A stretch of 64,000 nucleotides of DNA, taken from positions 1 to 64,000 of the forward strand of contig DVJQ01000049.1 in NCBI GenBank assembly GCA_018716625.1, in the 5' to 3' direction. Under the pieces are notes generated by a model. That model searched no databases, had not been told where the DNA came from, and worked only from the letters and a program-made list of their open reading frames with translations. Made by a program: the position numbers and the translations under genes. Positions 1 to 64,000 of the stretch are shown piece after piece (positions within the stretch are counted from its first letter, which is position 1; each line of letters begins with the position of its first letter). The stretch is from Candidatus Galligastranaerophilus intestinavium. GTDB lineage: Bacteria > Cyanobacteriota > Vampirovibrionia > Gastranaerophilales > Gastranaerophilaceae.

Positions 1-1634
1 TAAAAGTCTGCCTTATCTTTGTCATTCATTTTTTGTGCAATATTTTTTGCCTGTTTTTTGTAATTTATCTCATCAGGCGCAATTTCAATTGCTTCTTTGA
101 TATAGAGCATAGCATCTTCAAGGCTTCCCAATGTTTCATATGCACGTGCCATTTGCGCATAGTATTTTGCGGGCATAGGATTAAGAGTCAGTGCTATTTT
201 AAAGTTTTCAACAGCTTCCTGTGCTTGACAAGTATCGTTTTGTACCAGACCTAAAAAGTAGTAACCCTCTGCATTATTTTTGTCAAGTTCTACCAATATT
301 TTAAGATTGTCAATTGCTCCTTGGTAGTTTTTCAGCCTGTAGTATATTCTTGCAAACGAATTGTACGTACTTGGGCATTTGGGAGTAGTTTTTTCAAGTT
401 CTTTTGTAAGTTCCAGCGCTTTATCATATTGTTTGTCGTCAATTAGTGTGTTGATTAACTCAAGCGTATAAAAAACCGAATCGGGATAATTTTCAAGCGC
501 TTTTTCGAATAGTTCGCGAGCATTTTTATATGACTTTAGCTGTTTATATATTTTGCCCAAAGAGTCTATAAGTATAGGGTTTTTTTGTTCTTCCGGATTA
601 TTTTTATAGTAATTTTCAAGAATCTCTTTTGCTTTGATGTAGTTATTGGTATCTAAATTTAAAGTATTTTTTAAAATTTGGGCATTTGGGTACATTTTTG
701 AATCTTTGTCTATCAAGTCTAAATACAAAAGTGCATCTTTTGTATTTTCTTGTTTTGACAAAATCCAAGCAATTAAAAAGTAATGTTCGTCAAGCTTTAG
801 AGAATATTCATCTTTTAGTTTTAAAATTCCTATTGAGTTTTTAATTGCAATCTGTGCTTCATCCAACCAGTTTATGTCAATATAGGCCTTTGCAAGTTCA
901 AAAAAACATTCGTCATTTGTTTTATCGAGTTTTAAACATTCTAAATAATTGTTTATTGCCTCAAAAAAGTTTCCGTTTATGTGTTCTATAAGCCCTGTGT
1001 AAAAGTATGCAAGCGGGTTTACTTCAAGATTTGTAACATGTTTAAAATACTCTTTTGCTTCTTGATATTTTTCTTTATTGAAATATTCAAGTCCAAGTTC
1101 AAAGTAAGCAGGGGCATATGTGTTATCAGTGCTTACAGCTTTATTTAAAAACTCAATTTTCGGGTAAAGTTCGGTTTTTGACATAATGTATAAAATCTGT
1201 GCATTGTTCTTTAGTTTATCGTCAAATGTTTCATATAATTCGCGCATTTTATCCAATCTGTTTAATTTGTATAAAATCTCAAGATGGTTTATGTAATATT
1301 GTGCGTCACTCGTTGTTTCAAGCAGTCTTTTAGAAACTTCCAAGGCTTTTTCATATTTTTCCAAACTAAAATATATTTTTAACATCTCATTTAGAGAGTG
1401 AGTATGATTTTTGTCTGCTTCAAGTACTTTTTCATATTCCTCAAGCGCTCTGTCATAATTTTTAAGATAAGCATATAAATCGGCAATTTGCGAAATTATT
1501 TCAACATTTGCACTGCCGCCTTCTGCTTCAAGTGCTTTGTATAACATCTCAATTGCTTCTTTGTACAGTTTTGAGTTTTTTAATTCAAATGATTTTTTTA
1601 TAAAATCCAGTGAGTTTTCTTTGTTTTTATCCAT
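1..1634 (-). CDS. TPR-repeat protein, C-terminus cut by window edge
   Basis: The reading frame stays open from an ATG at 1634 to the left edge, about 544 codons, and starts MDKNKENSLDFIKKSFELKN. The visible protein is a run of roughly 34-residue helical repeats with TPR spacing (for example YKEAIEMLYKALEAEG and YDRALEEYEKVLEADK). There is no signal peptide or membrane segment, so it is probably a cytoplasmic scaffold; its partner cannot be told. There is no Shine-Dalgarno site: a perfect TATAAT (minus strand, 1646-1641) ends six bases before the ATG, so the mRNA should be leaderless. It is divergent from the glycosyltransferase at 1699. The repeat class is clear, the role unknown. Confidence 0.85.
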   Translation of the reverse strand, partial: MDKNKENSLDFIKKSFELKNSKLYKEAIEMLYKALEAEGGSANVEIISQIADLYAYLKNYDRALEEYEKVLEADKNHTHSLNEMLKIYFSLEKYEKALEVSKRLLETTSDAQYYINHLEILYKLNRLDKMRELYETFDDKLKNNAQILYIMSKTELYPKIEFLNKAVSTDNTYAPAYFELGLEYFNKEKYQEAKEYFKHVTNLEVNPLAYFYTGLIEHINGNFFEAINNYLECLKLDKTNDECFFELAKAYIDINWLDEAQIAIKNSIGILKLKDEYSLKLDEHYFLIAWILSKQENTKDALLYLDLIDKDSKMYPNAQILKNTLNLDTNNYIKAKEILENYYKNNPEEQKNPILIDSLGKIYKQLKSYKNARELFEKALENYPDSVFYTLELINTLIDDKQYDKALELTKELEKTTPKCPSTYNSFARIYYRLKNYQGAIDNLKILVELDKNNAEGYYFLGLVQNDTCQAQEAVENFKIALTLNPMPAKYYAQMARAYETLGSLEDAMLYIKEAIEIAPDEINYKKQAKNIAQKMNDKDKADF

Positions 1635-1640
1635 ACTGCT

Positions 1641-1692
1641 ATTATATTTTTTTATTAAGTCATTTGCAACAAATTTACTTTATAACTAAAAT
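1641..1692. promoter_or_regulatory. divergent promoter with shared palindromic -35
   Basis: Minus strand: TATAAT at 1646-1641, then six bases, then the ATG at 1634. Plus strand: TAAAAT at 1687-1692, then six bases, then the ATG at 1699. The hexamer TTGCAA at 1664-1669 is its own reverse complement and lies exactly 17 bp from each -10, so it can act as -35 in both directions. Only one polymerase could use it at a time. Positions are read directly; promoter function is inferred. Confidence 0.6.
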
Positions 1693-1698
1693 AAAAAT

Positions 1699-2487
1699 AT
1701 GATTAACGGTAAAAAAGTTGTTGTTATAATGCCTGCATATAATGCAGAAAAGACCCTTAAAAAAACATTTGACGAGATTTGCAAAAACGTAGTAGACTCT
1801 GTGATTTTAGTGGATGATAAATCTTGTGATTCAACGATTGAAGTTGCAAAAAAGCTTGGGATTACAACAATTGTCCATAAAAATAACCTTGGCTATGGTG
1901 CAAATCAAAAATCTTGCTACACTGCAGCACTAAAAGAAAATGCTGATATTGTCGTAATGCTTCACCCTGATTATCAGTATACCCCAAAGCTTATTCCGGC
2001 TATGGCTTCTATGATTGCATATGGCGAGTATGACGCGGTTATTGCTTCAAGAATGTTAACAGGCTCTGCCCTAAAAGGCGGTATGCCTTTGTATAAGTAC
2101 ATTTCAAATAAATTTTTAACACTTTTTCAAAACATATTTACAGGCAAAAGTCTTTCAGAGTATCATAGCGGATTTCGCGCTTTTAGTTCGGAAATATTAA
2201 AAACCCTGCCCTTGGCTCAATGTGACGATGATTTTGTTTTTGATAATCAAATGCTTGCACTTGTTTTTTATTACGGTTTTAATATTGGTGAAATATCTTG
2301 TCCGACAAAGTATTTCCCTGATGCAAGTTCAATAAATTTAAAACGCTCAATTAAATACGGCTTAGGGGTTTTGGGGGTGAGTATTGAGTATTTTCTCGCC
2401 AATTTAGGAATTCATAAGTCAAAAATTTTTAGAAATGACGCTAAAAAGTTGGATTTGAATGCAAAACTGGAGTATTTTAAAGGTTAA
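1699..2487 (+). CDS. glycosyltransferase family 2, DPM1-like
   Basis: A 262-residue GT-A fold glycosyltransferase of the polyprenyl/dolichyl-phosphate sugar transferase type. The N-terminus [18 protein letters not shown] and the nucleotide-binding [10 protein letters not shown] are typical. The motif [10 protein letters not shown] occupies the DXD/metal position near residue 95, and a YHSGFRAFS segment near 155 matches the acceptor side of the family. There is no strong transmembrane pair at the C-terminus, so it is likely a peripheral enzyme adding a sugar to a lipid or envelope glycan; donor and acceptor are unknown. The promoter gives a leaderless start. Its stop overlaps the stop of the convergent GGDEF/HD-GYP gene by 4 bp. 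Confidence 0.88.
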
Positions 2488-4343
2488 ACAGTTGTAGACA
2501 AGCTTGGCGCAATTATTATAAATTGTCTTACAAGTTCTTTATCCCACTGAACACCTGCACCGAGTTTTAAAATTTCGCAAGCTTTTTCAACGCTCAGCCC
2601 TTTTCTGTAAGGTCTGTCCGATACCAGTGCATGGTAGGCGTCTGCAATAGATACTATTCTTGCGTTAAGCGGAATTTCTTCACCCTTTAAGCCGCATGGG
2701 TAGCCTGTTCCGTCCCAGTGCTCATGGTGATATTTAACCATAGGTATAAGATCTCGCAATGACTCGTTTGGTGCAAGGACCTTTTCAGCTCCAATTACAG
2801 GGTGTTGCTTCATTATTGCCCACTCGTCATCATCAAGCATTGCAGGTTTTCTCAGCACATTCTCAGGTATTCCAATTTTGCCTATATCATGCAATAGTGC
2901 GCCGAGTTTAATTCTCTCAACTTCAGCTTCAGGCAAATGTATTGCTCTTGCAAGAGCTTCCGAGTATCTTGAAACAAGGCTTGAGTGACCTTTTGTGTAG
3001 GGGTCTTTAGCATCTATTGTTCCTGCAAGAGATGTTACAACCTCAAGCATATGCTTGCTTGATAAAATTTGTTCATTGTGAAATTTGTGTATTAATTCTT
3101 CTTCAAAATCAACGCCTATTTGCGCGTGTTTTTTTGTTAAAACTTCTGCAAAACATTTTAGAGCTTCATCATCCCAGAAATTGTAATCTTCTGATGTTAC
3201 AATAATGCAGCCGCCGCTTTCATAACATTTGCTTTTTGAAATATACATTGCTTGTTCTGCAAGTAATACAAGTTTTTCATGGTCCTTAGAAGTTTGCGGG
3301 TATGTTGCTATACCGCAGCTTAACTTTATAGGACCTACATCATCAATTAAAAGGCAAGACAGAGCATAAGATAAATATTCGGCTATATACTTTGCCTCAT
3401 CAGTTGTTGTATTTGGCATAATAATGCCTATCTCATCTCCGCCATAGCGTCCTGCAAAGTCTGTGTTTCTTATATTTTGCTTGATTTTCTTTGCAACGGT
3501 TTTAATTATCTCGTCACCCTTTGCATGTCCGAATTCCCTGTTAATTCCCGAGATGTTAAGTACATCAAAAATACATACGGATAGAGCTGATTTTGACTTG
3601 TTACAACTTTCAATTTGTCTTATAAGTTCTTCTTGGAAACACTTATGGTTAGAAAGACCTGTTAAAGAGTCAATATCTGTATTTTTATCTACAAGTTCGG
3701 CAAGATTTCTGTTATGCACAAAAATTGCCATATAATTTGATAAAAATTGGTATAACTCCGAACAAGTATTTTGATGGTTGTCGCCCGCAATAAATACCCC
3801 CAAACATTCCCCAAAAGAAACCAGAGGAAAAATCATGCAGGGGGAGTTGTTCAGATAATTTGCTTTTAAAAATTTATTATCCTGACAACTTTGCACCGTT
3901 TTTGTCAAATAACACTTGATAAGTGGGTTTGAGTCGTCGTTTAGCATGATTTTTGTATTATAAATTGAGCCTATTTTATCTATAAGCTTTACATTTATGC
4001 AGTTTGAGCGTGCATTTAGCAAGCCTATTGCGCTAAAGTTTGACTGCATATTGGTTGTAAGTATGTTGTGTAAAACATAAAAAAGTTGTCCGAGATCAGT
4101 TTTTTGAGCAAAAGCTTCATTTATGATTTTTAAAGTTTGTTTGTAATTAATGCTTAAATTTTTTGCGTTTAATCCGGACGAATAGCCCCCATAGAGTCTG
4201 TTTGCACCTGTTCTACTGCCTTGTGGCGTGCCTTTTTGGTTGTATATGGGGTTTGAAAACAGTATTCCAAGCTTGGAATCTTCGATTTTTTTATTATTTT
4301 CGCCCGTTTGACTTGTACCATGGGGATTTTTATAGAAATTCAC
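2484..4343 (-). CDS. GAF-GGDEF-HD-GYP cyclic-di-GMP signalling protein
   Basis: A soluble 619-residue protein. Residues about 60-210 look like a GAF sensor domain. Residues about 222-385 are a GGDEF domain ([16 protein letters not shown]; signature RYGGDEIGI). Residues about 430-605 are an HD-GYP phosphodiesterase with intact [16 protein letters not shown] and [11 protein letters not shown]. The GGDEF signature reads GGDEI, so cyclase activity is uncertain and this half may bind GTP or regulate the HD-GYP half. The expected role is turnover of c-di-GMP in response to a small ligand or redox signal; in this flagellated background a link to motility is plausible but not shown. GGAAGG lies upstream of the ATG. 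Confidence 0.9.
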
Positions 4344-4460
4344 GTCAACCTTCCGAATAACAATTCTTCACTTTTCTTTTACAAATCGTAAACAGAAAAA
4401 TAATTGCCTTTTTGTTAAGAATTATAACATAAAATTTTAAAAAATGAAGTGTATCATCTA

Positions 4461-4772
4461 CTATTGTAAAGTTTTTGGGATAATTAGTAACATTTTGAAA
4501 GATGATTTTTCGCCGCTCAAAATTTTAATATTATTTTTAGGTAAATTTAAAATATCGCTTAAAAAGTCTATTATTTCTTTGTTTGCCCTGCCCTCAACAG
4601 CCGGTTTTGATATTCTGAGTTTTATTCTATCTCCCTCTGTTTCTATAGAATTTTTTTTGGCATTAGCGCTTATTTTAACTTGTATTTTTATGGGTTCTGT
4701 CGAGTTTTTAATAAGATTTATAAATTCGTTAACATCTTTTGGTGAGAGTGTCTTATTTACATCATTTGGCAT
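4461..4772 (-). CDS. DUF167/YggU family protein
   Basis: A 103-residue protein with the family pattern: IKIQVKISANAKKNSI, then DRIKLRISKPAVEGRANKEI, then KNNIKILSGEKSSFKML. This small alpha/beta fold is widespread; its biochemical role is not established. A GAGGAA lies about 12 bases upstream of the ATG. It is divergent from rel at 4835, separated by 62 bp, and is followed by 117 bp without an obvious gene before the GGDEF/HD-GYP start. The antisense frame over the same stretch has no family features, so the minus-strand call is preferred. Confidence 0.85.
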   Translation of the reverse strand: MPNDVNKTLSPKDVNEFINLIKNSTEPIKIQVKISANAKKNSIETEGDRIKLRISKPAVEGRANKEIIDFLSDILNLPKNNIKILSGEKSSFKMLLIIPKTLQ

Positions 4773-4834
4773 ATAGCAAAAAATTCCTCAAAGTTGTAAA
4801 ATTCCTATGTATAATTATATATTAGAAAAAACTT

Positions 4835-7078
4835 ATGTCCTATCTTGTAATTTTTGAAGAAGTAAAAGAGCTTTTAAAAAAGCAAAATCGTCCGGATGCT
4901 GATATTGCAGATATCGAGCGGGCATTTGAATTTGCAAGAAAATTGCATCAGGGACAATATAGAATCTCTGAGGAGCCTTACATTGTTCACCCTGTTGAGG
5001 TTGCAAAAATTTTGGTTGAATTGAAAGCTGATAAAAATAGTATTATTGCAGCCTTTTTGCATGATATTTTGGAAGATACTGATACCAAACCCGAAGAAAT
5101 TGAGCAAAACTTTGGCTATGACGTGCTAAAACTTGTTCAGGGTGTTACAAAATTGGGTAAATATCAGTTTAAGTCCAAAGAGGAGCGTCAGGCGGAAAAC
5201 TTCAGAAGAATGTTTATTGCTATGGCGCAAGATATTAGGATAATTTTCTTAAAGCTTGCAGACAGGTTGCATAATATGCGAACCTTGGGGTATATGGCGG
5301 CAAACAAGCAAAAACGAATTGCGCAAGAAACCCTTGATATATTTGCCCCGCTTGCAAACAGACTGGGTATCGGAAAAATTAAAGCCGAGCTTGAAGATTT
5401 GTCGCTCAGATACATAAATCCTGAAAAATATTATGAAATTGCAAAACTTGTAGCCCAAACAAAAAATGATAGAGATGCTGCAATATCATTACTTATTGAT
5501 AACATAAGAGCGAGCTTGGATGAAAATAACATAAAAGCAAAGATTAACGGTAGAGCAAAGCATTACTACAGTATTTATAAAAAAATGGAGCGCTTGAATG
5601 TCAGCTTTGACCAACTTTATGATGTCAGTGCAATTCGTGTGATAGTTGATGATGAAAAAACCTGTTATGAGGTTTTAGGCATAATCCATTCTAAATTCAA
5701 GCCTATCCCGGGAAGGTTTAAAGACTATATCGCAATGCCAAAAGGCAATATGTACCGCTCTTTACACACTTCTGTCATAGGTTCAAAAAATAAGCCCGTT
5801 GAAATTCAAATAAGAACAAAAGAAATGCATGAGGTTGCAGAATACGGTGTTGCAGCGCATTGGCGGTACAAAGAATCTGGGTCTGTAAAATCCGATAACA
5901 AATACGATGTTCAATTTTCTTGGATGAGAAAGATGATGGAAATTGACAAAGACTCATCTAATGCTAAGGACTTTGTCGAAAGTGTAAAATTGGATTTATT
6001 TTCAGATCAGGTGTTTGCATTTACTCCCGCAGGTGATGTTATAGATTTACCTGCAAACTCTACTCCTGTTGATTTTGCTTATCGTATACATACGGAGGTA
6101 GGGCACAGAACAGTTGGTGCACTTATTAACGGCAGGATTGCGCAGCTTGATACCAAACTTAAAAATGGTGATATAGTTGAAATTTTGACTTCAAAACAGT
6201 TTATGCCAAAAATTGACTGGCTTAATTTTGTTGTTACAAAAAGTGCAATTTCAAAAATACGTCTTTGGTTTAAAAAATATAATAGGGAAGAAAATATTGA
6301 AATAGGGCGTGCAAACCTTGAAATTTACATTACAAAGCCTGTGTTTGATGAGCTTTTAAAATCGGGCGAAATTGAGCGAACAGCTCATGAGATGAACTAT
6401 AAAACCCAAGATGATTTATTTGCTGCAATAGGATATGGCGAAACTACCCTGCATAAGGTTGCAAATAAAATAAAAAAACCCTCAAGCGCTTTGCAGCCTG
6501 AAATTACAAGTATTCCTGAAAGAACTCAGCAGGATTCTCAAAAACGTAAAAAAGATTCGAAAAAGTACGATATAGTAGGACTTGAGGATATGCTGTGGAG
6601 TCTTGCCAAATGTTGTACGCCAATCCCCGGAGAGCCTATTGTCGGCGTTATTACCCGCTCAAAGGGCGTGAGTGTTCACAGACTTGATTGCAAATGTCTT
6701 TATGATGTTGAGCCTGAACGTATGATGGACATAAAATGGGCAGATACGGTATCAAAAGGTACATATGTTGCGCACATCAGGATTGAAACACAAGACAGGC
6801 CGGGGCTTTTAAAAGATGTGCTTTTAAAAATTGCAGACACAAATTTGTCCTATGCTAACAGCTATTCAAAAAACAAAAAATTTGGCATAATAGACTTGGG
6901 AATTGAGCTTGATAATATTGAAACTTTAAAAAAAGTAATTGCAAATATACAATCAATTCCTGATGTATACTCGGTAAGACGTTTGCAGCAAAAAGAGCAA
7001 AATTTTGGACAAAAGCCAAAAAAACATTCACACAAGCACAAGCAAAATCATCAGGATAAAAAACATGAAAGTATTTAA
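4835..7078 (+). CDS. rel: bifunctional (p)ppGpp synthetase/hydrolase (RelA/SpoT)
   Basis: The 747-residue length and domain order match long Rel enzymes. The HD hydrolase has H52, H76-D77 and E80-D81 (FLHDILEDTD). The synthetase follows (RFKDYIAMPKGNMYRSLHT and EIQIRTKEMHEVAEYGVAAH, residues about 290-345). Then come a TGS domain (VFAFTPAGDVIDLPANSTPV), a conserved Cys region (KCCTPIPGE) and a C-terminal ACT domain. Both catalytic halves look intact, so it should make and degrade the stringent-response alarmone. A TATAAT lies at 4810-4815, but no clear Shine-Dalgarno precedes the ATG. The tail after the ACT domain is Lys/His-rich. ribF begins inside its last codons, forming an operon. Confidence 0.95.
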   Translation: MSYLVIFEEVKELLKKQNRPDADIADIERAFEFARKLHQGQYRISEEPYIVHPVEVAKILVELKADKNSIIAAFLHDILEDTDTKPEEIEQNFGYDVLKLVQGVTKLGKYQFKSKEERQAENFRRMFIAMAQDIRIIFLKLADRLHNMRTLGYMAANKQKRIAQETLDIFAPLANRLGIGKIKAELEDLSLRYINPEKYYEIAKLVAQTKNDRDAAISLLIDNIRASLDENNIKAKINGRAKHYYSIYKKMERLNVSFDQLYDVSAIRVIVDDEKTCYEVLGIIHSKFKPIPGRFKDYIAMPKGNMYRSLHTSVIGSKNKPVEIQIRTKEMHEVAEYGVAAHWRYKESGSVKSDNKYDVQFSWMRKMMEIDKDSSNAKDFVESVKLDLFSDQVFAFTPAGDVIDLPANSTPVDFAYRIHTEVGHRTVGALINGRIAQLDTKLKNGDIVEILTSKQFMPKIDWLNFVVTKSAISKIRLWFKKYNREENIEIGRANLEIYITKPVFDELLKSGEIERTAHEMNYKTQDDLFAAIGYGETTLHKVANKIKKPSSALQPEITSIPERTQQDSQKRKKDSKKYDIVGLEDMLWSLAKCCTPIPGEPIVGVITRSKGVSVHRLDCKCLYDVEPERMMDIKWADTVSKGTYVAHIRIETQDRPGLLKDVLLKIADTNLSYANSYSKNKKFGIIDLGIELDNIETLKKVIANIQSIPDVYSVRRLQQKEQNFGQKPKKHSHKHKQNHQDKKHESI

Positions 7079-7976
7079 AACAATTAACCATAATCCTAAT
7101 TTAGCTCTTGCGCTGGGTTATTTTGACGGTGTGCACTTGGCTCATCAAAAGCTTATTTCAAGTGTTGCAGACTTTGCTCAAAAAAATTCCAAAAAATCCG
7201 CAGTTGTTACTTTTGAAACAAACCCTGCAAACTATTTTGCAAAAGAAAAAATTTATAATATATGCTCAAACGAAGAAAGACTGGAGAGAATAGAGGCTCT
7301 TGGTGTCGATTTTGTATATATGCTTGATTTTGAAGAGTATATGCAATTTGAAGCGCTTGAGTATTTAGAAAATGTTCTTGTTAAGAATTTTGAACCTTGT
7401 TGTATTGCAGTCGGGTATAATCATAAATTCGGCAGAGGCAGGGAGGGTGATACAAAGCTTTTGTCAAAATATTCCGAGCGTTTTAACTATCATTTTATGG
7501 AACTTACTGTTCAGAAAATTCAAAGTTGTCTGATTAGCAGTTCAAATATTCGTCAAATGGTTACAAACGGGCATATCAGAAATGCAAATTTGCTTTTAGG
7601 GCATTCGTTTTCTCTTAAAAATAATGTTGTTAAGGGAAATATGATAGCTCGCACAATGGGTTTTCCGACAGCAAATATTTTTTGGCCAAATAACATTGTC
7701 CATCTTCCCCATGGTGTGTATTTCGGCTTTGTAATTGTTGATAAAACATATCCTGCGGTTATAAACTGGGGTAAACGACCGACTTTTGAGGGCGATGACG
7801 AAGAGGTTATTGAAGCCCACATTTTAAATTTTGACTCTAAAATATATGGTAAAATTATAAGGGTTCTTTTTGTAATGAAAATAAGAGATGAGATAAAATT
7901 TCCCAATATTGAGGCTCTCACTAAACAAATTCAAGAAGATGTTGAAACTGTCAGAAAACTTGCTCGGCTATCTTAA
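7065..7976 (+). CDS. ribF: bifunctional riboflavin kinase/FAD synthetase
   Basis: A 303-residue enzyme converting riboflavin to FMN and FMN to FAD. The N-terminal nucleotidyltransferase shows LALGYFDGVHLAHQKLI and SSSNIRQMVTNGHIRNA. The C-terminal flavokinase shows GNMIARTMGFPTANI and a NWGKRPTF stretch. The frame extends 20 codons further upstream, but the ATG at 7065 is chosen because an AGGA sits nine bases before it and the family motif follows at once. It overlaps the end of rel by 14 bp, so translation is probably coupled. Confidence 0.95.
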   Translation: MKVFKTINHNPNLALALGYFDGVHLAHQKLISSVADFAQKNSKKSAVVTFETNPANYFAKEKIYNICSNEERLERIEALGVDFVYMLDFEEYMQFEALEYLENVLVKNFEPCCIAVGYNHKFGRGREGDTKLLSKYSERFNYHFMELTVQKIQSCLISSSNIRQMVTNGHIRNANLLLGHSFSLKNNVVKGNMIARTMGFPTANIFWPNNIVHLPHGVYFGFVIVDKTYPAVINWGKRPTFEGDDEEVIEAHILNFDSKIYGKIIRVLFVMKIRDEIKFPNIEALTKQIQEDVETVRKLARLS

Positions 7977-8051
7977 AATTACATTTATGAGTACAAAAAA
8001 TACAACATAACAGTAAAATATGTAGGCTCCACATAACTTTGTAATGCTCAT
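7968..8051 (-). CDS. candidate 27-residue hydrophobic small protein
   Basis: A minus-strand ORF starts at an ATG (8051-8049) and ends with TAG at 7968, overlapping the last nine bases of ribF. The peptide begins MSITKLCGAYIFYCYVV and is almost entirely hydrophobic, fitting one membrane span. Its support is a strong ribosome site, AGGAG with a five-base gap to the ATG. No homologue is recognised. It could be a chance ORF in AT-rich sequence. Confidence 0.35.
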   Translation of the reverse strand: MSITKLCGAYIFYCYVVFFVLINVILR

Positions 8052-8100
8052 TAATTCTCCTTTTTTAAACTATATAGTTAAAATATTATTTAAAGATTTC

Positions 8101-8153
8101 ATGTAAAGTGCCCAATAAGGCTATAATTTTTAAATGTTTACATAAGTTTACAT
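8101..8153. promoter_or_regulatory. TTTACAT repeat cluster, possible regulator binding site
   Basis: GTTTACAT occurs at 8136-8143 and again at 8146-8153, spaced ten bases (one helical turn). An inverted copy, ATGTAAA, lies at 8101-8107. Spacing by one turn is common for activator dimers. It is about 170 bp upstream of the gene at 8322 and just behind the small minus-strand ORF. Function is inferred. Confidence 0.35.
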
Positions 8154-8193
8154 TTATTGCATTTGTTTGTTTTAAGTGTTACAATTACACCCG

Positions 8194-8213
8194 CTCCTGT
8201 TATAGGAGAAATG
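8194..8213 (+). promoter_or_regulatory. SD/anti-SD hairpin before a 28-codon leader ORF
   Basis: CTCCT (8194-8198) can pair with AGGAG (8204-8208) over a five-base loop, hiding a ribosome site. An ATG at 8211 opens a 28-codon frame ending at 8297, 24 bases before the next gene. The gap from AGGAG to ATG is only two bases, so translation of the leader is doubtful; the hairpin itself is exact. Confidence 0.25.
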
Positions 8214-8321
8214 TACCATCACAAAACTTTTGTAAAAAAAACTACACAAAATGGCTCAAAAGAGCAATTTTATTTTTCACGGTTTTTTAAATGGTAAAAT
8301 CGTGTGGCAAGTAGAGGTTAA

Positions 8322-10388
8322 ATGAAAGTACAAAACATCCATACTAACGCTTTTAGCAGTTCAAACAACAAAAGAGAAAATTTTAAGAAAAAAGATTATT
8401 TATCAGGACAAACAAGTTTTAGAGGTGTCGGTGCCCTTAGTACGGGTTCAAATGTGGTTTTATCAGGTCTTGTAAAGTTCTGGGAAGCAGTTGAGCGTGG
8501 CGGTCTTGCTGCAAGTTTTACAATTCAGGATATGCTTGGTACAAACATACCGAGAACTTGGGCTGCAAAAGACGTAGGTAAAGATATTACGGGCAAAAAC
8601 AACTGGGGTGCTGTATTAGAAAATGGTCTGCGCGAGTTTTTAACCGGTCCCAGTATGTTTCTTGTCCCTGCCGGTGTTTTGGCTGTTTCCTCAAAATACG
8701 GCGGAAAGTCGCATGGTGTTCCTGTTCAGACAATCAAAGATTTTGGTGAAATAATTTCAAATTCAAATATTGATGTCACAAATAAAGAAGCATTTAAAAA
8801 GTCTTTCTATGAAAGTGTTTTGAAAAAAGCTTTCTATAATTTTGACGGTATTAACCAAGCTGATAATTTGCTTGATAAAGGCATTGATGTCAATGATTAC
8901 ATCAAGAGAATTTTGGATATGGAAAATGCCAAGAGTAAGGGTTTGTTTAAAAATATCAGAAACATTCCTGTGCCTGATTCGAAAGAAGATATTCTTGATG
9001 GCATTATAAATATGTTTGTTAAAAACAAAAAGGCAAACACATCGGGCTATCCTGATTTCTTAAATGCACTAATAAGTGACAGTAAATATGCTAAAAACTC
9101 TAAGAATTTAGAGGTTAGATTCAGCAGCTTAATTGAAAGAATGGGTAAGTATTCCGATGATTTCTTTGCAGCTTTTGAGCGCTCGGGCAAGGAAAATGTA
9201 GCTGACTTTGTTGAACAATTTACAAAAAACAGAATGGGCGGAAGATTTGCCACAAACATTGCAATGGGTGTGTTTACCGCGGCATTTATGTGGTTTATTC
9301 CAAAAATATATACTGTAAATAAGACAAACCCCGAAACTGACCCTGTAAGACAAAAGGCAGCGGAGCTAAAATCTGAATATTCTGACAAATCAGGTGATAA
9401 TGTCAGCTTTAAAGGTGGCGGCATAAGTAAAGTTATGTCTGATTTAGGCTCCAAGGTTGACCCTTCGAATTTCAATAATTTTTCTAAAGCTGCAAGCAGC
9501 TTGGAGTGCAAAGGTATTGATATTGCACGACCAATGTTTTACACCCTTATCACCGGTTGCACCCTTGTACCAAGACTTATTCAGTCTGCAAAACGTGATA
9601 TTGAAAGCTCAAAGAAAAACGGCGGCCCTGTTCAGTGGGATGAAACATCAAATATTTTAAGACGTGATATTACAACAATTCTGACAATACTTTTTGCCAT
9701 GGAGGGTCTGGGTGTTGCAATGGCACTGTTCGGCTCTAAAAAAAGCGGCGTGGTATTAACAAGCGATATATTGAACAAGGGTGATAATATATTTAAAAAG
9801 TTCTGGAATGTTATTAACCCTGAAAGTAGTGTAAAGGTTCTCGGCAAAGCTGAAAACACTGCTCAAATGTCAAATTTTGCAAATATGGATCAGGTAATGA
9901 GGTTTTTTGAATACAACCAAGAAAAGAAAGGGAACTTGTATAAGTTGTTGCACTCTGGTTCCAAGTCTAATAAAGAAGGCAGTTTGTACTCGGTTGCAAA
10001 AAAGCTTTTTGGCGATGTGGTTGACGACACAAAAGTAAGTGTTGATGACTTGAGAAATAAACTTAACTCAGGTGAATGTGACAAGAAATATATTCAAGAA
10101 TTTCTCGACATATTAAATGATGCAGATAAAAATCCCTTGTTGGGCTTTGCAAATAAAATAAATGCAATTTTCCAAACTATTTCTCTTGGAATTGTAACCG
10201 GATTCTTGGGTTTTGGTCTGCCAAAGATTAATGAAATAGTTATTAGAAATAAATATCTGAAGAAAGATTATGCGCTAAATCCAAAATACGCTGATCCAAA
10301 TGTTCATATTCCGGATTATAGTATTTTGAAAAATTTGCAACCTTTTGAAAAACAAACTTATCAATATTTCTTAGGAAATAAACGCTAA
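8322..10388 (+). CDS. large lineage-specific membrane protein with F-x-G tag
   Basis: A 688-residue protein of unknown function. Near residue 32 it carries TSFRG, and near 363 a second copy, VSFKGGG. There is no classical signal peptide. Hydrophobic stretches near residues 100-117, 308-328, 400-416, 450-470 and 620-640 suggest several membrane spans between long charged segments. The overall plan (N-terminal tag, spaced hydrophobic helices, internal FKG near a polar linker) resembles the 772-residue protein at 46855, suggesting distant paralogy. AGAGG precedes the ATG and a TAAAAT lies about 20 bases further up. It is followed by a strong terminator. No enzyme motif was seen; a structural envelope role is a guess. 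Confidence 0.8.
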   Translation: MKVQNIHTNAFSSSNNKRENFKKKDYLSGQTSFRGVGALSTGSNVVLSGLVKFWEAVERGGLAASFTIQDMLGTNIPRTWAAKDVGKDITGKNNWGAVLENGLREFLTGPSMFLVPAGVLAVSSKYGGKSHGVPVQTIKDFGEIISNSNIDVTNKEAFKKSFYESVLKKAFYNFDGINQADNLLDKGIDVNDYIKRILDMENAKSKGLFKNIRNIPVPDSKEDILDGIINMFVKNKKANTSGYPDFLNALISDSKYAKNSKNLEVRFSSLIERMGKYSDDFFAAFERSGKENVADFVEQFTKNRMGGRFATNIAMGVFTAAFMWFIPKIYTVNKTNPETDPVRQKAAELKSEYSDKSGDNVSFKGGGISKVMSDLGSKVDPSNFNNFSKAASSLECKGIDIARPMFYTLITGCTLVPRLIQSAKRDIESSKKNGGPVQWDETSNILRRDITTILTILFAMEGLGVAMALFGSKKSGVVLTSDILNKGDNIFKKFWNVINPESSVKVLGKAENTAQMSNFANMDQVMRFFEYNQEKKGNLYKLLHSGSKSNKEGSLYSVAKKLFGDVVDDTKVSVDDLRNKLNSGECDKKYIQEFLDILNDADKNPLLGFANKINAIFQTISLGIVTGFLGFGLPKINEIVIRNKYLKKDYALNPKYADPNVHIPDYSILKNLQPFEKQTYQYFLGNKR

Positions 10389-10414
10389 CCCCTTTGCATA
10401 CGATGTGTGTAAAT

Positions 10415-10449
10415 AAAAAAGCGGGACTTGTTTAATTGTCCCGCTTTTA
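10415..10449. terminator. bidirectional intrinsic terminator
   Basis: GCGGGAC (10421-10427) pairs with GTCCCGC (10438-10444). It is flanked by an A-run and a TTTT, so it can end transcription of both the gene at 8322 and the convergent gene at 10469. Confidence 0.85.
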
Positions 10450-10468
10450 AATTTTTTAAACTTCCTTT

Positions 10469-10915
10469 TTATTCTAAAATTTCTTCCAGTTGTGCTTTAT
10501 CTGTGTATTTTTGATCAATTTGACCAGACTTAAATGCTGTTTGTGTGTCTATAAAGCGACCGACAATACCTGCAAGGACTATACCTGCGCCTGCAATAAT
10601 TTTTGTCGATGTTGGCAAGCTTTTAATTCCGTCTGCTACATCTTTAAGAAATTCACCGGCTTTTGGTGCAAGTTCTTTGAATTTGTCGGAATTTTTTACA
10701 ACATCAACAAGTTTATCTACTACATTGTTTACTGTTTTTGAATTCATTGCAACAAGTGTAGTTCCTGCTACTGCTGTACCTGCTGCTGCCGATTTTAAGC
10801 CGCCACCTACAGCATTTTTTGTTTGTTCAGTTGCATAATCAATTCTGTTTCCCAAGCTTCCTTTGCCAAGTGCCAAGTTTGTACCATATGCCATAGTTGA
10901 TAATTTTACGTTCAT
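10469..10915 (-). CDS. small hypothetical membrane protein (lineage-specific)
   Basis: A 148-residue protein starting MNVKLSTMAYGTNLALGKGS. The ATG at 10915 is chosen because AAGGAG lies just upstream, although the frame extends 13 codons further. Two hydrophobic Ala/Gly-rich segments lie near residues 41-57 and 106-123, with a Lys/Asp-rich amphipathic part between. No signal peptide and no recognised domain. The N-terminal MNV and general build resemble the 106-residue protein at 30631. It is divergent from the XRE regulator at 11184, and a perfect palindrome lies in the shared region. Confidence 0.75.
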   Translation of the reverse strand: MNVKLSTMAYGTNLALGKGSLGNRIDYATEQTKNAVGGGLKSAAAGTAVAGTTLVAMNSKTVNNVVDKLVDVVKNSDKFKELAPKAGEFLKDVADGIKSLPTSTKIIAGAGIVLAGIVGRFIDTQTAFKSGQIDQKYTDKAQLEEILE

Positions 10916-10950
10916 AGTTTTCTCCTTTTTTTCTAATTCTAAATACTGAT

Positions 10951-10964
10951 TCAAAACGTTTTGA
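10951..10964. promoter_or_regulatory. 14-bp perfect palindrome, candidate operator
   Basis: TCAAAACGTTTTGA is a perfect inverted repeat 36 bases upstream of the minus-strand ATG at 10915, where a transcription start would be expected. The divergent neighbour is an XRE-type regulator, a natural candidate to bind here. Operator function is inferred. Confidence 0.4.
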
Positions 10965-11183
10965 TGTATTTATAAAGGATTTTTGTTTTAATTTATTGCT
11001 TAATTAATAGAAATTAAATATCAAAAAAATTAAATATACAGAAATAACAATGCATTTAAGCTTCATAAAACTTAAAATAATTTTGTTTATATGGAAAAAA
11101 TAATACTGAAATTAATATAATTACCGATATTACTTCGTTATAAATAAGTCAAAATAAATTTATACTAGTTCTTACGGTGTATT

Positions 11184-11510
11184 ATGAAAGTAAAAAGACT
11201 ATTAGGACGAAAAATTAAGCAATATAGAGTTTTAAAAGGTTTTACTCAGGAGGAGCTAGCTGAAAAACTCAACATCTCGCAGCGTACTTTGAGCGGTATT
11301 GAGTGCGGGACAAATTTTTTAAGCTCAAATACGCTTGAAAAAATATTGGAAGTTTTTGATATCTCGCTTGAGGAGATGTTTTATTTTAACTACTTAAAAT
11401 CTAACAAAGAAATAGTAAATGAGTTAATAAATGACATCAAGGCTTATGCAGATGATACGCAAAAGCTGCAAACCATATACAAAGTGGTGAAAGCTATAAT
11501 AAGAGATTAG
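11184..11510 (+). CDS. XRE-family transcriptional regulator
   Basis: A 108-residue protein. Residues about 6-62 form a Cro/C1-type helix-turn-helix (GRKIKQYRVLKGFTQEELAE, then ISQRTLSGIECGTNF as the recognition region). The C-terminal 45 residues are a short helical tail, perhaps for dimerisation. A TATACT at 11161-11166 is a possible -10; only a weak ACGGTG precedes the ATG. It abuts the convergent TPR gene with no gap (11510/11511). A likely target is its divergent neighbour at 10915. Confidence 0.85.
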   Translation: MKVKRLLGRKIKQYRVLKGFTQEELAEKLNISQRTLSGIECGTNFLSSNTLEKILEVFDISLEEMFYFNYLKSNKEIVNELINDIKAYADDTQKLQTIYKVVKAIIRD

Positions 11511-12275
11511 TTATTTTACTACTTTTAAATTACCTTTTTTACAAGAATTATTTTCATACATTTCGCAAATTCTCCCCACAAGGGACTTTGTTGTGTCAGA
11601 GTGTGGTTTTTTTGCGATATATTTTTTGTAATATCTTATTGCGCGTGCAAATTTGTTCATTTTGTCAAAACAAATACCAAGACCTAAGTTTGCCCTATAG
11701 TATGCGGGATTTATTTTTAGTATTTGATAAAAAAGTACTGCAGCCTCATTGTACTCGCCTAATGTAATATGCAAACCTGCTTTGTGGTTGTATGCAGGTA
11801 TATAGTTTGGATTTTCTTCTATTATTTTTTGATAGATACTGAGCGCCATATCCTCCTCGCCCAAAAGTTCATGCGATATTGCAAGCTGAATTTGCGCATT
11901 TGTATTTGAAGGATTTAATTTTATAGTTCTTATAAAATTTTTTCTTGCCTCTTGTGAGTTAGCATTTAAAAGGTGATTAAGCCCCATTTCATAGTATATT
12001 TCAGAATCAAACCTGCTAAGCACCCTTGCTTTTTTAAGATGGTTAATTGCTTTGTCGTAACATTTAATTTTTTTGTACGCCTTTGAAATTTCTTTGTATG
12101 TTTCAATGTCACTTTTAGTGAAAATCATGGACATAAGATATTCTTTTATGGCTTTTCTATAGTTTTTTTGATGCATAAATTTTCTTGCAAGCTTAAAATG
12201 CTCGCATTCTTTTGTATATACAGGCTGGAGGTATTTTTCCAGCTTTTGTTCATTATTTGTAAATTTTATCCCCAT
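11511..12275 (-). CDS. TPR-repeat protein
   Basis: A 254-residue cytoplasmic protein made of about six tetratricopeptide repeats from residue 25 to 235. Examples are YRKAIKEYLMSMIFTKSD, YDKAINHLKKARVLSRFD and YNEAAVLFYQILKINPAYY. There is no signal peptide. GAGGA precedes the ATG with a normal gap. It resembles the TPR proteins at 1-1634 and 25049 in type but is not obviously a close copy. Its partner is unknown. Confidence 0.85.
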   Translation of the reverse strand: MGIKFTNNEQKLEKYLQPVYTKECEHFKLARKFMHQKNYRKAIKEYLMSMIFTKSDIETYKEISKAYKKIKCYDKAINHLKKARVLSRFDSEIYYEMGLNHLLNANSQEARKNFIRTIKLNPSNTNAQIQLAISHELLGEEDMALSIYQKIIEENPNYIPAYNHKAGLHITLGEYNEAAVLFYQILKINPAYYRANLGLGICFDKMNKFARAIRYYKKYIAKKPHSDTTKSLVGRICEMYENNSCKKGNLKVVK

Positions 12276-12401
12276 ATTTTCCTCAATATATCCAGTTTAT
12301 GATTTTTTTGATAAAAAAAGATTAATCTTTCGGTTTAATTTTATATATCAATAGGATTATTTTTGTTATAATTTAAAATATTTTTATCGAAGGGGGTAAA
12401 A

Positions 12402-13235
12402 TTGGAAATTTTGAAATTTTTTGAAAGCATTAAATGGGTTGATGTTTTAAATATTATTTTTACGCTAATATTTTTTATATTTGCAACCAAGTTTGTAAAG
12501 ACATTTATGTTACATGTTTTTGAGCGTGTAAAAAAGCGTGCAAAAGATATTGAAAGCGCAAAAAACTTTGACACGCTTTGCATTATCTCAATTCATGCAA
12601 TAAACTTTATAATTTTTATCTTTGTGGCAATAAATATCCTAAATCATCTCGGTGTTGATGTTCGTCCCATTATCACCGCAGCAGGTGTTTTGGGTGTTGC
12701 GGTAGGTTTTGGTTCAAAGCGTTTTGTTGAAGATTTGTTATCAGGTCTTACCATACTTTTTGAAGGTCAATTGAGAGTTGGTGATGTTGTTGAAATTCAA
12801 GGGGTCACAGGCACTGTTGAAAAAATTACTCTCTCAATTATTGTTTTAAGAAGTATAGACGGCGCAGCGCACTTCATAAGAAACGGGCTCGTTGATATTA
12901 TTACAAATTATACACGTGGTTTTTCTTATTCTCTTGTTGATATTTCGGTTGCCTATAAAGAAAATATTGCTCATGTTATGGAAGTTTTAAAGCAAATCGG
13001 TGAGGAACTTAGAAATGACGAGTGTTATGGAGATAAAATTCTTGGTGAAATTGAAGTTTTAGGGCTTGATAAATTTAACGACAGTTCAATTACAATTCTT
13101 ACAAGGTTTAAGACTCTGCCAAGGCACCAGTGGGAAATAAAGAGGATTTTTAATCTTAGAATAAAAGAAAAATTTGACGAGTTAGGGATTGAAATACCAT
13201 TTAACCAACTTGTCGTCACTCAAAATAAAGAATAA
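12402..13235 (+). CDS. mscS: small-conductance mechanosensitive channel, MscS family
   Basis: A 277-residue MscS channel. Transmembrane segments lie near residues 15-37 and 62-84, followed by the pore helix region ITAAGVLGVAVGFGSKRFVE. The beta domain follows (QLRVGDVVEIQGVTGTVEKI), then the C-terminal alpha/beta vestibule. It opens under membrane tension to release solutes on hypo-osmotic shock. The start is a TTG at 12402, supported by AGGGGG about five bases upstream; TATAAT lies at 12367-12372. It is followed by a terminator shared with pepA. Confidence 0.93.
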   Translation: MEILKFFESIKWVDVLNIIFTLIFFIFATKFVKTFMLHVFERVKKRAKDIESAKNFDTLCIISIHAINFIIFIFVAINILNHLGVDVRPIITAAGVLGVAVGFGSKRFVEDLLSGLTILFEGQLRVGDVVEIQGVTGTVEKITLSIIVLRSIDGAAHFIRNGLVDIITNYTRGFSYSLVDISVAYKENIAHVMEVLKQIGEELRNDECYGDKILGEIEVLGLDKFNDSSITILTRFKTLPRHQWEIKRIFNLRIKEKFDELGIEIPFNQLVVTQNKE

Positions 13236-13238
13236 AAA

Positions 13239-13270
13239 ACAGAGGGCTTATCAAAAGCCCTCTGTTGAAT
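13239..13270. terminator. bidirectional intrinsic terminator
   Basis: ACAGAGGGCT pairs with AGCCCTCTGT (13256-13265) over a short loop, with A-rich and T-rich flanks. It sits between the convergent mscS and pepA. Confidence 0.8.
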
Positions 13271-13271
13271 T

Positions 13272-14768
13272 TTACATAGACATTATGTGATTTGTAAGTG
13301 TCCTTATCAAAACGCCTGTTGCGCCCTTGTTTAATTCTCTGTATGGTTTATCTATAAAGGCTGTTCCTGCAATATCAAGGTGAACCCAGTTTTTGCTTTT
13401 TGTAAAGTTTTGAAGGAATCGTCCTGCAACACTTGCTCCTGCAAATCTTGAGCCTGTGTTTCTCATATCGGCAACATCACTTTTTAGCATATCTTGCATA
13501 TCGTCAAATATTGGCAGTTCCCAGAGTGCTTCACCGCATTCCTTGCCTTTTTGAATTATTTTTTTGATTGTATCGGGGTTGTTGCCCATAATGCCTGTTA
13601 TATTTTGCCCCAAGGCAACAATACAAGCTCCTGTAAGTGTTGCTATGTCAATAATTTCATCAGCCTCAAGTTCATCTGCATATGTAAGGACATCTGCCAA
13701 GGTCAGCCTGCCTTCTGCATCTGTGTTATCTACCTCAATTGTTTTTCCGTTTTTGGCTGTTATTATATCACCTTGTTTGTAGGATGTTCCGCTTGGCATA
13801 TTTTCGCAAAGCGCACTTAGTGCGTGAACTTCAACATCGGGTTTTAGTGCGGCTATTGCCTGAATTATACCCAAAACTGTTGCGCAGCCTGACATATCGG
13901 TTTTCATAGTTAACATTGAATTTGCCGGTTTTATATCAAGCCCGCCCGAGTCAAATGTTATACCTTTGCCTATCAGAACAATTTTTTTCTTTGCTTTTTT
14001 TGTAGGTTTATATGCTAAGTGGATAAATTTTGGCTCATGTGCGCTTCCTTGTCCAACTGCAAGGAATGTGTTGAAGTTCATTTGTTGCAATTGTTTTTTA
14101 TTGTAAACACTAAACTCTAAGCCAAGGTCTGTACCTAAGTTTTTTGCAATTTCTGAAATTGCCTCAGGCGTAGCATTTTGTGCAGGCTCGTTTATTAAAT
14201 CTTTTGTAAAATCCATTGCAGAGCATATTATTTTTGCACAATTTACACCTGCTTTTGCAAGTTTTTCATCTTTTGTATTGTCTGTTGTAATTTTTACTTT
14301 TTTAATTTGTGAATTTGATTTTTTACTTTTATATTTGTCAAAATCGTATGTAGCTATCAATATGCCTTCAGAAATTGCCTGTGCGCACTTTTGTGTATCA
14401 AAGTTGCCGCTTTGTACTCCTAAAAGTTCAAAACAAACATTTTTTACATTTAGTGTTTTATCTAATTGTTTTATAACTTTAGCACTAAGTTCTACCAGTT
14501 TTGTGTTTGTAAACTCTTTCTTTTTACCAAGCCCAACGAGCATAATTTTATCGGAGGGTATTTTTAAGTATGTCGGTACAATCTCACTGTCTGCGAATTT
14601 ACCCTTGAAGCCTTCTTTTTTAATAATATAGTCACTTATTAGACCCCCAAGCGATGAGTCCAATTTTTTTTGTGATTGCGTGAGGGTTTTATCATCTTCA
14701 AAAACCCCAATAACAAGAGCATTGCACAGTGCATTTGTTAACTCCTGATTTTTAACAGAAATATCCAT
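13272..14768 (-). CDS. pepA: leucyl aminopeptidase (M17)
   Basis: A 498-residue metallopeptidase. The catalytic C-terminal half carries VLIGKGITFDSGGLDIKP, MKTDMSGCATVLG and NTDAEGRLTLADVL, with the Lys, Asp and Glu ligands of the two-metal M17 centre in place. The N-terminal half is the usual divergent regulatory domain. It releases N-terminal amino acids from peptides in the cytoplasm. Its start lies 17 bp inside the end of trmFO, so it is the third gene of an operon with trmFO and the HD-GYP gene. Confidence 0.95.
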   Translation of the reverse strand: MDISVKNQELTNALCNALVIGVFEDDKTLTQSQKKLDSSLGGLISDYIIKKEGFKGKFADSEIVPTYLKIPSDKIMLVGLGKKKEFTNTKLVELSAKVIKQLDKTLNVKNVCFELLGVQSGNFDTQKCAQAISEGILIATYDFDKYKSKKSNSQIKKVKITTDNTKDEKLAKAGVNCAKIICSAMDFTKDLINEPAQNATPEAISEIAKNLGTDLGLEFSVYNKKQLQQMNFNTFLAVGQGSAHEPKFIHLAYKPTKKAKKKIVLIGKGITFDSGGLDIKPANSMLTMKTDMSGCATVLGIIQAIAALKPDVEVHALSALCENMPSGTSYKQGDIITAKNGKTIEVDNTDAEGRLTLADVLTYADELEADEIIDIATLTGACIVALGQNITGIMGNNPDTIKKIIQKGKECGEALWELPIFDDMQDMLKSDVADMRNTGSRFAGASVAGRFLQNFTKSKNWVHLDIAGTAFIDKPYRELNKGATGVLIRTLTNHIMSM

Positions 14769-16083
14769 TTCTTATCTCCTTTATGTATTCAAGCGCAATG
14801 TTTGACAGTAATGCGCCTTTCTCCTCTTTACTTTTTTTCTTTAATTTTTCAACTTCTTGTGGCTTTTCAACAATACCCCAGTTTGAATTTATCGGTTGAA
14901 AAGCTTTGTGATTGGCAAATGTAATGTACTCTAAAAGCGCCCCGAGCATGCATTTTGCTTCAAGTTCAAGCAGCTTTTCTCCTCTCAGGTGCCTTAACAT
15001 ATTAATGCCCGCAAAGAGTCCCGTTGCAATGCTTTCACTGTAACCTTCCACGCCTGTTATTTGCCCTGCAAAAAATAAATTCGGGTTAAATTTCGTTTGA
15101 AGTGTTTTATTTAAAATTTTTGGACTATTTATAAACGTATTTGCATGCATTACTCCATAGCGGACTATTTGTGCATTTTCAAGGGCAGGGATTGAGTTTA
15201 TAAGTTTTTTTTGTTCTCCCCATTTTAAATTCGTTTGAAAACCGACCAAGTTGTACAAGTCAGCTTGTTTATCGTCTTGCCTTAGTTGAACGACTGCATA
15301 GAACTGGTAGTTTTTGTGGTGTTCTTCCCTTGTTCTTTTATCAAAAAGCCCTACGGGTTTCATAGGCCCAAAGCGTAAAGTGTCAAAGCCGCGAGAGGCT
15401 ATAACTTCAATAGGCATACAGCCTTCAAAGTATTTTGCCTCAAAGCTTTTGAGAGGAATTTTTTCTGCCGTCGTTAATATGTTGTAAAAATTTTCGTACT
15501 CGTCCTTGTTTAAGGGGCAATTTATAAAATCCGCATTTCCCTTGTCCCAGCGACTTGCATAAAATGCCTTTTCAAAGTTTATTGTTTCTTTTTTGACTAT
15601 TGGGGCAACTGCATCAAAAAAGTGAAAATTGTCCTCTCCGGTGAGTTTTTTTATTTCAGAACAAAGACTATCCGATGTTAGTGGCCCTGTTGCAACAATT
15701 GTAGGGGTTTTTGGCAATTGCGTTATTTCTTCCCTTATTATTTCAATATTGGGGTGATTTTCTATAATTTGCGTTATTTTTTTGCTAAATCCCCACCTGT
15801 CAATAGAGAGTGAATTGCCTGAGGGAACTCTGTTGTTGTATGCTTCTTCAATTAATTTTGAACCGAGTAGTCTTGCCTCCTCTTTTAATAACCCTGAAGC
15901 GCTTGTCACAGATTGTGCTCCAAGGCTGTTTGAACATACAAACTCTGCAAAATCAGAGCTTGTGTGCGCTCCTGTGGTTTTATTTGGGCGCATTTCGTAA
16001 AGTTTTACTTTTACGTTGTTATCGGCCAGATATATTGCAGCCTGAGAGCCTGCCAGACCGCCACCTATTACTATAGCGTTCAA
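14752..16083 (-). CDS. trmFO: folate-dependent tRNA (uracil-54-C5)-methyltransferase
   Basis: A 443-residue flavoprotein using methylene-tetrahydrofolate to make ribothymidine at tRNA position 54. The N-terminus has the FAD-binding AIVIGGGLAGSQAAIYLA, then VCSNSLGAQ, and a C-terminal GQITGVEGYSESIATGL, all family signatures. The start codon is TTG at 16083, overlapping the upstream stop as TTGA; GAGGAG lies about nine bases upstream, which decides this start. It sits in an operon with the HD-GYP gene and pepA. Confidence 0.95.
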   Translation of the reverse strand: MNAIVIGGGLAGSQAAIYLADNNVKVKLYEMRPNKTTGAHTSSDFAEFVCSNSLGAQSVTSASGLLKEEARLLGSKLIEEAYNNRVPSGNSLSIDRWGFSKKITQIIENHPNIEIIREEITQLPKTPTIVATGPLTSDSLCSEIKKLTGEDNFHFFDAVAPIVKKETINFEKAFYASRWDKGNADFINCPLNKDEYENFYNILTTAEKIPLKSFEAKYFEGCMPIEVIASRGFDTLRFGPMKPVGLFDKRTREEHHKNYQFYAVVQLRQDDKQADLYNLVGFQTNLKWGEQKKLINSIPALENAQIVRYGVMHANTFINSPKILNKTLQTKFNPNLFFAGQITGVEGYSESIATGLFAGINMLRHLRGEKLLELEAKCMLGALLEYITFANHKAFQPINSNWGIVEKPQEVEKLKKKSKEEKGALLSNIALEYIKEIRNGYFC

Positions 16084-17072
16084 AATTTCAGCTCCTCAAA
16101 CGATGTTGTATCGCCGTAGCTTAACATATGAACAAATGCGTACAGCGGTTTTGGCGAAAAGGCTCTACTGCCCGCCTTTAAGAGTGCCCTGAGCGCTTCT
16201 CTAAAGTTTGAAACTTCAAGATTTGTAGCAGAAGATGTCATATTGTCAAAGTGGTTACAGACGGCGATTATTTGGGCGTATTCGCTAATCATTGTGGAAG
16301 AAATTCCATAAGGCCAGCCTGTGCCGTCCATTCTCTCGTGGTGCTGCAGAGCTACTCTTGCTATGTTTTCACTCAGCTTGAGTTCGGTTTTAATGAGTTT
16401 GTGACCTATTAAGGGGTGTTTTTTATATGCTGATTCTTCGTCTTTTGTCATTTTGGTCAAGTCGCTTGTTTCGCCTGTGAGTTTTACTTTTCCTATGTCG
16501 TGTAAAAGCGCACTCAGTGCTATTTCCATGATTTGAAGTTCGTTATATTCCAGTTTGTTGGCAAGAAATACACTAAAAATTGCAGTATTTAGCGGGTGAA
16601 TGTTTTTGTGTTCTCCAAGCAGTTTTAATTCTGAGAAAAACTGCACATTCTTTCTTATTAGCTGAGAATCTTTTATTATTTTGTCTCTAATTTCAAGTAT
16701 CATAGACTTTGCGCGCATAACATCGCTTTGGTTGAACATATCCATTGCATTTATGTAGCCTGACTTTAGTTCAATTTGAGTTTCAAAGTCTATTTTAGAT
16801 TTTTTATTAAAAGGACCGTATTTTTTTATATTTTCTTGTGTGTCTATGTAATTTTCTTGGGAATTTTTTCTGTATGCCGTTTTTTGAGAATTGTCAATTT
16901 TTTGCGGATGACTTTCTTCTTTTTTAAAGAGAACTTCATGGTTTCTGACAAGCAAAATTTTTCCGGGTGTTAGAATTTCGCCGGCTTCAAGTATTTTTGT
17001 ACCCTTTTCATCATATAAATCATAAGGGAGTATTTTTTGTGAAATTATTTCTTCACTGGATACAACTATCAT
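16080..17072 (-). CDS. HD-GYP-type phosphodiesterase (GWP variant)
   Basis: About 330 residues. The N-terminal 100 residues are divergent. The C-terminal HD-GYP domain has [17 protein letters not shown] and ALQHHERMDGTGWPYGIS; the family's GYP reads GWP here. The HD metal ligands look intact, so c-di-GMP hydrolysis is plausible. A GTG at 17108 could extend it by 12 residues, but TATAAT (minus strand 17084-17079) ends six bases before the ATG at 17072, which fits a leaderless start. It heads the operon with trmFO and pepA, an unusual pairing with tRNA modification. It is divergent from rlmN. Confidence 0.85.
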   Translation of the reverse strand: MIVVSSEEIISQKILPYDLYDEKGTKILEAGEILTPGKILLVRNHEVLFKKEESHPQKIDNSQKTAYRKNSQENYIDTQENIKKYGPFNKKSKIDFETQIELKSGYINAMDMFNQSDVMRAKSMILEIRDKIIKDSQLIRKNVQFFSELKLLGEHKNIHPLNTAIFSVFLANKLEYNELQIMEIALSALLHDIGKVKLTGETSDLTKMTKDEESAYKKHPLIGHKLIKTELKLSENIARVALQHHERMDGTGWPYGISSTMISEYAQIIAVCNHFDNMTSSATNLEVSNFREALRALLKAGSRAFSPKPLYAFVHMLSYGDTTSFEELKF

Positions 17073-17078
17073 TACTAA

Positions 17079-17133
17079 ATTATAACTCTTTTTTACAAAA
17101 TTACACACGTTATATGTATGATTATGGTAGAAT
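17079..17133. promoter_or_regulatory. divergent leaderless promoters (HD-GYP / rlmN)
   Basis: Minus strand: TATAAT at 17084-17079, then six bases, then ATG 17072. Plus strand: TGG followed by TAGAAT at 17128-17133 (extended -10 form), then six bases, then ATG 17140. Neither gene has a clear Shine-Dalgarno, and no convincing -35 is seen for either. Confidence 0.5.
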
Positions 17134-17139
17134 TTTACT

Positions 17140-18156
17140 ATGGAAGCACTTGTTAAATATAACTTGGATGAACTGGAAAAGTTCGTTGAGCAGCTGGGCG
17201 AGAAAAAATTTCGTGCAAGGCAGCTTTTTTCTTGGATTTACTCAAAATCAGCCTCTGACTTTGATAGTATGAGTGACATAAAAAAAGATTTTAGAGAAAA
17301 GTTAAAGAATATTGCAGTTGTTTTAGATACAAAAATAAAGAAGAAACAAGTTTCATCAGATGGTACAATAAAATATTTGATAGAATTCCACGATGGCACA
17401 TGCGCAGAAACAGTTTTAATGCGCTTTGATAACCGCTCTAATTTAAGTGCTTGTGTAAGTTGTCAGGTTGGTTGTCAAATGGGTTGTGATTTTTGTGCAA
17501 CGGCAAAGCGCGGATTTGTGCGAAATCTTGAACCTTATGAAATTATAAGTCAAATTTTGACAATTCAACAGGATACAGGTTTAAAAATTACAAATGTTGT
17601 TTTTATGGGACAGGGTGAGCCTTTGAATAATTACGAGAATGTTTATAAGGCTATTGAGAGAATAAATAATGATTTATCAATAGGTATAAGGAGAATTACC
17701 CTCTCTACATGCGGTATTGCACCAAAAATTAAAGAGCTGTGCAATTATGAGCTTATCCCGACTCTTGCAATTTCACTGCATTGTGCGGATAGTGAAACAA
17801 GAAAACAAATTATGCCTGTTGAGAAAAGATACAATCTTGAAACTTTAAAAGATTCACTAAAATATTATTGTGAAAAAACAGGTAAAAGAGTCACCTTGGA
17901 GTATATTTTAATAGGTTCGCTTACTGATACAAAAGAGATGGCGCAAAAACTTTGCGAATATATTAAGGATTTAAAGTGTAATATCAATTTAATTCCGTAT
18001 AATCCGATAGGAACAGATAAGTATAAAAAGCCAAATAAAAAAGATATGATGATATTTAAGTATCTTTTAGAGTCGCAAGGGAAAAAGGTTACAATAAGAC
18101 TTGAGCGCGGTGCGGATATTGATGCCGCATGCGGACAACTTGCAGGCAGAGTATAA
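17140..18156 (+). CDS. rlmN: 23S rRNA/tRNA adenine-C2 methyltransferase (radical SAM)
   Basis: A 338-residue radical-SAM enzyme methylating C2 of A2503 in 23S rRNA and of A37 in some tRNAs. The cluster motif is CQMGCDFCAT, preceded by SACVSCQVG. The downstream VVFMGQGEPLNNYENV and the C-terminal AACGQLAG, which supplies the second catalytic Cys, are RlmN signatures. The start at 17140 is supported by an extended -10 ending six bases upstream. A strong terminator follows. Confidence 0.95.
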   Translation: MEALVKYNLDELEKFVEQLGEKKFRARQLFSWIYSKSASDFDSMSDIKKDFREKLKNIAVVLDTKIKKKQVSSDGTIKYLIEFHDGTCAETVLMRFDNRSNLSACVSCQVGCQMGCDFCATAKRGFVRNLEPYEIISQILTIQQDTGLKITNVVFMGQGEPLNNYENVYKAIERINNDLSIGIRRITLSTCGIAPKIKELCNYELIPTLAISLHCADSETRKQIMPVEKRYNLETLKDSLKYYCEKTGKRVTLEYILIGSLTDTKEMAQKLCEYIKDLKCNINLIPYNPIGTDKYKKPNKKDMMIFKYLLESQGKKVTIRLERGADIDAACGQLAGRV

Positions 18157-18159
18157 TTT

Positions 18160-18186
18160 AAAAGCGCCCCATTTGGGGCGCTTTAT
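18160..18186. terminator. bidirectional intrinsic terminator
   Basis: AAAGCGCCCC (18161-18170) pairs with GGGGCGCTTT (18175-18184) over ATTT. It lies between the convergent rlmN and fliD. Confidence 0.85.
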
Positions 18187-18211
18187 GTGCTTTATTATGG
18201 GATGAGGTTGT

Positions 18212-19960
18212 TTAGCTCAAGAATGATGAATACTGTTGTTGCAGTTTTGATATCATCTCATCCATATACTGAAATTGTTTTGTAAGTTGCGCTTCGTAGG
18301 AGTCAAGATTTTCATATGCTTTTGTAATCCTGTCTTCTTGTAGTGATATGAGCCTTGATACGGAATCGCTTTTTGTTACAAACATACCGCTTGTAGGATC
18401 CAGTGCGCTTTCAACTTTTGCGAGCATTTGGTCAAAAACTCCCTTATCATTGCCTGTGTAGCCGCCTGATATAAGGTTTTTAACAGATTGAGAGTCTTTT
18501 GCCCAAGCTTCATCAAAGGCTTCTTCATCAAATACTAGAGTTGTCGCGGAATTTGAAACATCAAGTCCGGCGTCCCCTGTGGATATACCTATTTGAGATA
18601 ACATTCCAAAGGCGCCGTTTTCTCCGACTATTGTGTTTGTAAGGTTTCTAAGCTGATCTTTTATACCTCTTAAATTGACATCCATCTCAAGATAACCGTC
18701 TTGAGCTGTTGCGCTTGTAATTTGTTCAGTTACTTTGTTGTATGCGTCAACAAAAGTTTTCAGGGCATTTTTTACATCAGTAAGGTCGCTTTGTGCATTT
18801 AATGTTACCTCGCTTACTTTGTCTTCGCCGCTACCGTCAGTAACCTTTAGCGCATTTATTGTAAGTCCGTTTATGCCAGTAGTTTCACTTGTAACAGTGT
18901 TTGATGAAGACACAATTTTATTGCCGTTAACATTTAAAATTGCATTTTGACCCAGTGTTTGAGAGCCCTCTGCCAGTGCTCCGTCTTTTGTTAAGCCAAA
19001 TACATCAAAGAAATTTGTACCTTCTGCTTCAAGGCTTATGTTAAATTCGCCCGTTTCGGTTGATGTAAATACAAGTTTATTTGTAAGTGTATCGTATTTT
19101 GCACTTACTTTTGCTTCTTCTGTTGAATTGATTTTATTTATCAAATCTTGCAGTGATGTTGATGAAGTTATTTCAAAATCTACACCGTTGATTGATATCG
19201 TGCCTTCGCTTACAAGCTCTGAAAGCCCGCTTGTTTCGCTTGTGAGCGGTTTATTTGTCAAAAATGAAGTTTGTACATACGCACTTTTAACACCTGTGTC
19301 TGTAGTTTCCGTTAACTTCATTATGCTTGCAAAATTTGAGGTATCGGAAAAAGCACCTACGGAAATTTTTTCTCCGTTAGTTGCAGATATTTCAAAAGTT
19401 CCGTCGTCGTTAATTTTTGCATCAACTTTTCCGCCTGCGGCATCGTTTATTTTGTTTGCTATATCGCCTAAAGTATCGTTTGTTTTGTCAATTTCAATTT
19501 CATACCTTTTATTGTCAACATAAAAGGAAAAAGTTCCGCCTTTAGACTGGTTGTTTCCGACTTCAGAGTATTTTGTGTCACTTGTTATGAGTTTTCCGGG
19601 GTTGATTGTACCTTGTGCAACAGTATTTGTTGCAAGCTGTTCAACAGATACTTTTATATCTCCTGTTGCAAGCCCGCTTGTGCTTGTGGCAGTCACATAC
19701 TTATCCGCGCTTGAAGTTACGTTGGTTTTACCCCAGATGTCATTACTTGTGCCTGTCATAACATCAGTAAAAGTTTTAAGCGCACTTTGAAGTTCGCCAA
19801 AAGTTGTTTTTAGCGTGCTAAGGGCGCTGCTTTGGTTTTGCAGTTCTTTTAATTTTGTTTCAAGAGGCGTAACGCTTGAGGTTTGTTTAGCTGCAACAAG
19901 CTGCTCAATCCAAGATGAATAATCTAAACCGGAGCCGAGTCCGCTAAATTGTATACTCAT
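18212..19960 (-). CDS. fliD: flagellar filament cap / hook-associated protein 2
   Basis: A 582-residue cap protein that directs flagellin assembly outside the cell. The N-terminus MSIQFSGLGSGLDYSSWIEQ is the FliD_N signature, and the helical N- and C-terminal ends frame a Ser/Thr/Asn-rich beta middle. The C-terminus (SYEAQLTKQFQYMDEMISKL) is the usual coiled coil. No signal peptide is present, as expected for a flagellar type III export substrate. AAGGA precedes the ATG. It lies 107 bp after the CDF gene on the same strand as flaG-like and fliS. Confidence 0.95.
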   Translation of the reverse strand: MSIQFSGLGSGLDYSSWIEQLVAAKQTSSVTPLETKLKELQNQSSALSTLKTTFGELQSALKTFTDVMTGTSNDIWGKTNVTSSADKYVTATSTSGLATGDIKVSVEQLATNTVAQGTINPGKLITSDTKYSEVGNNQSKGGTFSFYVDNKRYEIEIDKTNDTLGDIANKINDAAGGKVDAKINDDGTFEISATNGEKISVGAFSDTSNFASIMKLTETTDTGVKSAYVQTSFLTNKPLTSETSGLSELVSEGTISINGVDFEITSSTSLQDLINKINSTEEAKVSAKYDTLTNKLVFTSTETGEFNISLEAEGTNFFDVFGLTKDGALAEGSQTLGQNAILNVNGNKIVSSSNTVTSETTGINGLTINALKVTDGSGEDKVSEVTLNAQSDLTDVKNALKTFVDAYNKVTEQITSATAQDGYLEMDVNLRGIKDQLRNLTNTIVGENGAFGMLSQIGISTGDAGLDVSNSATTLVFDEEAFDEAWAKDSQSVKNLISGGYTGNDKGVFDQMLAKVESALDPTSGMFVTKSDSVSRLISLQEDRITKAYENLDSYEAQLTKQFQYMDEMISKLQQQYSSFLS

Positions 19961-20067
19961 ATTTTGATTCCTTATCGATAAAAAATTCTAATAAATCCTT
20001 TTATATTCTAGTATATTCCACGATGGCAAAAATATAATCGTATAAAAATTGTAAATGTAACGTTTTG

Positions 20068-20961
20068 TTACTTTTGCGAGCAAACGCAGTAAGGTTCCGC
20101 ATGTATCATTATATCACAATTTTTTAGCTTTTCTTTTATTTTTGTTTCTATCTTGTCACATATGTCATGAGCTTCTATAAGAGTCATTCCCGATGGTAGG
20201 TATATAATCATTTGTATCAACCTTTTTGAACCTGATTTAGAAGTTCTTATTTGTTTTGTACCTATTACCCCATGGGCTTTGAAATCATTTAGAACTTCAT
20301 CGATTTTACTTTTATCTTCTTTTGGCAGTGCTCCGTCTAAAAGGTTGTTTGAACTTTGTTTGGTTAATTTTATTCCTGTTCTCAGTATTATTGATGCAAC
20401 AAAAATTGCAATAATCGGGTCAAGTATATTAAGTCCCGTGATGTGTACCGCAATAAGACCGGCTATTATACCAAGTGAGGAATATATATCGGCTCTTAAG
20501 TGCTCTGCATCTGTCTTTAGGGCTATAGAGTCTGTCTTTATGGCTATGTTGTGCAAATATGAACTTACGAGCCAGTTAACAATAACGGATAAAAACATTA
20601 TTGAAATACCGATTGTTGTATGTATTTCATTGTTTACCCCGTTTATAATTTTTTCGCACGCGGCAAATAAAATGTAAATTGCTGTCAAAATAATGAGTAT
20701 AGCTTCTATAAATCCTGCTAAGTCTTCATATTTTCCATGTCCGAAGGGATGATCTTCATCTGCGGGTTTTGAGGATTTTGATACGGAAAAATAAGCAAGA
20801 CAGGATGCGCTTAAATCTGCAAGCGAATGCAGGGCTTCAGACAGTACGCTAATGCTGCCTGAGAGTATACCTGCAATTGATTTTATGATAATCAGTACTA
20901 TGTTTGAAACTACCGATACTGCTGCACTGAATTTTTTTTCTTTTGCCTGTGTATTAACCAT
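20068..20961 (-). CDS. cation diffusion facilitator metal efflux protein
   Basis: A 297-residue CDF transporter exporting Zn2+, Fe2+ or a similar ion by proton antiport. Six membrane segments precede a cytoplasmic C-terminal domain. Metal-site motifs are SEALHSLADLSASCLAYF in TM2, DEDHPFGHGKYEDLAGFIEA in the following loop, and DAEHLRADIYSSLG in TM5. Which metal is moved cannot be told. It starts two bases after the stop of the fliT-like gene, so it is probably cotranslated with the flagellar genes, an unusual partner. Confidence 0.92.
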   Translation of the reverse strand: MVNTQAKEKKFSAAVSVVSNIVLIIIKSIAGILSGSISVLSEALHSLADLSASCLAYFSVSKSSKPADEDHPFGHGKYEDLAGFIEAILIILTAIYILFAACEKIINGVNNEIHTTIGISIMFLSVIVNWLVSSYLHNIAIKTDSIALKTDAEHLRADIYSSLGIIAGLIAVHITGLNILDPIIAIFVASIILRTGIKLTKQSSNNLLDGALPKEDKSKIDEVLNDFKAHGVIGTKQIRTSKSGSKRLIQMIIYLPSGMTLIEAHDICDKIETKIKEKLKNCDIMIHAEPYCVCSQK

Positions 20962-20963
20962 AT

Positions 20964-21335
20964 CTATTCCACGATGTCGATTGTTGATTGCTTATCGGGT
21001 ATTGTTGCCATGTAGGCTTTTGTTATTTTTTTACTTTTTGAAACTTTTTGCAACTCCTTCTTTAGGTTTTCTTGCCTCTCTTTTAAAAGTTCAATATTCA
21101 CCCTTTCAAATTCTTCTATTTTTTTTCTGAACTCAAGTCTTTTTGTTTCTTCTTCCTGTGTTGTTTTGAGTGTCTTTTCAAATCTTAAAATGCTTTTAAA
21201 AATTTCTCCTTTATTCCTTAAAATGTCATCTAAGTCCTCAATTTTTCCGTTTTCAATTATTTCTCTTATTTGGCAACACATTTTGTACGCTTTTTCATAC
21301 AGGAGCATCAGATGGTTGAAATTTTTATTCGTCAT
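20964..21335 (-). CDS. FliT/FlgN-like putative flagellar chaperone
   Basis: A 123-residue, highly charged, all-helical protein: LYEKAYKMCCQIREIIENGK, then a long coiled coil rich in Glu and Lys, ending KKITKAYMATIPDK. The ATG at 21335 is chosen because it overlaps the fliS end by 11 bp with GAGG-type bases upstream; the open frame extends further but would run deep into fliS. Size, helicity, the tail and the place right after fliS fit a FliT or FlgN type export chaperone for FliD or hook proteins. Sequence identity with named members is weak by eye. Confidence 0.6.
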   Translation of the reverse strand: MTNKNFNHLMLLYEKAYKMCCQIREIIENGKIEDLDDILRNKGEIFKSILRFEKTLKTTQEEETKRLEFRKKIEEFERVNIELLKERQENLKKELQKVSKSKKITKAYMATIPDKQSTIDIVE

Positions 21336-21798
21336 CTTCTTCATCCTCTTGTTCGTCACTTTCATATTCGTCCTCGTCGTCTTGAATATTAAGTGACTTT
21401 GTTTTTGCAATTAACTCTGCTCTTTCTTTTTGTGAAATTGCTATTGCTTGCTCCCATGTTGCTTTTAGCTCTTTTAGAAACTTGAGTACTTCATCTACAG
21501 GTTCAATTTGATGTTTCATATTTGCCTGTACAAGTCTTGTTATAAAGTATTCATAAAGGTTTATAAGATTTTGCGCAAGTTCCGGATTTGGCTCTTTGTC
21601 GATTGTGTTTATAAATTCTTCAAGTATTCTTTGAGCGCCCATAAGATTGTTGTGCGATTGTTCCCAGTTTTTTTCGCCAAGAGCAATTTTTGCTTTGTTT
21701 AAAAATTGAATTGCGCCGTCATAGAGCATTATTAATATTTTTTCGTTAGAAGCTGTTTCAACTGTTGTTTTTTGATATTGTTTAACATATTGGTTCAT
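21325..21798 (-). CDS. fliS: flagellin export chaperone FliS
   Basis: A 157-residue helical chaperone that binds flagellin C-termini and prevents early polymerisation. The N-terminus MNQYVKQYQKTTVETASNEK and LIMLYDGAIQFLNKAKIAL are strong FliS signatures. It has an unusual acidic tail of about 20 residues, mostly Asp and Glu, absent from typical 125-135 residue FliS. AAGGG precedes the ATG. It lies directly after the flaG-like gene and overlaps the fliT-like gene. Confidence 0.95.
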   Translation of the reverse strand: MNQYVKQYQKTTVETASNEKILIMLYDGAIQFLNKAKIALGEKNWEQSHNNLMGAQRILEEFINTIDKEPNPELAQNLINLYEYFITRLVQANMKHQIEPVDEVLKFLKELKATWEQAIAISQKERAELIAKTKSLNIQDDEDEYESDEQEDEEDDE

Positions 21799-21800
21799 TT

Positions 21801-22229
21801 TTATACCCTTTTATTTACAAGTATCCCGCCCGGGTTTTTTAAATTATCAACAAGCGTTGATAATTTATCCGGAGTAATCTCCTGTACTGCTTTTTGCTCC
21901 TTTTTGTTGTATATGGTAAGTGAGTTTGAGTTTTCATCTACCCTTATTTCGTATAATTCTTTATTTGAAAGATCAATTTTTTCAAACTCGTCTGCTTCGC
22001 CTTCTTTTGCTTCCTCATTGTCCTTGGATTCCTCAGATGAGTCTGCAGATCCGAAGAATGAAGTGTTTTCCTTGTCATCAGTATCAATTGCGCTTTTTTT
22101 ATCAAGAGAATTCACACTCCTTAGACTACCTGTTCTGTTTGCAAGCATTTCCGAGCTGATGGCATTTTCTTTTGATGTGTTTTCAGGAGTTATCCTGAGT
22201 TGATTAACGGATATTCCGTCCAGTCCCAT
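21801..22229 (-). CDS. FlaG-like flagellar protein
   Basis: A 142-residue protein. The last 55 residues (YEIRVDENSNSLTIYNKKEQ, then ITPDKLSTLVDNLKNPGG) match the pattern of the FlaG domain, thought to influence filament length. The first 85 residues are polar and low in complexity (Ser, Asp, Glu, Lys) and probably disordered. It heads the run flaG-like, fliS, fliT-like, CDF. No clear Shine-Dalgarno or six-base -10 gap is seen; a TATAAA-type element lies further upstream. Confidence 0.7.
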   Translation of the reverse strand: MGLDGISVNQLRITPENTSKENAISSEMLANRTGSLRSVNSLDKKSAIDTDDKENTSFFGSADSSEESKDNEEAKEGEADEFEKIDLSNKELYEIRVDENSNSLTIYNKKEQKAVQEITPDKLSTLVDNLKNPGGILVNKRV

Positions 22230-22359
22230 TTTTTTATTCCGATATGTTTAATTACATTTTATATTATCTCATAAGTTTTCAATAAATTAAATGGTGTATT
22301 TTATTTATTTTTGTTGTAAACTATAATCGTATTGGAATGATAGTTGGTGGGATAGATTA

Positions 22360-23112
22360 GTGGAACTGCAAAAAAATTCTGAGCTATTCTTGAATAATAT
22401 TTATGTATTGCCGCTTTGGGTGCGTCAGGTTATTTATCTTAAGACTGAACAGAAGCTCTCTGAAGAGTTGGATGAATTTCTTGATTTGTTAAACCCGAAA
22501 GAACCGATACAGTTTCTTGTTCCCAAAATTACCTTTAAGGGTAAAATGGAGCTTGACGAGCGTAAGTATAATTTAAGCGACCAGTTTTATACGTTTTTGG
22601 ACAACTGTTTGTCAAACTTTGACATGTTTGAAATTACCCTGAGGAATTTTTGGACTTTGGCTGAAACGTCTTCTATTTTTGTACGTGCTGTCGAAAAAGA
22701 ACTTATCGAGATTCCAAAGTGTGAAAGTAATTATGCAATTATTCAGTTTTTGGCAGGAAAAATAAGGACGGGTGAGCTTTTAAAAAGACTTGGCAAAATC
22801 GACGTTATGCAGTTGGAAAATGCAATAAGGGAGCAAAAAAACAGGGCAAATACGGGCGGAAATACTAAAATCGCTCAAATCATGATCGAACTAGGTTATA
22901 TTACCGAAAAAGATGTAAAAATAGTACTGTTGTTTAAAGAAGAGTCAAAAAAACGTTTTATTATGGGATTGGGTCTTGCATCATTAAAGATGGATAATCA
23001 GGAAACAGTAGCGCAAGTCTATCAAAATTTGCAACGTGAGCTAAAACGTCTTGAGCAAGAGAACCGAATTTTAAAAGCTCGCTTGAGAAAGCTTTTAAAT
23101 ATTCAAGAGTGA
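22360..23112 (+). CDS. MshEN-like domain and coiled-coil protein
   Basis: A 250-residue soluble protein. Residues about 145-200 (LLKRLGKIDVMQLENAIREQ and IAQIMIELGYITEKDVKIVL) match the doubled helix pattern of MshEN/GspE-N domains, which in several proteins bind c-di-GMP. The C-terminal 35 residues are a coiled coil. The first 130 residues are not recognised. Start is GTG at 22360 with GGTGGG about ten bases upstream. With two HD-GYP proteins in the window, a c-di-GMP receptor role is an attractive but unproven guess. It is followed after 3 bp by the asparaginase gene. Confidence 0.65.
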   Translation: MELQKNSELFLNNIYVLPLWVRQVIYLKTEQKLSEELDEFLDLLNPKEPIQFLVPKITFKGKMELDERKYNLSDQFYTFLDNCLSNFDMFEITLRNFWTLAETSSIFVRAVEKELIEIPKCESNYAIIQFLAGKIRTGELLKRLGKIDVMQLENAIREQKNRANTGGNTKIAQIMIELGYITEKDVKIVLLFKEESKKRFIMGLGLASLKMDNQETVAQVYQNLQRELKRLEQENRILKARLRKLLNIQE

Positions 23113-23115
23113 GTT

Positions 23116-24060
23116 ATGCGGCTTGTAAATTATACTCCTCTTGTATTTTCAAAAAGAGAAGATGTGCTAGATGAGGCATATTATGGTTGTGCTTTTTTAT
23201 ATAGCCCTTCCAATCTTTTAAGAAAAGTTGGCGACGATTGTGGTGCTAGTTTTTTTATGCGCTCACTCTCAAAACCCATTCAGGCAAGCCTTATGCAAGA
23301 TTTTGACGTTGCCTCAAGGTTTAATTTTTCAGACAAAGAAATTGCCATAACATGTGCTTCTCATAGTGGTACAAATCAACATATAGCTCTTGTTCGCTCT
23401 ATTTTAAACAAAGCAGATTTAGATGAGTCTTATCTAAAATGCCCTGCTGCAAAGCCACTTGACGAGCGTGATTTTGACGGGAAAATAAAGTCGGTTTACC
23501 ACAATTGCAGTGCAAAACATGCGCTAATGCTTGTTATTTCAAAGCTTAACGGTTGGGATTTGTCAAATTATACCGATGTTTCTCACCCTATTCAAAAATT
23601 AATTTACAAGAGGCACTTGGAATTAAGTGGGGCGTCTTTTGCTAAAATTTCTTTCGATGGCTGTTCTACCCCTGTTTTTGCTCTTAAAATTGATGAAATT
23701 GCAAAGATGTTTTTTAATTTTTTTAATGACGACAAGTATTTTTTTATAAGGGAGGCAATGGTTAAAAACCCTTATATTATGGGCGGTTTTGGGAGGTTGG
23801 ATACTAAAATTATTGAATTAGGCAAAGCTAATCTTGTGGCAAAAGTTGGTGCGGGCGGGTTTGTTTTGGTATTTAACATAAATGAAAATAAAATTTTAAT
23901 TGTAAAGATGTCCCAAAATAATAATTTACCAAGAGAAATTGCTGCTTTAAACATTCTTTATGAACTTAACTGGATAAGCAAAAACCCTTCGGTGAAACAG
24001 TATTTTAATGATTGCGGGCAATATCTGGGTGATTATGTTTTAAATTTTTCTTTTTTGTAA
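23116..24060 (+). CDS. L-asparaginase II family protein
   Basis: A 314-residue protein of the asparaginase II family, which is unrelated to AnsA/AnsB. Diagnostic stretches are MRSLSKPIQASLMQDFDV, ITCASHSGTNQHIALVRSIL, YHNCSAKHALMLV, GCSTPVFALKIDEIA and GRLDTKII with AKVGAGGFV. It should convert asparagine to aspartate plus ammonia in the cytoplasm. It follows the MshEN-like gene by 3 bp and probably shares its mRNA. The ftsB-like gene 42 bp downstream has its own promoter. Confidence 0.88.
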   Translation: MRLVNYTPLVFSKREDVLDEAYYGCAFLYSPSNLLRKVGDDCGASFFMRSLSKPIQASLMQDFDVASRFNFSDKEIAITCASHSGTNQHIALVRSILNKADLDESYLKCPAAKPLDERDFDGKIKSVYHNCSAKHALMLVISKLNGWDLSNYTDVSHPIQKLIYKRHLELSGASFAKISFDGCSTPVFALKIDEIAKMFFNFFNDDKYFFIREAMVKNPYIMGGFGRLDTKIIELGKANLVAKVGAGGFVLVFNINENKILIVKMSQNNNLPREIAALNILYELNWISKNPSVKQYFNDCGQYLGDYVLNFSFL

Positions 24061-24090
24061 TAATCTATGGAATTTTTTTTATGCACGAGT

Positions 24091-24096
24091 TAAAAT
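24091..24096 (+). promoter_or_regulatory. -10 element for leaderless ftsB-like gene
   Basis: TAAAAT ends six bases before the ATG at 24103; no Shine-Dalgarno is present. No good -35 is seen. Confidence 0.4.
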
Positions 24097-24102
24097 CACT
24101 CT

Positions 24103-24567
24103 ATGCAGTTGGAGAATGTTAAAACACTAAATAGTGATAATCTGAAGCAAAAAGTTCGTGCCAGTAGGAAAAAGAAAAGTTCTAAGGTGCGCTTTTACCA
24201 TTCTTTTCTCACAATTGTCCTTATTTTGTGTGTATTTCAAATAAGCTACAGTGCGCTGTTAAATATTTCAAAAATTGTTATTTATCAGGGTAAAATAGTT
24301 AAGTCAAAACAGCTTTTAGCTGCAGCACAAAAAAGAAATTCGGCGCTAAAAAAGGAGGTTGAAAATTTTAACTCCTTGGAAAAGGTCGAGTCAATTGCTA
24401 GAAATAATTTAAAAATGGCAGCAAAAAACGAGGTTTTGGTAATAATTAACGAACCGGAGCAGCTCGATAGTGAACCAAAGACCTTTAAAGACAAACTTGT
24501 GTACTATTTCGAGCATAAAATAGCAAATAAGTTCAACCTTAACGAAAACAGCACAATTGCAAATTAG
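24103..24567 (+). CDS. septum formation initiator (FtsB/DivIC/FtsL type)
   Basis: A 154-residue bitopic protein. A basic cytoplasmic N-terminus (RASRKKKSSKVRFYHSF) is followed by one membrane span near residues 37-58 and a coiled coil (SKQLLAAAQKRNSALKKEVE). A short conserved segment ending SIARNNLKMAAKNEVLVIIN is the FtsB/DivIC hallmark. These proteins link early and late divisome parts at the septum. The order of span and coiled coil cannot separate FtsB from FtsL, so no symbol is given. The start looks leaderless. Confidence 0.82.
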   Translation: MQLENVKTLNSDNLKQKVRASRKKKSSKVRFYHSFLTIVLILCVFQISYSALLNISKIVIYQGKIVKSKQLLAAAQKRNSALKKEVENFNSLEKVESIARNNLKMAAKNEVLVIINEPEQLDSEPKTFKDKLVYYFEHKIANKFNLNENSTIAN

Positions 24568-24723
24568 CTATTTTATAATTGTTATTTCAGGTGTAATGCC
24601 AAGCTGTGTATTCATTGAATTAATTGCGCATGCTGCCAGTCTGCGGCGCTTTTTTGCACCTTTTAACATAAGCTCTACGCACTCAAGTGAATTATTAAGG
24701 GGTTTTCTGCCTTTTTTAAACAT
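24568..24723 (-). CDS. 51-residue basic small protein, unknown function
   Basis: An unannotated-size ORF fills the gap between the convergent ftsB-like gene, ending at 24567, and grx. It starts at the ATG at 24723 and ends with TAG at 24570-24568, directly abutting the ftsB-like stop. The protein begins MFKKGRKPLNNSLECVELML and contains GAKKRRRLAACAINSMN, so it is strongly basic and helical. A GGATG lies about six bases before the ATG. No family is recognised; nucleic-acid binding would fit its charge. Confidence 0.55.
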   Translation of the reverse strand: MFKKGRKPLNNSLECVELMLKGAKKRRRLAACAINSMNTQLGITPEITIIK

Positions 24724-24800
24724 ATTCAAACATCCATATCCTATGTTTAGAATATCGGCAAAATACTCTCAGGCTTTAGCTTTTGTTACAAAAATTAACA

Positions 24801-25052
24801 CTAAAATTTTAAGGTTTTATTTTCAACAGCTGCCATTAAATCGCTGTAGCCGCCAATTCTTTTGTTATCAATTATTATTTGCGGAACAGTTACATCACCT
24901 TTTATATTGTACATTTCACCAAGTTTTTTTCTCCAAGTGCTCTCGTCTTGGTCAATTCTTATTCTTTTGTATTCAACATTGTGTTCATCAAAAAATGCCA
25001 GAGCTTTCTTACAATAGGGGCAATAGTCAACGGTGTAAATTTCAACGTTCAT
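24801..25052 (-). CDS. grxC: glutaredoxin
   Basis: An 83-residue glutaredoxin 3 type protein. The dithiol site is CPYC in VEIYTVDYCPYCKKALAFF. The cis-Pro and glutathione region is DVTVPQIIIDNKRIGGYSDL. It reduces disulfides using glutathione or a related thiol in the cytoplasm. Its start overlaps the end of the TPR gene as ATGA, so the two are cotranslated. Confidence 0.93.
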   Translation of the reverse strand: MNVEIYTVDYCPYCKKALAFFDEHNVEYKRIRIDQDESTWRKKLGEMYNIKGDVTVPQIIIDNKRIGGYSDLMAAVENKTLKF

Positions 25053-25510
25053 TTTTCTATCCTTTTTAAAACTTTTTCTACGCTCTCTTTTTCATCTTTA
25101 GCTATATCAAGTTTTAAATAGTCATTGAAATATTCTTTTGCACTTTCCATGTCGTTGCGTGCCATAAAAAGCATGCCGAGTTTTTTATATGCAAAAGGGA
25201 ATTTTTCGTTTGCGACAATAGCTTTTAAATATGCGCCAATTGCTTTATCAAGCTGATTGTTGCATTCATAAGCCTCACCTAAGTTGTAGTATACAATTGC
25301 GCTTTTGTGGTGTTCGACAAGTTGCTCATAATTTGCAACAGCGCTTGCATAGTCGCCTAGTTCAAACTGAAGTCTTGCAAATTCGTAAAACAGCTCCCAG
25401 TTATCAGGTTCTTTTTCCTGTGCAAGTTCAAGTGCATCAAGAGCTTCGTCATATCTGCAATCTTTGATTAGTTCTCTTATGTATTCTATTCTTGAAAGTT
25501 CGTTTTTCAT
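25049..25510 (-). CDS. small TPR-repeat protein
   Basis: A 153-residue protein with about three to four TPR motifs, such as YDEALDALELAQEKEPDN, YASAVANYEQLVEHHKS and LDKAIGAYLKAIVANEK. No signal peptide. TATAAT lies eight bases before the ATG, close to but not exactly the leaderless spacing seen elsewhere, and there is no Shine-Dalgarno. It is cotranslated with glutaredoxin, but no functional tie is evident. It is divergent from yebC. Confidence 0.83.
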   Translation of the reverse strand: MKNELSRIEYIRELIKDCRYDEALDALELAQEKEPDNWELFYEFARLQFELGDYASAVANYEQLVEHHKSAIVYYNLGEAYECNNQLDKAIGAYLKAIVANEKFPFAYKKLGMLFMARNDMESAKEYFNDYLKLDIAKDEKESVEKVLKRIEK

Positions 25511-25552
25511 ATGGTTTAATTATATAGCAAACAGGCAAAATAAGGAAATAGT

Positions 25553-26347
25553 ATGTCAGGACATTCTAAGTGGGCTAATATTAAACATAAAAAAGCTAAA
25601 ACAGACGCTGCAAAGGGCGTAAGTTTTGCTAAATTTTCAAGAGAAATAATAATTGCCGCAAAAATCGGCGGCGGTGATATTAACGGCAACTTTAGGCTGA
25701 GAACTGCTGTTGAAAAGGCAAAAGCGGGCGGTTTGCCAAATGATACTATTAAAAGAGCAATTGAAAAAGGTGCGGGCGGCTCAAGTACCGAAAATTACGA
25801 AGAAATTACTTACGAAGGCTATGGTGCAGGCGGTGTTGCAGTATTTATAGAGGCTGCAACGGACAACAGAAACAGAACGGCAGGGGACATTAGAAGCTAT
25901 TTTACAAAATTCGGCGGTAACCTTGGTGAAACAGGTTGTGTAGGCTGGATATTCGAACCTGTCGGAGAAATTGTAATAGAAAAACCAAAGGCTCCGGATA
26001 AAAAATCGAAAGAAGAAGTAAAAATGTTTACTTTTGACGAGCTTTTCGAGGATTGTATGGAATTTGACCCAAAAGATGTTGTAGAAGAGGACGATGAGTA
26101 CAAAATTACAACAACTGTGGAAAATTTCCAAAATACGGTAGAGGGACTTGAAGGCTTGGGTTACAAACTAAAAAGTTCAGAGCTTACAAGAATTCCTTCA
26201 AATTCTTGTGAAGTCAGCGATCCTGCAATTGTAAGGAAAATACTGCTTCTTTTGGATAAACTTGAAGAGCATGATGATGTGCAAAACGTATATTCAAACT
26301 TTGAAGCTGACGAAGATTTGATTAATCAGGTGAGCCAAAATCTTTAA
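25553..26347 (+). CDS. yebC: YebC/PmpR family protein
   Basis: A 264-residue protein starting MSGHSKWANIKHKKAKTDAA, the family signature, with GGLPNDTIKRAIEKGAGG and EITYEGYGAGGVAVFIEA. Members act as transcriptional regulators, and some as ribosome-associated factors that aid translation of proline runs. AAGGA lies about six bases before the ATG. Its last 26 bases overlap the convergent comEC end. Confidence 0.95.
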   Translation: MSGHSKWANIKHKKAKTDAAKGVSFAKFSREIIIAAKIGGGDINGNFRLRTAVEKAKAGGLPNDTIKRAIEKGAGGSSTENYEEITYEGYGAGGVAVFIEAATDNRNRTAGDIRSYFTKFGGNLGETGCVGWIFEPVGEIVIEKPKAPDKKSKEEVKMFTFDELFEDCMEFDPKDVVEEDDEYKITTTVENFQNTVEGLEGLGYKLKSSELTRIPSNSCEVSDPAIVRKILLLLDKLEEHDDVQNVYSNFEADEDLINQVSQNL

Positions 26348-28799
26348 GTTTTTGGTCAAAGTTTTCTACTTTGCAGGCATGGTTTTTGCATTTTGTAATT
26401 TTAATTGCGCCCAAGTCTTTTGTACTGTACGTGTTAACTTTGTATTTGCTTAAAATCTCAAGCGTGGTGGGGTTCGGGTGCCCGTATATGTTATACCCGC
26501 TTGAGATTATTGCATATTTTGGTTTGATTTTCCTTATAATGTTCTCGTTTATTGTGTCTTTTGCGCCGTGGTGTCCGACTTTTAATATGTCAATTTGATT
26601 TATATAATTTTCAATTTTACTAAATGCTAATATTCCCGAATCACCCATAAACAGTGCGTTTGCATTTTTTGAGCCGACAAGCGTGATAATGGAATTCTCG
26701 TTGTCTTTTCTGTCTTTGGGCAGGGGAGAATTTATATTTGCACAAAAAGTTTTTATGTAAAAATCCCCCTCCGTATATATTGTTTCGTTGGTTTTAGCTG
26801 CTGCATATTTTATGTTTTTCTTTTTTAAAATGTTTATTATCTCAATTCCTTTTTGTTCAACAGGGTTTAAATTTTGCACGTATACATTTTTCACTTTGAG
26901 GTCATTTAAGATATCTTTCGCACCGCCGCAGTGGTCTATGTCAAAGTGTGTAATGATAAGTATTTCAAGCTCTTTTATGTTTTTATCTTTAAAATACTCC
27001 TCCATAATGGTTTTTGCGTTTGAAATACCCCTGTAGGGTGCCATTGCGGTGTCTATTAGTATATATTTACCTTTTGGAGTTTTTAAAAGTATGGAATCGG
27101 CATTCCCTACATCAAAAGTTAAAATTTCAAAATCGTTTGCAGGAATTTGTATAAAAGTGCCAAAAAACAGTATTAGCGTGCATATTAGAGATATTGCAGC
27201 TTTTTTGTTTTTAAAATTTTCTTTTATGTTTTCGACAAGTAAAATCAGTAAAATCCAAAATAAAATCATCTGAAACACGCTTGGAGAAGGAGTTGTTATG
27301 ATTGAGTTTTTAAAGTTTGAGAAGAATTGAGATATTTTTACAAGGAGCACTAAAAAAGGATTTATTATGATATCGAAAATTACAATAATTTTATCGCCAA
27401 AGTAGGGAATGGTGCCTAAAATAGAACTTATAAATCCTAAAAAGCTTACTGCGCCTATAAACGGTATGGTGCAAAGATTTGCAAAAAGGCTCAGCGGAGT
27501 AAAAGTATTGAAATAATACATCTGAAGCGGTGATACGTAGAGTTGTGCGCATATTGGGACTAAAATCGCTGCAAGTAAAAACTTTGGCGAAAAAGTCATA
27601 AGAATTATTTTTGCATACCTTGGATAATCTTTTATTTTTGCAATGTATTGCCTGTTTTTCGTGTTTAATTTATTGCAAATCGGCTCTATTGTTACAATAA
27701 GTCCTATAGTTACAATAAAAGACAGTTGAAAGCCGACATCACAAAACATTTTCGGGTTAAAAAGCAGCATTACAAAACCTACAAAGAATATAAGTGCGAC
27801 AGGCTTTGACTCTCTGTCTATGAGTTTGCCTAAAAGTACAAAAAACAACATTATTGCAGCCCTTATAACAGGAGGCGGAAAACCTGTTGAGATTGTGTAT
27901 AAAATAACAAAAAATATGCCGCACCAGATGGATATAACATATGGAAGTCTGAAAATGTTTTGCGCCAAAAACCACCATATTCCAAATATAAGCGCTACAT
28001 TTAATCCGCTTGCCGCAAGCAAATGCAAGAGTCCCGAGTTAACAAAACTCTGTTTAATTTCATCGGGCGGGTTTATGGCCTCATTTCCAAAAACTATTCC
28101 TCCTAAAATTTCTATTTGAGGGCTTTTTATGTATTTTGAGTGTTTATTTATTATATCTTTTCTTGTGTTGTCGGTTTTCTGAAGCAGGTATCGCCAAAAA
28201 TCGTCAAGGGTTTTATAACTGTCTGCTTTAGATAAAATTTTGTAGTTTTTGCCCTCGACATAAAGTATTGAAAATGTATCTTTGTATTTTAAATATTTTG
28301 CATAGTCAAATTGTGAGGGATTAGTTGCGCTTTTAGGAGGTCTTAAATTGCCTGTTATGCCTATTTTATCTCCGATTTGTATATCCTTAAAACTTTTGTT
28401 TAAATCATTTATTGTAACAAGTGTTTTTGTGTTCCTCAGGTTGTATTTTTTATTTTTAAAAATTACATTTTCAACATCAAGATAAAATTTTGCCCTTGTT
28501 CCTTCTTTTGAGATTTGCGCTATGGATAAAACTCTGCCCTCGCAGTAGATGTTGTTAATTCTTATGTTACTGAATGAGTCATAGTCTTTGATGTTGTACT
28601 TTGTGTTGTAAAAGCCTGTACAGAATATGAGAAAAAGTAAAACCGCATGTTTTGGTTTGATAATTTTTATGAAAGACATTAAAATTGCACAAAATGCACA
28701 AAACAGCGCAAAAGCCTCTGTGTGATTGTACAAATTTGCGCATATACCAAAAACATAAAATATTGAAGTTGATACAATTAGAATGGTTTTAAGATACAT
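26322..28799 (-). CDS. comEC: ComEC/Rec2 DNA uptake channel
   Basis: An 825-residue inner-membrane protein. Two N-terminal membrane spans and an OB-like DUF4131 region (residues about 60-185) precede the multi-span competence domain (SGLLHLLAASGLNVALIFGI and PPVIRAAIMLFFVLLGKLID, about 225-510). The C-terminal metallo-beta-lactamase domain has ILIITHFDIDHCGGAKDIL. It carries single-stranded DNA into the cytoplasm during transformation, the C-terminal domain perhaps degrading the other strand. The ATG at 28799 lies in the loop of a 15-bp inverted repeat, and an in-frame TAG just upstream rules out an earlier start. No other competence gene is in the window. Confidence 0.93.
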   Translation of the reverse strand: MYLKTILIVSTSIFYVFGICANLYNHTEAFALFCAFCAILMSFIKIIKPKHAVLLFLIFCTGFYNTKYNIKDYDSFSNIRINNIYCEGRVLSIAQISKEGTRAKFYLDVENVIFKNKKYNLRNTKTLVTINDLNKSFKDIQIGDKIGITGNLRPPKSATNPSQFDYAKYLKYKDTFSILYVEGKNYKILSKADSYKTLDDFWRYLLQKTDNTRKDIINKHSKYIKSPQIEILGGIVFGNEAINPPDEIKQSFVNSGLLHLLAASGLNVALIFGIWWFLAQNIFRLPYVISIWCGIFFVILYTISTGFPPPVIRAAIMLFFVLLGKLIDRESKPVALIFFVGFVMLLFNPKMFCDVGFQLSFIVTIGLIVTIEPICNKLNTKNRQYIAKIKDYPRYAKIILMTFSPKFLLAAILVPICAQLYVSPLQMYYFNTFTPLSLFANLCTIPFIGAVSFLGFISSILGTIPYFGDKIIVIFDIIINPFLVLLVKISQFFSNFKNSIITTPSPSVFQMILFWILLILLVENIKENFKNKKAAISLICTLILFFGTFIQIPANDFEILTFDVGNADSILLKTPKGKYILIDTAMAPYRGISNAKTIMEEYFKDKNIKELEILIITHFDIDHCGGAKDILNDLKVKNVYVQNLNPVEQKGIEIINILKKKNIKYAAAKTNETIYTEGDFYIKTFCANINSPLPKDRKDNENSIITLVGSKNANALFMGDSGILAFSKIENYINQIDILKVGHHGAKDTINENIIRKIKPKYAIISSGYNIYGHPNPTTLEILSKYKVNTYSTKDLGAIKITKCKNHACKVENFDQKLKDFGSPD

Positions 28800-28820
28800 T
28801 TTCTAAAAACCATTCTAATT
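28776..28820. repeat. perfect 15-bp inverted repeat around the comEC start codon
   Basis: AATTAGAATGGTTTT at 28776-28790 and its exact reverse complement at 28806-28820 flank a 15-base loop. The loop holds the comEC ATG (28799-28797). In the mRNA the upstream arm is in the 5' leader and the downstream arm is codons 4-8. A second small hairpin (AATTTG/CAAATT, 28817-28832) abuts it and shares four bases. Confidence 0.9.
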
Positions 28821-28841
28821 TGAAATCAAATTTTAAACAAA

Positions 28842-29741
28842 TCAGTTAATTATTGTTACACCCATACTGCCTGTCGCAGAGTTTAAATCTTTGTAGTATT
28901 GACCGTCGGTATAGTACATTTCATCTCCGTTGTTGTCTTTAAAGATGTCCTGATAATATGTATTTCCGCTTGGTGAAGGGTAGTAAAAATTTTGCCCTTG
29001 CCCTTGTTGCGGCATTGTATTGTAGTAGGGTTGATTGTTCCAAATGCTGTTGTATGTATTGTTATTTGCGCTGTAGGGTTGATATTGCGGATATGTCATA
29101 GAGCTTATCGGTGGTGAAAAGCCTGTCATAGTGCCGGGGTTTAATCCGCCAAAAATATTTCTTATTGCATTTTTAAAGCCGTTTTGCGGCTGATATGGAT
29201 TTTGGAAATTTTGATAGTTTTGTTGTGCTTGTGCAAGTTCTCTTGATTGATTTTCAAGACTTGAGCTTGCTACTTTAAGGGTTTCTATTCTGGAGTTTAA
29301 ATTTCCGCTTTGATTTGCCCCAAGGACTGATTTTTCAAGTCTTTCAATCCTTTTTTCCATATCTTCGTTCTCGTAAGATTTATTAAATATTTTTTTCTCA
29401 AGTTGAGCAAGGGTTGAGCGCTCTTTTTTGCTTACACTTTTTTCATCAAGCGTATTTTCGATCGCTTCTACTCTTTGTGCCAGAGGCGAGTTTGAGTAAT
29501 CCTTGCGATAAAGTTTGCTCTCAAGCCTGTTTAGCCTTATTTCTATAGGCTCGTCTTCAAATGTTTTGTTAAAAACGAGCCTCTCCATTTGACTTATTTT
29601 AGGGTAGCTTGCACTGTTGGGTACAAATTCCGTACCGTCGGGGTTTCTGTATTTAATCTCGGGCAGTTTGTCTATTACAATTTCGCAAAAAGCGCACTGC
29701 ATTGAAAATATAAGCGTTAAAGATAAAATAATTTTTTTCAT
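28842..29741 (-). CDS. secreted repeat protein, unknown function
   Basis: A 299-residue protein with a signal peptide (MKKIILSLTLIFSMQCAFCE, cleavage probably near residue 19). Residues about 50-140 hold three diverged copies of a repeat reading roughly L-E-x-x-x-F-N-K-x-Y/F then R-x-x-R-L-E, for example ERLVFNKTFEDEPIEIRLNR and LEKKIFNKSYENEDMEKRIE. The rest is a Gln/Asn/Tyr/Pro-rich low-complexity region. It is predicted to be periplasmic or surface associated. There is no ribosome site; it lies 38 bp after another secreted protein and is probably cotranscribed. Confidence 0.75.
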   Translation of the reverse strand: MKKIILSLTLIFSMQCAFCEIVIDKLPEIKYRNPDGTEFVPNSASYPKISQMERLVFNKTFEDEPIEIRLNRLESKLYRKDYSNSPLAQRVEAIENTLDEKSVSKKERSTLAQLEKKIFNKSYENEDMEKRIERLEKSVLGANQSGNLNSRIETLKVASSSLENQSRELAQAQQNYQNFQNPYQPQNGFKNAIRNIFGGLNPGTMTGFSPPISSMTYPQYQPYSANNNTYNSIWNNQPYYNTMPQQGQGQNFYYPSPSGNTYYQDIFKDNNGDEMYYTDGQYYKDLNSATGSMGVTIIN

Positions 29742-29779
29742 AACTAAAGGTTATTGCGAAAAAAAATATTTACATCACA

Positions 29780-30505
29780 CTATTGGGCATTGCCTATCTC
29801 GAATATTGTTTTGTCAATTTCACTCAAAAGCGCCTGTGATTTTATTTTTAAGTTGTCTGCACTGTAAGCACTGTCTTTTAGCGGCATGTAGCGTGAGTAA
29901 AAGTTTGCATCGTATTTTAGATTACCCAAAATTTTTGCACTGTAGTTAACATGTCTTATTGCATAATAGCTGTTAGATTGGGCATATGCAGTATTTTGGT
30001 ATTTTTTTTCAAGGTTTGTCGTCTGCAAATCCAATACATTTACATTTGCGTTAAAAAATTGTATTGACGCATTGTCAACTACACACTGCTTAAGTCTTTC
30101 AAGAGTTTCTTTTATTTTGACAAGGTCATTTACATAATCTGACGTTTTTTCCTTTTTTATTATTACATCTAAAAACAGCGGGTCATCCAAAGGCGCATCC
30201 AATAAAAGCCCGTCTTTCAAGTCTTGCTCGCTGTATTGTTTTTTTGGGATTGTGTCGTCAGTTTCCCTTTTGTATTCAAAATCTTGCCCGATATTTGGCA
30301 AATTCCCGTAATAACCCTTGCCCTCAAGATTTACCTCGGTTTTTTTATCTCTTTTAAAAAAGCTTTTAATTTTATCTAAAAGACTTTCTTTTTTAACTTG
30401 GTTGTATGTGCCGTCAGGATTAATTAGAGTAGCGTTGTCTGCACAAAACGCGTTAGGTATGGTTGTGAAAATAAGTATAAAAATAATTAAGAATATCTTT
30501 TTCAT
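29780..30505 (-). CDS. secreted protein, unknown function
   Basis: A 241-residue protein with a signal peptide (MKKIFLIIFILIFTTIPNAF, cleavage near ADN). The mature part is polar, with a basic stretch KSFFKRDKKTEVNLEGKG and a C-terminal helical half. No domain is recognised. The start looks leaderless: TATAAT (minus strand, 30517-30512) ends six bases before the ATG. It is the first gene of a pair with the repeat protein at 28842, and both carry similar signal peptides and the phrase N-P-D-G-T near the N-terminus. Confidence 0.75.
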   Translation of the reverse strand: MKKIFLIIFILIFTTIPNAFCADNATLINPDGTYNQVKKESLLDKIKSFFKRDKKTEVNLEGKGYYGNLPNIGQDFEYKRETDDTIPKKQYSEQDLKDGLLLDAPLDDPLFLDVIIKKEKTSDYVNDLVKIKETLERLKQCVVDNASIQFFNANVNVLDLQTTNLEKKYQNTAYAQSNSYYAIRHVNYSAKILGNLKYDANFYSRYMPLKDSAYSADNLKIKSQALLSEIDKTIFEIGNAQ

Positions 30506-30511
30506 ACATAA

Positions 30512-30539
30512 ATTATACTTTTTATTTTAAAAAAGACAA
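30512..30539 (-). promoter_or_regulatory. promoter for leaderless secreted-protein operon
   Basis: TATAAT at 30517-30512, with TTGTCT at 30539-30534 as a possible -35 sixteen bases upstream. The expected transcription start falls on the ATG at 30505. Confidence 0.45.
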
Positions 30540-30547
30540 AATTTAAA

Positions 30548-30566
30548 AAGCGGCAATATGCCGCTT
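30548..30566 (-). terminator. intrinsic terminator after the 30631 gene
   Basis: AAGCGGCA (30548-30555) pairs with TGCCGCTT (30559-30566). On the minus strand the stem is followed by TTTTTAAATTTT. It lies just beyond the possible extended stop at 30595. Confidence 0.75.
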
Positions 30567-30630
30567 AAAAATTCTTTAATTAAACAGTTTTGAGTTATTC
30601 TTCAGTATTTTGATTGTTTTGAGCAACTTG

Positions 30631-30951
30631 TTAATTTTGCGCTGCTGCTTGATCAGCTTTTGAACGTCTTGTTTTGTTTACAGCCGCATCAACTATTGCA
30701 CCAAAACCTGTACCTAATGCAACAAACATTGCTGTGCCTAATGCATATAAGCCGAAATATTTACCCTTTCCTCCTAAAGAATTTGATACTAACTCTACAT
30801 TTTCTTTTTTAAACGCGCCTGCAAATACATCCTTTGTGAACATAATTGCAGGTAAGGCTACTGCTCCAATTTTTTTGCCACCGCTGAATTTGCTGTATCG
30901 ATTACCATTGTCTGTATAAGACGGTTTGTTTACTAATGACGATACGTTCAT
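30631..30951 (-). CDS. small lineage-specific membrane protein
   Basis: A 106-residue protein starting MNVSSLVNKPSYTDNGNRYS with FSGGKKIGA near residue 24, similar to the F-x-G tags of the large proteins at 8322 and 46855. Hydrophobic segments lie near residues 29-45 and 65-88. AAGGAG precedes the ATG. The tail ends Q-A-A-A-Q-N then TAA, but the same frame continues for eleven Gln/Asn-rich codons to a second TAA at 30597-30595, just before the terminator. This looks like a recently created early stop or a readthrough site. Function unknown. Confidence 0.72.
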   Translation of the reverse strand: MNVSSLVNKPSYTDNGNRYSKFSGGKKIGAVALPAIMFTKDVFAGAFKKENVELVSNSLGGKGKYFGLYALGTAMFVALGTGFGAIVDAAVNKTRRSKADQAAAQN

Positions 30952-31055
30952 TTATATTTCTCCTTCACTTCATAGTTAATGATAGTAGTATAAAAACTAA
31001 AAAAAATATTTTATTGACAGTGTATTGTGCTTTATTATAAATATTGTTACAAAAT

Positions 31056-31610
31056 TTAACAATGTTTCTTATTATATTTATTTTGAACATTTTGGATATC
31101 CGTTTTTAAGTATTCTTCAATACTTTCTGCGGCAATTTGTATGATTTTATCAAGTGTTTGAATTTCATCTTGCCTAAAGTTACCGAGGACAAAATTTTCA
31201 ACGGGCATGTTTTCTACAAGCGGACCGATACCGACTTTTAGTCTGTCAAAGTCAGATGAACCCACGAGGTTTATTATGGATTTTAGACCGTTGTGCCCGC
31301 CATCAGAGCCGTTTTTTCTAAAGCGCAAAGTCCCTAGCTCAAGTGTAAAATCGTCGCAAATTACAATAAAATCTCGAATGCCGAGTTTGTAAAAGTTCAT
31401 CAGCTCTACAACAGCGCGTCCTGATAAGTTCATGTAAGTTTTTGGTAAAAGATATAATACATCGCCTTTTTTGCCGAAAAATGATTGAAATTTTTCGCTT
31501 AGCGTAACATTATTTTTTTCAAGCAATTTATCGATTACCATAAAGCCTATGTTATGACGAGTTTTGGCATATTTTACTTCAGGATTGCCCAGTCCTATTA
31601 CAGCTTTCAT
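31056..31610 (-). CDS. pth: peptidyl-tRNA hydrolase
   Basis: A 184-residue enzyme that frees tRNA from peptidyl-tRNA dropped by ribosomes. The N-terminus MKAVIGLGNPEVKYAKTRHN carries catalytic His19. Further signatures are LLPKTYMNLSGRAVVELMNF, ICDDFTLELGTLRFRKNGSD and GHNGLKSI. AAAGG precedes the ATG. It stands alone between the small membrane protein and the divergent XRE-type gene. Confidence 0.96.
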   Translation of the reverse strand: MKAVIGLGNPEVKYAKTRHNIGFMVIDKLLEKNNVTLSEKFQSFFGKKGDVLYLLPKTYMNLSGRAVVELMNFYKLGIRDFIVICDDFTLELGTLRFRKNGSDGGHNGLKSIINLVGSSDFDRLKVGIGPLVENMPVENFVLGNFRQDEIQTLDKIIQIAAESIEEYLKTDIQNVQNKYNKKHC

Positions 31611-31714
31611 TTTTTACCTTTCTTTATATTCACCCGATAGAGTGTACTTTTTACTAATTAAAAAAAAGAGTTTTAGGGTTATCTGTAAAATATCATATTA
31701 GACGGAGTTGAATT

Positions 31715-32287
31715 ATGTCAATGAAAAATAAACCTATAGTAAATGAAAAAAGTTCACAAAAAGTGGCAAAATTTCTTGAAGAAAACAAACTTCACAAGAA
31801 AGATTTTGCACAAATGATTGGTGTTACTCTCTCTTATGTTTACAATTTAATTGACGAAACAATACCGTTTTCATCTCGCGCGACAACCCTTGAGCGTATT
31901 GCGACGGTGATGGATATAAGGCCTGAGGATTTTATCGAGTACCAAATTCCCCAAGATCCTCCTGTTTACAATGAAAATCTTGAGTTTTTAAAAGACACTA
32001 TTAAGCATAATAATCTTTCAACAGTTGAGTTTTTGAAGATGTTTGAAAGGAAAAAGCGCTTAAATCTTGTTGATATTTTAAGAGGCGCAAAACCTTTACA
32101 GATTGATTTTTTAGAGCTTAAAAACATATCAGACGCGCTTAATATGTCTAATGATGAGCTTTATGAGCTTTGGCAAAGAAGGCTTCTTGAGTTTTTGACT
32201 GATGGCGGTTTTAATGTAGAAAAGAACAAAAAGCTTGTTGAGGCAATGTTTAACGGTGCAAAAGAGTATGTAAAATCACAAAAGTAA
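31715..32287 (+). CDS. XRE-type helix-turn-helix protein
   Basis: A 190-residue protein. Residues about 10-68 form a helix-turn-helix (SQKVAKFLEENKLHKKDFAQ, then IGVTLSYVYNLIDETIPFSS). A second, weaker helical repeat of the same kind seems to follow (residues about 85-150). It is probably a DNA-binding regulator whose target is unknown. GGAG lies about six bases upstream of the ATG. It is followed after 96 bp by the LysM gene, which has its own promoter. Confidence 0.78.
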   Translation: MSMKNKPIVNEKSSQKVAKFLEENKLHKKDFAQMIGVTLSYVYNLIDETIPFSSRATTLERIATVMDIRPEDFIEYQIPQDPPVYNENLEFLKDTIKHNNLSTVEFLKMFERKKRLNLVDILRGAKPLQIDFLELKNISDALNMSNDELYELWQRRLLEFLTDGGFNVEKNKKLVEAMFNGAKEYVKSQK

Positions 32288-32323
32288 CATTGTAAATTTT
32301 TTTGTTATGTACTTGTTACATTC

Positions 32324-32353
32324 TTGACTTCATAATAACTTTTCAAATAACAT
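32324..32353 (+). promoter_or_regulatory. sigma-70-type promoter for the LysM gene
   Basis: TTGACT at 32324-32329 and TAACAT at 32348-32353 are separated by 18 bases. The expected start lies about 25 bases before the ATG at 32384, leaving room for the AAGAGG ribosome site. Confidence 0.45.
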
Positions 32354-32383
32354 GGCTAATGTAAAAAAAACTAAAGAGGTCAT

Positions 32384-32953
32384 ATGAAAAGTTCAACCTT
32401 ACACAGAGCGGGTTTATCACGTGAAAATATGTCAGCGCTTGAGAGTTCAAGATCGTTTGACTTGGATAAGAGCGAGTATTCCCGTTATTTAAAACCTTCC
32501 CCTGCAAAAACCTCTGAGTTAGATGTTCTTTGGAGGAGTGTCGGTAAAACAAATAACGATACACGTGTTACAAAGCAAAAAGCCCCGGGAGTTTACTTAT
32601 TGATAGGCTTTATTTGCGGTGCGGTGTTTATGAGTATAATTTTTGCTATAGCAGGTTTATCTAGTATTGCAAGTAATCAAAAGACAGAGGAAATTATTGT
32701 TCAACAGGCACCAAAAGCAAACGTTGCGGTTATCGGGCCTGATTCGGAGCCTGCAAGTGCTGCAGTTTCTGTTCCTACTGAAGAAAAATACGAAGTAAAA
32801 AGCGGTGATACGATAGATGGTATTGTTTATAGATTTTACGGAAAGTATGATACTAAAAAAATCGATGAAATTTTAAAACTTAACAATATCATAGATCCGT
32901 CCTCATTGCAGATAGGGCAAGTTATTTTAATTCCTTTGGAAACTCAAAGATAA
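32384..32953 (+). CDS. membrane-anchored LysM domain protein
   Basis: A 189-residue protein. About 70 cytoplasmic residues precede one membrane span (VYLLIGFICGAVFMSIIFAI, residues about 70-92). A linker follows, then a C-terminal LysM domain (EEKYEVKSGDTIDGIVYRFY to IGQVILIPLE, residues about 137-187). It should sit in the inner membrane with the LysM domain binding peptidoglycan outside. AAGAGG precedes the ATG. A terminator follows, so it is probably a single-gene unit. Confidence 0.85.
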   Translation: MKSSTLHRAGLSRENMSALESSRSFDLDKSEYSRYLKPSPAKTSELDVLWRSVGKTNNDTRVTKQKAPGVYLLIGFICGAVFMSIIFAIAGLSSIASNQKTEEIIVQQAPKANVAVIGPDSEPASAAVSVPTEEKYEVKSGDTIDGIVYRFYGKYDTKKIDEILKLNNIIDPSSLQIGQVILIPLETQR

Positions 32954-32982
32954 TAAACCTTTTAAATTTATGTAACAAAATT

Positions 32983-33012
32983 GACTCGATTATTTGTCAT
33001 CGAGTCTTTTTT
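32983..33012 (+). terminator. intrinsic terminator after the LysM gene
   Basis: GACTCGA (32983-32989) pairs with TCGAGTC (33000-33006), followed by TTTTTT. Confidence 0.8.
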
Positions 33013-33056
33013 GTGAGATTATAGACAAGGTTTTTTATGAATAGAGAGTGGATTTA

Positions 33057-34601
33057 ATGATTAGTCGACTATTTTTAGTGTTAACAACATTGTTTTTTGT
33101 ACCCCAAAAAGCCTTTGCATTGGGTGTAAATGATTATGTGGACAAATATTTTGCCCCGTTTTCAGACTCATTTTCAAATGCTGTTTTTGCATCCGTTACA
33201 ATTGCAGGCACAAAAGTACCGATTATAATTTTGTTTTTAATTTTATCAAGTATATTTTTTACAATTTACTTGAGATTAATCGGTATATGGGGTTTTAAGC
33301 ACTCTTTAAAACAGCTTTTTGGAAAATATCATAAAGAGCATGACAATGATCGCGATGGCGAAGTAAGCTCTATGGGCGCTTTTGCAACCGCTTTATCAGG
33401 CACGGTAGGACTCGGGAATATTGCGGGCGTTGCAATAGCAATATCTATAGGCGGCCCCGGAGCTATGTTTTGGATGATATTCGGCGCACTTTGCGGCATG
33501 GCTTCAAAATTTTTGGAGTGCACACTTGCCGTTAAATACAGAAGGTTTAATGCGGACGGCTCGGTATCGGGCGGGCCAATGTTCTATATTGCGCACGGAC
33601 TTACAAGAAAGGGTTTGAGATGGCTCGGGCAGCCGCTTGCACTTATTTTTGCGCTAATGTGCGTTCCGGGTGCTCTCGGCGGCGGAAATATGCTGCAAAT
33701 AAACCAGGCAACACAACAGGTAATAAATATTACAGGCGGAGAAAGCAGCTTTTTTGCGGCTCACAGCTGGGTTTTTGGTTTAATCGTTGCAATAATAGTC
33801 GGTTTAATTATTGTTGGCGGTATTAAATCAATAGCAAACGTTACATCTAAAATAGTTCCTGTTATGTGCGGAATTTATTTGTTTGCCGCAATTGCAATTA
33901 TTTTAATGAATTTTCAACACATCCCGCATGCGATATATGTAATAATAAAAGAAGCCTTTATGCCGCAATCTGTTGTCGGCGGCGTTATAGGTACAATTAT
34001 AATAGGATTCAGACGCTCGGTGCAATCTAACGAAGCAGGCTCCGGCTCTGCGCCGATTGCATACGCTGCTGTTAAAACAAATGAACCCATTTCACAAGGT
34101 TTTGTTTCATTGATGGAGCCGTTTTTGGATACGGTTATTATATGTTCTCTGACTGCGTTTGTAATTATTGTAACGGGCGAATATCTGAACTATCGCGAAG
34201 GTATAACAGGCGTAGAGCTTACTTCTGCGGCTTTTGGCGGAACTATTTCGTTCTTCCCCTATGTGCTTGCGGTAGTCATAATACTTTTTGCAATTTCCAC
34301 TATTATAAGTTGGGCGTATTATGGTCAAAAGGCTTGGAGTTATCTTTTTGGTGAAGGTTTTAAGCGTACAAAAGTTTACCAGATTATGTTCTGCCTTTTT
34401 ATTGTAATAGGTTCATGTATGAATTTGCAAAGTGTTATAGATTTTACGGACGCTACAATGCTTGCTATGGCGGCTCCAAATCTTATTGCAATTTTTATTC
34501 TTTTGCCTGAAATAAAGCAAGATTTGATAGATTACTGTAAAAAATATAAATTAATAAATCCTTTAAACAAAATTTGGTTTGGCGATGAAAAATCTTTTTG
34601 A
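33057..34601 (+). CDS. sodium:alanine symporter (AGCS family)
   Basis: A 514-residue inner-membrane transporter bringing in alanine, or glycine, with Na+. About ten membrane segments are visible. Family signatures include ALSGTVGLGNIAGVAIAISI, GGPGAMFWMIFGALCGMASK and GFRRSVQSNEAGSGSAPIAY. ATG 33057 is chosen over a GTG nine bases earlier because GAGAGTGG lies at ribosome-site distance. Its end overlaps the start of bioF by 17 bp. Confidence 0.94.
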   Translation: MISRLFLVLTTLFFVPQKAFALGVNDYVDKYFAPFSDSFSNAVFASVTIAGTKVPIIILFLILSSIFFTIYLRLIGIWGFKHSLKQLFGKYHKEHDNDRDGEVSSMGAFATALSGTVGLGNIAGVAIAISIGGPGAMFWMIFGALCGMASKFLECTLAVKYRRFNADGSVSGGPMFYIAHGLTRKGLRWLGQPLALIFALMCVPGALGGGNMLQINQATQQVINITGGESSFFAAHSWVFGLIVAIIVGLIIVGGIKSIANVTSKIVPVMCGIYLFAAIAIILMNFQHIPHAIYVIIKEAFMPQSVVGGVIGTIIIGFRRSVQSNEAGSGSAPIAYAAVKTNEPISQGFVSLMEPFLDTVIICSLTAFVIIVTGEYLNYREGITGVELTSAAFGGTISFFPYVLAVVIILFAISTIISWAYYGQKAWSYLFGEGFKRTKVYQIMFCLFIVIGSCMNLQSVIDFTDATMLAMAAPNLIAIFILLPEIKQDLIDYCKKYKLINPLNKIWFGDEKSF

Positions 34602-35733
34602 AGATTACGAAAAAGCAATTTTGGATAAAAAAGAAAGTCTGAATTTTCGCTCACTTCAACCTGTTGATATAGCAGGCAAGTATGTTTTTAAAAGCGGAAA
34701 GAGGCTTTTAAACCTGTCATCAAATGATTATCTTGGCATAAGTACAAAAGACTCTATAAGGCAAGAGTTTCTTAATGGTTATAAAAAGCCTTTATCTGTT
34801 CCATCGGCAAGACTTTTGTGTGCAAATACTTCATCTTATGAAAAATTGGAGGAGCTTTTAAAAAATAAATTCAATAAAGAGGCCGCGCTTTTATTTAACA
34901 GCGGATATCACGCAAATGTCGGTATTTACAGTGCGCTTGCAAAAAAAGGTGACGTTGTATTTTGTGACAGATTGAATCATGCAAGTATAATTGACGGGAT
35001 ACACCTTGGCGGAGCTGATTTAATACCTTTTAAACACGCTAATTATGAAGATTTAGAGTCAAAACTTATCAGATATTCCAAAAAATACGCAAATGTAATT
35101 ATCTCAACAGAAGCGCTATTTTCTATGGACGGCGACTTTTGCGACATAAAAAAGCTTGTTGAATTAAAAGAAAAATACGGCGCAATTTTGATTGTTGACG
35201 AGGCACACTCTTTTGGGGTGTATGGCGGTGGGTTGGGCTTTTGCGCGCAAGAAGGTATGCTTGACAAGGTCGATTTAATTATGGCGACTTTTGGTAAGGC
35301 AGTAGGGTCTTATGGGGCGTTTTGCGTAGGATGTAAGGTTTTAATTGATTATTTGATAAACTTTTCACGCTCTTTTATTTTCTCGACTGTTTTTCCTCAA
35401 ATAAGCGCGGAGTTTGCATATTTTGTTTTGCAAAATTATATTTTTTCTTCCGATAAATTTCAAAACAAATTATTGAAATTGACGGATATTGTACATAAAA
35501 GGCTTTGCGGGCTTAATATTTTAGGATCAAGTTACATTGTTCCTGTTGTTCTCGGTGAAAATCAAAAGGCGCTTGAGCTTTCTAAAATGCTTATGGATAA
35601 GGGCTTTTATTGTTTGCCGATAAGATATCCAACTGTTGCAAAAAATTCCGCTCGCTTGAGAATCTCGCTTAGTGCAGCTATTGAGCAGGCTGACCTGGAG
35701 TCTCTTTTTGCGCTTCTTTTGAACACAAAATAA
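34585..35733 (+). CDS. bioF: 8-amino-7-oxononanoate synthase / alpha-oxoamine synthase
   Basis: A 382-residue PLP enzyme joining L-alanine and pimeloyl-ACP (or CoA) in biotin synthesis. Signatures are LNLSSNDYLGI, RLNHASIIDGIHLGGAD, DEAHSFGVYG and MATFGKAVGSYGAF, where Lys238 binds PLP. A related 2-amino-3-ketobutyrate ligase cannot be wholly excluded. A TTG two codons upstream is possible, but ATG 34585 is the natural start. No other biotin gene is in the window. Its last 56 bases overlap the convergent RND gene. Confidence 0.85.
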   Translation: MKNLFEDYEKAILDKKESLNFRSLQPVDIAGKYVFKSGKRLLNLSSNDYLGISTKDSIRQEFLNGYKKPLSVPSARLLCANTSSYEKLEELLKNKFNKEAALLFNSGYHANVGIYSALAKKGDVVFCDRLNHASIIDGIHLGGADLIPFKHANYEDLESKLIRYSKKYANVIISTEALFSMDGDFCDIKKLVELKEKYGAILIVDEAHSFGVYGGGLGFCAQEGMLDKVDLIMATFGKAVGSYGAFCVGCKVLIDYLINFSRSFIFSTVFPQISAEFAYFVLQNYIFSSDKFQNKLLKLTDIVHKRLCGLNILGSSYIVPVVLGENQKALELSKMLMDKGFYCLPIRYPTVAKNSARLRISLSAAIEQADLESLFALLLNTK

Positions 35734-38700
35734 AATATAAACATGGTGTAACAAGCAGTGTAATGCATACAGACGATGCCAGTCCGAAAATAATTGCAAC
35801 AGCAAGGGACGAGAACATTGGGTCGCGCCCTATCCAAAGCGGGAGCATACCCCCTATTGTTGTTATTGCCGTTAAAAATATTGGTGTTATGCGGCTTCTT
35901 GCAGACTTTTGTATAACAAGGCGAAGATTTGAGTTGTTTTTATTTTTTCTTTCTTTTTCAATTGTATCAAGCAGTACAACGGCGTTGTTTGTTGCAATTC
36001 CGACAAGGCACACATATGCCAAAAAAGTCATAAAGCCAAAATCGCTTTTTGTTATTAAAAGCCCTATGTTTGCGCCACTTAGCGCCATAAGGGCGCTTAT
36101 AAGTATAATTACCGGTATTTTATAAGAGTTAAAATATCCTATTAATAATAAAAGTATTATACTAAATGCTATAGGGATTTTCTGCGCAATTGATTTGTTG
36201 CCTTTTTTTGAACTTTCAACACTTCCCCCTTCTTCATAACCCATACCAAGCGGGAAGTCAATTGAGTTAAGGTAGGGTTTAATTTTTTGTATAACTTCTT
36301 GCGCGGTTGTTTCGGTTTTATCTATGTAGCCTTGTATTGTAACGGTTAAAAACCCGTTTCGTCTTATTATACAAGGGTATTCAAAAATAAGGGACAGATT
36401 TGCAAACTGCGAAAGCGGCAGTGTATTTTCCCACAACGGGGAGTATATACCCATGGAGTCAATTTTATTTATGTTGTCCCTTGAAAGAGAGTTAAGGCGG
36501 TAAATGACTGGGATTGATGTAGTGTCGCGCCAATAGCTGGATACTGTGTAGCCACTTAAACCCGCTTGCAGACTTTGTGCTATCATTTGATTTGTTATGC
36601 CGTATCTTGAGGCGCTTTGCTCGTCTATGTTGATTTTTATTTTTGGAGTTTTTGCGCCCCAGTCGTCTTTTACAAGTATTACACCTTTTATTTCTCTTAA
36701 TTTTTTTTGAATGTCGCGTACTATTTCAAACAGTTTATTTTCATCGCCTCCGAAAATTCTTATCTCGACAGGCGCGTCATACGGCGGCCCAAGCGGGACT
36801 TTTCTTACAATTGTATTTGAATCGGCAAAAGTTTGTGAGCAGTAATTTTGCACATCTTCAACCAATTTGTCTACGGTTTTGTAGCTTTTTGTATTTGCAA
36901 GTATCATTGCGTAATTACTTTTAACAGGTTCGGGGCTTGCAGATAAAACGTAGCGCGGTGCCGATGTTCCAATATAGCTTGAATAGTTTTTTACCTCTTT
37001 TAGACTTTTTAAATATTCCCCTGCTTGTTGCGCCACTTTTTTTGTAACTTCTATGTTTGTTCCCTCCGGCATGTTAAATTCTATTTCAAACATTGCCCTG
37101 TCTGAATCAGGGAAAAATATCTTAGGAACATAAGAGAATAAAACAAATGATAAAATAACAAAAATGCTTGCTGCAAATACTGTCCTTTTTGGGTTTTTAA
37201 GGGCTTTTTTTATAAATCTTGCCGTATATTTTGAAATATTAATTTCTCTAAACGATGTTTTCAGACCGTTTTTAAAAAATAACTCTATTAAATAGGGTAA
37301 AAAAGTAATTGATAAAAACCATGAGATTAAAAGTGCACAGGCAACGACCTTAAAAAGGCTAGAGGTATACTCGCTTACGGTTGAATTTGCAAGATATATG
37401 GGTAAAAATGCGCAAGACGTTGTAAGAGTTGAGATTAAAAGCGGTGTTTGAAATTTTTCGCACACCTGTATTGCTATGTTTTCAATATTTTTAATGTCGG
37501 ATTTAATTTTTTTTAAAATTCCCTCAGATATTACAATTGAGTTATCAACAAGAATTCCAAGTGCTATTATAAGCGCACTCAGGGAAATTTTATCAAGCCA
37601 GATTTTTAAATTTCCCATTACAAAAAACGTCCCAAGAATTGTAACTGGGATTATAAGTCCCACGATAAGACCTGTTTTTATTCCTAAAATCAACAAGATT
37701 AGAGTAATAACTATAATTACGCTCTGAAAAAGGCTTGAGGTGAATTTATCCGTCAAATATTTGACATAGTCAGGTTGAAATGCCGCATATTCAATGTTTA
37801 TACCAACAGGCATGTAGCTTTTTAATTCGTTAATTTTCTTTTTAACAGTGTTTCCGAATTTTAATATATTTCCGCCATCTTTCATGGAAAGGGCTATAAT
37901 AAGAGCTTTTTCGCCGTTAAATTGAGTTATTGTTAAAGGAGGATTTTCGTAAGTTTTTTCTATTGTTAAAATATCGCCTAATTTAAGTGCGTCCTCCTTT
38001 TTGCCGTAGGTTATAATTGTATTTTTGATATTTTCAACATCTGTATAATTGTCGTCACTTTGCACTAAAATGTATCTGTCCCCGACCAGAATTTTGCCGC
38101 TTTGCGCTATTATATTTGTGCCTGAGAGTATGTTTTGCAATTCTGTGGGACTCAGATTGTACCTTGCAAGTTTTGAATTGTCATAGTATAGATAAACAGC
38201 CTCTTGTGCTGCTCCCAATATTTCCACTTTTGATGTGTCATCCAGCTTTAGCAACTCTTCTTTTACTTTGTCTGCGTAGTCTTTTATCTCTATATAATCA
38301 AAGTCTTTGCCGACAATAGCCAGAATTATACCGAAAACATCTCCGAATTCGTCGTTAACCTGTACGGTTACACCTTTTGGAAGTTGCGATTGTATGTTTG
38401 AAATTTTCCTTCTTAATTTATCCCAGATTGGTTGAAGCTCTTTGTATGTTTCATATACATCAATATAAACAACGCTTTTGCCTTCATAAGAGTTACTTTT
38501 TATGTCCTCAACTTCGCTCATTTGTTCGGCTACCGATTTTATTTTATCGGTTACATATTTATCAACCTGTCTTGAATCTGCCCCGCTGTAGGTGCTTGTA
38601 ATAACTGCAGTCCTTATTTTAAATCCGGGGTCTTCGTTTCTCGGGGTTGTAATGTAATAAGACATTCCGCCCAAAATAAGTATTGTTATCAGAGTTACAA

Positions 38701-38740
38701 GAAGGAATTTATTTTTTAAAAAAAACCTTGTCAAATGCAT
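35678..38740 (-). CDS. RND-family efflux transporter, inner-membrane subunit
   Basis: A 1020-residue AcrB-type pump. The N-terminal span (FFLKNKFLLVTLITILILGG) is followed by a large periplasmic loop, a central set of spans with ALGILVDNSIVISEG, a second periplasmic loop, and C-terminal spans with LAYVCLVGIATNNAVVLLD. It should export drugs or other toxic amphiphiles by proton antiport. It starts at the stop of the adaptor gene (TAATG overlap). No TolC-type outer-membrane partner is encoded nearby. The C-terminus overlaps bioF on the other strand. Confidence 0.93.
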   Translation of the reverse strand: MHLTRFFLKNKFLLVTLITILILGGMSYYITTPRNEDPGFKIRTAVITSTYSGADSRQVDKYVTDKIKSVAEQMSEVEDIKSNSYEGKSVVYIDVYETYKELQPIWDKLRRKISNIQSQLPKGVTVQVNDEFGDVFGIILAIVGKDFDYIEIKDYADKVKEELLKLDDTSKVEILGAAQEAVYLYYDNSKLARYNLSPTELQNILSGTNIIAQSGKILVGDRYILVQSDDNYTDVENIKNTIITYGKKEDALKLGDILTIEKTYENPPLTITQFNGEKALIIALSMKDGGNILKFGNTVKKKINELKSYMPVGINIEYAAFQPDYVKYLTDKFTSSLFQSVIIVITLILLILGIKTGLIVGLIIPVTILGTFFVMGNLKIWLDKISLSALIIALGILVDNSIVISEGILKKIKSDIKNIENIAIQVCEKFQTPLLISTLTTSCAFLPIYLANSTVSEYTSSLFKVVACALLISWFLSITFLPYLIELFFKNGLKTSFREINISKYTARFIKKALKNPKRTVFAASIFVILSFVLFSYVPKIFFPDSDRAMFEIEFNMPEGTNIEVTKKVAQQAGEYLKSLKEVKNYSSYIGTSAPRYVLSASPEPVKSNYAMILANTKSYKTVDKLVEDVQNYCSQTFADSNTIVRKVPLGPPYDAPVEIRIFGGDENKLFEIVRDIQKKLREIKGVILVKDDWGAKTPKIKINIDEQSASRYGITNQMIAQSLQAGLSGYTVSSYWRDTTSIPVIYRLNSLSRDNINKIDSMGIYSPLWENTLPLSQFANLSLIFEYPCIIRRNGFLTVTIQGYIDKTETTAQEVIQKIKPYLNSIDFPLGMGYEEGGSVESSKKGNKSIAQKIPIAFSIILLLLIGYFNSYKIPVIILISALMALSGANIGLLITKSDFGFMTFLAYVCLVGIATNNAVVLLDTIEKERKNKNNSNLRLVIQKSARSRITPIFLTAITTIGGMLPLWIGRDPMFSSLAVAIIFGLASSVCITLLVTPCLYFILCSKEAQKETPGQPAQ

Positions 38741-39810
38741 TAGTATTTTACTCTTTGCCCTTCCTGTACTTCGCTTACTCCTCTTGTCACAACATAATCG
38801 CCGTCATTTAAGCCGTTTTTTATAACAATTCTGTCCCCGTTTAATTCTCCCGTTTCAACAAAATTCTTTTTTATTGTGCCAAGATTGTTGTTTTTCTCTG
38901 TTATTGTAAAAACGATATTTTTATCACCTTCTTTTATCAGGGAGTTTACAGGGATTAATATTTGATTTTTTTCGCTTCCGCTTATTTCAAAATTTGCGCT
39001 TGCGCTCATACCGTCTTTTAAATTTGGTGTTTGGTTAAAGATTTTTAGTTTTACCCTATAGGAGAGTTGCTCAAGACTTGTCTGACTTATTTCTTTTACT
39101 TGTGCGTCAAAGACTTTGTTTTTAATTGCGTCAACTTTTACCTTTGCTTTTTGTCCGTGACTTATTTTATTTATATAGTTTTGTGATACAAATACATAGG
39201 CTTCTACATCTTTGCTGCCTTGGAACTGCACAACGGTCGAGCCGGGGTTTAGATATTGTTGTTCGGATGCGACTTTAGAGAGAATTATACCGTTAGTCGG
39301 GGCATAAATTCTCTCGTATCCTGAGCGATGAATCATATAATTAAGCTTTTCGCGTGCAATTTGTATTTGATAGTTGGCGGACTCCATTTTTGTTCTGGCG
39401 TTATCAGTGTCGTTGTCAGATATTCCGCCTGCCGCGTGCAATTTTTTTATTCTGTCATAGTAGCTCTTTGCGTTTTGATATTGGATAATCGCGTCTGAGA
39501 GTGCGTATTGTGCCTCTTGTACCTGTATATGGTAAAGCGGTGCGTCAAGCTCTGCTATAATCTGACCCTTTGTTACGGTTTGACCTTCGTTTACATATAC
39601 TTTTTTAAGAGTACCCTCTATTTGAAAGCTCAAATCAGTAAGCGAGCTTGATTTTAAATATCCGAAAAATATTTTATCTGCAATATTTGAACCGCTGTGC
39701 ACAATGGTATATTGCACAGGTCTTATTATTTCTTGCGTTTTATTTATGGTGCATCCTGTTGCAAGTAAAATAAAAATACTTATTATTGTGAGTGTAAATA
39801 ACCTTTTCAT
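38740..39810 (-). CDS. RND efflux periplasmic adaptor lipoprotein
   Basis: A 356-residue membrane fusion protein. The N-terminal signal ends in a lipobox (LLATGCTIN), so it is predicted to be a lipoprotein. The half-motif pair of the lipoyl domain is visible (LKKVYVNEGQTVTKGQIIAE and ERIYAPTNGIILSK), with a helical hairpin between, then beta-barrel segments. It links the inner-membrane pump to an outer-membrane channel. TATTAT ends seven bases before the ATG and there is no Shine-Dalgarno; a GTG one codon upstream is also possible. Confidence 0.92.
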   Translation of the reverse strand: MKRLFTLTIISIFILLATGCTINKTQEIIRPVQYTIVHSGSNIADKIFFGYLKSSSLTDLSFQIEGTLKKVYVNEGQTVTKGQIIAELDAPLYHIQVQEAQYALSDAIIQYQNAKSYYDRIKKLHAAGGISDNDTDNARTKMESANYQIQIAREKLNYMIHRSGYERIYAPTNGIILSKVASEQQYLNPGSTVVQFQGSKDVEAYVFVSQNYINKISHGQKAKVKVDAIKNKVFDAQVKEISQTSLEQLSYRVKLKIFNQTPNLKDGMSASANFEISGSEKNQILIPVNSLIKEGDKNIVFTITEKNNNLGTIKKNFVETGELNGDRIVIKNGLNDGDYVVTRGVSEVQEGQRVKY

Positions 39811-39867
39811 CACAAAAATAATATTATGGTTTTGCTTTTTATTTTATTGCCTGATAAGCTAGATTAT

Positions 39868-40764
39868 TTATGCCCGAGGGTGGGTTGAATCGTATACCGA
39901 TTTTAAACGTGCGCTTGATACATGGGTGTATATTTGAGTGTTTGAGATACTGGCATGACCCAAAAGCTCCTGTACAATTCTTAAATCCGCACCGTTTTCC
40001 AATAATCTTGTTGCAAAGCTGTGTCTGAATATGTGCGGAGTTATTTTTTTAGGAAGTTCTATTTTCTCTACTACTTCTTTTAAAGCTTTTCTTATACTTT
40101 GGTTTTGGAGTCTAAAACCGTTGTAGTTTATAAAAAGAGGGGAATCGGGCGCTTTTTTTGTTTTACAAATTAAATCGGATACATTATCCATGTAATTTTT
40201 AAGATTTTCTTTTGTTTTGTCAGGAATTAGCACTATCCGCTCTTTTGCACCTTTACCCAAGACTTTTATTTCGTTTTGTTCCAGATTAAGATTTTCATAG
40301 TTCAAATTTGAAAGCTCGCTTATTCTCATTCCTGATACCCAGAGCAGTTCAAAAATTACCCTGTTTCTAAAACCTGCCGGTGTTTCAATTTTTACATTTC
40401 TTAAAATATTTTCGACTTCTTCCTCACTCATAAAATCAGGCAGAGATTTAGGTCTTTTGGGTGCAACAAGAGCGTCTGCGGGATTTGTTTCTATGATTTC
40501 TTCTTGAAATAAAAATTTGTAAAAAGCTCGTATTGAGGCAATTTTCCTTGCTATTGTGGTCTTTGTATAATTTATTTTTTGTATAAAATAAAGGTATTCG
40601 CTAAATTTTTTAGAATTAATTTCATCAACATTTAAGTTGTCTGCCCAAATAAGAAATGTGTAAACATCGGCGCAGTAGGCTCTTATTGTATGAATAGAGA
40701 AATTTTTCTCACTTTTTAAGTAGATTTTAAATTCCTCTAAATATTTTATTGAATTATTGTTCAC
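39868..40764 (-). CDS. xerD: tyrosine recombinase XerC/XerD type
   Basis: A 298-residue site-specific recombinase. The N-terminal core-binding domain (FKIYLKSEKNFSIHTIRAYC) and catalytic domain are complete, with Arg147 (SGMRISEL), Lys171, His244 and Arg247 (HIFRHSFATRLLENG), His270 (LLGHASIS) and Tyr279 (TQIYTHVS). The size and plain neighbourhood fit the housekeeping enzyme that resolves chromosome dimers at dif rather than a mobile-element integrase; C or D cannot be told. Start is a GTG with an AGGA ten bases upstream. Confidence 0.9.
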   Translation of the reverse strand: MNNNSIKYLEEFKIYLKSEKNFSIHTIRAYCADVYTFLIWADNLNVDEINSKKFSEYLYFIQKINYTKTTIARKIASIRAFYKFLFQEEIIETNPADALVAPKRPKSLPDFMSEEEVENILRNVKIETPAGFRNRVIFELLWVSGMRISELSNLNYENLNLEQNEIKVLGKGAKERIVLIPDKTKENLKNYMDNVSDLICKTKKAPDSPLFINYNGFRLQNQSIRKALKEVVEKIELPKKITPHIFRHSFATRLLENGADLRIVQELLGHASISNTQIYTHVSSARLKSVYDSTHPRA

Positions 40765-40929
40765 TCCTTTAATATCCTAAAACTGCTCTTTTATTAATTA
40801 TACAACCTTTTTAAAAAAATAATATAAATCCTGTATTTAAAATTTTTGAAAATAATATTATCCTTAGTATATATTTATCCCCATTTTTGTTATATCATTT
40901 AGATATTAAACCAAAAAGGCGCTTTAAAA

Positions 40930-41568
40930 TTGCAAAATAATTTTGATAGTTTAGATAATCTGGATATACAAGTGCGCAAGTCCTCTGTAGTTCAAGAAAG
41001 AGCAGGGCTTGTTGCGGTTTATATGTATAAACAATTTCTTGATTTTCAACAGTCAAGTCAGTTGACGCAAGAAACGTTTATAAAAATGATTGATACCATG
41101 CAGTCTGTGGTTGAATATTTAAAGCAGTCTTTTAAAATCAGAAATATTCCCACACAGAATGTTTATTATGAAGTGGATAATTCCCAAACTCTTGCATATG
41201 TTAATATTCTCTGGCATAAGATAACTTTTACGTCAAGGTTTAATATATCACCAAAGGCTCTGCCTCAAGATGGTCGCGCGCCGTTGTTTTGCGGACGTAT
41301 ATTTGCACTTAACGGGAATTACAACGCGATAATGAAGGGCGCAGACGACTATGAGTCCCAAATGAAAGCCCTTTTGGACAATGAAATCGCTTCATTGTAT
41401 GTACCTGCCGAGAAAACGCAAAATTCTATCATGACAATAAGGCACAAGGATAATCAGGAATTTTTAATAAGTCCTATTGATGCTCCAAGAGAGTTTTTGT
41501 TGAAAGTTATAGAACTTGTGTGTGCAGGCGGTCAGTTCCACGAACAGGGTGCAAAAAAACTTTTTTAA
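40930..41568 (+). CDS. conserved-looking protein of unknown function
   Basis: A 212-residue soluble protein with no signal peptide or membrane span. It starts at TTG 40930 (LQNNFDSLDNLDIQVRKSSV), with AAGG about ten bases upstream. The first 75 residues are helical and the rest is mixed, with TRHDQE-like charged turns and a compact segment APLFCGRIFALNGNYNAIM. No domain is recognised. It has its own terminator. Codon use and composition match its neighbours, so it is probably real. Confidence 0.72.
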   Translation: MQNNFDSLDNLDIQVRKSSVVQERAGLVAVYMYKQFLDFQQSSQLTQETFIKMIDTMQSVVEYLKQSFKIRNIPTQNVYYEVDNSQTLAYVNILWHKITFTSRFNISPKALPQDGRAPLFCGRIFALNGNYNAIMKGADDYESQMKALLDNEIASLYVPAEKTQNSIMTIRHKDNQEFLISPIDAPREFLLKVIELVCAGGQFHEQGAKKLF

Positions 41569-41571
41569 ATA

Positions 41572-41600
41572 AAAAAAGCCCTCTTTTGAGGGCTTTTTGC
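41572..41600. terminator. bidirectional intrinsic terminator
   Basis: AAAAAGCCCTC pairs with GAGGGCTTTTT (41588-41598) over TTTT. It serves the 40930 gene and, on the other strand, the small ORF ending at 41600. Confidence 0.85.
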
Positions 41601-41776
41601 TAGTTTTGTGCGGAGGATAAAAGTAAAATCTTTTTCATAAAGTTTTGAAATAATGTCATCTTGGGATTTTCAACACTTTTTACAAGTTCCCTCAGCTCTC
41701 CTTCAAGCTCGGCGCTCCTTGGGTTAAATTCACACATATCAGGATTGTATTCGCCGTAGTTTAAGTAATCGTTCAT
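41600..41776 (-). CDS. 58-residue small protein, unknown function
   Basis: An ORF in an otherwise empty 317-bp gap. It runs from an ATG at 41776 to TAG at 41602-41600, just before a bidirectional terminator. The protein starts MNDYLNYGEYNPDMCEFNPR and ends with an amphipathic basic helix (MTLFQNFMKKILLLSSAQN). AAGG lies ten bases before the ATG. Its length, codon use and the terminator placed at its stop support a real gene. No family is recognised; the rest of the gap (41777-41885) holds only the tsaE promoter. Confidence 0.6.
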   Translation of the reverse strand: MNDYLNYGEYNPDMCEFNPRSAELEGELRELVKSVENPKMTLFQNFMKKILLLSSAQN

Positions 41777-41871
41777 AAATGCTTCGCCTTTCTGCCGTAG
41801 ATGTCAACTAATATCCTTGTAATATTATTTTCGACATGCTATATAGAAAACTTTAGCGTTTGTATATTTAT

Positions 41872-41879
41872 GTTAAAAT
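41872..41879 (+). promoter_or_regulatory. extended -10 for leaderless tsaE
   Basis: TGT followed by TAAAAT (41874-41879) ends six bases before the ATG at 41886; the gap is all T and no Shine-Dalgarno is possible. Confidence 0.45.
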
Positions 41880-41885
41880 TTTTTT

Positions 41886-42386
41886 ATGAAGATTGAATGC
41901 AAAAATTTAAAAGATACTCAAAAATTGGCTTATGCTTTTGCAAAAAATTTGCCTAAGTGCGGATGTTTTGTTTCTCTATACGGCGATATAGGTGCGGGCA
42001 AGACGGCTTTTGTCAGATATGTGCTAAAAGAGTTGGGTGTAAAGGAAAAAATAACCAGCCCGAGTTTTGTTATTTTGAATGAATATTTGGGTTATTTAAT
42101 GCCTATTTATCATTTTGATTTGTATCGTCTTGAAAAAGAGGGCTTAAAAACTATAATGGAAGAACTTACGGATTATTCACACAGAAATGTTTTAACTTTT
42201 GTAGAATGGGCAAATTTTGGCGAAGAAGCACTTAGTTATGACAGATTAAATATTAAAATTTCTTATCCTGATAATTTGGATTATTGTGATGAGGGCGAGT
42301 TGAGATATTTTGAATTTAGTGCCCAGGGCATGGATAATTCTGTATTTTTAGATAATATTATAAAAGATTACGAGGCAGCAAAATGA
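41886..42386 (+). CDS. tsaE: tRNA t6A biosynthesis ATPase TsaE
   Basis: A 166-residue P-loop protein with Walker A in SLYGDIGAGKTAFVRYVL, then SPSFVILNEY and FDLYRLEKEG, and TFVEWANFGEEAL near the C-terminus. With TsaB, TsaC and TsaD it makes threonylcarbamoyladenosine at position 37 of ANN-decoding tRNAs. The start appears leaderless. It overlaps tsaB as ATGA. Confidence 0.95.
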   Translation: MKIECKNLKDTQKLAYAFAKNLPKCGCFVSLYGDIGAGKTAFVRYVLKELGVKEKITSPSFVILNEYLGYLMPIYHFDLYRLEKEGLKTIMEELTDYSHRNVLTFVEWANFGEEALSYDRLNIKISYPDNLDYCDEGELRYFEFSAQGMDNSVFLDNIIKDYEAAK

Positions 42387-43036
42387 AGATGTTATGTTTT
42401 GATACATCTCTTGATAAAACATATATTTCCCTTGGTTTTAAGGGGTATTTTGAACAGTTTGAGATAAAAACAGACGATAAAAATTATCACAGTGCTTATC
42501 TTTTGCCGAAAATTAAAGAAATTTTGCAAAATGCAAAAATTAGCCCGCAGGATTTGGATGTAATAGTCACAAATTGCGGCCCCGGAAGTTTTACGGGCAT
42601 TAGAGCAGCGCTCAGTGTTGCAAAAGTTATGGCGCTTGAGCTTAATTTGCCCGTTGTAAGATTAAACTCATGCGAAATACTAAAGTGTGCCGCTGTTGAC
42701 TGTGGTATTGAAAATCCTTGCGTAGTGCTGGATGCAAGACGCGGAATGTATTATTTTTACAATGGGGAAAAAATAGAACTCGTTTTAAAAAATAACATAG
42801 GAAATTTGATAAAGTCTAAAAATGTTGTATGCGATAAAAATGTTTATAAAGACCTTTCTTGCAATAGTGAGGCAAGGTTTATAAATTATGAAGATGAAAA
42901 TTACCCCTTGGCAAGGGTTATGTATAATCTTGGTCTTGGTAAGATTAAAAGCTCACAAGATGTTGCGAATGATTTTTCGCATACAAAACTAAAGGCTAAC
43001 TACATTCAGACTCCGCCTGTATTTACAAAAGATTAA
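42383..43036 (+). CDS. tsaB: tRNA t6A biosynthesis protein TsaB
   Basis: A 217-residue actin-like (ASKHA) protein. Signatures are MLCFDTSLDKTYISLGFKG, VTNCGPGSFTGIRAALSVAK and VVLDARRGMYYF. It lacks the full metal site of TsaD, as usual for TsaB, and acts as its scaffold. It is translationally coupled to tsaE. Its stop overlaps the stop of the convergent SprA-related gene by 4 bp. Confidence 0.93.
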   Translation: MKMLCFDTSLDKTYISLGFKGYFEQFEIKTDDKNYHSAYLLPKIKEILQNAKISPQDLDVIVTNCGPGSFTGIRAALSVAKVMALELNLPVVRLNSCEILKCAAVDCGIENPCVVLDARRGMYYFYNGEKIELVLKNNIGNLIKSKNVVCDKNVYKDLSCNSEARFINYEDENYPLARVMYNLGLGKIKSSQDVANDFSHTKLKANYIQTPPVFTKD

Positions 43037-43431
43037 CCGATAAGATCAAGCGTTTCGCCGCTTTTTGATTGATCTTTTTTGTATGACTCCGCTTCACTCA
43101 AAAGAGTTTCTGCTTGTCTTGCGACGTTTAAATCGGCGTCGGATAAGTCTGTTACAGGTGCCAGAGCTGCTCTTTTGATTTGTTTTGCTTGAGAAATTGT
43201 TTCGTCAGGGTTTTCCCTGTTAAGCGCAGGTATTCTTATGTTAACATGTCCGCCAATGGGGATACCTTGGGGTGAGTATTCAATAACAATCGGCCCGCCA
43301 AGTGAGCCTGCAGCATTTTTGTGCGCCGCTTCGTGAGCGTAAATTCTGCTGTAGTTTTCTTTTTTTAAATTCTCAATCTTCTTTTCCTGACTTCTCTGAC
43401 CCAAGAATGCGTAATTTTTAACATCTATCAT
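43033..43431 (-). CDS. SprA-related putative metallopeptidase domain protein
   Basis: A 132-residue protein. YSRIYAHEAAHKNAAGSLGG contains H-E-x-x-H, and IPIGGHVNIRIPALNRENPD with QIKRAALAPVTDLSDADLNV follow the SprA-related pattern. The HEAAH zinc-site motif suggests metal-dependent peptidase activity, but the domain has not to my knowledge been tied to a substrate. It is shorter than many members, which carry a long variable N-terminus. TATAAT lies about 30 bases before the ATG and only a weak ribosome site is seen. It follows the secreted-protein gene at 43495 by 63 bp. Confidence 0.75.
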   Translation of the reverse strand: MIDVKNYAFLGQRSQEKKIENLKKENYSRIYAHEAAHKNAAGSLGGPIVIEYSPQGIPIGGHVNIRIPALNRENPDETISQAKQIKRAALAPVTDLSDADLNVARQAETLLSEAESYKKDQSKSGETLDLIG

Positions 43432-43494
43432 ATCTTACCGCTTGCCCTTCCAACTACTATAATTATAGCACATTTTTTGGTTTTTCAACAGGGG

Positions 43495-44448
43495 TTAAGG
43501 TAAAAATTCTTTAACAATTATTCCGTTTGCACTCACTTCAATTGGTGTTTGTTTTTTTGAAATAAGGTTTACTGAGGCATTGTTTGTATCAAGCCCCCAA
43601 AGTCCCAGAAATATTTCTTTTTTGTCTTTATCCCAAGCAAAGGCTTCTGTTATAACAATGTTTGGTTTTTCTTTGCTAAAGCCTAAGGGTCTTATATCCC
43701 ACCTGTAATTATTTAGCGCAATATGTGAGTTTTTGGCATGGTAATTTTTGATTGTTTCATTTAGTATATCAAACTTTTTTGCGCTCCAATTTGTTTGTTC
43801 TCCTTGCATATAATAAACCCAGACATAGCTTTGGTATATCCCCCTAACACCTGAACCTATTTTTTCTTTTACAAGGAGCATGTCTGATTTTTTTGAAAAG
43901 TCGACGATTGTAAGGGTTGAAAATAAATTTTCTCTAAACTCTTTTGTACCGCTTGAAATTATTGGGATGTGTCTTGTATTTTGAGTTGTCGTATTTAGTG
44001 CTCTTTGCATGCGAGTTACGCCGCTATTTAGTTTTTGGAGGTATATTTCGCTTGATATTTGATTAAAAGAGGGAGAAAAGTAGTATTCACCATATGCCAT
44101 GTACTTAAAATCCGGCGATATTACTCCTTGGCTTCTCATTTCGAGTTTATTTTTTATTTGAGATATATTTATTTCATTTCCGCCTGCACTGACATTGTAT
44201 TTTACGAATTTTTTTGAAGGAGGAAATTTTGGTTTAAAATCTTTATCTTGGGGTTGTTGATACGGAAAAGTTTTTCTGTCCTCAAGGTTAACATTCTTTG
44301 CCTTTTCTCTCCATTCTTCCCAAGTTTGCACCATTGGTTCGCTTTCTTGTCTGTTTTTGAATGAAAAAGGATTTTTAAACTCAAATGCTTGCGCAAATTG
44401 TTTTGTTGAGAGCAAAAAGACAAAAAGCATTAGAAAAACTTTTTTCAT
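43495..44448 (-). CDS. secreted protein, unknown function, in two-component operon
   Basis: A 317-residue protein with a signal peptide (MKKVFLMLFVFLLSTKQFAQ, cleavage near QA-FEF). The mature part is mostly beta, with segments such as GVISPDFKYMAYGEYYFSP and FSTLTIVDFSKKSDMLLVKE. These recall a TolB/WD-type propeller blade (data about a stored run-time state), but no family is certain. It starts two bases after the response regulator gene, so the kinase, regulator and this protein are one operon. Confidence 0.72.
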   Translation of the reverse strand: MKKVFLMLFVFLLSTKQFAQAFEFKNPFSFKNRQESEPMVQTWEEWREKAKNVNLEDRKTFPYQQPQDKDFKPKFPPSKKFVKYNVSAGGNEINISQIKNKLEMRSQGVISPDFKYMAYGEYYFSPSFNQISSEIYLQKLNSGVTRMQRALNTTTQNTRHIPIISSGTKEFRENLFSTLTIVDFSKKSDMLLVKEKIGSGVRGIYQSYVWVYYMQGEQTNWSAKKFDILNETIKNYHAKNSHIALNNYRWDIRPLGFSKEKPNIVITEAFAWDKDKKEIFLGLWGLDTNNASVNLISKKQTPIEVSANGIIVKEFLP

Positions 44449-44450
44449 AT

Positions 44451-45116
44451 TTATACAAGACCTTCTTTAAGGGCTGTTATCGCTGCTTTTGTCCTGTCTG
44501 TGAGGTAGAGTTTTTGTAAAATACTGTGTACATGCGCTTTTGTGGTCGATAAGGATACAACAAGTTTTTGTGCAATTTCCTGGTTTGAAAGTCCATCCAC
44601 AATTAAAGAAAGCACCTCAAGCTCCTTTTTTGTAAGACCGTATTTATTATTTAGACTTTTTGTTTTGTCTTGAGTATTTTCTTTTTGTTCGTTTATACTG
44701 CTTAGGACAACGCGTGCGATTTGAGGATCAAGCCAGCCGGCTTTTTGATTTACCGCTTCAATTGCATTTTTTAGCGTTTTTTCGTCAGACCCTTTCATAA
44801 TATAGCCGTCCGCACCTGCTCTAAGCGCGGCAAAAATATCATCAGAGCTATCTCTTGATGTAAACATAAGTATTGATGAATTAAGTTTTGCTTCTTTAAT
44901 TTTTCTTGTAGCTTCAATACCGTCTATCTTGGGTAAGCCTATATCCATTAAAATTACATCCGGTTTAAGATGTAGTGCAAGGCTAACCCCTTCTTGCCCG
45001 TCTTGCGCTTGTCCTACCAGTTCAAAGTTGGGGGTATTTTCTACAATAATTGCAATACCCATCCTTGCAACCATATGATCTTCAACTATTAAGATTTTTA
45101 TTTTGTTTTCGTTCAT
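44451..45116 (-). CDS. NarL/FixJ-type response regulator
   Basis: A 221-residue transcription factor. The receiver domain (residues 6-122) has acidic pocket E12-D13, phospho-acceptor Asp58 in VILMDIGLPKIDG, and the conserved Lys in YIMKGSDEK. The C-terminal LuxR-type helix-turn-helix (YGLTKKELEVLSLIVDGLSN and EIAQKLVVSLSTTKAHVHSI) binds DNA. It overlaps the kinase gene by 4 bp (ATGA), making a cognate pair. Confidence 0.94.
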   Translation of the reverse strand: MNENKIKILIVEDHMVARMGIAIIVENTPNFELVGQAQDGQEGVSLALHLKPDVILMDIGLPKIDGIEATRKIKEAKLNSSILMFTSRDSSDDIFAALRAGADGYIMKGSDEKTLKNAIEAVNQKAGWLDPQIARVVLSSINEQKENTQDKTKSLNNKYGLTKKELEVLSLIVDGLSNQEIAQKLVVSLSTTKAHVHSILQKLYLTDRTKAAITALKEGLV

Positions 45117-46666
45117 AATAAAACCTTGTCCTCAAGAGCAGCACTTTTAAGACAAAAAGTGAATTTCGAGCCTTTATTCGGTTCGCTTTCAACCCATATT
45201 GTGCCGTTATGCGCCTCGACTATTCTTCTTGAAAGATATAGCCCTAAACCTGTTGAGCAGGAGCGTTTTTTGCTTGTTCCTTGTGAAAATCTTTTGAATA
45301 GTTTTTTCTGGTCATCCTGACTAAGTCCGACTCCATTGTCTTTTACGCTTAAAACAAGGTCTTTACCTGTTTTTTTAGCACAGACGTTTATTTTTGTATT
45401 TTCGCCCCCATGTTTTATTGCGTTGCCCAAAAGGTTTAAAATTACCCTTCTTATCTCATTTTTATCCGCATTTATTTCTATATTATCGCTGTTACAGTCT
45501 ATTTCAATATTGCTTCCGTTTTGTTTGAATAAAATATCAAGCTCTTTGATGCAATCTTTAATCAATTCGTTTATTGAAAATCTTGTTTTACACAGAAATA
45601 TTTTGCCTGCTTCATATCTGTACACCTCAAGTAGCGCATTTGTAAGACCCAGCATATCCTCGTTGCTTTTTTTCATGGCTTCGAGCAGCTCTTTTTGTTT
45701 CTGTGTTGTTTCTCCGAGAGTTCCGTTTAAAATAAAATCTAAACCGCTTATTGCCGCAAGTAAAGGCGTTCTTAAATCATGAGTTAGGGTTGCAATAAAA
45801 TCATCTCTCAGTCTTTCATTTTCTCTTTGGTAAGATACATCTCTTAAAACACCTACAACAAAAGGGTTTGAGCCATCGTTTATTTTTGCAAGACTTATCT
45901 CTACAGGTATTTTAACGTCGTTTTTATAATTTATCAGGCTAAAATCCCTAAGAAAAAGCGGCTCGTTTAGTTTGAACGGGTTTTGTATTCTTTGGTTTTT
46001 TTCATTGATAATCAATTCAAAAAAATTTTTATTTAAAAGCTCTTTTTCTTCAAGACCGAAAAGTTTGCAAGCAGCTTGATTTAGTGATACCAGCAAATTA
46101 TCTTTTTTAAAAGTAACAATTCCGTCCGCGCAGTTTGTGAATATGGCATTCAGTTTTTCCCTACTCTCCCAAAGTTCTTTTGTTCGTTTTTGTACTAAAC
46201 TTTCGAGATTTTTGGAATATTCTTCAAGCTCTGTATTTGCTTTTTTTAATTGTATGATTTTTTCCCTGAGAGCTCTTTTTAAATTTGTTCGCTCTATAGC
46301 GTTTTTTATATTCAAAATTAAATCGTCGTTATTCCAAGGTTTTTCAATATACTTAAATATTCCGACTTCATTTATTGCCTTTATTGCGTTTTCCTTGTCG
46401 GCATAGCCGGTTAAAAGTATTTGAGTTGTTTCTGCCTGCAAGGGTAATTCTTTTATACGGGAGAGAAATTCAATCCCGTCCATTTCAGGCATGATAAAAT
46501 CTGAAATTATAAGCTCGCAAGAGTTGTTTTTCAGATATTCAAGCGCATGTTCAGGATTGTTAAATGTTACCGTATCTCTCAGCCCTTCAAATTTTAAAAG
46601 GGTTGAGAGAGTCTTTGTAACCATAACCTCGTCGTCTACAAGTACAATTTTCCCATTAGTATCCAT
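45113..46666 (-). CDS. soluble sensor kinase: REC-PAS-HisKA-HATPase
   Basis: A 517-residue cytoplasmic histidine kinase with no membrane span. The order is unusual. An N-terminal receiver domain (Asp56 in LIISDFIMPEMDG) is followed by a coiled coil (about 125-165) and a PAS domain (about 170-285). Then come HisKA (FIATLTHDLRTPLLAAISGL, His in the H box) and a HATPase domain (LLGNAIKHGG, DNGVGLS, STGLGLYLSRRIVEAH). The receiver may sense an upstream kinase, making this a relay node. It is cotranslated with the regulator downstream. Confidence 0.92.
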   Translation of the reverse strand: MDTNGKIVLVDDEVMVTKTLSTLLKFEGLRDTVTFNNPEHALEYLKNNSCELIISDFIMPEMDGIEFLSRIKELPLQAETTQILLTGYADKENAIKAINEVGIFKYIEKPWNNDDLILNIKNAIERTNLKRALREKIIQLKKANTELEEYSKNLESLVQKRTKELWESREKLNAIFTNCADGIVTFKKDNLLVSLNQAACKLFGLEEKELLNKNFFELIINEKNQRIQNPFKLNEPLFLRDFSLINYKNDVKIPVEISLAKINDGSNPFVVGVLRDVSYQRENERLRDDFIATLTHDLRTPLLAAISGLDFILNGTLGETTQKQKELLEAMKKSNEDMLGLTNALLEVYRYEAGKIFLCKTRFSINELIKDCIKELDILFKQNGSNIEIDCNSDNIEINADKNEIRRVILNLLGNAIKHGGENTKINVCAKKTGKDLVLSVKDNGVGLSQDDQKKLFKRFSQGTSKKRSCSTGLGLYLSRRIVEAHNGTIWVESEPNKGSKFTFCLKSAALEDKVLL

Positions 46667-46854
46667 ACTTACAGGATAGTTTATTTATTTTCTTATGACA
46701 AATTTTTTACAAAAATATAAATTTTGTTACATAATGGCAAATTTTATTTCTTACGAGTTTTATAGTTTCAGTTAATGAGAATAAAATTTATAAAATTACT
46801 TTACAAATGCTTGTTTTTTAAACATTGAGTGTGAAATAATTTTTATAGGTAAAA

Positions 46855-49173
46855 ATGAACCTTACATTGCAAAAAGTAAATACGGGAAAAGTTTATAAAG
46901 ACCGTGGATTGTCAAAAGAAACTGCGGTTAGCTCGGCTCCCCAAAATGCAAGTATAATTCCCATTTCTTTTACAGGTTCAGGACTTTTTTCTAAACTCAC
47001 AAAGGACACCACGAGTTTTAGTAACTACAATGCACACAAGATTAAGCTTGATGAAATATTTGGTGATGAGTTTTCAAAAATGGAAGACGAGTTGCTTGAA
47101 ATATATCGCAACTTGAATATGAAAAGCAGAATAGTACTTGATGAAACAGGGAAAGTCACTTTTGTTGATGATGGTGTTTTAACAAAACTTTTAAAGAGTG
47201 CATTATATCCGTTTAAAGATTTGTGGCTCGACCTTAGCAGTTGGATGTTAAGAAATCTGGCTAAAGCAAAAAGCGTACCCCCTGTTTCAAACATAGCTCA
47301 AAATGCGCTTAATTCTCCGTTGCTTAAAAAGAGGGCAGATGTAAAAAAAGCTGAAGAACTTTTTTGTATTTTGCAAGGCTCTATGAATGACATAGCAAAG
47401 GAAGAAAAAATATTTTCAAAAATAAAGTCCAACGGTCATCTGGCAGCTGCTGCAAATGAAAATTTGCAAAAATTTGCGGATCACCCTGAAAATGTTTTAA
47501 ATAATATAATTCATGCTGCAAGCAGCGTTAAGGGTAACTATAAAACGGCGGACGAGCGTACACTGAACCGTATTTTTACCGGTCTTGTAAGTTCTACCAT
47601 GGCAGGAATTGATTTTTATAATATTTCAAGAATGCAAAATGACAATGATGCACTTGCAAAAAAATCGCAAAGAAAACGTTTCAAACAGGAATCTTCAAGA
47701 ATTTTGCTAAGTGCCGGTATGACCTTTCTTTCATTGGGTGCGCTTTCAAAATATGCAAACTCTAATAAATATTTTGCGCTCATGACAATCTCGGGTACGG
47801 CTCTTGTTTCTGAAGTTTTGTCAAGGATTTTTAACCACATGCCGCTAAGACCGCTCAGTCCCGATGAAGCAAGAGATTATTCATACCATAAAGCTGCAAA
47901 AAAACATAAGAACGATAATATAAATGAAAAAGCGCCAAATTCGCAATATTTACTAAATTCTCTACCCTCGGTATTTAGTCAATTTGACACATCTGCAAGT
48001 GAGTCCGGTAAAAATACCGGTTTCAAGGGTATCGGTGAGTCCGGCAAGAAAAATGGCGAGAAAACAAGCAACATTTTAAGTTTTAAAAACGTGTTGAGTG
48101 TGTTTGCTATTTTGCTTGCAGCAGGGCTGGGTGTTTGTTTTGCAAGAAGCAAAAGCAAAACAATTGACGGTTTCTTAAATTCTCTAAAACAAGGTCTTGA
48201 TGATGCATATGGCATGATTACCAAAAAAGACTTTGAAGTTGAGTATGAAAAATATTCAAAAATGCTTGATAAAATTGATAATGAGTATAAAATGCACGGC
48301 TTTGCCCAAAAATTTAGGGATGCGCTTTCAGATACAGAAAAATATACAAGAATAACAAAGAATGTAAACGGTAAGGATGTTGAGTTTGTAAAGGTCGGAA
48401 GGGTTGACAAAAAAGTCGTGTCACCCTTATTTAGGGCAATTACATATCCGTTTAGTTTCATGTGGAGTGCAGTTAGTTTTCCTGCAAGATTTGTCAGAAG
48501 TGCGTTTTTGCATGAGTCGCCAAAAGATATTTCAAAAGTTACATCTGACGATTTGACAAGTCTATACAAAATCTTTGATAACGCTTCAAAAAAAGTCGAG
48601 TCAGGTAAAATGACAAACGCTGAACTTGAGGAGTTTATAAAAAGAAAAATAATTATGGGGGCAGAGAATAAAACAGGTAAATCAACCTATAAAAACTCCT
48701 CGCTTGCAGCTATTTCAAGACCTTTTGTAACCCTTATTGCCAGCTATTTCTTTGTAAATGATTATCGTAACGAGGTGCTTATAACCTCGCATGGCGAAGA
48801 TGTGGAAGGTGCAAATGCAGTTGCTAAAGAGCGTGTTATGCATAAAGTTTCAAACTTTTTCTTCAACTCTTTGCTTATGAACCTGTTTAATACGGTATTT
48901 GAAAAAGCCTACCATGGAAGCCTTTTGGGCGCAGGATTGGTCGCTGCCGCTACTGAATTTACAAATGAAAATTTGATACGTAAGTCAATCGGTGTTCCCA
49001 CAAGAAAAATGACTCGTGATGAAATTATTGAACATGACAGGCAAAACCTTGAACGCGATGATTTTTGGGGTAAGTATTTCCGCTTTATGTCCATGTTGAC
49101 AGGCAAAAAGACTATTTCGCAAAAAGCACAGGATGAAGAAAAGAAAAAGCAGCAAAAGAGCCTCAAGGCATAA
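46855..49173 (+). CDS. large lineage-specific membrane protein with F-x-G tag
   Basis: A 772-residue protein of unknown function. Near residue 38 it carries ISFTGSG, and near residue 392 GFKGIGESG. Hydrophobic segments lie near residues 240-260, 285-302, 308-328, 412-430 and 555-580, separated by long basic or polar regions. It has no classical signal peptide and no enzyme motif. The layout (tagged N-terminus, spaced helices, central FKG linker) parallels the 688-residue protein at 8322. A weak AGG precedes the ATG. It is followed at 60 bp by the phosphohexomutase gene, which has its own ribosome site. Confidence 0.8.
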   Translation: MNLTLQKVNTGKVYKDRGLSKETAVSSAPQNASIIPISFTGSGLFSKLTKDTTSFSNYNAHKIKLDEIFGDEFSKMEDELLEIYRNLNMKSRIVLDETGKVTFVDDGVLTKLLKSALYPFKDLWLDLSSWMLRNLAKAKSVPPVSNIAQNALNSPLLKKRADVKKAEELFCILQGSMNDIAKEEKIFSKIKSNGHLAAAANENLQKFADHPENVLNNIIHAASSVKGNYKTADERTLNRIFTGLVSSTMAGIDFYNISRMQNDNDALAKKSQRKRFKQESSRILLSAGMTFLSLGALSKYANSNKYFALMTISGTALVSEVLSRIFNHMPLRPLSPDEARDYSYHKAAKKHKNDNINEKAPNSQYLLNSLPSVFSQFDTSASESGKNTGFKGIGESGKKNGEKTSNILSFKNVLSVFAILLAAGLGVCFARSKSKTIDGFLNSLKQGLDDAYGMITKKDFEVEYEKYSKMLDKIDNEYKMHGFAQKFRDALSDTEKYTRITKNVNGKDVEFVKVGRVDKKVVSPLFRAITYPFSFMWSAVSFPARFVRSAFLHESPKDISKVTSDDLTSLYKIFDNASKKVESGKMTNAELEEFIKRKIIMGAENKTGKSTYKNSSLAAISRPFVTLIASYFFVNDYRNEVLITSHGEDVEGANAVAKERVMHKVSNFFFNSLLMNLFNTVFEKAYHGSLLGAGLVAAATEFTNENLIRKSIGVPTRKMTRDEIIEHDRQNLERDDFWGKYFRFMSMLTGKKTISQKAQDEEKKKQQKSLKA

Positions 49174-49233
49174 AAAAGTTATATTTTTATGTTAAAATAA
49201 TTCCGATACAAAATTGTTACGGAAGGAATAAAA

Positions 49234-51462
49234 ATGAGCAAAGAAAACCCATCACAATTGGAAAAATTGCTGCTTGACGGGGTAGAAAGCAATACGCCCG
49301 AAGATATAAAAACAGATAAAATTTTTGATTATGACAATAAAAATAAATTTACTTTTACTCTTACAAAGGATTTGGTTGAAAAGCTAGAGCTTAGAAAATG
49401 GTTTGATTCTTATAAAAAAGAGGCTATGGTGTCAACTGCGGGTATTAGAGGGCCACAAAATGTTCTATACCCTCATGATACAAGATTTCCGATTAATACA
49501 ATCGGCATAACCCTTGCTACTCTTGCAAAAGCACTTGTTTTAAAAGAAAAATACCCCAATGATGAGTTAATTAAACTTGTAGGTTGTGAGGTGCGATATA
49601 ATTCAAAAACTTATCTTGATATTATTGCACGTATTCAAAGTGCCCTTGGCATAAGAACTCTAACGCCGCTCAACCGTCAAACAATACCAATCTGGCTGGC
49701 TTCTTTTTTAGCTTTTAAGCTTGATTTGGTCGGTGCGGAATATATAACAAGCTCGCATGGTATAAGCGTAAAAAATGCGACAAAAGACTTAAACAACCAA
49801 GGGTCGCAATTTTTGCCGGATGAAAGTATTGAGTTCGTTAATAAAATTGAAGAAATTCTAAACACCGTTGATAAGGATGGTGAATATAGAATTGACTTTG
49901 AGGCTTCTGAAAATGACCTTATTGATGAAAAAACCATGCAAAAGCTAAACAACGGCATAGATTTGTATGTTGAATATTTAAAAAACGGTGTTGCAAATCA
50001 AAAAAACATAGAACTCATAAAAAATTTCGACAAAAAAATCGTCATTGATGCTGTTGGCGGCGCTGCTTATAACACTTTAAGCAAAATTTTGGAAAAACTT
50101 GGTATACAAAAGAATTTTGACTGGCTAAATACTCAGGAAGATCCGTTCTTTCACTCTATCGGAAAGGACATAAAGGACGGTAAATTCTACGATTGGTCGC
50201 TCGATATAACTGTTGTTGCAAAAAACAAAGAGGGCAGGGAGTATTTCCCTGTTGTTGAGTCTTTAAAATATGACGAAAAATTGAAAAACTATCCGATAGG
50301 TACGGTTTGTCTTGTAACAGACCCTGATCATGACAGGTTGAGCGTTGTTCAAATAGAAGATATTAAAAATAAAGCAAAAGTAAACGCTGTCGGGGTTGAT
50401 ACCATTGAGCTTGATAATGAGCGCATTTTGTGTGTCTTTAGTGCAAATCAGGCATTTTTAATGATTATGGACTTTTGGACTCAAATGCTAAAAGAAAGCG
50501 GTGATTTTGATAAGCACAAAAGATTTATCATAAAAACAACCGCGAGCTCAAAGACTTGGGACGAGTGGGCAAAACATAACGGTATTGCTGTCATTAACAC
50601 CCCTGTAGGTTTTAAAGAAATTGCAAATGCGACAAAAAAAATTGAATATCAAATTGAACAGGGTGTTAAAGATATTAAAATAAAAGACATTTTTGCAAAA
50701 ACAATTTCTTTGGGTGATTCTCCAAGAATGATTTTTGGCGGTGAAGAATCAGGCGGTATGATTATTGGCGCACAAGAGATTATAAAATCCCTAAACGGAA
50801 GATGTGCGCTTGCCATGAGAGAAAAAAGCGCTACAGAAGCTATTATTGTTACATCTGCGCTTGTTGCAAGTTTGGATGCTTCCCTGTGGGAGCACTTGGC
50901 TCGTGTTTATGACAAAAATAATATAGTTGCAAAATATGACGTAAGGGAAGATATTGCTTATTACAACGAGTCCGAGCCTAATATAGAAAAATTAAAAGAA
51001 GCAAAAAAACTGGGTGAGGGGCTTAGAACAAAAAATGATATCTTTTATCTTGCTCTAGCAATAGGAATGCTTGAGAATAAAATCACCCTTGAAAATGTTA
51101 AAGAGATTTTATCCTCCACATTTAAAAATTTAGATTTTTCAAATTTGTCGGATGTAAAATTTGTTGGCGATGGCACGTATTTTGATTTTACGGACAAGTT
51201 TGTTGAAATTCGACCATCAGGTACCGATGCAAAGACAAAAGCCTATGCCGGAGGAGCAAACAGAGATGAACTTTTTGTATTTGCAAAAACTCTTGGCAAC
51301 TACAGCGGAGATTTGAGCGAGGAATACAAAAAATATCTGAGCGAAGATTATGTAAACAGTGTTAAAGAAAAGTCCCTTGAGGTATATGAAAAATTTGCAA
51401 GAACAGATGAGGACAAAAGAGAATTTAAAATTCCAAACTACAAAGACACATTTTTGAAATAA
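49234..51462 (+). CDS. phosphoglucomutase/phosphomannomutase family protein, long form
   Basis: A 742-residue alpha-D-phosphohexomutase, longer than the usual 450-600. The four active-site loops are recognisable: the phosphoserine loop EYITSSHGISVK, where TASHNP is usual; the metal loop TDPDHDRLSVV; the sugar loop GGEESGGMI; and the phosphate loop RPSGTDAKTKAYAGG. Extra length sits between the loops. It should interconvert hexose 1- and 6-phosphates for cell-wall or storage sugar metabolism; the preferred sugar is unknown. GGAAGGA precedes the ATG and a terminator follows. Confidence 0.88.
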   Translation: MSKENPSQLEKLLLDGVESNTPEDIKTDKIFDYDNKNKFTFTLTKDLVEKLELRKWFDSYKKEAMVSTAGIRGPQNVLYPHDTRFPINTIGITLATLAKALVLKEKYPNDELIKLVGCEVRYNSKTYLDIIARIQSALGIRTLTPLNRQTIPIWLASFLAFKLDLVGAEYITSSHGISVKNATKDLNNQGSQFLPDESIEFVNKIEEILNTVDKDGEYRIDFEASENDLIDEKTMQKLNNGIDLYVEYLKNGVANQKNIELIKNFDKKIVIDAVGGAAYNTLSKILEKLGIQKNFDWLNTQEDPFFHSIGKDIKDGKFYDWSLDITVVAKNKEGREYFPVVESLKYDEKLKNYPIGTVCLVTDPDHDRLSVVQIEDIKNKAKVNAVGVDTIELDNERILCVFSANQAFLMIMDFWTQMLKESGDFDKHKRFIIKTTASSKTWDEWAKHNGIAVINTPVGFKEIANATKKIEYQIEQGVKDIKIKDIFAKTISLGDSPRMIFGGEESGGMIIGAQEIIKSLNGRCALAMREKSATEAIIVTSALVASLDASLWEHLARVYDKNNIVAKYDVREDIAYYNESEPNIEKLKEAKKLGEGLRTKNDIFYLALAIGMLENKITLENVKEILSSTFKNLDFSNLSDVKFVGDGTYFDFTDKFVEIRPSGTDAKTKAYAGGANRDELFVFAKTLGNYSGDLSEEYKKYLSEDYVNSVKEKSLEVYEKFARTDEDKREFKIPNYKDTFLK

Positions 51463-51464
51463 TA

Positions 51465-51496
51465 AAAACGCCTCCTTTTGGAGGCGTTAATTTTTT
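51465..51496. terminator. bidirectional intrinsic terminator
   Basis: AACGCCTCC (51467-51475) pairs with GGAGGCGTT (51480-51488) over TTTT, with AATTTTTT after it. It separates the convergent phosphohexomutase gene and trxA. Confidence 0.85.
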
Positions 51497-51818
51497 ATAA
51501 AAGTTTTTCTATATTTGAAATAATTGAAGATTTTGGCATTAAGCCTACCATAATCTCTTTTGCTTCACCGTTTTTAAAGAGTAAAAGGCTTGGCAAACCG
51601 CTTATTTGGTATTCTTTCGCGGTTTTTAGATTTTCATCAGTGTTGATTTTTACAACTTTTAATCTGCCTTCAAATTCCGAAGCAATTTCGTCTAAAAGCG
51701 GGCCCATTTTTCTGCAAGGACCGCACCATGGCGCCCAAAAGTCAACAAGTGTAAGACTTTCGCTCTTTAGAACTTCAGCTTCAAAAGTTGCATCAGTTAT
51801 ATCTTTAGCATTACTCAT
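51495..51818 (-). CDS. trxA: thioredoxin
   Basis: A 107-residue thioredoxin with the redox site WCGPC in TLVDFWAPWCGPCRKMGPLL and the cis-Pro in YQISGLPSLLLFKNGEAKE. It reduces protein disulfides in the cytoplasm. AGGAG lies about nine bases before the ATG. It is divergent from nth and sits among oxygen-defence genes. Confidence 0.96.
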   Translation of the reverse strand: MSNAKDITDATFEAEVLKSESLTLVDFWAPWCGPCRKMGPLLDEIASEFEGRLKVVKINTDENLKTAKEYQISGLPSLLLFKNGEAKEIMVGLMPKSSIISNIEKLL

Positions 51819-51865
51819 TGTTTGTTTTCTCCTTTTTTACGTATTATAATCACAATTATCATTAT

Positions 51866-52522
51866 ATGCAAGTTGCCAAAATGGATATAGATAATATTAT
51901 AAAAAATTTAAAAAACGATAATAAAACAAATGCCGTAAAAAGAACAGAATTTGTCGAGTTTATGGAGAAGGCGGCCGATCCTTATATTGTTTTGATTTGT
52001 TGTATTTTAAGTTTAAGAACTAACGATAAAACAACTTATCCTGCAGCCATGCGAATGCTTGAGCTTGGCAAAACTCCGCAGGAGATTATGAATATTGAAT
52101 ATGAAAAACTGAGCAATGCTATTTATCCTGTGGGGTTTTATCAGAATAAAGCCCGTCAAATTATTGATTTATCAAGAGAAATTGTTGAAAATTATAATTC
52201 AAAAGTTCCTGATACTATTGAGGAGCTTGTTAAGTTTAAGGGTGTCGGCAGGAAAACGGCAAATTTGGTTTTAGCCAAGGGTTTTAACAAACCCGCAATA
52301 TGTGTGGATGTCCACGTTCATAGAATTTGTAATCGTTTAGGCTATATAAAAACAAAAGACCCGCAAGAAACAGAGTTTGCCCTTAGAGAAAAATTGCCAA
52401 AAAAATATTGGATTGATTTTAACACGCTGCTTGTTACTCATGGGCAAAATATTTGCAAACCTCAAAGACCTTTGTGTGACAAGTGTTCTATAAATAAATT
52501 TTGCAAACAAATAATAAAATAA
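51866..52522 (+). CDS. nth: endonuclease III
   Basis: A 218-residue DNA glycosylase/AP lyase for oxidised pyrimidines. It has the helix-hairpin-helix ELVKFKGVGRKTANLVLAKG, catalytic Lys and Asp in that region and CVDVHVHRICNRLG, and the iron-sulfur cluster motif C-x6-C-x2-C-x5-C at the C-terminus (ICKPQRPLCDKCSINKFC). The start may be ATG 51866 or ATG 51881; no Shine-Dalgarno precedes either. TATAAT at 51845-51850 gives at most a leader of a few bases for 51866. Confidence 0.93.
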   Translation: MQVAKMDIDNIIKNLKNDNKTNAVKRTEFVEFMEKAADPYIVLICCILSLRTNDKTTYPAAMRMLELGKTPQEIMNIEYEKLSNAIYPVGFYQNKARQIIDLSREIVENYNSKVPDTIEELVKFKGVGRKTANLVLAKGFNKPAICVDVHVHRICNRLGYIKTKDPQETEFALREKLPKKYWIDFNTLLVTHGQNICKPQRPLCDKCSINKFCKQIIK

Positions 52523-52539
52523 GGGGCATATTGCCCCTT
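52521..52539 (-). terminator. intrinsic terminator at the ferritin stop
   Basis: AAGGGGCA (52521-52528) pairs with TGCCCCTT (52532-52539). On the minus strand the T-rich TTATTTTATTATTT follows, so it mainly ends ferritin transcription; the ferritin stop lies in the stem. Confidence 0.65.
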
Positions 52540-53020
52540 AGTCTTTGTTCAGCTCTCTGTCCATTGCCTCAAGAGTACAGCTGCACTCGTCAAAGGCTTT
52601 TATTTTCTCTTTTAATACTCTGAATTTTTCTTCTTCTTCAAGTTGTTCTTCAACAAACCAATTCAAAAAGTTCATTGTGGCAAAGTCGTCTGTTTCTTTT
52701 GCGTTTTTGTATAGAGTGTGTATTCTTGTGCTTATCATTTTTTCATGCTCTATGGCATCTTCAAGCACATCTTGAGCATTTACCCAATCAGTATCAGGTG
52801 CTTCAATTTTCTGATAAGTAATTTTTTTATCTCTTAACAGCAAATAATCATAGATTTTTTGCGCATGTTCAAGTTCTTCTTTTGCTTGGTTTTTCATAAA
52901 TTTAGCAAAACCGTCCATATTTATTTCGCTAAAATATGTAGACATTGCAAGATATAAATAAGCGCTGTAAAATTCAAAATTTATCTGTTGGTTTAAAAGT
53001 TCGTTTGTTTTATTGTCCAT
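52538..53020 (-). CDS. ftnA: bacterial ferritin (non-heme)
   Basis: A 160-residue four-helix iron-storage protein. Ferroxidase-site residues are visible in LNQQINFEFYSAYLYLAMST, KNQAKEELEHAQKIYDYLLL and WFVEEQLEEEEKFRVLKEKI. It stores iron as ferric mineral and limits Fenton chemistry. The ATG at 53020 is chosen because GGAG lies about eleven bases upstream and the family N-terminus starts there. It overlaps the end of the desulfoferrodoxin gene by 11 bp, so the two are cotranslated. Confidence 0.94.
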   Translation of the reverse strand: MDNKTNELLNQQINFEFYSAYLYLAMSTYFSEINMDGFAKFMKNQAKEELEHAQKIYDYLLLRDKKITYQKIEAPDTDWVNAQDVLEDAIEHEKMISTRIHTLYKNAKETDDFATMNFLNWFVEEQLEEEEKFRVLKEKIKAFDECSCTLEAMDRELNKD

Positions 53021-53423
53021 TGTGGTTTTCTCCTTCAAATTTATTTTCCCAGAGTCCATGCAGGTTGCAGTGTGCAAATGCATCAAATTTCTTGTCGCAT
53101 TTGCATTTGAACTTCATCTCGGGCTGTTCGTGTGGGTGGAGATATTTCCTTTTTACCCATTTTTGGTCTTTTGAAATTACTTCAATAAATTGGATATAAT
53201 GCTCATCTTCCATGGGGTGAGGCATAGAGCCTACTCTTACGGTTTTGTCGTCCCCGTTTTCCTCTAATACCGGAATGTGTTTTTCGCCGCTTTCCACTGA
53301 AGTTTTTGGTACAACTAATTCCATCGGTTGGTTGCAGCACACAAGTTCACCGCCGCCTGAAAGTACCACTTCAACAATGTTTCCGCACACATTGCATTTG
53401 AAAATATCGAGTTTATTTGTCAT
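53010..53423 (-). CDS. dfx: desulfoferrodoxin (superoxide reductase)
   Basis: A 137-residue two-domain protein. The N-terminal desulforedoxin domain has C-x2-C (FKCNVCGNIVEVV) and the CC pair (LVCCNQPM). The C-terminal superoxide reductase domain has ESGEKHIPVLE, HPMEDEHYIQFIEV and the Cys-x-x-His iron ligands in FAHCNLHGLWEN. It reduces superoxide to peroxide without making oxygen, typical of anaerobes. AGGAAG precedes the ATG; the start codon can pair in a hairpin. It is cotranslated with ferritin. Confidence 0.95.
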   Translation of the reverse strand: MTNKLDIFKCNVCGNIVEVVLSGGGELVCCNQPMELVVPKTSVESGEKHIPVLEENGDDKTVRVGSMPHPMEDEHYIQFIEVISKDQKWVKRKYLHPHEQPEMKFKCKCDKKFDAFAHCNLHGLWENKFEGENHNGQ

Positions 53424-53461
53424 TTTGCTTCCTTTCTTTTAAAAAAAGAATATGCAAAATG
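53421..53461 (-). promoter_or_regulatory. inverted repeat covering the dfx start codon
   Basis: CATTTTGC (53421-53428) and GCAAAATG (53454-53461) are exact reverse complements. In the mRNA the second arm contains the AUG, and an inner TTCTTTT/AAAAGAA pairing can stack between them, leaving AGGAA in a bulge. A switch on translation is possible. Confidence 0.35.
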
Positions 53462-53487
53462 ACTTAAAAATTTATTCCCCAAAAGAG

Positions 53488-55122
53488 TTATTTGCGTTTG
53501 TGTTTGATATTTTTTTCAAGTTTTAAAAGTTTTTTTGCACTCTCAATTGCTTCATCTTCACTGTAGAAAATATTTTCTTTTCCCAACTGTTCGCTTATCC
53601 CAAGATTATCCAATTGTTGTAGAATTTTTGAATTTTTTATAACAAGGTGTGCGGTTATATTTTGCGATTTTAGTCTTGTAATAATATCCTCTAGAGCAAA
53701 AACAGCACTTATGTCAAGAATATTTTCAGATTCGTAACATACAATGAGGTATCTTGTGCCAAGTACTTCTTCAAAATGTGAAATAATCTGCGTTGCACTG
53801 CCAAAGAAAAATTCACCGAAAATGTGAACAACTCTTATTTTATACCCTGCTTCGCTTTGTAGTTTTTTCTCTATTTCTATTGAGTGCTTATCTTCAATAT
53901 CTTTGAATTTTACATTTGTACTGTCCGCAAGCTGTTTTGCAAAAATAAGTGCCGATAAAACAATGCCTGTACTTACGCCCAGTATTAAATCGTAAAATAT
54001 TGTAAGGAAAAATACGGTAAACATAACCGCTAAATCTTGTTTTGGCGCGTATTTAACAATTTTTAAAAGCTTTGTGTCTACAATATCAAGACCTACCTTG
54101 AAAAGTATTGCAGCAAGGGCGCTCAGAGGTATTTTATTTGCAAAGTCATGAGCAAAAAGCACTGTTAAAAGCAAAATTATGGCACAGACAATTGCGCAAA
54201 ATCTTGTTTTAGCACCGGCTTTTATTGCCGCAGCAGAGCGCATTGTGGCGCCTGAGCCTGCAACTGCCCCAAAAAGTGAACACAGCATGTTGCCTACACC
54301 TTGCGAGAGAACCATTTTCTTTGTATTGCAATTTGTTTTTGTAAGAGAATCAACGACAAGATTTGTTAAAAGGCTCTCGGATGTGCAAACAATCGCGATA
54401 ATAAGTGCAGGTATTAAAAGTGCTTTGATGTTTGAAAAATCCGCCCATATTACGCTCGGAAGTTTTGATGTAACTCCCCCGACCGTTGGTAAATCAAAAT
54501 TATAAAGAGCTGATACTATGGTGCTTACAACCAGAGCAAGAATTTGTGACGGGATAATTTTTGTAATATATCTCGGTGTGGCAAAAATTATTGTCAAGGT
54601 CAAAATTCCTATCAAAAGCGCGCTTTCGTTAACATTTTGCAATGCGGATAAAAAGCCTTTTAGTGCTAACATTGGGGTAGGCAGCGATTTTGCTCCCAAA
54701 AAAGGATTTAATTGCAATATTATTAATATCACCCCGACAGCGTTCATAAAGCCTGATATAACAGGGTAAGGTACATATTTTACTATTTGTGTCAAGTTTG
54801 TGCGCGAAAGTATTATCTGAAATAACCCTGCGAGGAATATTACGGCAAAAAGCGATTGTGTGCTTCCGTTTAAAACCGTGAGCGCTGAAGCGCAAACAAT
54901 TGCCGCAGGGCCTGTAGGGCCTGATAAAAGGGGTTGGTTGCAACCCAGAAGTCCAACCGTAAAACAAAGAATTATTGCGCCCCAAAGTCCGCTTGACGCG
55001 CCTGTGCCTATTGCAACACCGAATGCAAGTGCTTGCGGCAGCGCTATAACCGCTCCTAAGGCTCCTCCCGTTAAATCTCCGAATATATTTTTTAATTTAA
55101 TTTCACTTGACTTTATGTTCAT
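53488..55122 (-). CDS. SulP-family anion transporter with STAS domain
   Basis: A 544-residue transporter. About eleven membrane segments begin with IFGDLTGGALGAVIALPQAL and include LLSGPTGPAAIVCASAL. A C-terminal STAS domain (residues about 425-540; YLIVCYESENILDISAVFAL) is the usual regulatory part. The substrate may be sulfate, bicarbonate or another anion. ATG 55122 is used; a TTG four codons upstream is possible. There is no ribosome site, and TATAAT ends eleven bases upstream. It is divergent from ilvB. Confidence 0.92.
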   Translation of the reverse strand: MNIKSSEIKLKNIFGDLTGGALGAVIALPQALAFGVAIGTGASSGLWGAIILCFTVGLLGCNQPLLSGPTGPAAIVCASALTVLNGSTQSLFAVIFLAGLFQIILSRTNLTQIVKYVPYPVISGFMNAVGVILIILQLNPFLGAKSLPTPMLALKGFLSALQNVNESALLIGILTLTIIFATPRYITKIIPSQILALVVSTIVSALYNFDLPTVGGVTSKLPSVIWADFSNIKALLIPALIIAIVCTSESLLTNLVVDSLTKTNCNTKKMVLSQGVGNMLCSLFGAVAGSGATMRSAAAIKAGAKTRFCAIVCAIILLLTVLFAHDFANKIPLSALAAILFKVGLDIVDTKLLKIVKYAPKQDLAVMFTVFFLTIFYDLILGVSTGIVLSALIFAKQLADSTNVKFKDIEDKHSIEIEKKLQSEAGYKIRVVHIFGEFFFGSATQIISHFEEVLGTRYLIVCYESENILDISAVFALEDIITRLKSQNITAHLVIKNSKILQQLDNLGISEQLGKENIFYSEDEAIESAKKLLKLEKNIKHKRK

Positions 55123-55124
55123 AG

Positions 55125-55139
55125 TATAATGCAATTATA
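55125..55139. promoter_or_regulatory. overlapping divergent -10 palindrome (sulP / ilvB)
   Basis: TATAATGCAATTATA carries a perfect TATAAT on each strand (plus 55125-55130, minus 55139-55134) separated by three bases. Only one direction could be open at once. No convincing -35 is seen at 17 bp on either side. Confidence 0.45.
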
Positions 55140-55166
55140 CCAAAAAAAGTAATGGAGAAATATGAC

Positions 55167-56882
55167 ATGGCTAAAGAAATGTTTACGGGCGCACAAATTT
55201 TCCTTAAATCTCTTGAAGCGCAAGGAGTCAAAGAGATTTTCGGTTATCCGGGCGGCGTCATTTTAAACATTTATGAAGCGTTATATAATCAGGATAAAAT
55301 CAAGCACTATCTGGTAAGGCACGAACAGGCAGCAATACATGCCGCTGAAGGTTATGCAAGAGTTTCGGGACGCCCCGGGGTTGCCCTTGTTACATCAGGT
55401 CCGGGGGCTACAAATACGGTAACAGGTATTGCAAATGCTTACTATGACGGTTATCCGCTGGTTGTTTTTACGGGGCAGGTTTCAACTGAGCAAATAGGTA
55501 ACGATGCCTTCCAAGAGGCCGATATAGTTGGTATTACACGTTCGTGTTGCAAACACAACTATCTTGTAAAAGATGTTAAAGACTTGGCAAGGATTATAAA
55601 AGAAGCTTTCTTTATTGCGACAACCGGTAAACCCGGGCCTGTCGTTATTGACATGCCAAAAGATATTTTGGTTGCAAAAGCTCCTTTTGAATACCCAAAA
55701 GAAGTTAAACTTGCAGGATATAACCCGACATATAAAGGGCACCCTTTGCAAATTTCAAAGGCGCTGAAACTTATAAGGGAAGCTCAAAGACCGGTTATAA
55801 TTTCAGGCGGCGGTGTTTTGCAGGCAGGCGCTTCATATGAGCTTACTAAATTGGCTCAACTTTTAGAAATTCCTGTGGCACACACTCTTATGGGTAAAGG
55901 AACTTATCCCGAAAGCTCTCCCCAGAGCCTTGGAATGCTTGGCATGCATGGAAATTATTGGGCAAATTACGCGGTTGTACATGCCGATGTTATAATTGCG
56001 GTAGGTACTCGCTTTAACGATAGGATAACAGGTTGCCTGAAGCGTTTTGCAAGAGATTCTCAAGTTATTCATATAGATATTGACCCTTGTTCAATTTCTA
56101 AAAATGTTAAGGTGGATATTCCTATTGTAGGGGATGCAAAAAATGTTTTAAAAGCAATGATTGAGGAGCTTACCTCAAAACCGATTGTGATAGACCACAC
56201 AGTAAAAGAAAAATGGCTTAATCAAATTGATGAATGGAAGAAAAAGCGTGCAATTCCCGAGTGTCCGTCGGATAAATTAAGCGCAGTTAAAGTGATTAAG
56301 ACAATTTATGAATATACAAAACCTTTTCATCCTATTGTTACAACAGAAGTCGGACAACATCAGATGTGGTGTGCACAGATTTTTAAATTTGATGAGCCTC
56401 GCCATTTCATTACCTCGGGCGGACTCGGCACAATGGGCTTTGGGTTCCCTGCTGCAATAGGGGCTGCTGTTGCGGATAAAAACGCCCTTGTTTTAAACAT
56501 TGCAGGTGACGGTTCAATTCAGATGAATATTCAAGAGTTGGCAACTTGTATGGACTACGGTTTAAAAGTTGTAAATTGTGTTATAAACAACGGATATTTG
56601 GGCATGGTACGTCAGTGGCAGGAAAAGCTTTTTAACGAACACTACAGTCAGACAAAGATATCCTCACCTGATTTTGTAAAGCTGGCAGAGGCCTATGGGG
56701 CAAGAGGTATAAGGGTTGAGAAAGAACAAGATATTATACCTGCACTAAAAGAGGCTATGGAGTCGAATTGTTCAGTGTTTATAGATTTTGTTGTAGAAAG
56801 TTTTGAAATGGTGTATCCTTGGGTACTTGCAGGACAACCACTGAACAAGGTATTGCTTTCAAATGATCAAAAGGTATGCTAG
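55167..56882 (+). CDS. ilvB: acetolactate synthase large subunit
   Basis: A 571-residue TPP enzyme condensing pyruvate with pyruvate or 2-oxobutyrate in branched-chain amino acid synthesis. Signatures are GVKEIFGYPGGVILNIYEAL, RHEQAAIHAAEGYARVSGRP (catalytic Glu), TSGPGATNTVTGIANAY and the TPP motif GDGSIQMNIQELAT followed by NNGYLGMVRQWQ. An in-frame ATG at 55152 exists, but GGAG lies nine bases before 55167, which decides the start. ilvH follows immediately. Confidence 0.95.
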   Translation: MAKEMFTGAQIFLKSLEAQGVKEIFGYPGGVILNIYEALYNQDKIKHYLVRHEQAAIHAAEGYARVSGRPGVALVTSGPGATNTVTGIANAYYDGYPLVVFTGQVSTEQIGNDAFQEADIVGITRSCCKHNYLVKDVKDLARIIKEAFFIATTGKPGPVVIDMPKDILVAKAPFEYPKEVKLAGYNPTYKGHPLQISKALKLIREAQRPVIISGGGVLQAGASYELTKLAQLLEIPVAHTLMGKGTYPESSPQSLGMLGMHGNYWANYAVVHADVIIAVGTRFNDRITGCLKRFARDSQVIHIDIDPCSISKNVKVDIPIVGDAKNVLKAMIEELTSKPIVIDHTVKEKWLNQIDEWKKKRAIPECPSDKLSAVKVIKTIYEYTKPFHPIVTTEVGQHQMWCAQIFKFDEPRHFITSGGLGTMGFGFPAAIGAAVADKNALVLNIAGDGSIQMNIQELATCMDYGLKVVNCVINNGYLGMVRQWQEKLFNEHYSQTKISSPDFVKLAEAYGARGIRVEKEQDIIPALKEAMESNCSVFIDFVVESFEMVYPWVLAGQPLNKVLLSNDQKVC

Positions 56883-56890
56883 GAGAGATT

Positions 56891-57370
56891 ATGAGCACAT
56901 TACATACTTTATCTATACTTGTAACAAATGAAGCGGGCGTATTGTCGCGCGTTGTAGATTTATTTTCAGGTCGCGGTTATAACATAGAAAGTTTGACTGT
57001 TGCCCCAACGATTGACAGAAACTATTCAAGAATTACCATAACAACAGTTGCAACAAGCGAGGCAATAGAGCAAATTTGCAAACAATTACACAGATTGATA
57101 CCTGTTTTAAAAGTTTCGGATTTGTCCGTTAATGAGGCAATTGAGCGCGAAATTGTGATGGTTAAAATACAGGTAAAAGACGAAGATGCCGACAAAATAT
57201 TGCGCATAGCAGAGGTTACGGGTGCAAAAGTCATTGATATTACAGACAAGAACTATACTTTGCGCATGGTTGCGGATGAAAAGCAAATTCAAGCCTTGAT
57301 TGAGCTTATAAAACCCTATGGTTATAAAGACTTTGTAAGAAGCGGAAAAGTTGCCATAGCAAGAGGCTAG
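56891..57370 (+). CDS. ilvH: acetolactate synthase small (regulatory) subunit
   Basis: A 159-residue subunit with the N-terminal ACT domain ([33 protein letters not shown]) that binds valine for feedback control, and the usual C-terminal half ending [13 protein letters not shown]. The ATG at 56891 has AGGAGA in front; an upstream in-frame ATG at 56876 lies inside ilvB. It is 8 bp after the ilvB stop. Confidence 0.94.
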
Positions 57371-57714
57371 ATGATTTTATTATTTTCATCTACATGAACA
57401 ATTTTTGGTACAAAGTTTTGTTGTTCCTGTTCGTCTAAAATTGCATAGGCAACAATAATTACCTTATCACCCTTTTGCACTTTTCTTGCCGCTGCACCGT
57501 TAAGGCATATTGTGCCGGAGTTTTTTTCTCCCTCAATAACGTAGGTTGAAAACCTTTCCCCATTATTTATGTCTAATATTTCAACTTTTTGATTGGCTTT
57601 TATATCAGATGCCTCAAGCAGAGTTTTATCTATGGTAATTGAGCCGACATAGTTTAAGTTTGCATCGGTTACTGTGGCTCTGTGTATTTTTGCATATAAA
57701 AATTCCATTAACAT
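57367..57714 (-). CDS. panD: aspartate 1-decarboxylase
   Basis: A 115-residue proenzyme making beta-alanine for pantothenate. The self-cleavage site Gly-Ser is in [20 protein letters not shown], giving the pyruvoyl Ser; [20 protein letters not shown] is the second signature. TATAAT (minus strand, 57726-57721) ends six bases before ATG 57714, arguing for a leaderless start; ATG 57708 two codons later would have AAGG at eight bases. The last 4 bp overlap the ilvH stop. Confidence 0.93.
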
Positions 57715-57720
57715 AGCCTT

Positions 57721-57726
57721 ATTATA
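57721..57726 (-). promoter_or_regulatory. -10 element for panD
   Basis: TATAAT ending six bases before ATG 57714. The six-base gap reads AAGGCT, so it could also serve as a ribosome site for ATG 57708. Confidence 0.45.
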
Positions 57727-57748
57727 TAGCAAAAACAAAAAACAACAT

Positions 57749-57841
57749 AAAAAAAACTGACCCGAGAGAGCCAGTAAATTTACCACATATTAGAGAGAGG
57801 AATTAGAGAGAAAACTTTGAAACTTGTTAAGCCATATTATC
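57749..57841 (-). ncRNA. candidate small RNA or mnmE 3' RNA with strong terminator
   Basis: On the minus strand an eight-base-pair stem (ACUGGCUC/GGGUCAGU, with two G-U pairs, positions 57775-57756) has a UCUC loop and seven U after it, a clear intrinsic terminator. It lies 155 bases beyond the mnmE stop with no gene between. TATACT at 57853-57848 could start an RNA near 57841 of about 93 bases. The RNA would contain the pyrimidine tract CUCUCUAAUUCCUCUCUCU, complementary to Shine-Dalgarno sequences. It could instead be just the mnmE 3' end. Confidence 0.4.
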
Positions 57842-57930
57842 TTTACAAGTATACTATTCCCCTATTAATTTTTTTTATAACACTTTAAATAAAAAATGTT
57901 TACGTTTTGTTACAAAAAAGTTTGCAAAAA

Positions 57931-59259
57931 TTATTTTCCTATGCAAAAGTTCATAAAAATATCATTTAAAATATCTTCTGTTATTACCTCGCCGCTAATT
58001 TCGCCAAGGCATGTTATAGAAGCTTTTAGGTCAATACTTATTAAATCTTGTAACTCGTTGTTTTTTGCACCGTTTAGTGCGTTTTCAAGGGCTTCCAGCG
58101 ATTTTTTAAGGCAATACTGTTGTCTTTGATTTGTTAGAAACTCGCTCTGAGTCGGGTTTAGGTCTGAAATTTCTTCATAAATTGCTTTTTTTAACTCTTC
58201 AATACCCTCTTTTGTTTTTGAACTTATTGAAATTTCATTGTTTTTTGTTTGGTTATTGCACAGGTCACATTTGGTTCTTACTATAATTCTTTTTTTGTCT
58301 TGTGCAAGGTTAAATATTTTTTCATCAGCCTCACAAATTCCAATCTGTCCGTCGTATAAGCAAAGAACAATGTCGGCTTCTTCTATTGCAGCCTTAGATT
58401 GTTCTATTCCTATGTTTTCAACCTTATCGGGGCTTTTGTCCCTGATTCCTGCGGTATCAATCAGAGTTGCGCTAATGCCGTTTATCTCAAGCGTTTCTGT
58501 AATAGTGTCGCGTGTTGTACCCTCTATTTCGGTTACAATAGCGCGTTTAAGATTTAAAAGCGTATTAAAAAGAGATGATTTGCCCGCGTTTGGTCTGCCT
58601 GCAACAGCTATTTTTATCCCTTGTCTTAAAATGTTGTGCATTTTTGCGTTTTTTAATATGTCATTTATTTCATCAATTGCACCTTGTACTTCTGTTATTA
58701 TTTCTTCGTAGTCAACTTCTGCAACGTCTTGGGGAAAATCAAGTGAGGCAATGATTTTGCCCAAAATTGAACTTATTTTAGATTTTATTTCTTCTGTTTT
58801 TATTTTTAATAATCCACACAAGCTGCCTGCCGCACTATTAGCAGACTTCTGCGTTTTTGCGTTTATTAAGTCCAAAACAGCCTCGGCTTGTGACAAATCC
58901 ATTTTATGATTTAAAAAAGCTCTTTTTGTAAATTCTCCACGTTGCGCAAGCCTTGCCCCTTTGTCTAAAATCATATTTAAGATGTGATTAATCACAACAG
59001 GTGAGCCATGTGTTTGAATTTCTGCCACATTTTCACCTGTGTAACTATGTGGAGCGATAAAGGGCAGGACAATTACTTCGTCTATTTTTTCACCATTATC
59101 AATTATCCAGCCATGGTTTATTACTTTTGGGATAATTTTTTTTGTAAAGATTTTTTGTACTATTTCAATAGCGTTCTCGCCGCTAACCCTTATAACGCCA
59201 ATGCCTCCTTTGCTTAGTGGGGTTGCAATGGCACAAATTGTATCAAATGTGTAATTCAT
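57931..59259 (-). CDS. mnmE: tRNA modification GTPase MnmE
   Basis: A 442-residue enzyme that, with MnmG, modifies U34 of tRNAs. The N-terminal folate-binding domain starts DTICAIATPLSKGGIGVIRV, with SYTGENVAEIQTHGSPVV. The inserted G domain has GRPNAGKSSLFNTLLNLKRA, EGTTRDT and DTAGIRD. The C-terminus ends FCIGK, with the conserved Cys439. The start appears leaderless: TGA then TATTAT (minus strand 59271-59266) ends six bases before the ATG. It is divergent from yidC. Confidence 0.96.
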   Translation of the reverse strand: MNYTFDTICAIATPLSKGGIGVIRVSGENAIEIVQKIFTKKIIPKVINHGWIIDNGEKIDEVIVLPFIAPHSYTGENVAEIQTHGSPVVINHILNMILDKGARLAQRGEFTKRAFLNHKMDLSQAEAVLDLINAKTQKSANSAAGSLCGLLKIKTEEIKSKISSILGKIIASLDFPQDVAEVDYEEIITEVQGAIDEINDILKNAKMHNILRQGIKIAVAGRPNAGKSSLFNTLLNLKRAIVTEIEGTTRDTITETLEINGISATLIDTAGIRDKSPDKVENIGIEQSKAAIEEADIVLCLYDGQIGICEADEKIFNLAQDKKRIIVRTKCDLCNNQTKNNEISISSKTKEGIEELKKAIYEEISDLNPTQSEFLTNQRQQYCLKKSLEALENALNGAKNNELQDLISIDLKASITCLGEISGEVITEDILNDIFMNFCIGK

Positions 59260-59265
59260 ATGTGA

Positions 59266-59271
59266 ATAATA
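59266..59271 (-). promoter_or_regulatory. extended -10 for leaderless mnmE
   Basis: TATTAT preceded by TGA, ending six bases before the ATG. It overlaps a single sequence matching the DnaA box TTATTCACA (59269-59261). Confidence 0.45.
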
Positions 59272-59334
59272 TCATGTTTAGGGTAAAATTAAAATTGATA
59301 ATCGCCAAATTGGCATGACAACATAGGAGAGAAT

Positions 59335-60414
59335 ATGGATTTTGTAGGATTTACCCTTTCGATATTGCAGGCGCTTGCAAAGTTTGCAGGCAACTGGGGT
59401 CTGGCTATAATACTTTTGACAGTTATTGTAAGAGCTTGTATGTGGCCATCGAGTATCAGTCAACAGCGCTCTATGAGGAATATGCAGCTTTTGCAGCCTA
59501 AAATGAAGGCAATTCAAGACAGGTACAAAAGTAACCCTCAAATGATGCAACAAAAGATGATGGAGTTTTATAAGGAGCATAAATTTAACCCTATGGCGGG
59601 TTGTTTGCCTCTTTTGTTGCAGTTACCGATTTTTATTTTGCTCTACACTGCTCTTATGAGTCCTCAATTTATACAACAGGCAGGTGACGCGAGTTTTCTT
59701 TTCATTAAAAGACTTGATGCAACAATTAAGTCAACCGCAGGTCAATCATTTGACGGCAAATTTGTTGTCGGACCTTATGACAGTTTTACTGCAGGCAAGA
59801 GTGCAAAAGTATATCTTGAAGATAAGGTTTTGGACAATGTTAAAATTGACAGACCGACTAAGGCAATAGCAGTTCAGGGTGAAATTAAACCAAATCAGAA
59901 TTTTGACCTTAAAATGTACCCTGACAGCTTAAAACTTACTTTTGCAGAATTAAAGGCAATTAAAAAAGTTGAGGTAAATGTAATAGATAACCAAACAAAA
60001 GAAACGGAAAAAGTAACATTTACCCCGATGAACAACATACTTGCGGCAAATGTTCCCGTTGCACAGGTTCAAAGCTCAATTCATTATGATGTCATATTCC
60101 TTGTTTTACTTTTTGCTCTTACTATGTGGGTTTCGCAAAAGGTTATGATGTCAACACAAAAAGGCGTTCAGCAAGACGCTACTCAGCAGGCAATTCAAAA
60201 GTCCATGGGTACGGTTATGCCTCTTATGATTGGTCTGACATTCATTTTTATTCCGATTCCCGCAGGTGTACTGCTCTATCTTGTAACAAGTAATATTTTC
60301 CAAATTGTTCAGACTGTTATAATAAATAAACAGCTTGATAAAGAAAATTCTCATAAAAATCAAGACAATTTAGCGGATGATGCAAAGGTAATTGAAGCCA
60401 AAGAAGTTAAGTAG
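59335..60414 (+). CDS. yidC: membrane insertase YidC/Oxa1 with inserted domain
   Basis: A 359-residue insertase for inner-membrane proteins. The first core span has the conserved Arg33 (LTVIVRACMWP). The cytoplasmic hairpin (MQLLQPKMKAIQDRYKSNPQ) is followed by LPLLLQLPIFILLYTALM. The last spans (VIFLVLLFALTMWVSQKV and IPIPAGVLLYLVTSNIFQIV) are typical. Between residues about 128 and 245, where most YidC proteins have a short extracytoplasmic loop, lies a beta-rich polar domain of about 115 residues. The large N-terminal domain of Gram-negative YidC is absent. AGGAGAG precedes the ATG; a strong terminator follows. Confidence 0.94.
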   Translation: MDFVGFTLSILQALAKFAGNWGLAIILLTVIVRACMWPSSISQQRSMRNMQLLQPKMKAIQDRYKSNPQMMQQKMMEFYKEHKFNPMAGCLPLLLQLPIFILLYTALMSPQFIQQAGDASFLFIKRLDATIKSTAGQSFDGKFVVGPYDSFTAGKSAKVYLEDKVLDNVKIDRPTKAIAVQGEIKPNQNFDLKMYPDSLKLTFAELKAIKKVEVNVIDNQTKETEKVTFTPMNNILAANVPVAQVQSSIHYDVIFLVLLFALTMWVSQKVMMSTQKGVQQDATQQAIQKSMGTVMPLMIGLTFIFIPIPAGVLLYLVTSNIFQIVQTVIINKQLDKENSHKNQDNLADDAKVIEAKEVK

Positions 60415-60435
60415 AAACGTTTTTTAATATTTTTT

Positions 60436-60459
60436 AGCCCGCGTTTGCGGGCTTTTTTA
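60436..60459 (+). terminator. intrinsic terminator after yidC
   Basis: AGCCCGC (60436-60442) pairs with GCGGGCT (60447-60453) over GTTT, followed by a T-run. Confidence 0.88.
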
Positions 60460-60568
60460 ATATTTCTTAATATTCTTTTTTTAATAAGCAATTTTTTTAT
60501 TCAAAAAAACTTTATTAAAGAGTAAGGGAATTAAATTTAAAAGGAAGATAACAAGATATAATAAGACT

Positions 60569-60661
60569 TTAGAAAAAACTAAAGTATAAAAGATATATTT
60601 ATTACTCTCTCTTAATATCCTCGTGTTTTAAATGTTTGCAATATTAGCAAACATTTTTTTT
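60569..60661 (+). ncRNA. candidate small RNA between yidC and fliA
   Basis: yidC already has its own terminator, yet a second plus-strand intrinsic terminator lies at 60630-60661 (AAATGTTTGC/GCAAACATTT plus a T-run). TATAAT at 60557-60562 would start an RNA near 60569 of about 93 bases. It has a 5' hairpin (TTTAG/CTAAA with an A-loop), a middle with CUCUCUCUUAAUAUCCUC, and the terminator. No ORF of note is present. No good -35 is seen. Confidence 0.4.
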
Positions 60662-60675
60662 ATTTGTAACATTAA

Positions 60676-61503
60676 CTATATTATTGATTTGTTCAGTCTT
60701 TCGGTGCGTTTTGCGCTTAAAATGTTTCTTAATTTCATAATAGCTTGCGCATGCAGCTGGCAAACGCGCGATTCTGAGACATTAATTGCTTCTCCGATTT
60801 CTTTTAGTGTCATGTTTTCATGATAGTAAAATACAAGCAACATTCTTTCTCTTTCGGGCAGCTTTTTAAGTGCTGCTTCAAGTTCGCGTTTCGCGTCTTT
60901 TTTCTCTATTTCTTCTTCAGGGCGAGCACTGTTTTTATCTTCTATTGTGTCTATTATTTCGACACTTTCCTCACCGACACCTTTTTTATCGTAAATTGAG
61001 TCAACCGATGTATCAGAAGCTAAAATTTCGTCGATTTTTTCTTTTTCTATACCCATTACATCTGCTATCTCTTTATTTGTAGCAGCTCTGCCCAATTCTT
61101 GCTTTAGTCTTTCTGCGGTTAATTTTACATCTTTAATTTTTTTCCTTATTGTTCTTGGGAGCCAATCGTTAGACCTTATTCTGTCAATTATTGACCCTCT
61201 TATTCGCATAAGGGCATAAGTTTCAAATTTAGCACCTTTTGAGGGGGAAAATTTTTCAATTGCATCAATAAGACCCTCTACGCCGTAACTTGCTATATCC
61301 TCATAGGAAAAGCTTGGGGGAAGGTTTACTTTTACCCTTCCAATAACATATCGTGTAAGATAAATATATTGTACGATAAGCTTATCGCGCACAGTTTTAT
61401 TGTTGCGATCAAGATAGTACTCTTCCCAAAGGTTTTTTAGCTCCTCGTCAGATAATCTTACTATTTTCCGATATGAATCGACCTCTATGTTTTGCTGATC
61501 CAT
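60676..61503 (-). CDS. fliA: flagellar sigma factor sigma-28 (FliA/WhiG family)
   Basis: A 275-residue sigma factor. Region 2 shows PPSFSYEDIASYGVEGLIDA and GAKFETYALMRIRGSIIDRI with SNDWLPRTIRKK, a FliA/WhiG hallmark; region 3 and region 4 (MTLKEIGEAINVSESRVCQL) follow. It should direct late flagellar genes. There is no Shine-Dalgarno; TATAGT ends five bases before the ATG, near the leaderless spacing seen in neighbours. No flagellar gene is adjacent; fliD and fliS are 40 kb away. Confidence 0.92.
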   Translation of the reverse strand: MDQQNIEVDSYRKIVRLSDEELKNLWEEYYLDRNNKTVRDKLIVQYIYLTRYVIGRVKVNLPPSFSYEDIASYGVEGLIDAIEKFSPSKGAKFETYALMRIRGSIIDRIRSNDWLPRTIRKKIKDVKLTAERLKQELGRAATNKEIADVMGIEKEKIDEILASDTSVDSIYDKKGVGEESVEIIDTIEDKNSARPEEEIEKKDAKRELEAALKKLPERERMLLVFYYHENMTLKEIGEAINVSESRVCQLHAQAIMKLRNILSAKRTERLNKSII

Positions 61504-61591
61504 TTAATACTATATCCCAAGTCCTATTTAACAATATTGTCATTTAATAATGTTTTTTTGACATCATATATCTATATGAAAACAGTTGTTT

Positions 61592-61706
61592 TTGTTCGCT
61601 TTTACGGATGATGTTATATTTTTTTTGATTTTGTAAAATTAAGCTGTTACAAATTGGTAACAATTTGAATATCCCTAATCAGCCGCGAAAGCGGCTCTTC
61701 TTTTTT
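61592..61706 (+). ncRNA. candidate 80-base small RNA between fliA and rqcP
   Basis: TTGTTC (61592-61597) and TATATT (61615-61620) are 17 bases apart, giving a start near 61627. The predicted RNA has a hairpin TGTTAC/GTAACA (61645-61662), a single-stranded linker AUUUGAAUAUCCCUAAUC, and a terminator AGCCGC-GAAA-GCGGCT (61681-61696) followed by CTTCTTTTTT. There is no plus-strand gene upstream for this terminator to serve, since both flanking genes are on the minus strand and the T-run is only on the plus side. Confidence 0.45.
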
Positions 61707-61742
61707 AAAATTGGGGCAAGCATAAAGGTTTTTAAAAATAAA

Positions 61743-61994
61743 TTAAATGTTTTGCAATATTTCGTAAAGCCCTGACGCTTCGTTAATTGATACATTGCCA
61801 CTTGGGACTCTTAAAACCCTCACTCTTTTTATTGAGTCTTTAAACTCAATTGTTATTATATCGCCTTCTTTAATGACTTTTGCAGGCTTTGCGGGATTAT
61901 CATTTACAAAAACTCTTGCACTTTCACAAATTGAATTTGCAACAGTTCTTCTTTTTATAAGTCTTGAAACTTTTAGGAACTTATCTAGTCGCAT
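61743..61994 (-). CDS. rqcP: S4-domain RNA-binding protein, RqcP/Hsp15-like
   Basis: An 83-residue protein that is essentially one S4 domain: MRLDKFLKVSRLIKRRTVAN, then FVNDNPAKPAKVIKEGDIIT. The pattern is that of RqcP, which works with RqcH on stalled 50S subunits, and of related small S4 proteins. No rqcH is in the window. It overlaps the PfkB kinase gene by 10 bp. Confidence 0.85.
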   Translation of the reverse strand: MRLDKFLKVSRLIKRRTVANSICESARVFVNDNPAKPAKVIKEGDIITIEFKDSIKRVRVLRVPSGNVSINEASGLYEILQNI

Positions 61995-63037
61995 TGTACT
62001 TTTTTAACCTTGTACTCCTTGTGTTCCAAAAGCCTTTTCTCTATTTGCTCAAATGTTGCAAAACCTTCCTGTGCACCAAATTTTTCTATGACAGCAGCTG
62101 CATTTACAGAAGCATATGCAAGAGCTTTTTCAATGTCGTAGCCATATTTGTGAATAGTTGCTACAAGTGTTGAACTGAAGGCATCTCCTGCACCAAGTGT
62201 TGAAACTACTTTTGCGCTGAATTCCGGTGCATGATAAAAGTCTTTGCCGTCATAGCAGTATACACCGTATTTTCCATCGGTAATTACCGCAAGCGAATCT
62301 TGTTTGCAGTGTAATTTCTTGAGCATGGTTATAACATCAGGGTGAATTTCTTTGTCGGAAAATTTTTCATCTTTTGTATCGGGGCGAACTTGAATTTTTG
62401 TCAGCATTGAGGCTTCTTCTTTGTTCATTACAACTATTTTTGCTGTTTTAAGTATGTTATTAAAGTATGCTTCCCCTTTTTTTATAGCGGTACTTCCGGC
62501 ATTAATTGCCAAATTTATATTGTTTTTTGCCGCAAAATCGGCAATTTTATCCAATAACTTATTTGTATCTCCTGCAAGGGGTGCCACATAAATCCATTTT
62601 GTATTTTTAAAAACGTCAAAATTTATTTCATCCTCGCTAATTTTAGAATTTGCACCGCGGTGAGCAAGTACTGTCCTGTCCCCTTGAAAACTTACAAGTA
62701 TAATTGAAAAACCGCTGAGATAATCTTTTGAAGTAATAATATTTGATGTATCAACCCCATCGTGCTCCATTTTGCTTTTTATAACCGGGGCAACTTCGTC
62801 ATTGCCAAGTTTAACGATGGTTGATGTTTTAAGTCCTAAATTTGCAAAGTTAGCTGCGGTATTTACCCCTCCGCCGCCAATATTTCTTGAAAATCCGTCT
62901 ATTTCAACTTTTGCACCATAAGGAAAAGACATAAACTCTGTTTTTTTCTTTAGCGAGTTAACCGAAACAATATTTGCACTGTCACTTTCAACAAAAACGT
63001 CAAGTGTTGCAGAACCTATCGTAATAACGTCATACAT
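61985..63037 (-). CDS. PfkB-family carbohydrate or nucleoside kinase
   Basis: A 350-residue ribokinase-type enzyme. DVITIGSATLDVFVES starts the fold; GFSRNIGGGGVNTAANFANL is the substrate-side motif, and VSTLGAGDAFSSTLVA holds the catalytic Asp and anion hole. A flexible insert near residues 225-245 is unlike short ribokinases. The substrate could be a sugar, sugar phosphate or nucleoside. AGAGG precedes the ATG by nine bases. It is divergent from recF. Confidence 0.88.
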   Translation of the reverse strand: MYDVITIGSATLDVFVESDSANIVSVNSLKKKTEFMSFPYGAKVEIDGFSRNIGGGGVNTAANFANLGLKTSTIVKLGNDEVAPVIKSKMEHDGVDTSNIITSKDYLSGFSIILVSFQGDRTVLAHRGANSKISEDEINFDVFKNTKWIYVAPLAGDTNKLLDKIADFAAKNNINLAINAGSTAIKKGEAYFNNILKTAKIVVMNKEEASMLTKIQVRPDTKDEKFSDKEIHPDVITMLKKLHCKQDSLAVITDGKYGVYCYDGKDFYHAPEFSAKVVSTLGAGDAFSSTLVATIHKYGYDIEKALAYASVNAAAVIEKFGAQEGFATFEQIEKRLLEHKEYKVKKVQCD

Positions 63038-63078
63038 TGGACAATTCCTCTTTATAAAATATCTTTTCTTTATTATAC

Positions 63079-63084
63079 TATAAT
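63079..63084 (+). promoter_or_regulatory. -10 element for recF
   Basis: TATAAT lies 21 bases upstream of the recF ATG at 63106. No ribosome site is seen in the short leader. Confidence 0.35.
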
Positions 63085-63105
63085 AACTTTGTATCGAGTC
63101 TAAAA

Positions 63106-64000
63106 ATGTTTATAAAATCTTTAAAATTAAAAAATTTCAGAAATTATAACCATTTGCAACACAATTTTGCAAAAAGTAAAACTCTCTTTGTGGGTAAAAA
63201 TGCGCAAGGAAAAACTAACCTGCTTGAGGCTGTTTATTACCTTAGCACGCTAAGTTCAAACAGAGTTAAAAAAGATTCCGAACTTATAAAATTCAATGAA
63301 CAAAATTGCAGCATAAGTGCGCAATGTATAAAAAGCGACACTGATGTTTCACTTGAGGTCATTATCAATCCGCCAAAGAATAAAATTTTAAAAGTTAATG
63401 GGTTAAAGAAAAATAAATCTCAGGATTTTCTAAGAGTTTTAAAAGCTGTGAGTTTTTCTGCTGCAGATTTAATGCTTATGAGAGGTGAGCCTTCAAATCG
63501 ACGCAAATGGCTTGATTTGGCTATTTGTCAGGTTTATGGGGCATACTATGATAAACTTGCAAAATATAACAAAATAAGGCTGCAAAAAAGCAACTTTTTG
63601 ACTCAAGGTTATAATGATGAAGGTCTTTTGGACGCTTTTAACACTCAAATGTCAATTGCTGCAGCAAATATTGTTTATCTGAGAATCAAATTTTTGGCAG
63701 AGCTTGAAAAAATAGCTTCAATAAAGCATAAAACCGTATCTAACGGCGAAATTTTGTCTTTTTGTTATGAATCTGATATACCCGATGGATTTGGCTTAAA
63801 AGAGCTTTGCGAGTTTATATATGACAAATTATGTAAAATTAAGGATGATGAAATAAGGCGTGCTCAGTGCCTTTTCGGACCGCACAGAGATGATATTTCT
63901 TTTTTTATAAATGATGTTGACGCAAAAAAATACGCCTCTCAAGGTCAACAAAGAACCCTTGTGCTTGCGCTGAAGCTTGCAGAACTTGACATTATAAAAG
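63106..64000 (+). CDS. recF: DNA repair protein RecF, C-terminus cut by window edge
   Basis: 298 codons are visible, open to the right edge. The start MFIKSLKLKNFRNYNHLQHN and Walker A region FVGKNAQGKTNLLEAVYYLS are RecF signatures. SAADLMLMRGEPSNRRKWLD, LFGPHRDDISFF and ASQGQQRTLVLALKLAELD (the ABC-type signature motif) follow. It loads RecA at gaps. In many bacteria recF lies next to dnaN and dnaA; here its left neighbour is a PfkB kinase. Confidence 0.95.
   Translation, partial: MFIKSLKLKNFRNYNHLQHNFAKSKTLFVGKNAQGKTNLLEAVYYLSTLSSNRVKKDSELIKFNEQNCSISAQCIKSDTDVSLEVIINPPKNKILKVNGLKKNKSQDFLRVLKAVSFSAADLMLMRGEPSNRRKWLDLAICQVYGAYYDKLAKYNKIRLQKSNFLTQGYNDEGLLDAFNTQMSIAAANIVYLRIKFLAELEKIASIKHKTVSNGEILSFCYESDIPDGFGLKELCEFIYDKLCKIKDDEIRRAQCLFGPHRDDISFFINDVDAKKYASQGQQRTLVLALKLAELDIIK

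Follow-up and report, generated by a model that had tools for sequence, protein, structure and literature searches.

Candidate small-RNA genes with conserved pyrimidine-rich cores in the Gastranaerophilales and their possible pairing with flagellar ribosome-binding sites

Three candidate small-RNA genes

Three intergenic loci, here called RNA1, RNA2, and RNA3, in a 64,000-nucleotide stretch of DNA (the window, contig 28 of a 1.76-Mb genome from an organism of the Gastranaerophilales) are very probably small-RNA (sRNA) genes. Their conservation across relatives, covariation, dedicated promoter-like elements, and stand-alone position are demonstrated by the comparison of genomes; by sequence, each is a stand-alone gene with a promoter and an intrinsic terminator, RNA3 by its terminator and position alone. 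On this comparison, the reading that we somewhat favor is that the three are independent trans-acting, antisense-type sRNA genes, with control of flagellar ribosome-binding sites included, and they may be filed as new sRNA families of this known kind that have no Rfam match.

Each RNA would expose a conserved single-stranded stretch ahead of its intrinsic terminator, by which it would pair with target mRNAs at the ribosome-binding region and so block their translation. RNA3, acting on fliF (MS ring), and RNA1, acting on fliG (rotor), would restrain early flagellar assembly, a proposal made because RNA3 is best matched to fliF and RNA1 to fliG within the genus. The chances that early flagellar assembly is controlled by pairing with the ribosome-binding regions of these two genes are judged about even, the case being best for RNA3. 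Transcription of RNA1 would depend on a sigma factor of the SigB/SigF type; RNA2 would be under a different promoter, one also found before a group of genes whose products appear to be secreted or surface proteins.

Genomic setting of the loci

The three loci lie among mnmE, panD, yidC, a sigma factor gene of the FliA/WhiG family, a gene for an S4-like protein (the S4 label is our own reading), and a sugar kinase gene. The sigma factor gene (60676..61503, minus strand; TIGR02479, 237 bits against a cut-off of 189.6) sits between RNA2 and RNA3 as a neighbor only and is part of neither. All three loci are intergenic, each closes with a hairpin and a T-run on the claimed strand, and in the reading direction no gene belongs to any of them; RNA2 and RNA3 are oriented opposite to the genes downstream of them. 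The pyrimidine tracts and intrinsic terminators were thus confirmed where a preliminary description, made from the window alone, had placed them. Its size range of 80–93 bases was kept for RNA3 (61627–61706), while RNA2 and RNA1 are better described as approximately 140 nt and 100 nt, respectively.

Terminator scans and folding are by themselves weak evidence for RNA genes. The 9-kb region holds 12 terminator-like sites, with 6.9 expected from shuffles, and the folding z scores against shuffles are −2.04 for RNA2, −3.23 for RNA3, and −0.24 for the 93-nt form of RNA1, which folds no better than its shuffles. The loci stand above the chance level because they are conserved across relatives and not because of their structure: in a check of covariance and conservation that had been set beforehand, all three were kept across species and the RNA1 terminator covaried. 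The proposal that they are sRNA genes therefore appears well supported by conservation, covariation, promoter-like elements, and changing neighbors. No Rfam 15 family was found above its gathering threshold in the window or at these loci in 20 relatives, and a search of Rfam by E-value returned chance-level matches only.

RNA1, a family found across the order

RNA1 (57749..57850, minus strand) is a candidate gene of approximately 100 nt composed of a 5′ hairpin, an unpaired core, and a terminator; it probably starts near 57850, and its homologues span approximately 83–109 nt from the inferred start to the T-tract. It was recovered across the order by BLAST, pattern, and covariance-model matches. 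BLAST located it in 29 of 38 relatives, other families included, mostly with 88%–100% core identity. When 84,980 species genomes were scanned with a pattern, 76 places matched; about three of these appear to be chance occurrences inside genes of other phyla, and the named carriers are almost all Candidatus Gastranaerophilales or Melainabacteria. The covariance model, built from the core and the terminator and run on 192 genomes of the order, matched 57 genomes that represent 7/7 families and 24/45 genera; among 386 genomes from elsewhere in the phylum, it gave nothing convincing, with two matches at E 0.03–0.07.

The 30-nt core, CUCUCUAAUUCCUCUCUCUAAUAUGUGGUA (57781..57810, minus strand), is nearly invariant in two alignments and is nearly unchanged in 45 distinct sequences, while the stem of the terminator varies with compensation. 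The mean unpaired probability of the scored core is 0.70 in 73 homologues. The terminator hairpin (57756..57775, minus strand, with the T-tract reaching 57749) is present in all homologues aligned, with 97.7% of its cells paired and both sides changed in four of six pairs; these pairing values were reached by 0–1 of 500 shuffles, and slid versions were far worse. The 5′ part is variable, so that a hairpin is predicted in some lineages only, where it is clear and of unrelated sequence, while in other lineages a 5′ AGAGGAA is able to fold back on the UUCCUCU of the core.

Several variations of this plan were also observed. A second conserved pyrimidine stretch, GCAATCTTCCTTCAATCC, lies just upstream of the core in several families outside f1 (L091, L093, L109, L119, and L129), and some f1 genera carry the variant core CTCTAATTCCTCTCTTCTAATACGT or one near it (L053, L264, and L265). 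One genome (G154) has, besides one good copy of RNA1, three dispersed repeats (L258, L259, and L260) that are nearly identical and each contain a degenerate RNA1-like core in a shared repeat setting. The core itself contains AUG-UGG-stop (57781–57793, minus strand) in 65 of 73 homologues, and a further five have AUG-stop or AUG-UUG-stop; translation of this AUG seems unlikely because no Shine–Dalgarno (SD) sequence precedes it.

Upstream of RNA1 lies the promoter-like element GTTATAA-N13-GGGAAT (57856..57881, minus strand), of the SigB/SigF type, which has the general form GTTWTAA-N12/13-GGGAAY and is kept beside many unrelated neighbors. About 70 of the 73 homologues aligned have GTTATAA, GTTTAAA, or a near variant, then 12–13 bases, then GGGAAT/C or a near variant. 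The first three letters of the −35 element are G in 71, T in 71, and T in 73 homologues, letters 2, 3, and 5 of the −10 element are G in 72, G in 72, and A in 73, and the spacer is 12–13 bases long in 71. SigB/SigF-type promoters have GTTTAA and GGGWAT-type elements 12–15 bases apart, and we take the RNA1 element to be similar to the Bacillus consensus of the SigB type. Most genomes examined encode a SigB/F/G-like sigma factor, every match being below the TIGR02980 cut-off; the genome of the window has a factor of the SigB/F type at C42:19071–19739. A scan of one genus relative (G014) found no excess of RNA1-type promoters (16 vs. 19 in shuffles).

RNA2 and its promoter-like element

RNA2 (60522..60661, plus strand) is a family-wide candidate gene of about 140 nt, recognized by sequence-model matches and alignments. 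It probably starts near 60522 rather than 60569 and is longer than first called, since a conserved promoter-like element, (R)GCAATT-N15-ACTTTAT, is located at 60487..60515 (plus strand). This element has its sole zero-mismatch match in the window there, is kept in nearly all homologues, is almost as conserved as the core, and is followed by a GTAAGG-like start. The 24-nt core, CUCUCUCUUAAUAUCCUCGUGUUU (60605..60628, plus strand), is invariant in the aligned set save for an AU insertion among its last U's; the insertion is seen in other genera, and the genus genomes that hold RNA2 have the exact 24-nt match. Stem changes in the terminator (60630..60656, plus strand), located by the terminator scan, are compensated between genera. 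RNA2 was matched in 165 of 192 genomes, comprising nearly all of family f1 and none of f2–f7, by a model of sequence only, and RNAalifold gave no consensus pair.

The RNA2-type promoter occurs in G014 at 12 sites scoring ≥18, compared with one in shuffles, mostly 20–65 nt ahead of genes that encode unknown proteins, seemingly secreted or on the surface (e.g., C17:13401, C2:91272, C11:10317, and C13:30457). As candidate targets, the genes sharing this promoter are no better than other genes (p 0.06 and 0.15) or than SD genes (p 0.14 and 0.12). Two more intergenic, pyrimidine-rich, terminator-ended RNA candidates with an RNA2-type promoter were seen on contig 2 of G014 (L300:12359–12510 and L303:7949–8120). 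Both carry CACACUAACYUUC, the complement of which, AGGTTAG, is enriched in G014 leaders (17 genes in −60..−1, three further upstream, and none in coding controls).

RNA3, RNA1, and the flagellar genes

RNA3 (61627..61706, plus strand) is an sRNA candidate at the genus level, present in 13 of 14 genus relatives and confined to the genus. It consists of a 5′ hairpin, GUUAC...GUAAC (61646..61661, plus strand), which is compensated as GUUAUC...GAUAAC in another species, an invariant core, AAUAUCCCUAAUC (61668..61680, plus strand), and a GC-rich terminator (61681..61696, plus strand) found by the terminator scan. Alignment and a leader search identified the core as complementary to the fliF ribosome-binding site. 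Its 13-nt perfect complement, AGGGATATTTAAT, occurs once in the 1.56 Mb of G014 on either strand, at that site, and the longest match in any of 30 simulated sets of 1,513 leaders was 12 nt. Of the 13 genus genomes in which the fliF start could be read, 12 have GGGATATTT at the same place of fliF, and in the other, G007, fliF has ATTAGGGATA, which allows ten pairs with RNA3 in a shifted register; across the genus, the match spans 12–13 nt. The RNA3 of the window itself has G in place of one A, and the fliF pairing is kept via a G-U pair. The adjacent sigma factor gene was rejected as a target of RNA3: its leader (GGGAUAU) offers only 7 bp, which 95 of 1,513 genes equal.

In the genus, a sequence resembling AGAGAGAAGAAUUAAAGAGA lies in the start region of fliG and is the complement of most of the RNA1 core, with duplex energies from −18.9 to −25.1; this stretch is absent in G007, though G007 keeps the RNA1 core. 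Against dinucleotide shuffles, in counts that treat related species as separate and after several target ideas had preceded the flagellar one, the RNA3–fliF energies were matched by 0–1 of 150 shuffles, while among the 13 species having the fliG stretch the RNA1–fliG energies were equaled by 0–7 of 150 shuffles in 12 and by 18 of 150 in the thirteenth. The preliminary description had proposed that these RNAs block ribosome binding, and conserved complementarity to ribosome-binding sites is good for RNA3 and fliF, which favors the proposal, moderate for RNA1 and fliG within the genus, which favors it less strongly, and none for RNA2, which leaves that RNA without support.

RNA1 also tends to occur where a true flagellar FliF is encoded. 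In 192 genomes, RNA1 and the true flagellar FliF were both found in 44, RNA1 only in 13, FliF only in 30, and neither in 105 (Fisher 1e-12, a statistic that ignores kinship); the counts by genus are 20/4/7/14 in the same order (p 0.0009) and, within family f1, 8/4/4/14 (p 0.024). The exceptions are genera g37, g39, g3, and g42, with RNA1 but without FliF, and genera g32, g33, g9, and most of g35, with FliF but without clear RNA1. Many gut lineages without FliF are also without RNA1, yet keep RNA2. Nearly all of 39 relatives, including those without true flagellar FliF, show a second protein that is distantly FliF/SctJ-like (E values of about 1e-10 to 1e-18). Beyond the genus, the pairing between RNA1 and fliF is weak, at a median z of −1.1 (p 0.02 vs. 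other genes). It was set aside as a candidate, being strong by base shuffles but weak by dinucleotide shuffles, with fliF barely ahead of its neighboring genes.

Genome-wide targets and alternative explanations

Targets were searched in one genus relative (G014; 1.56 Mb read, 1,520 genes called), about half of whose genes have an SD. The RNA1 duplex energy is ≤−16 at 263 of 1,513 start regions compared with 99 of 1,254 coding controls, and fliG ranks 11th of the 1,513 genes. These figures bear on the possible, though not probable, reading that the RNAs are global anti-SD regulators, whose cores bind many purine-rich ribosome-binding sites, flagellar genes being just two of many. The frequency of SD sequences, the excess of strong duplexes, and a 30-nt conserved core that exceeds the need of one short target all speak for it, and Yfr1 is reported to bind many ribosome-binding sites. 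However, composition-matched shuffled cores give similar counts, 3 of 24 shuffled RNA1 cores attain the best energy observed, and the 13-nt RNA3–fliF match is unique in the genome read. The energy signal for general anti-SD pairing was no better than that of shuffled cores, and single-genome ranking by duplex energy was discarded as stand-alone evidence because the best energies are equaled by shuffled cores. The top RNA1 match, a putative secreted-protein family with AGAGAG ribosome-binding sites, was rejected as a target because the sites vary. On contig 5 of G014, a protein with an Annexin domain (L320:6128–7177; PF00191, E 3e-8), unusual in bacteria, is encoded beside a family of glycine-zipper-like proteins whose ribosome-binding sites read AGAGAG.

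It is unlikely that the single-stranded core instead binds an RNA-binding protein and thereby titrates or guides it: conservation this close to perfect across 30 nt would suit a protein site and G014 has a CsrA homologue (Hfq was not found there by phmmer), but the cores are without GGA, the usual CsrA contact, and the RNA3 pairing evidence is specific. Least probable by far is that the loci are leaders, attenuators, or 3′ UTR pieces of their neighbors (panD or mnmE for RNA1 and the divergent sigma factor gene for RNA3), a reading that draws on RNA1 always adjoining panD within the genus of the window. For RNA1 it is largely refuted: the neighbors outside the genus are unrelated and in either orientation, RNA1 has its own promoter-like element and terminator, and a TATAAT stands immediately before the start of panD itself. 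The orientation of RNA2 and RNA3, opposite to that of the next genes downstream, also speaks against it. Since its neighbors fall into approximately 69 different protein clusters in both orientations, RNA1 is not the leader or tail of one gene.

Comparison with known small RNAs

Among known systems, the three RNAs appear functionally closest to Yfr1 and Yfr10 of cyanobacteria. Yfr1 is a cyanobacterial sRNA of 54–69 nt, near-universal in its group, with the unpaired undecanucleotide ACUCCUCACAC between two flanking stem-loops, the 3′ one of which is the terminator (PMC2190773). The likeness lies in a short sRNA of a sister class that has a single-stranded, ultraconserved pyrimidine core with CCUC before the terminator, often after a 5′ hairpin. 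In contrast, the RNA1 core is CUCUCUAAUUCCUCUCUCUAAUAUGUGGUA and not ACUCCUCACAC, RNA1 is approximately 100 nt long, and its 5′ part is variable, pairing with the core in some lineages instead of forming a hairpin. Because the defining motif is missing, in none of 73 RNA1 homologues and with best matches of 8/11 in RNA1 and 7/11 in RNA2, RNA1 is not Yfr1. A Yfr1 census by a motif-plus-terminator pattern was too strict to inform (1 of 194 genomes).

Yfr1 and Yfr10 share a UCCU-type motif in different structures within one organism (PMC6778093). RNA1 and RNA2 resemble the Yfr1/Yfr2/Yfr10 network in being two sRNAs per organism with a shared motif in different contexts, but their cores diverge outside CUCUCU...UCCUC, and no Yfr2-like sponge was found. 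RsaE, a C-rich-motif sRNA of Gram-positives, has an exposed pyrimidine tract aimed at ribosome-binding sites; RNA1–RNA3 share this trait but differ in motif, phylum, and promoters, and no sequence relation to RsaE was seen. No described small RNAs of Gastranaerophilales were found in the open-access literature searched.

Significance for the Gastranaerophilales

The Gastranaerophilales are a largely uncultured, non-photosynthetic, gut-dwelling order of the cyanobacterial phylum. A speculative extension, to which we give rather less than even weight, is that five or more pyrimidine-rich sRNAs directed against ribosome-binding sites form a network in this order, driven by two dedicated types of promoter. 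RNA1 and RNA3 would then act together to gate how the MS ring and rotor are assembled, and gut lineages would have lost and replaced these RNAs in the wake of losing their flagella. An order-wide RNA1, with its 30-nt core, stress-sigma-type promoter, and link to flagella, would offer an entry point into regulation in organisms where manipulation is not yet possible, as well as a point of comparison for Yfr1, the sRNA of their photosynthetic relatives.
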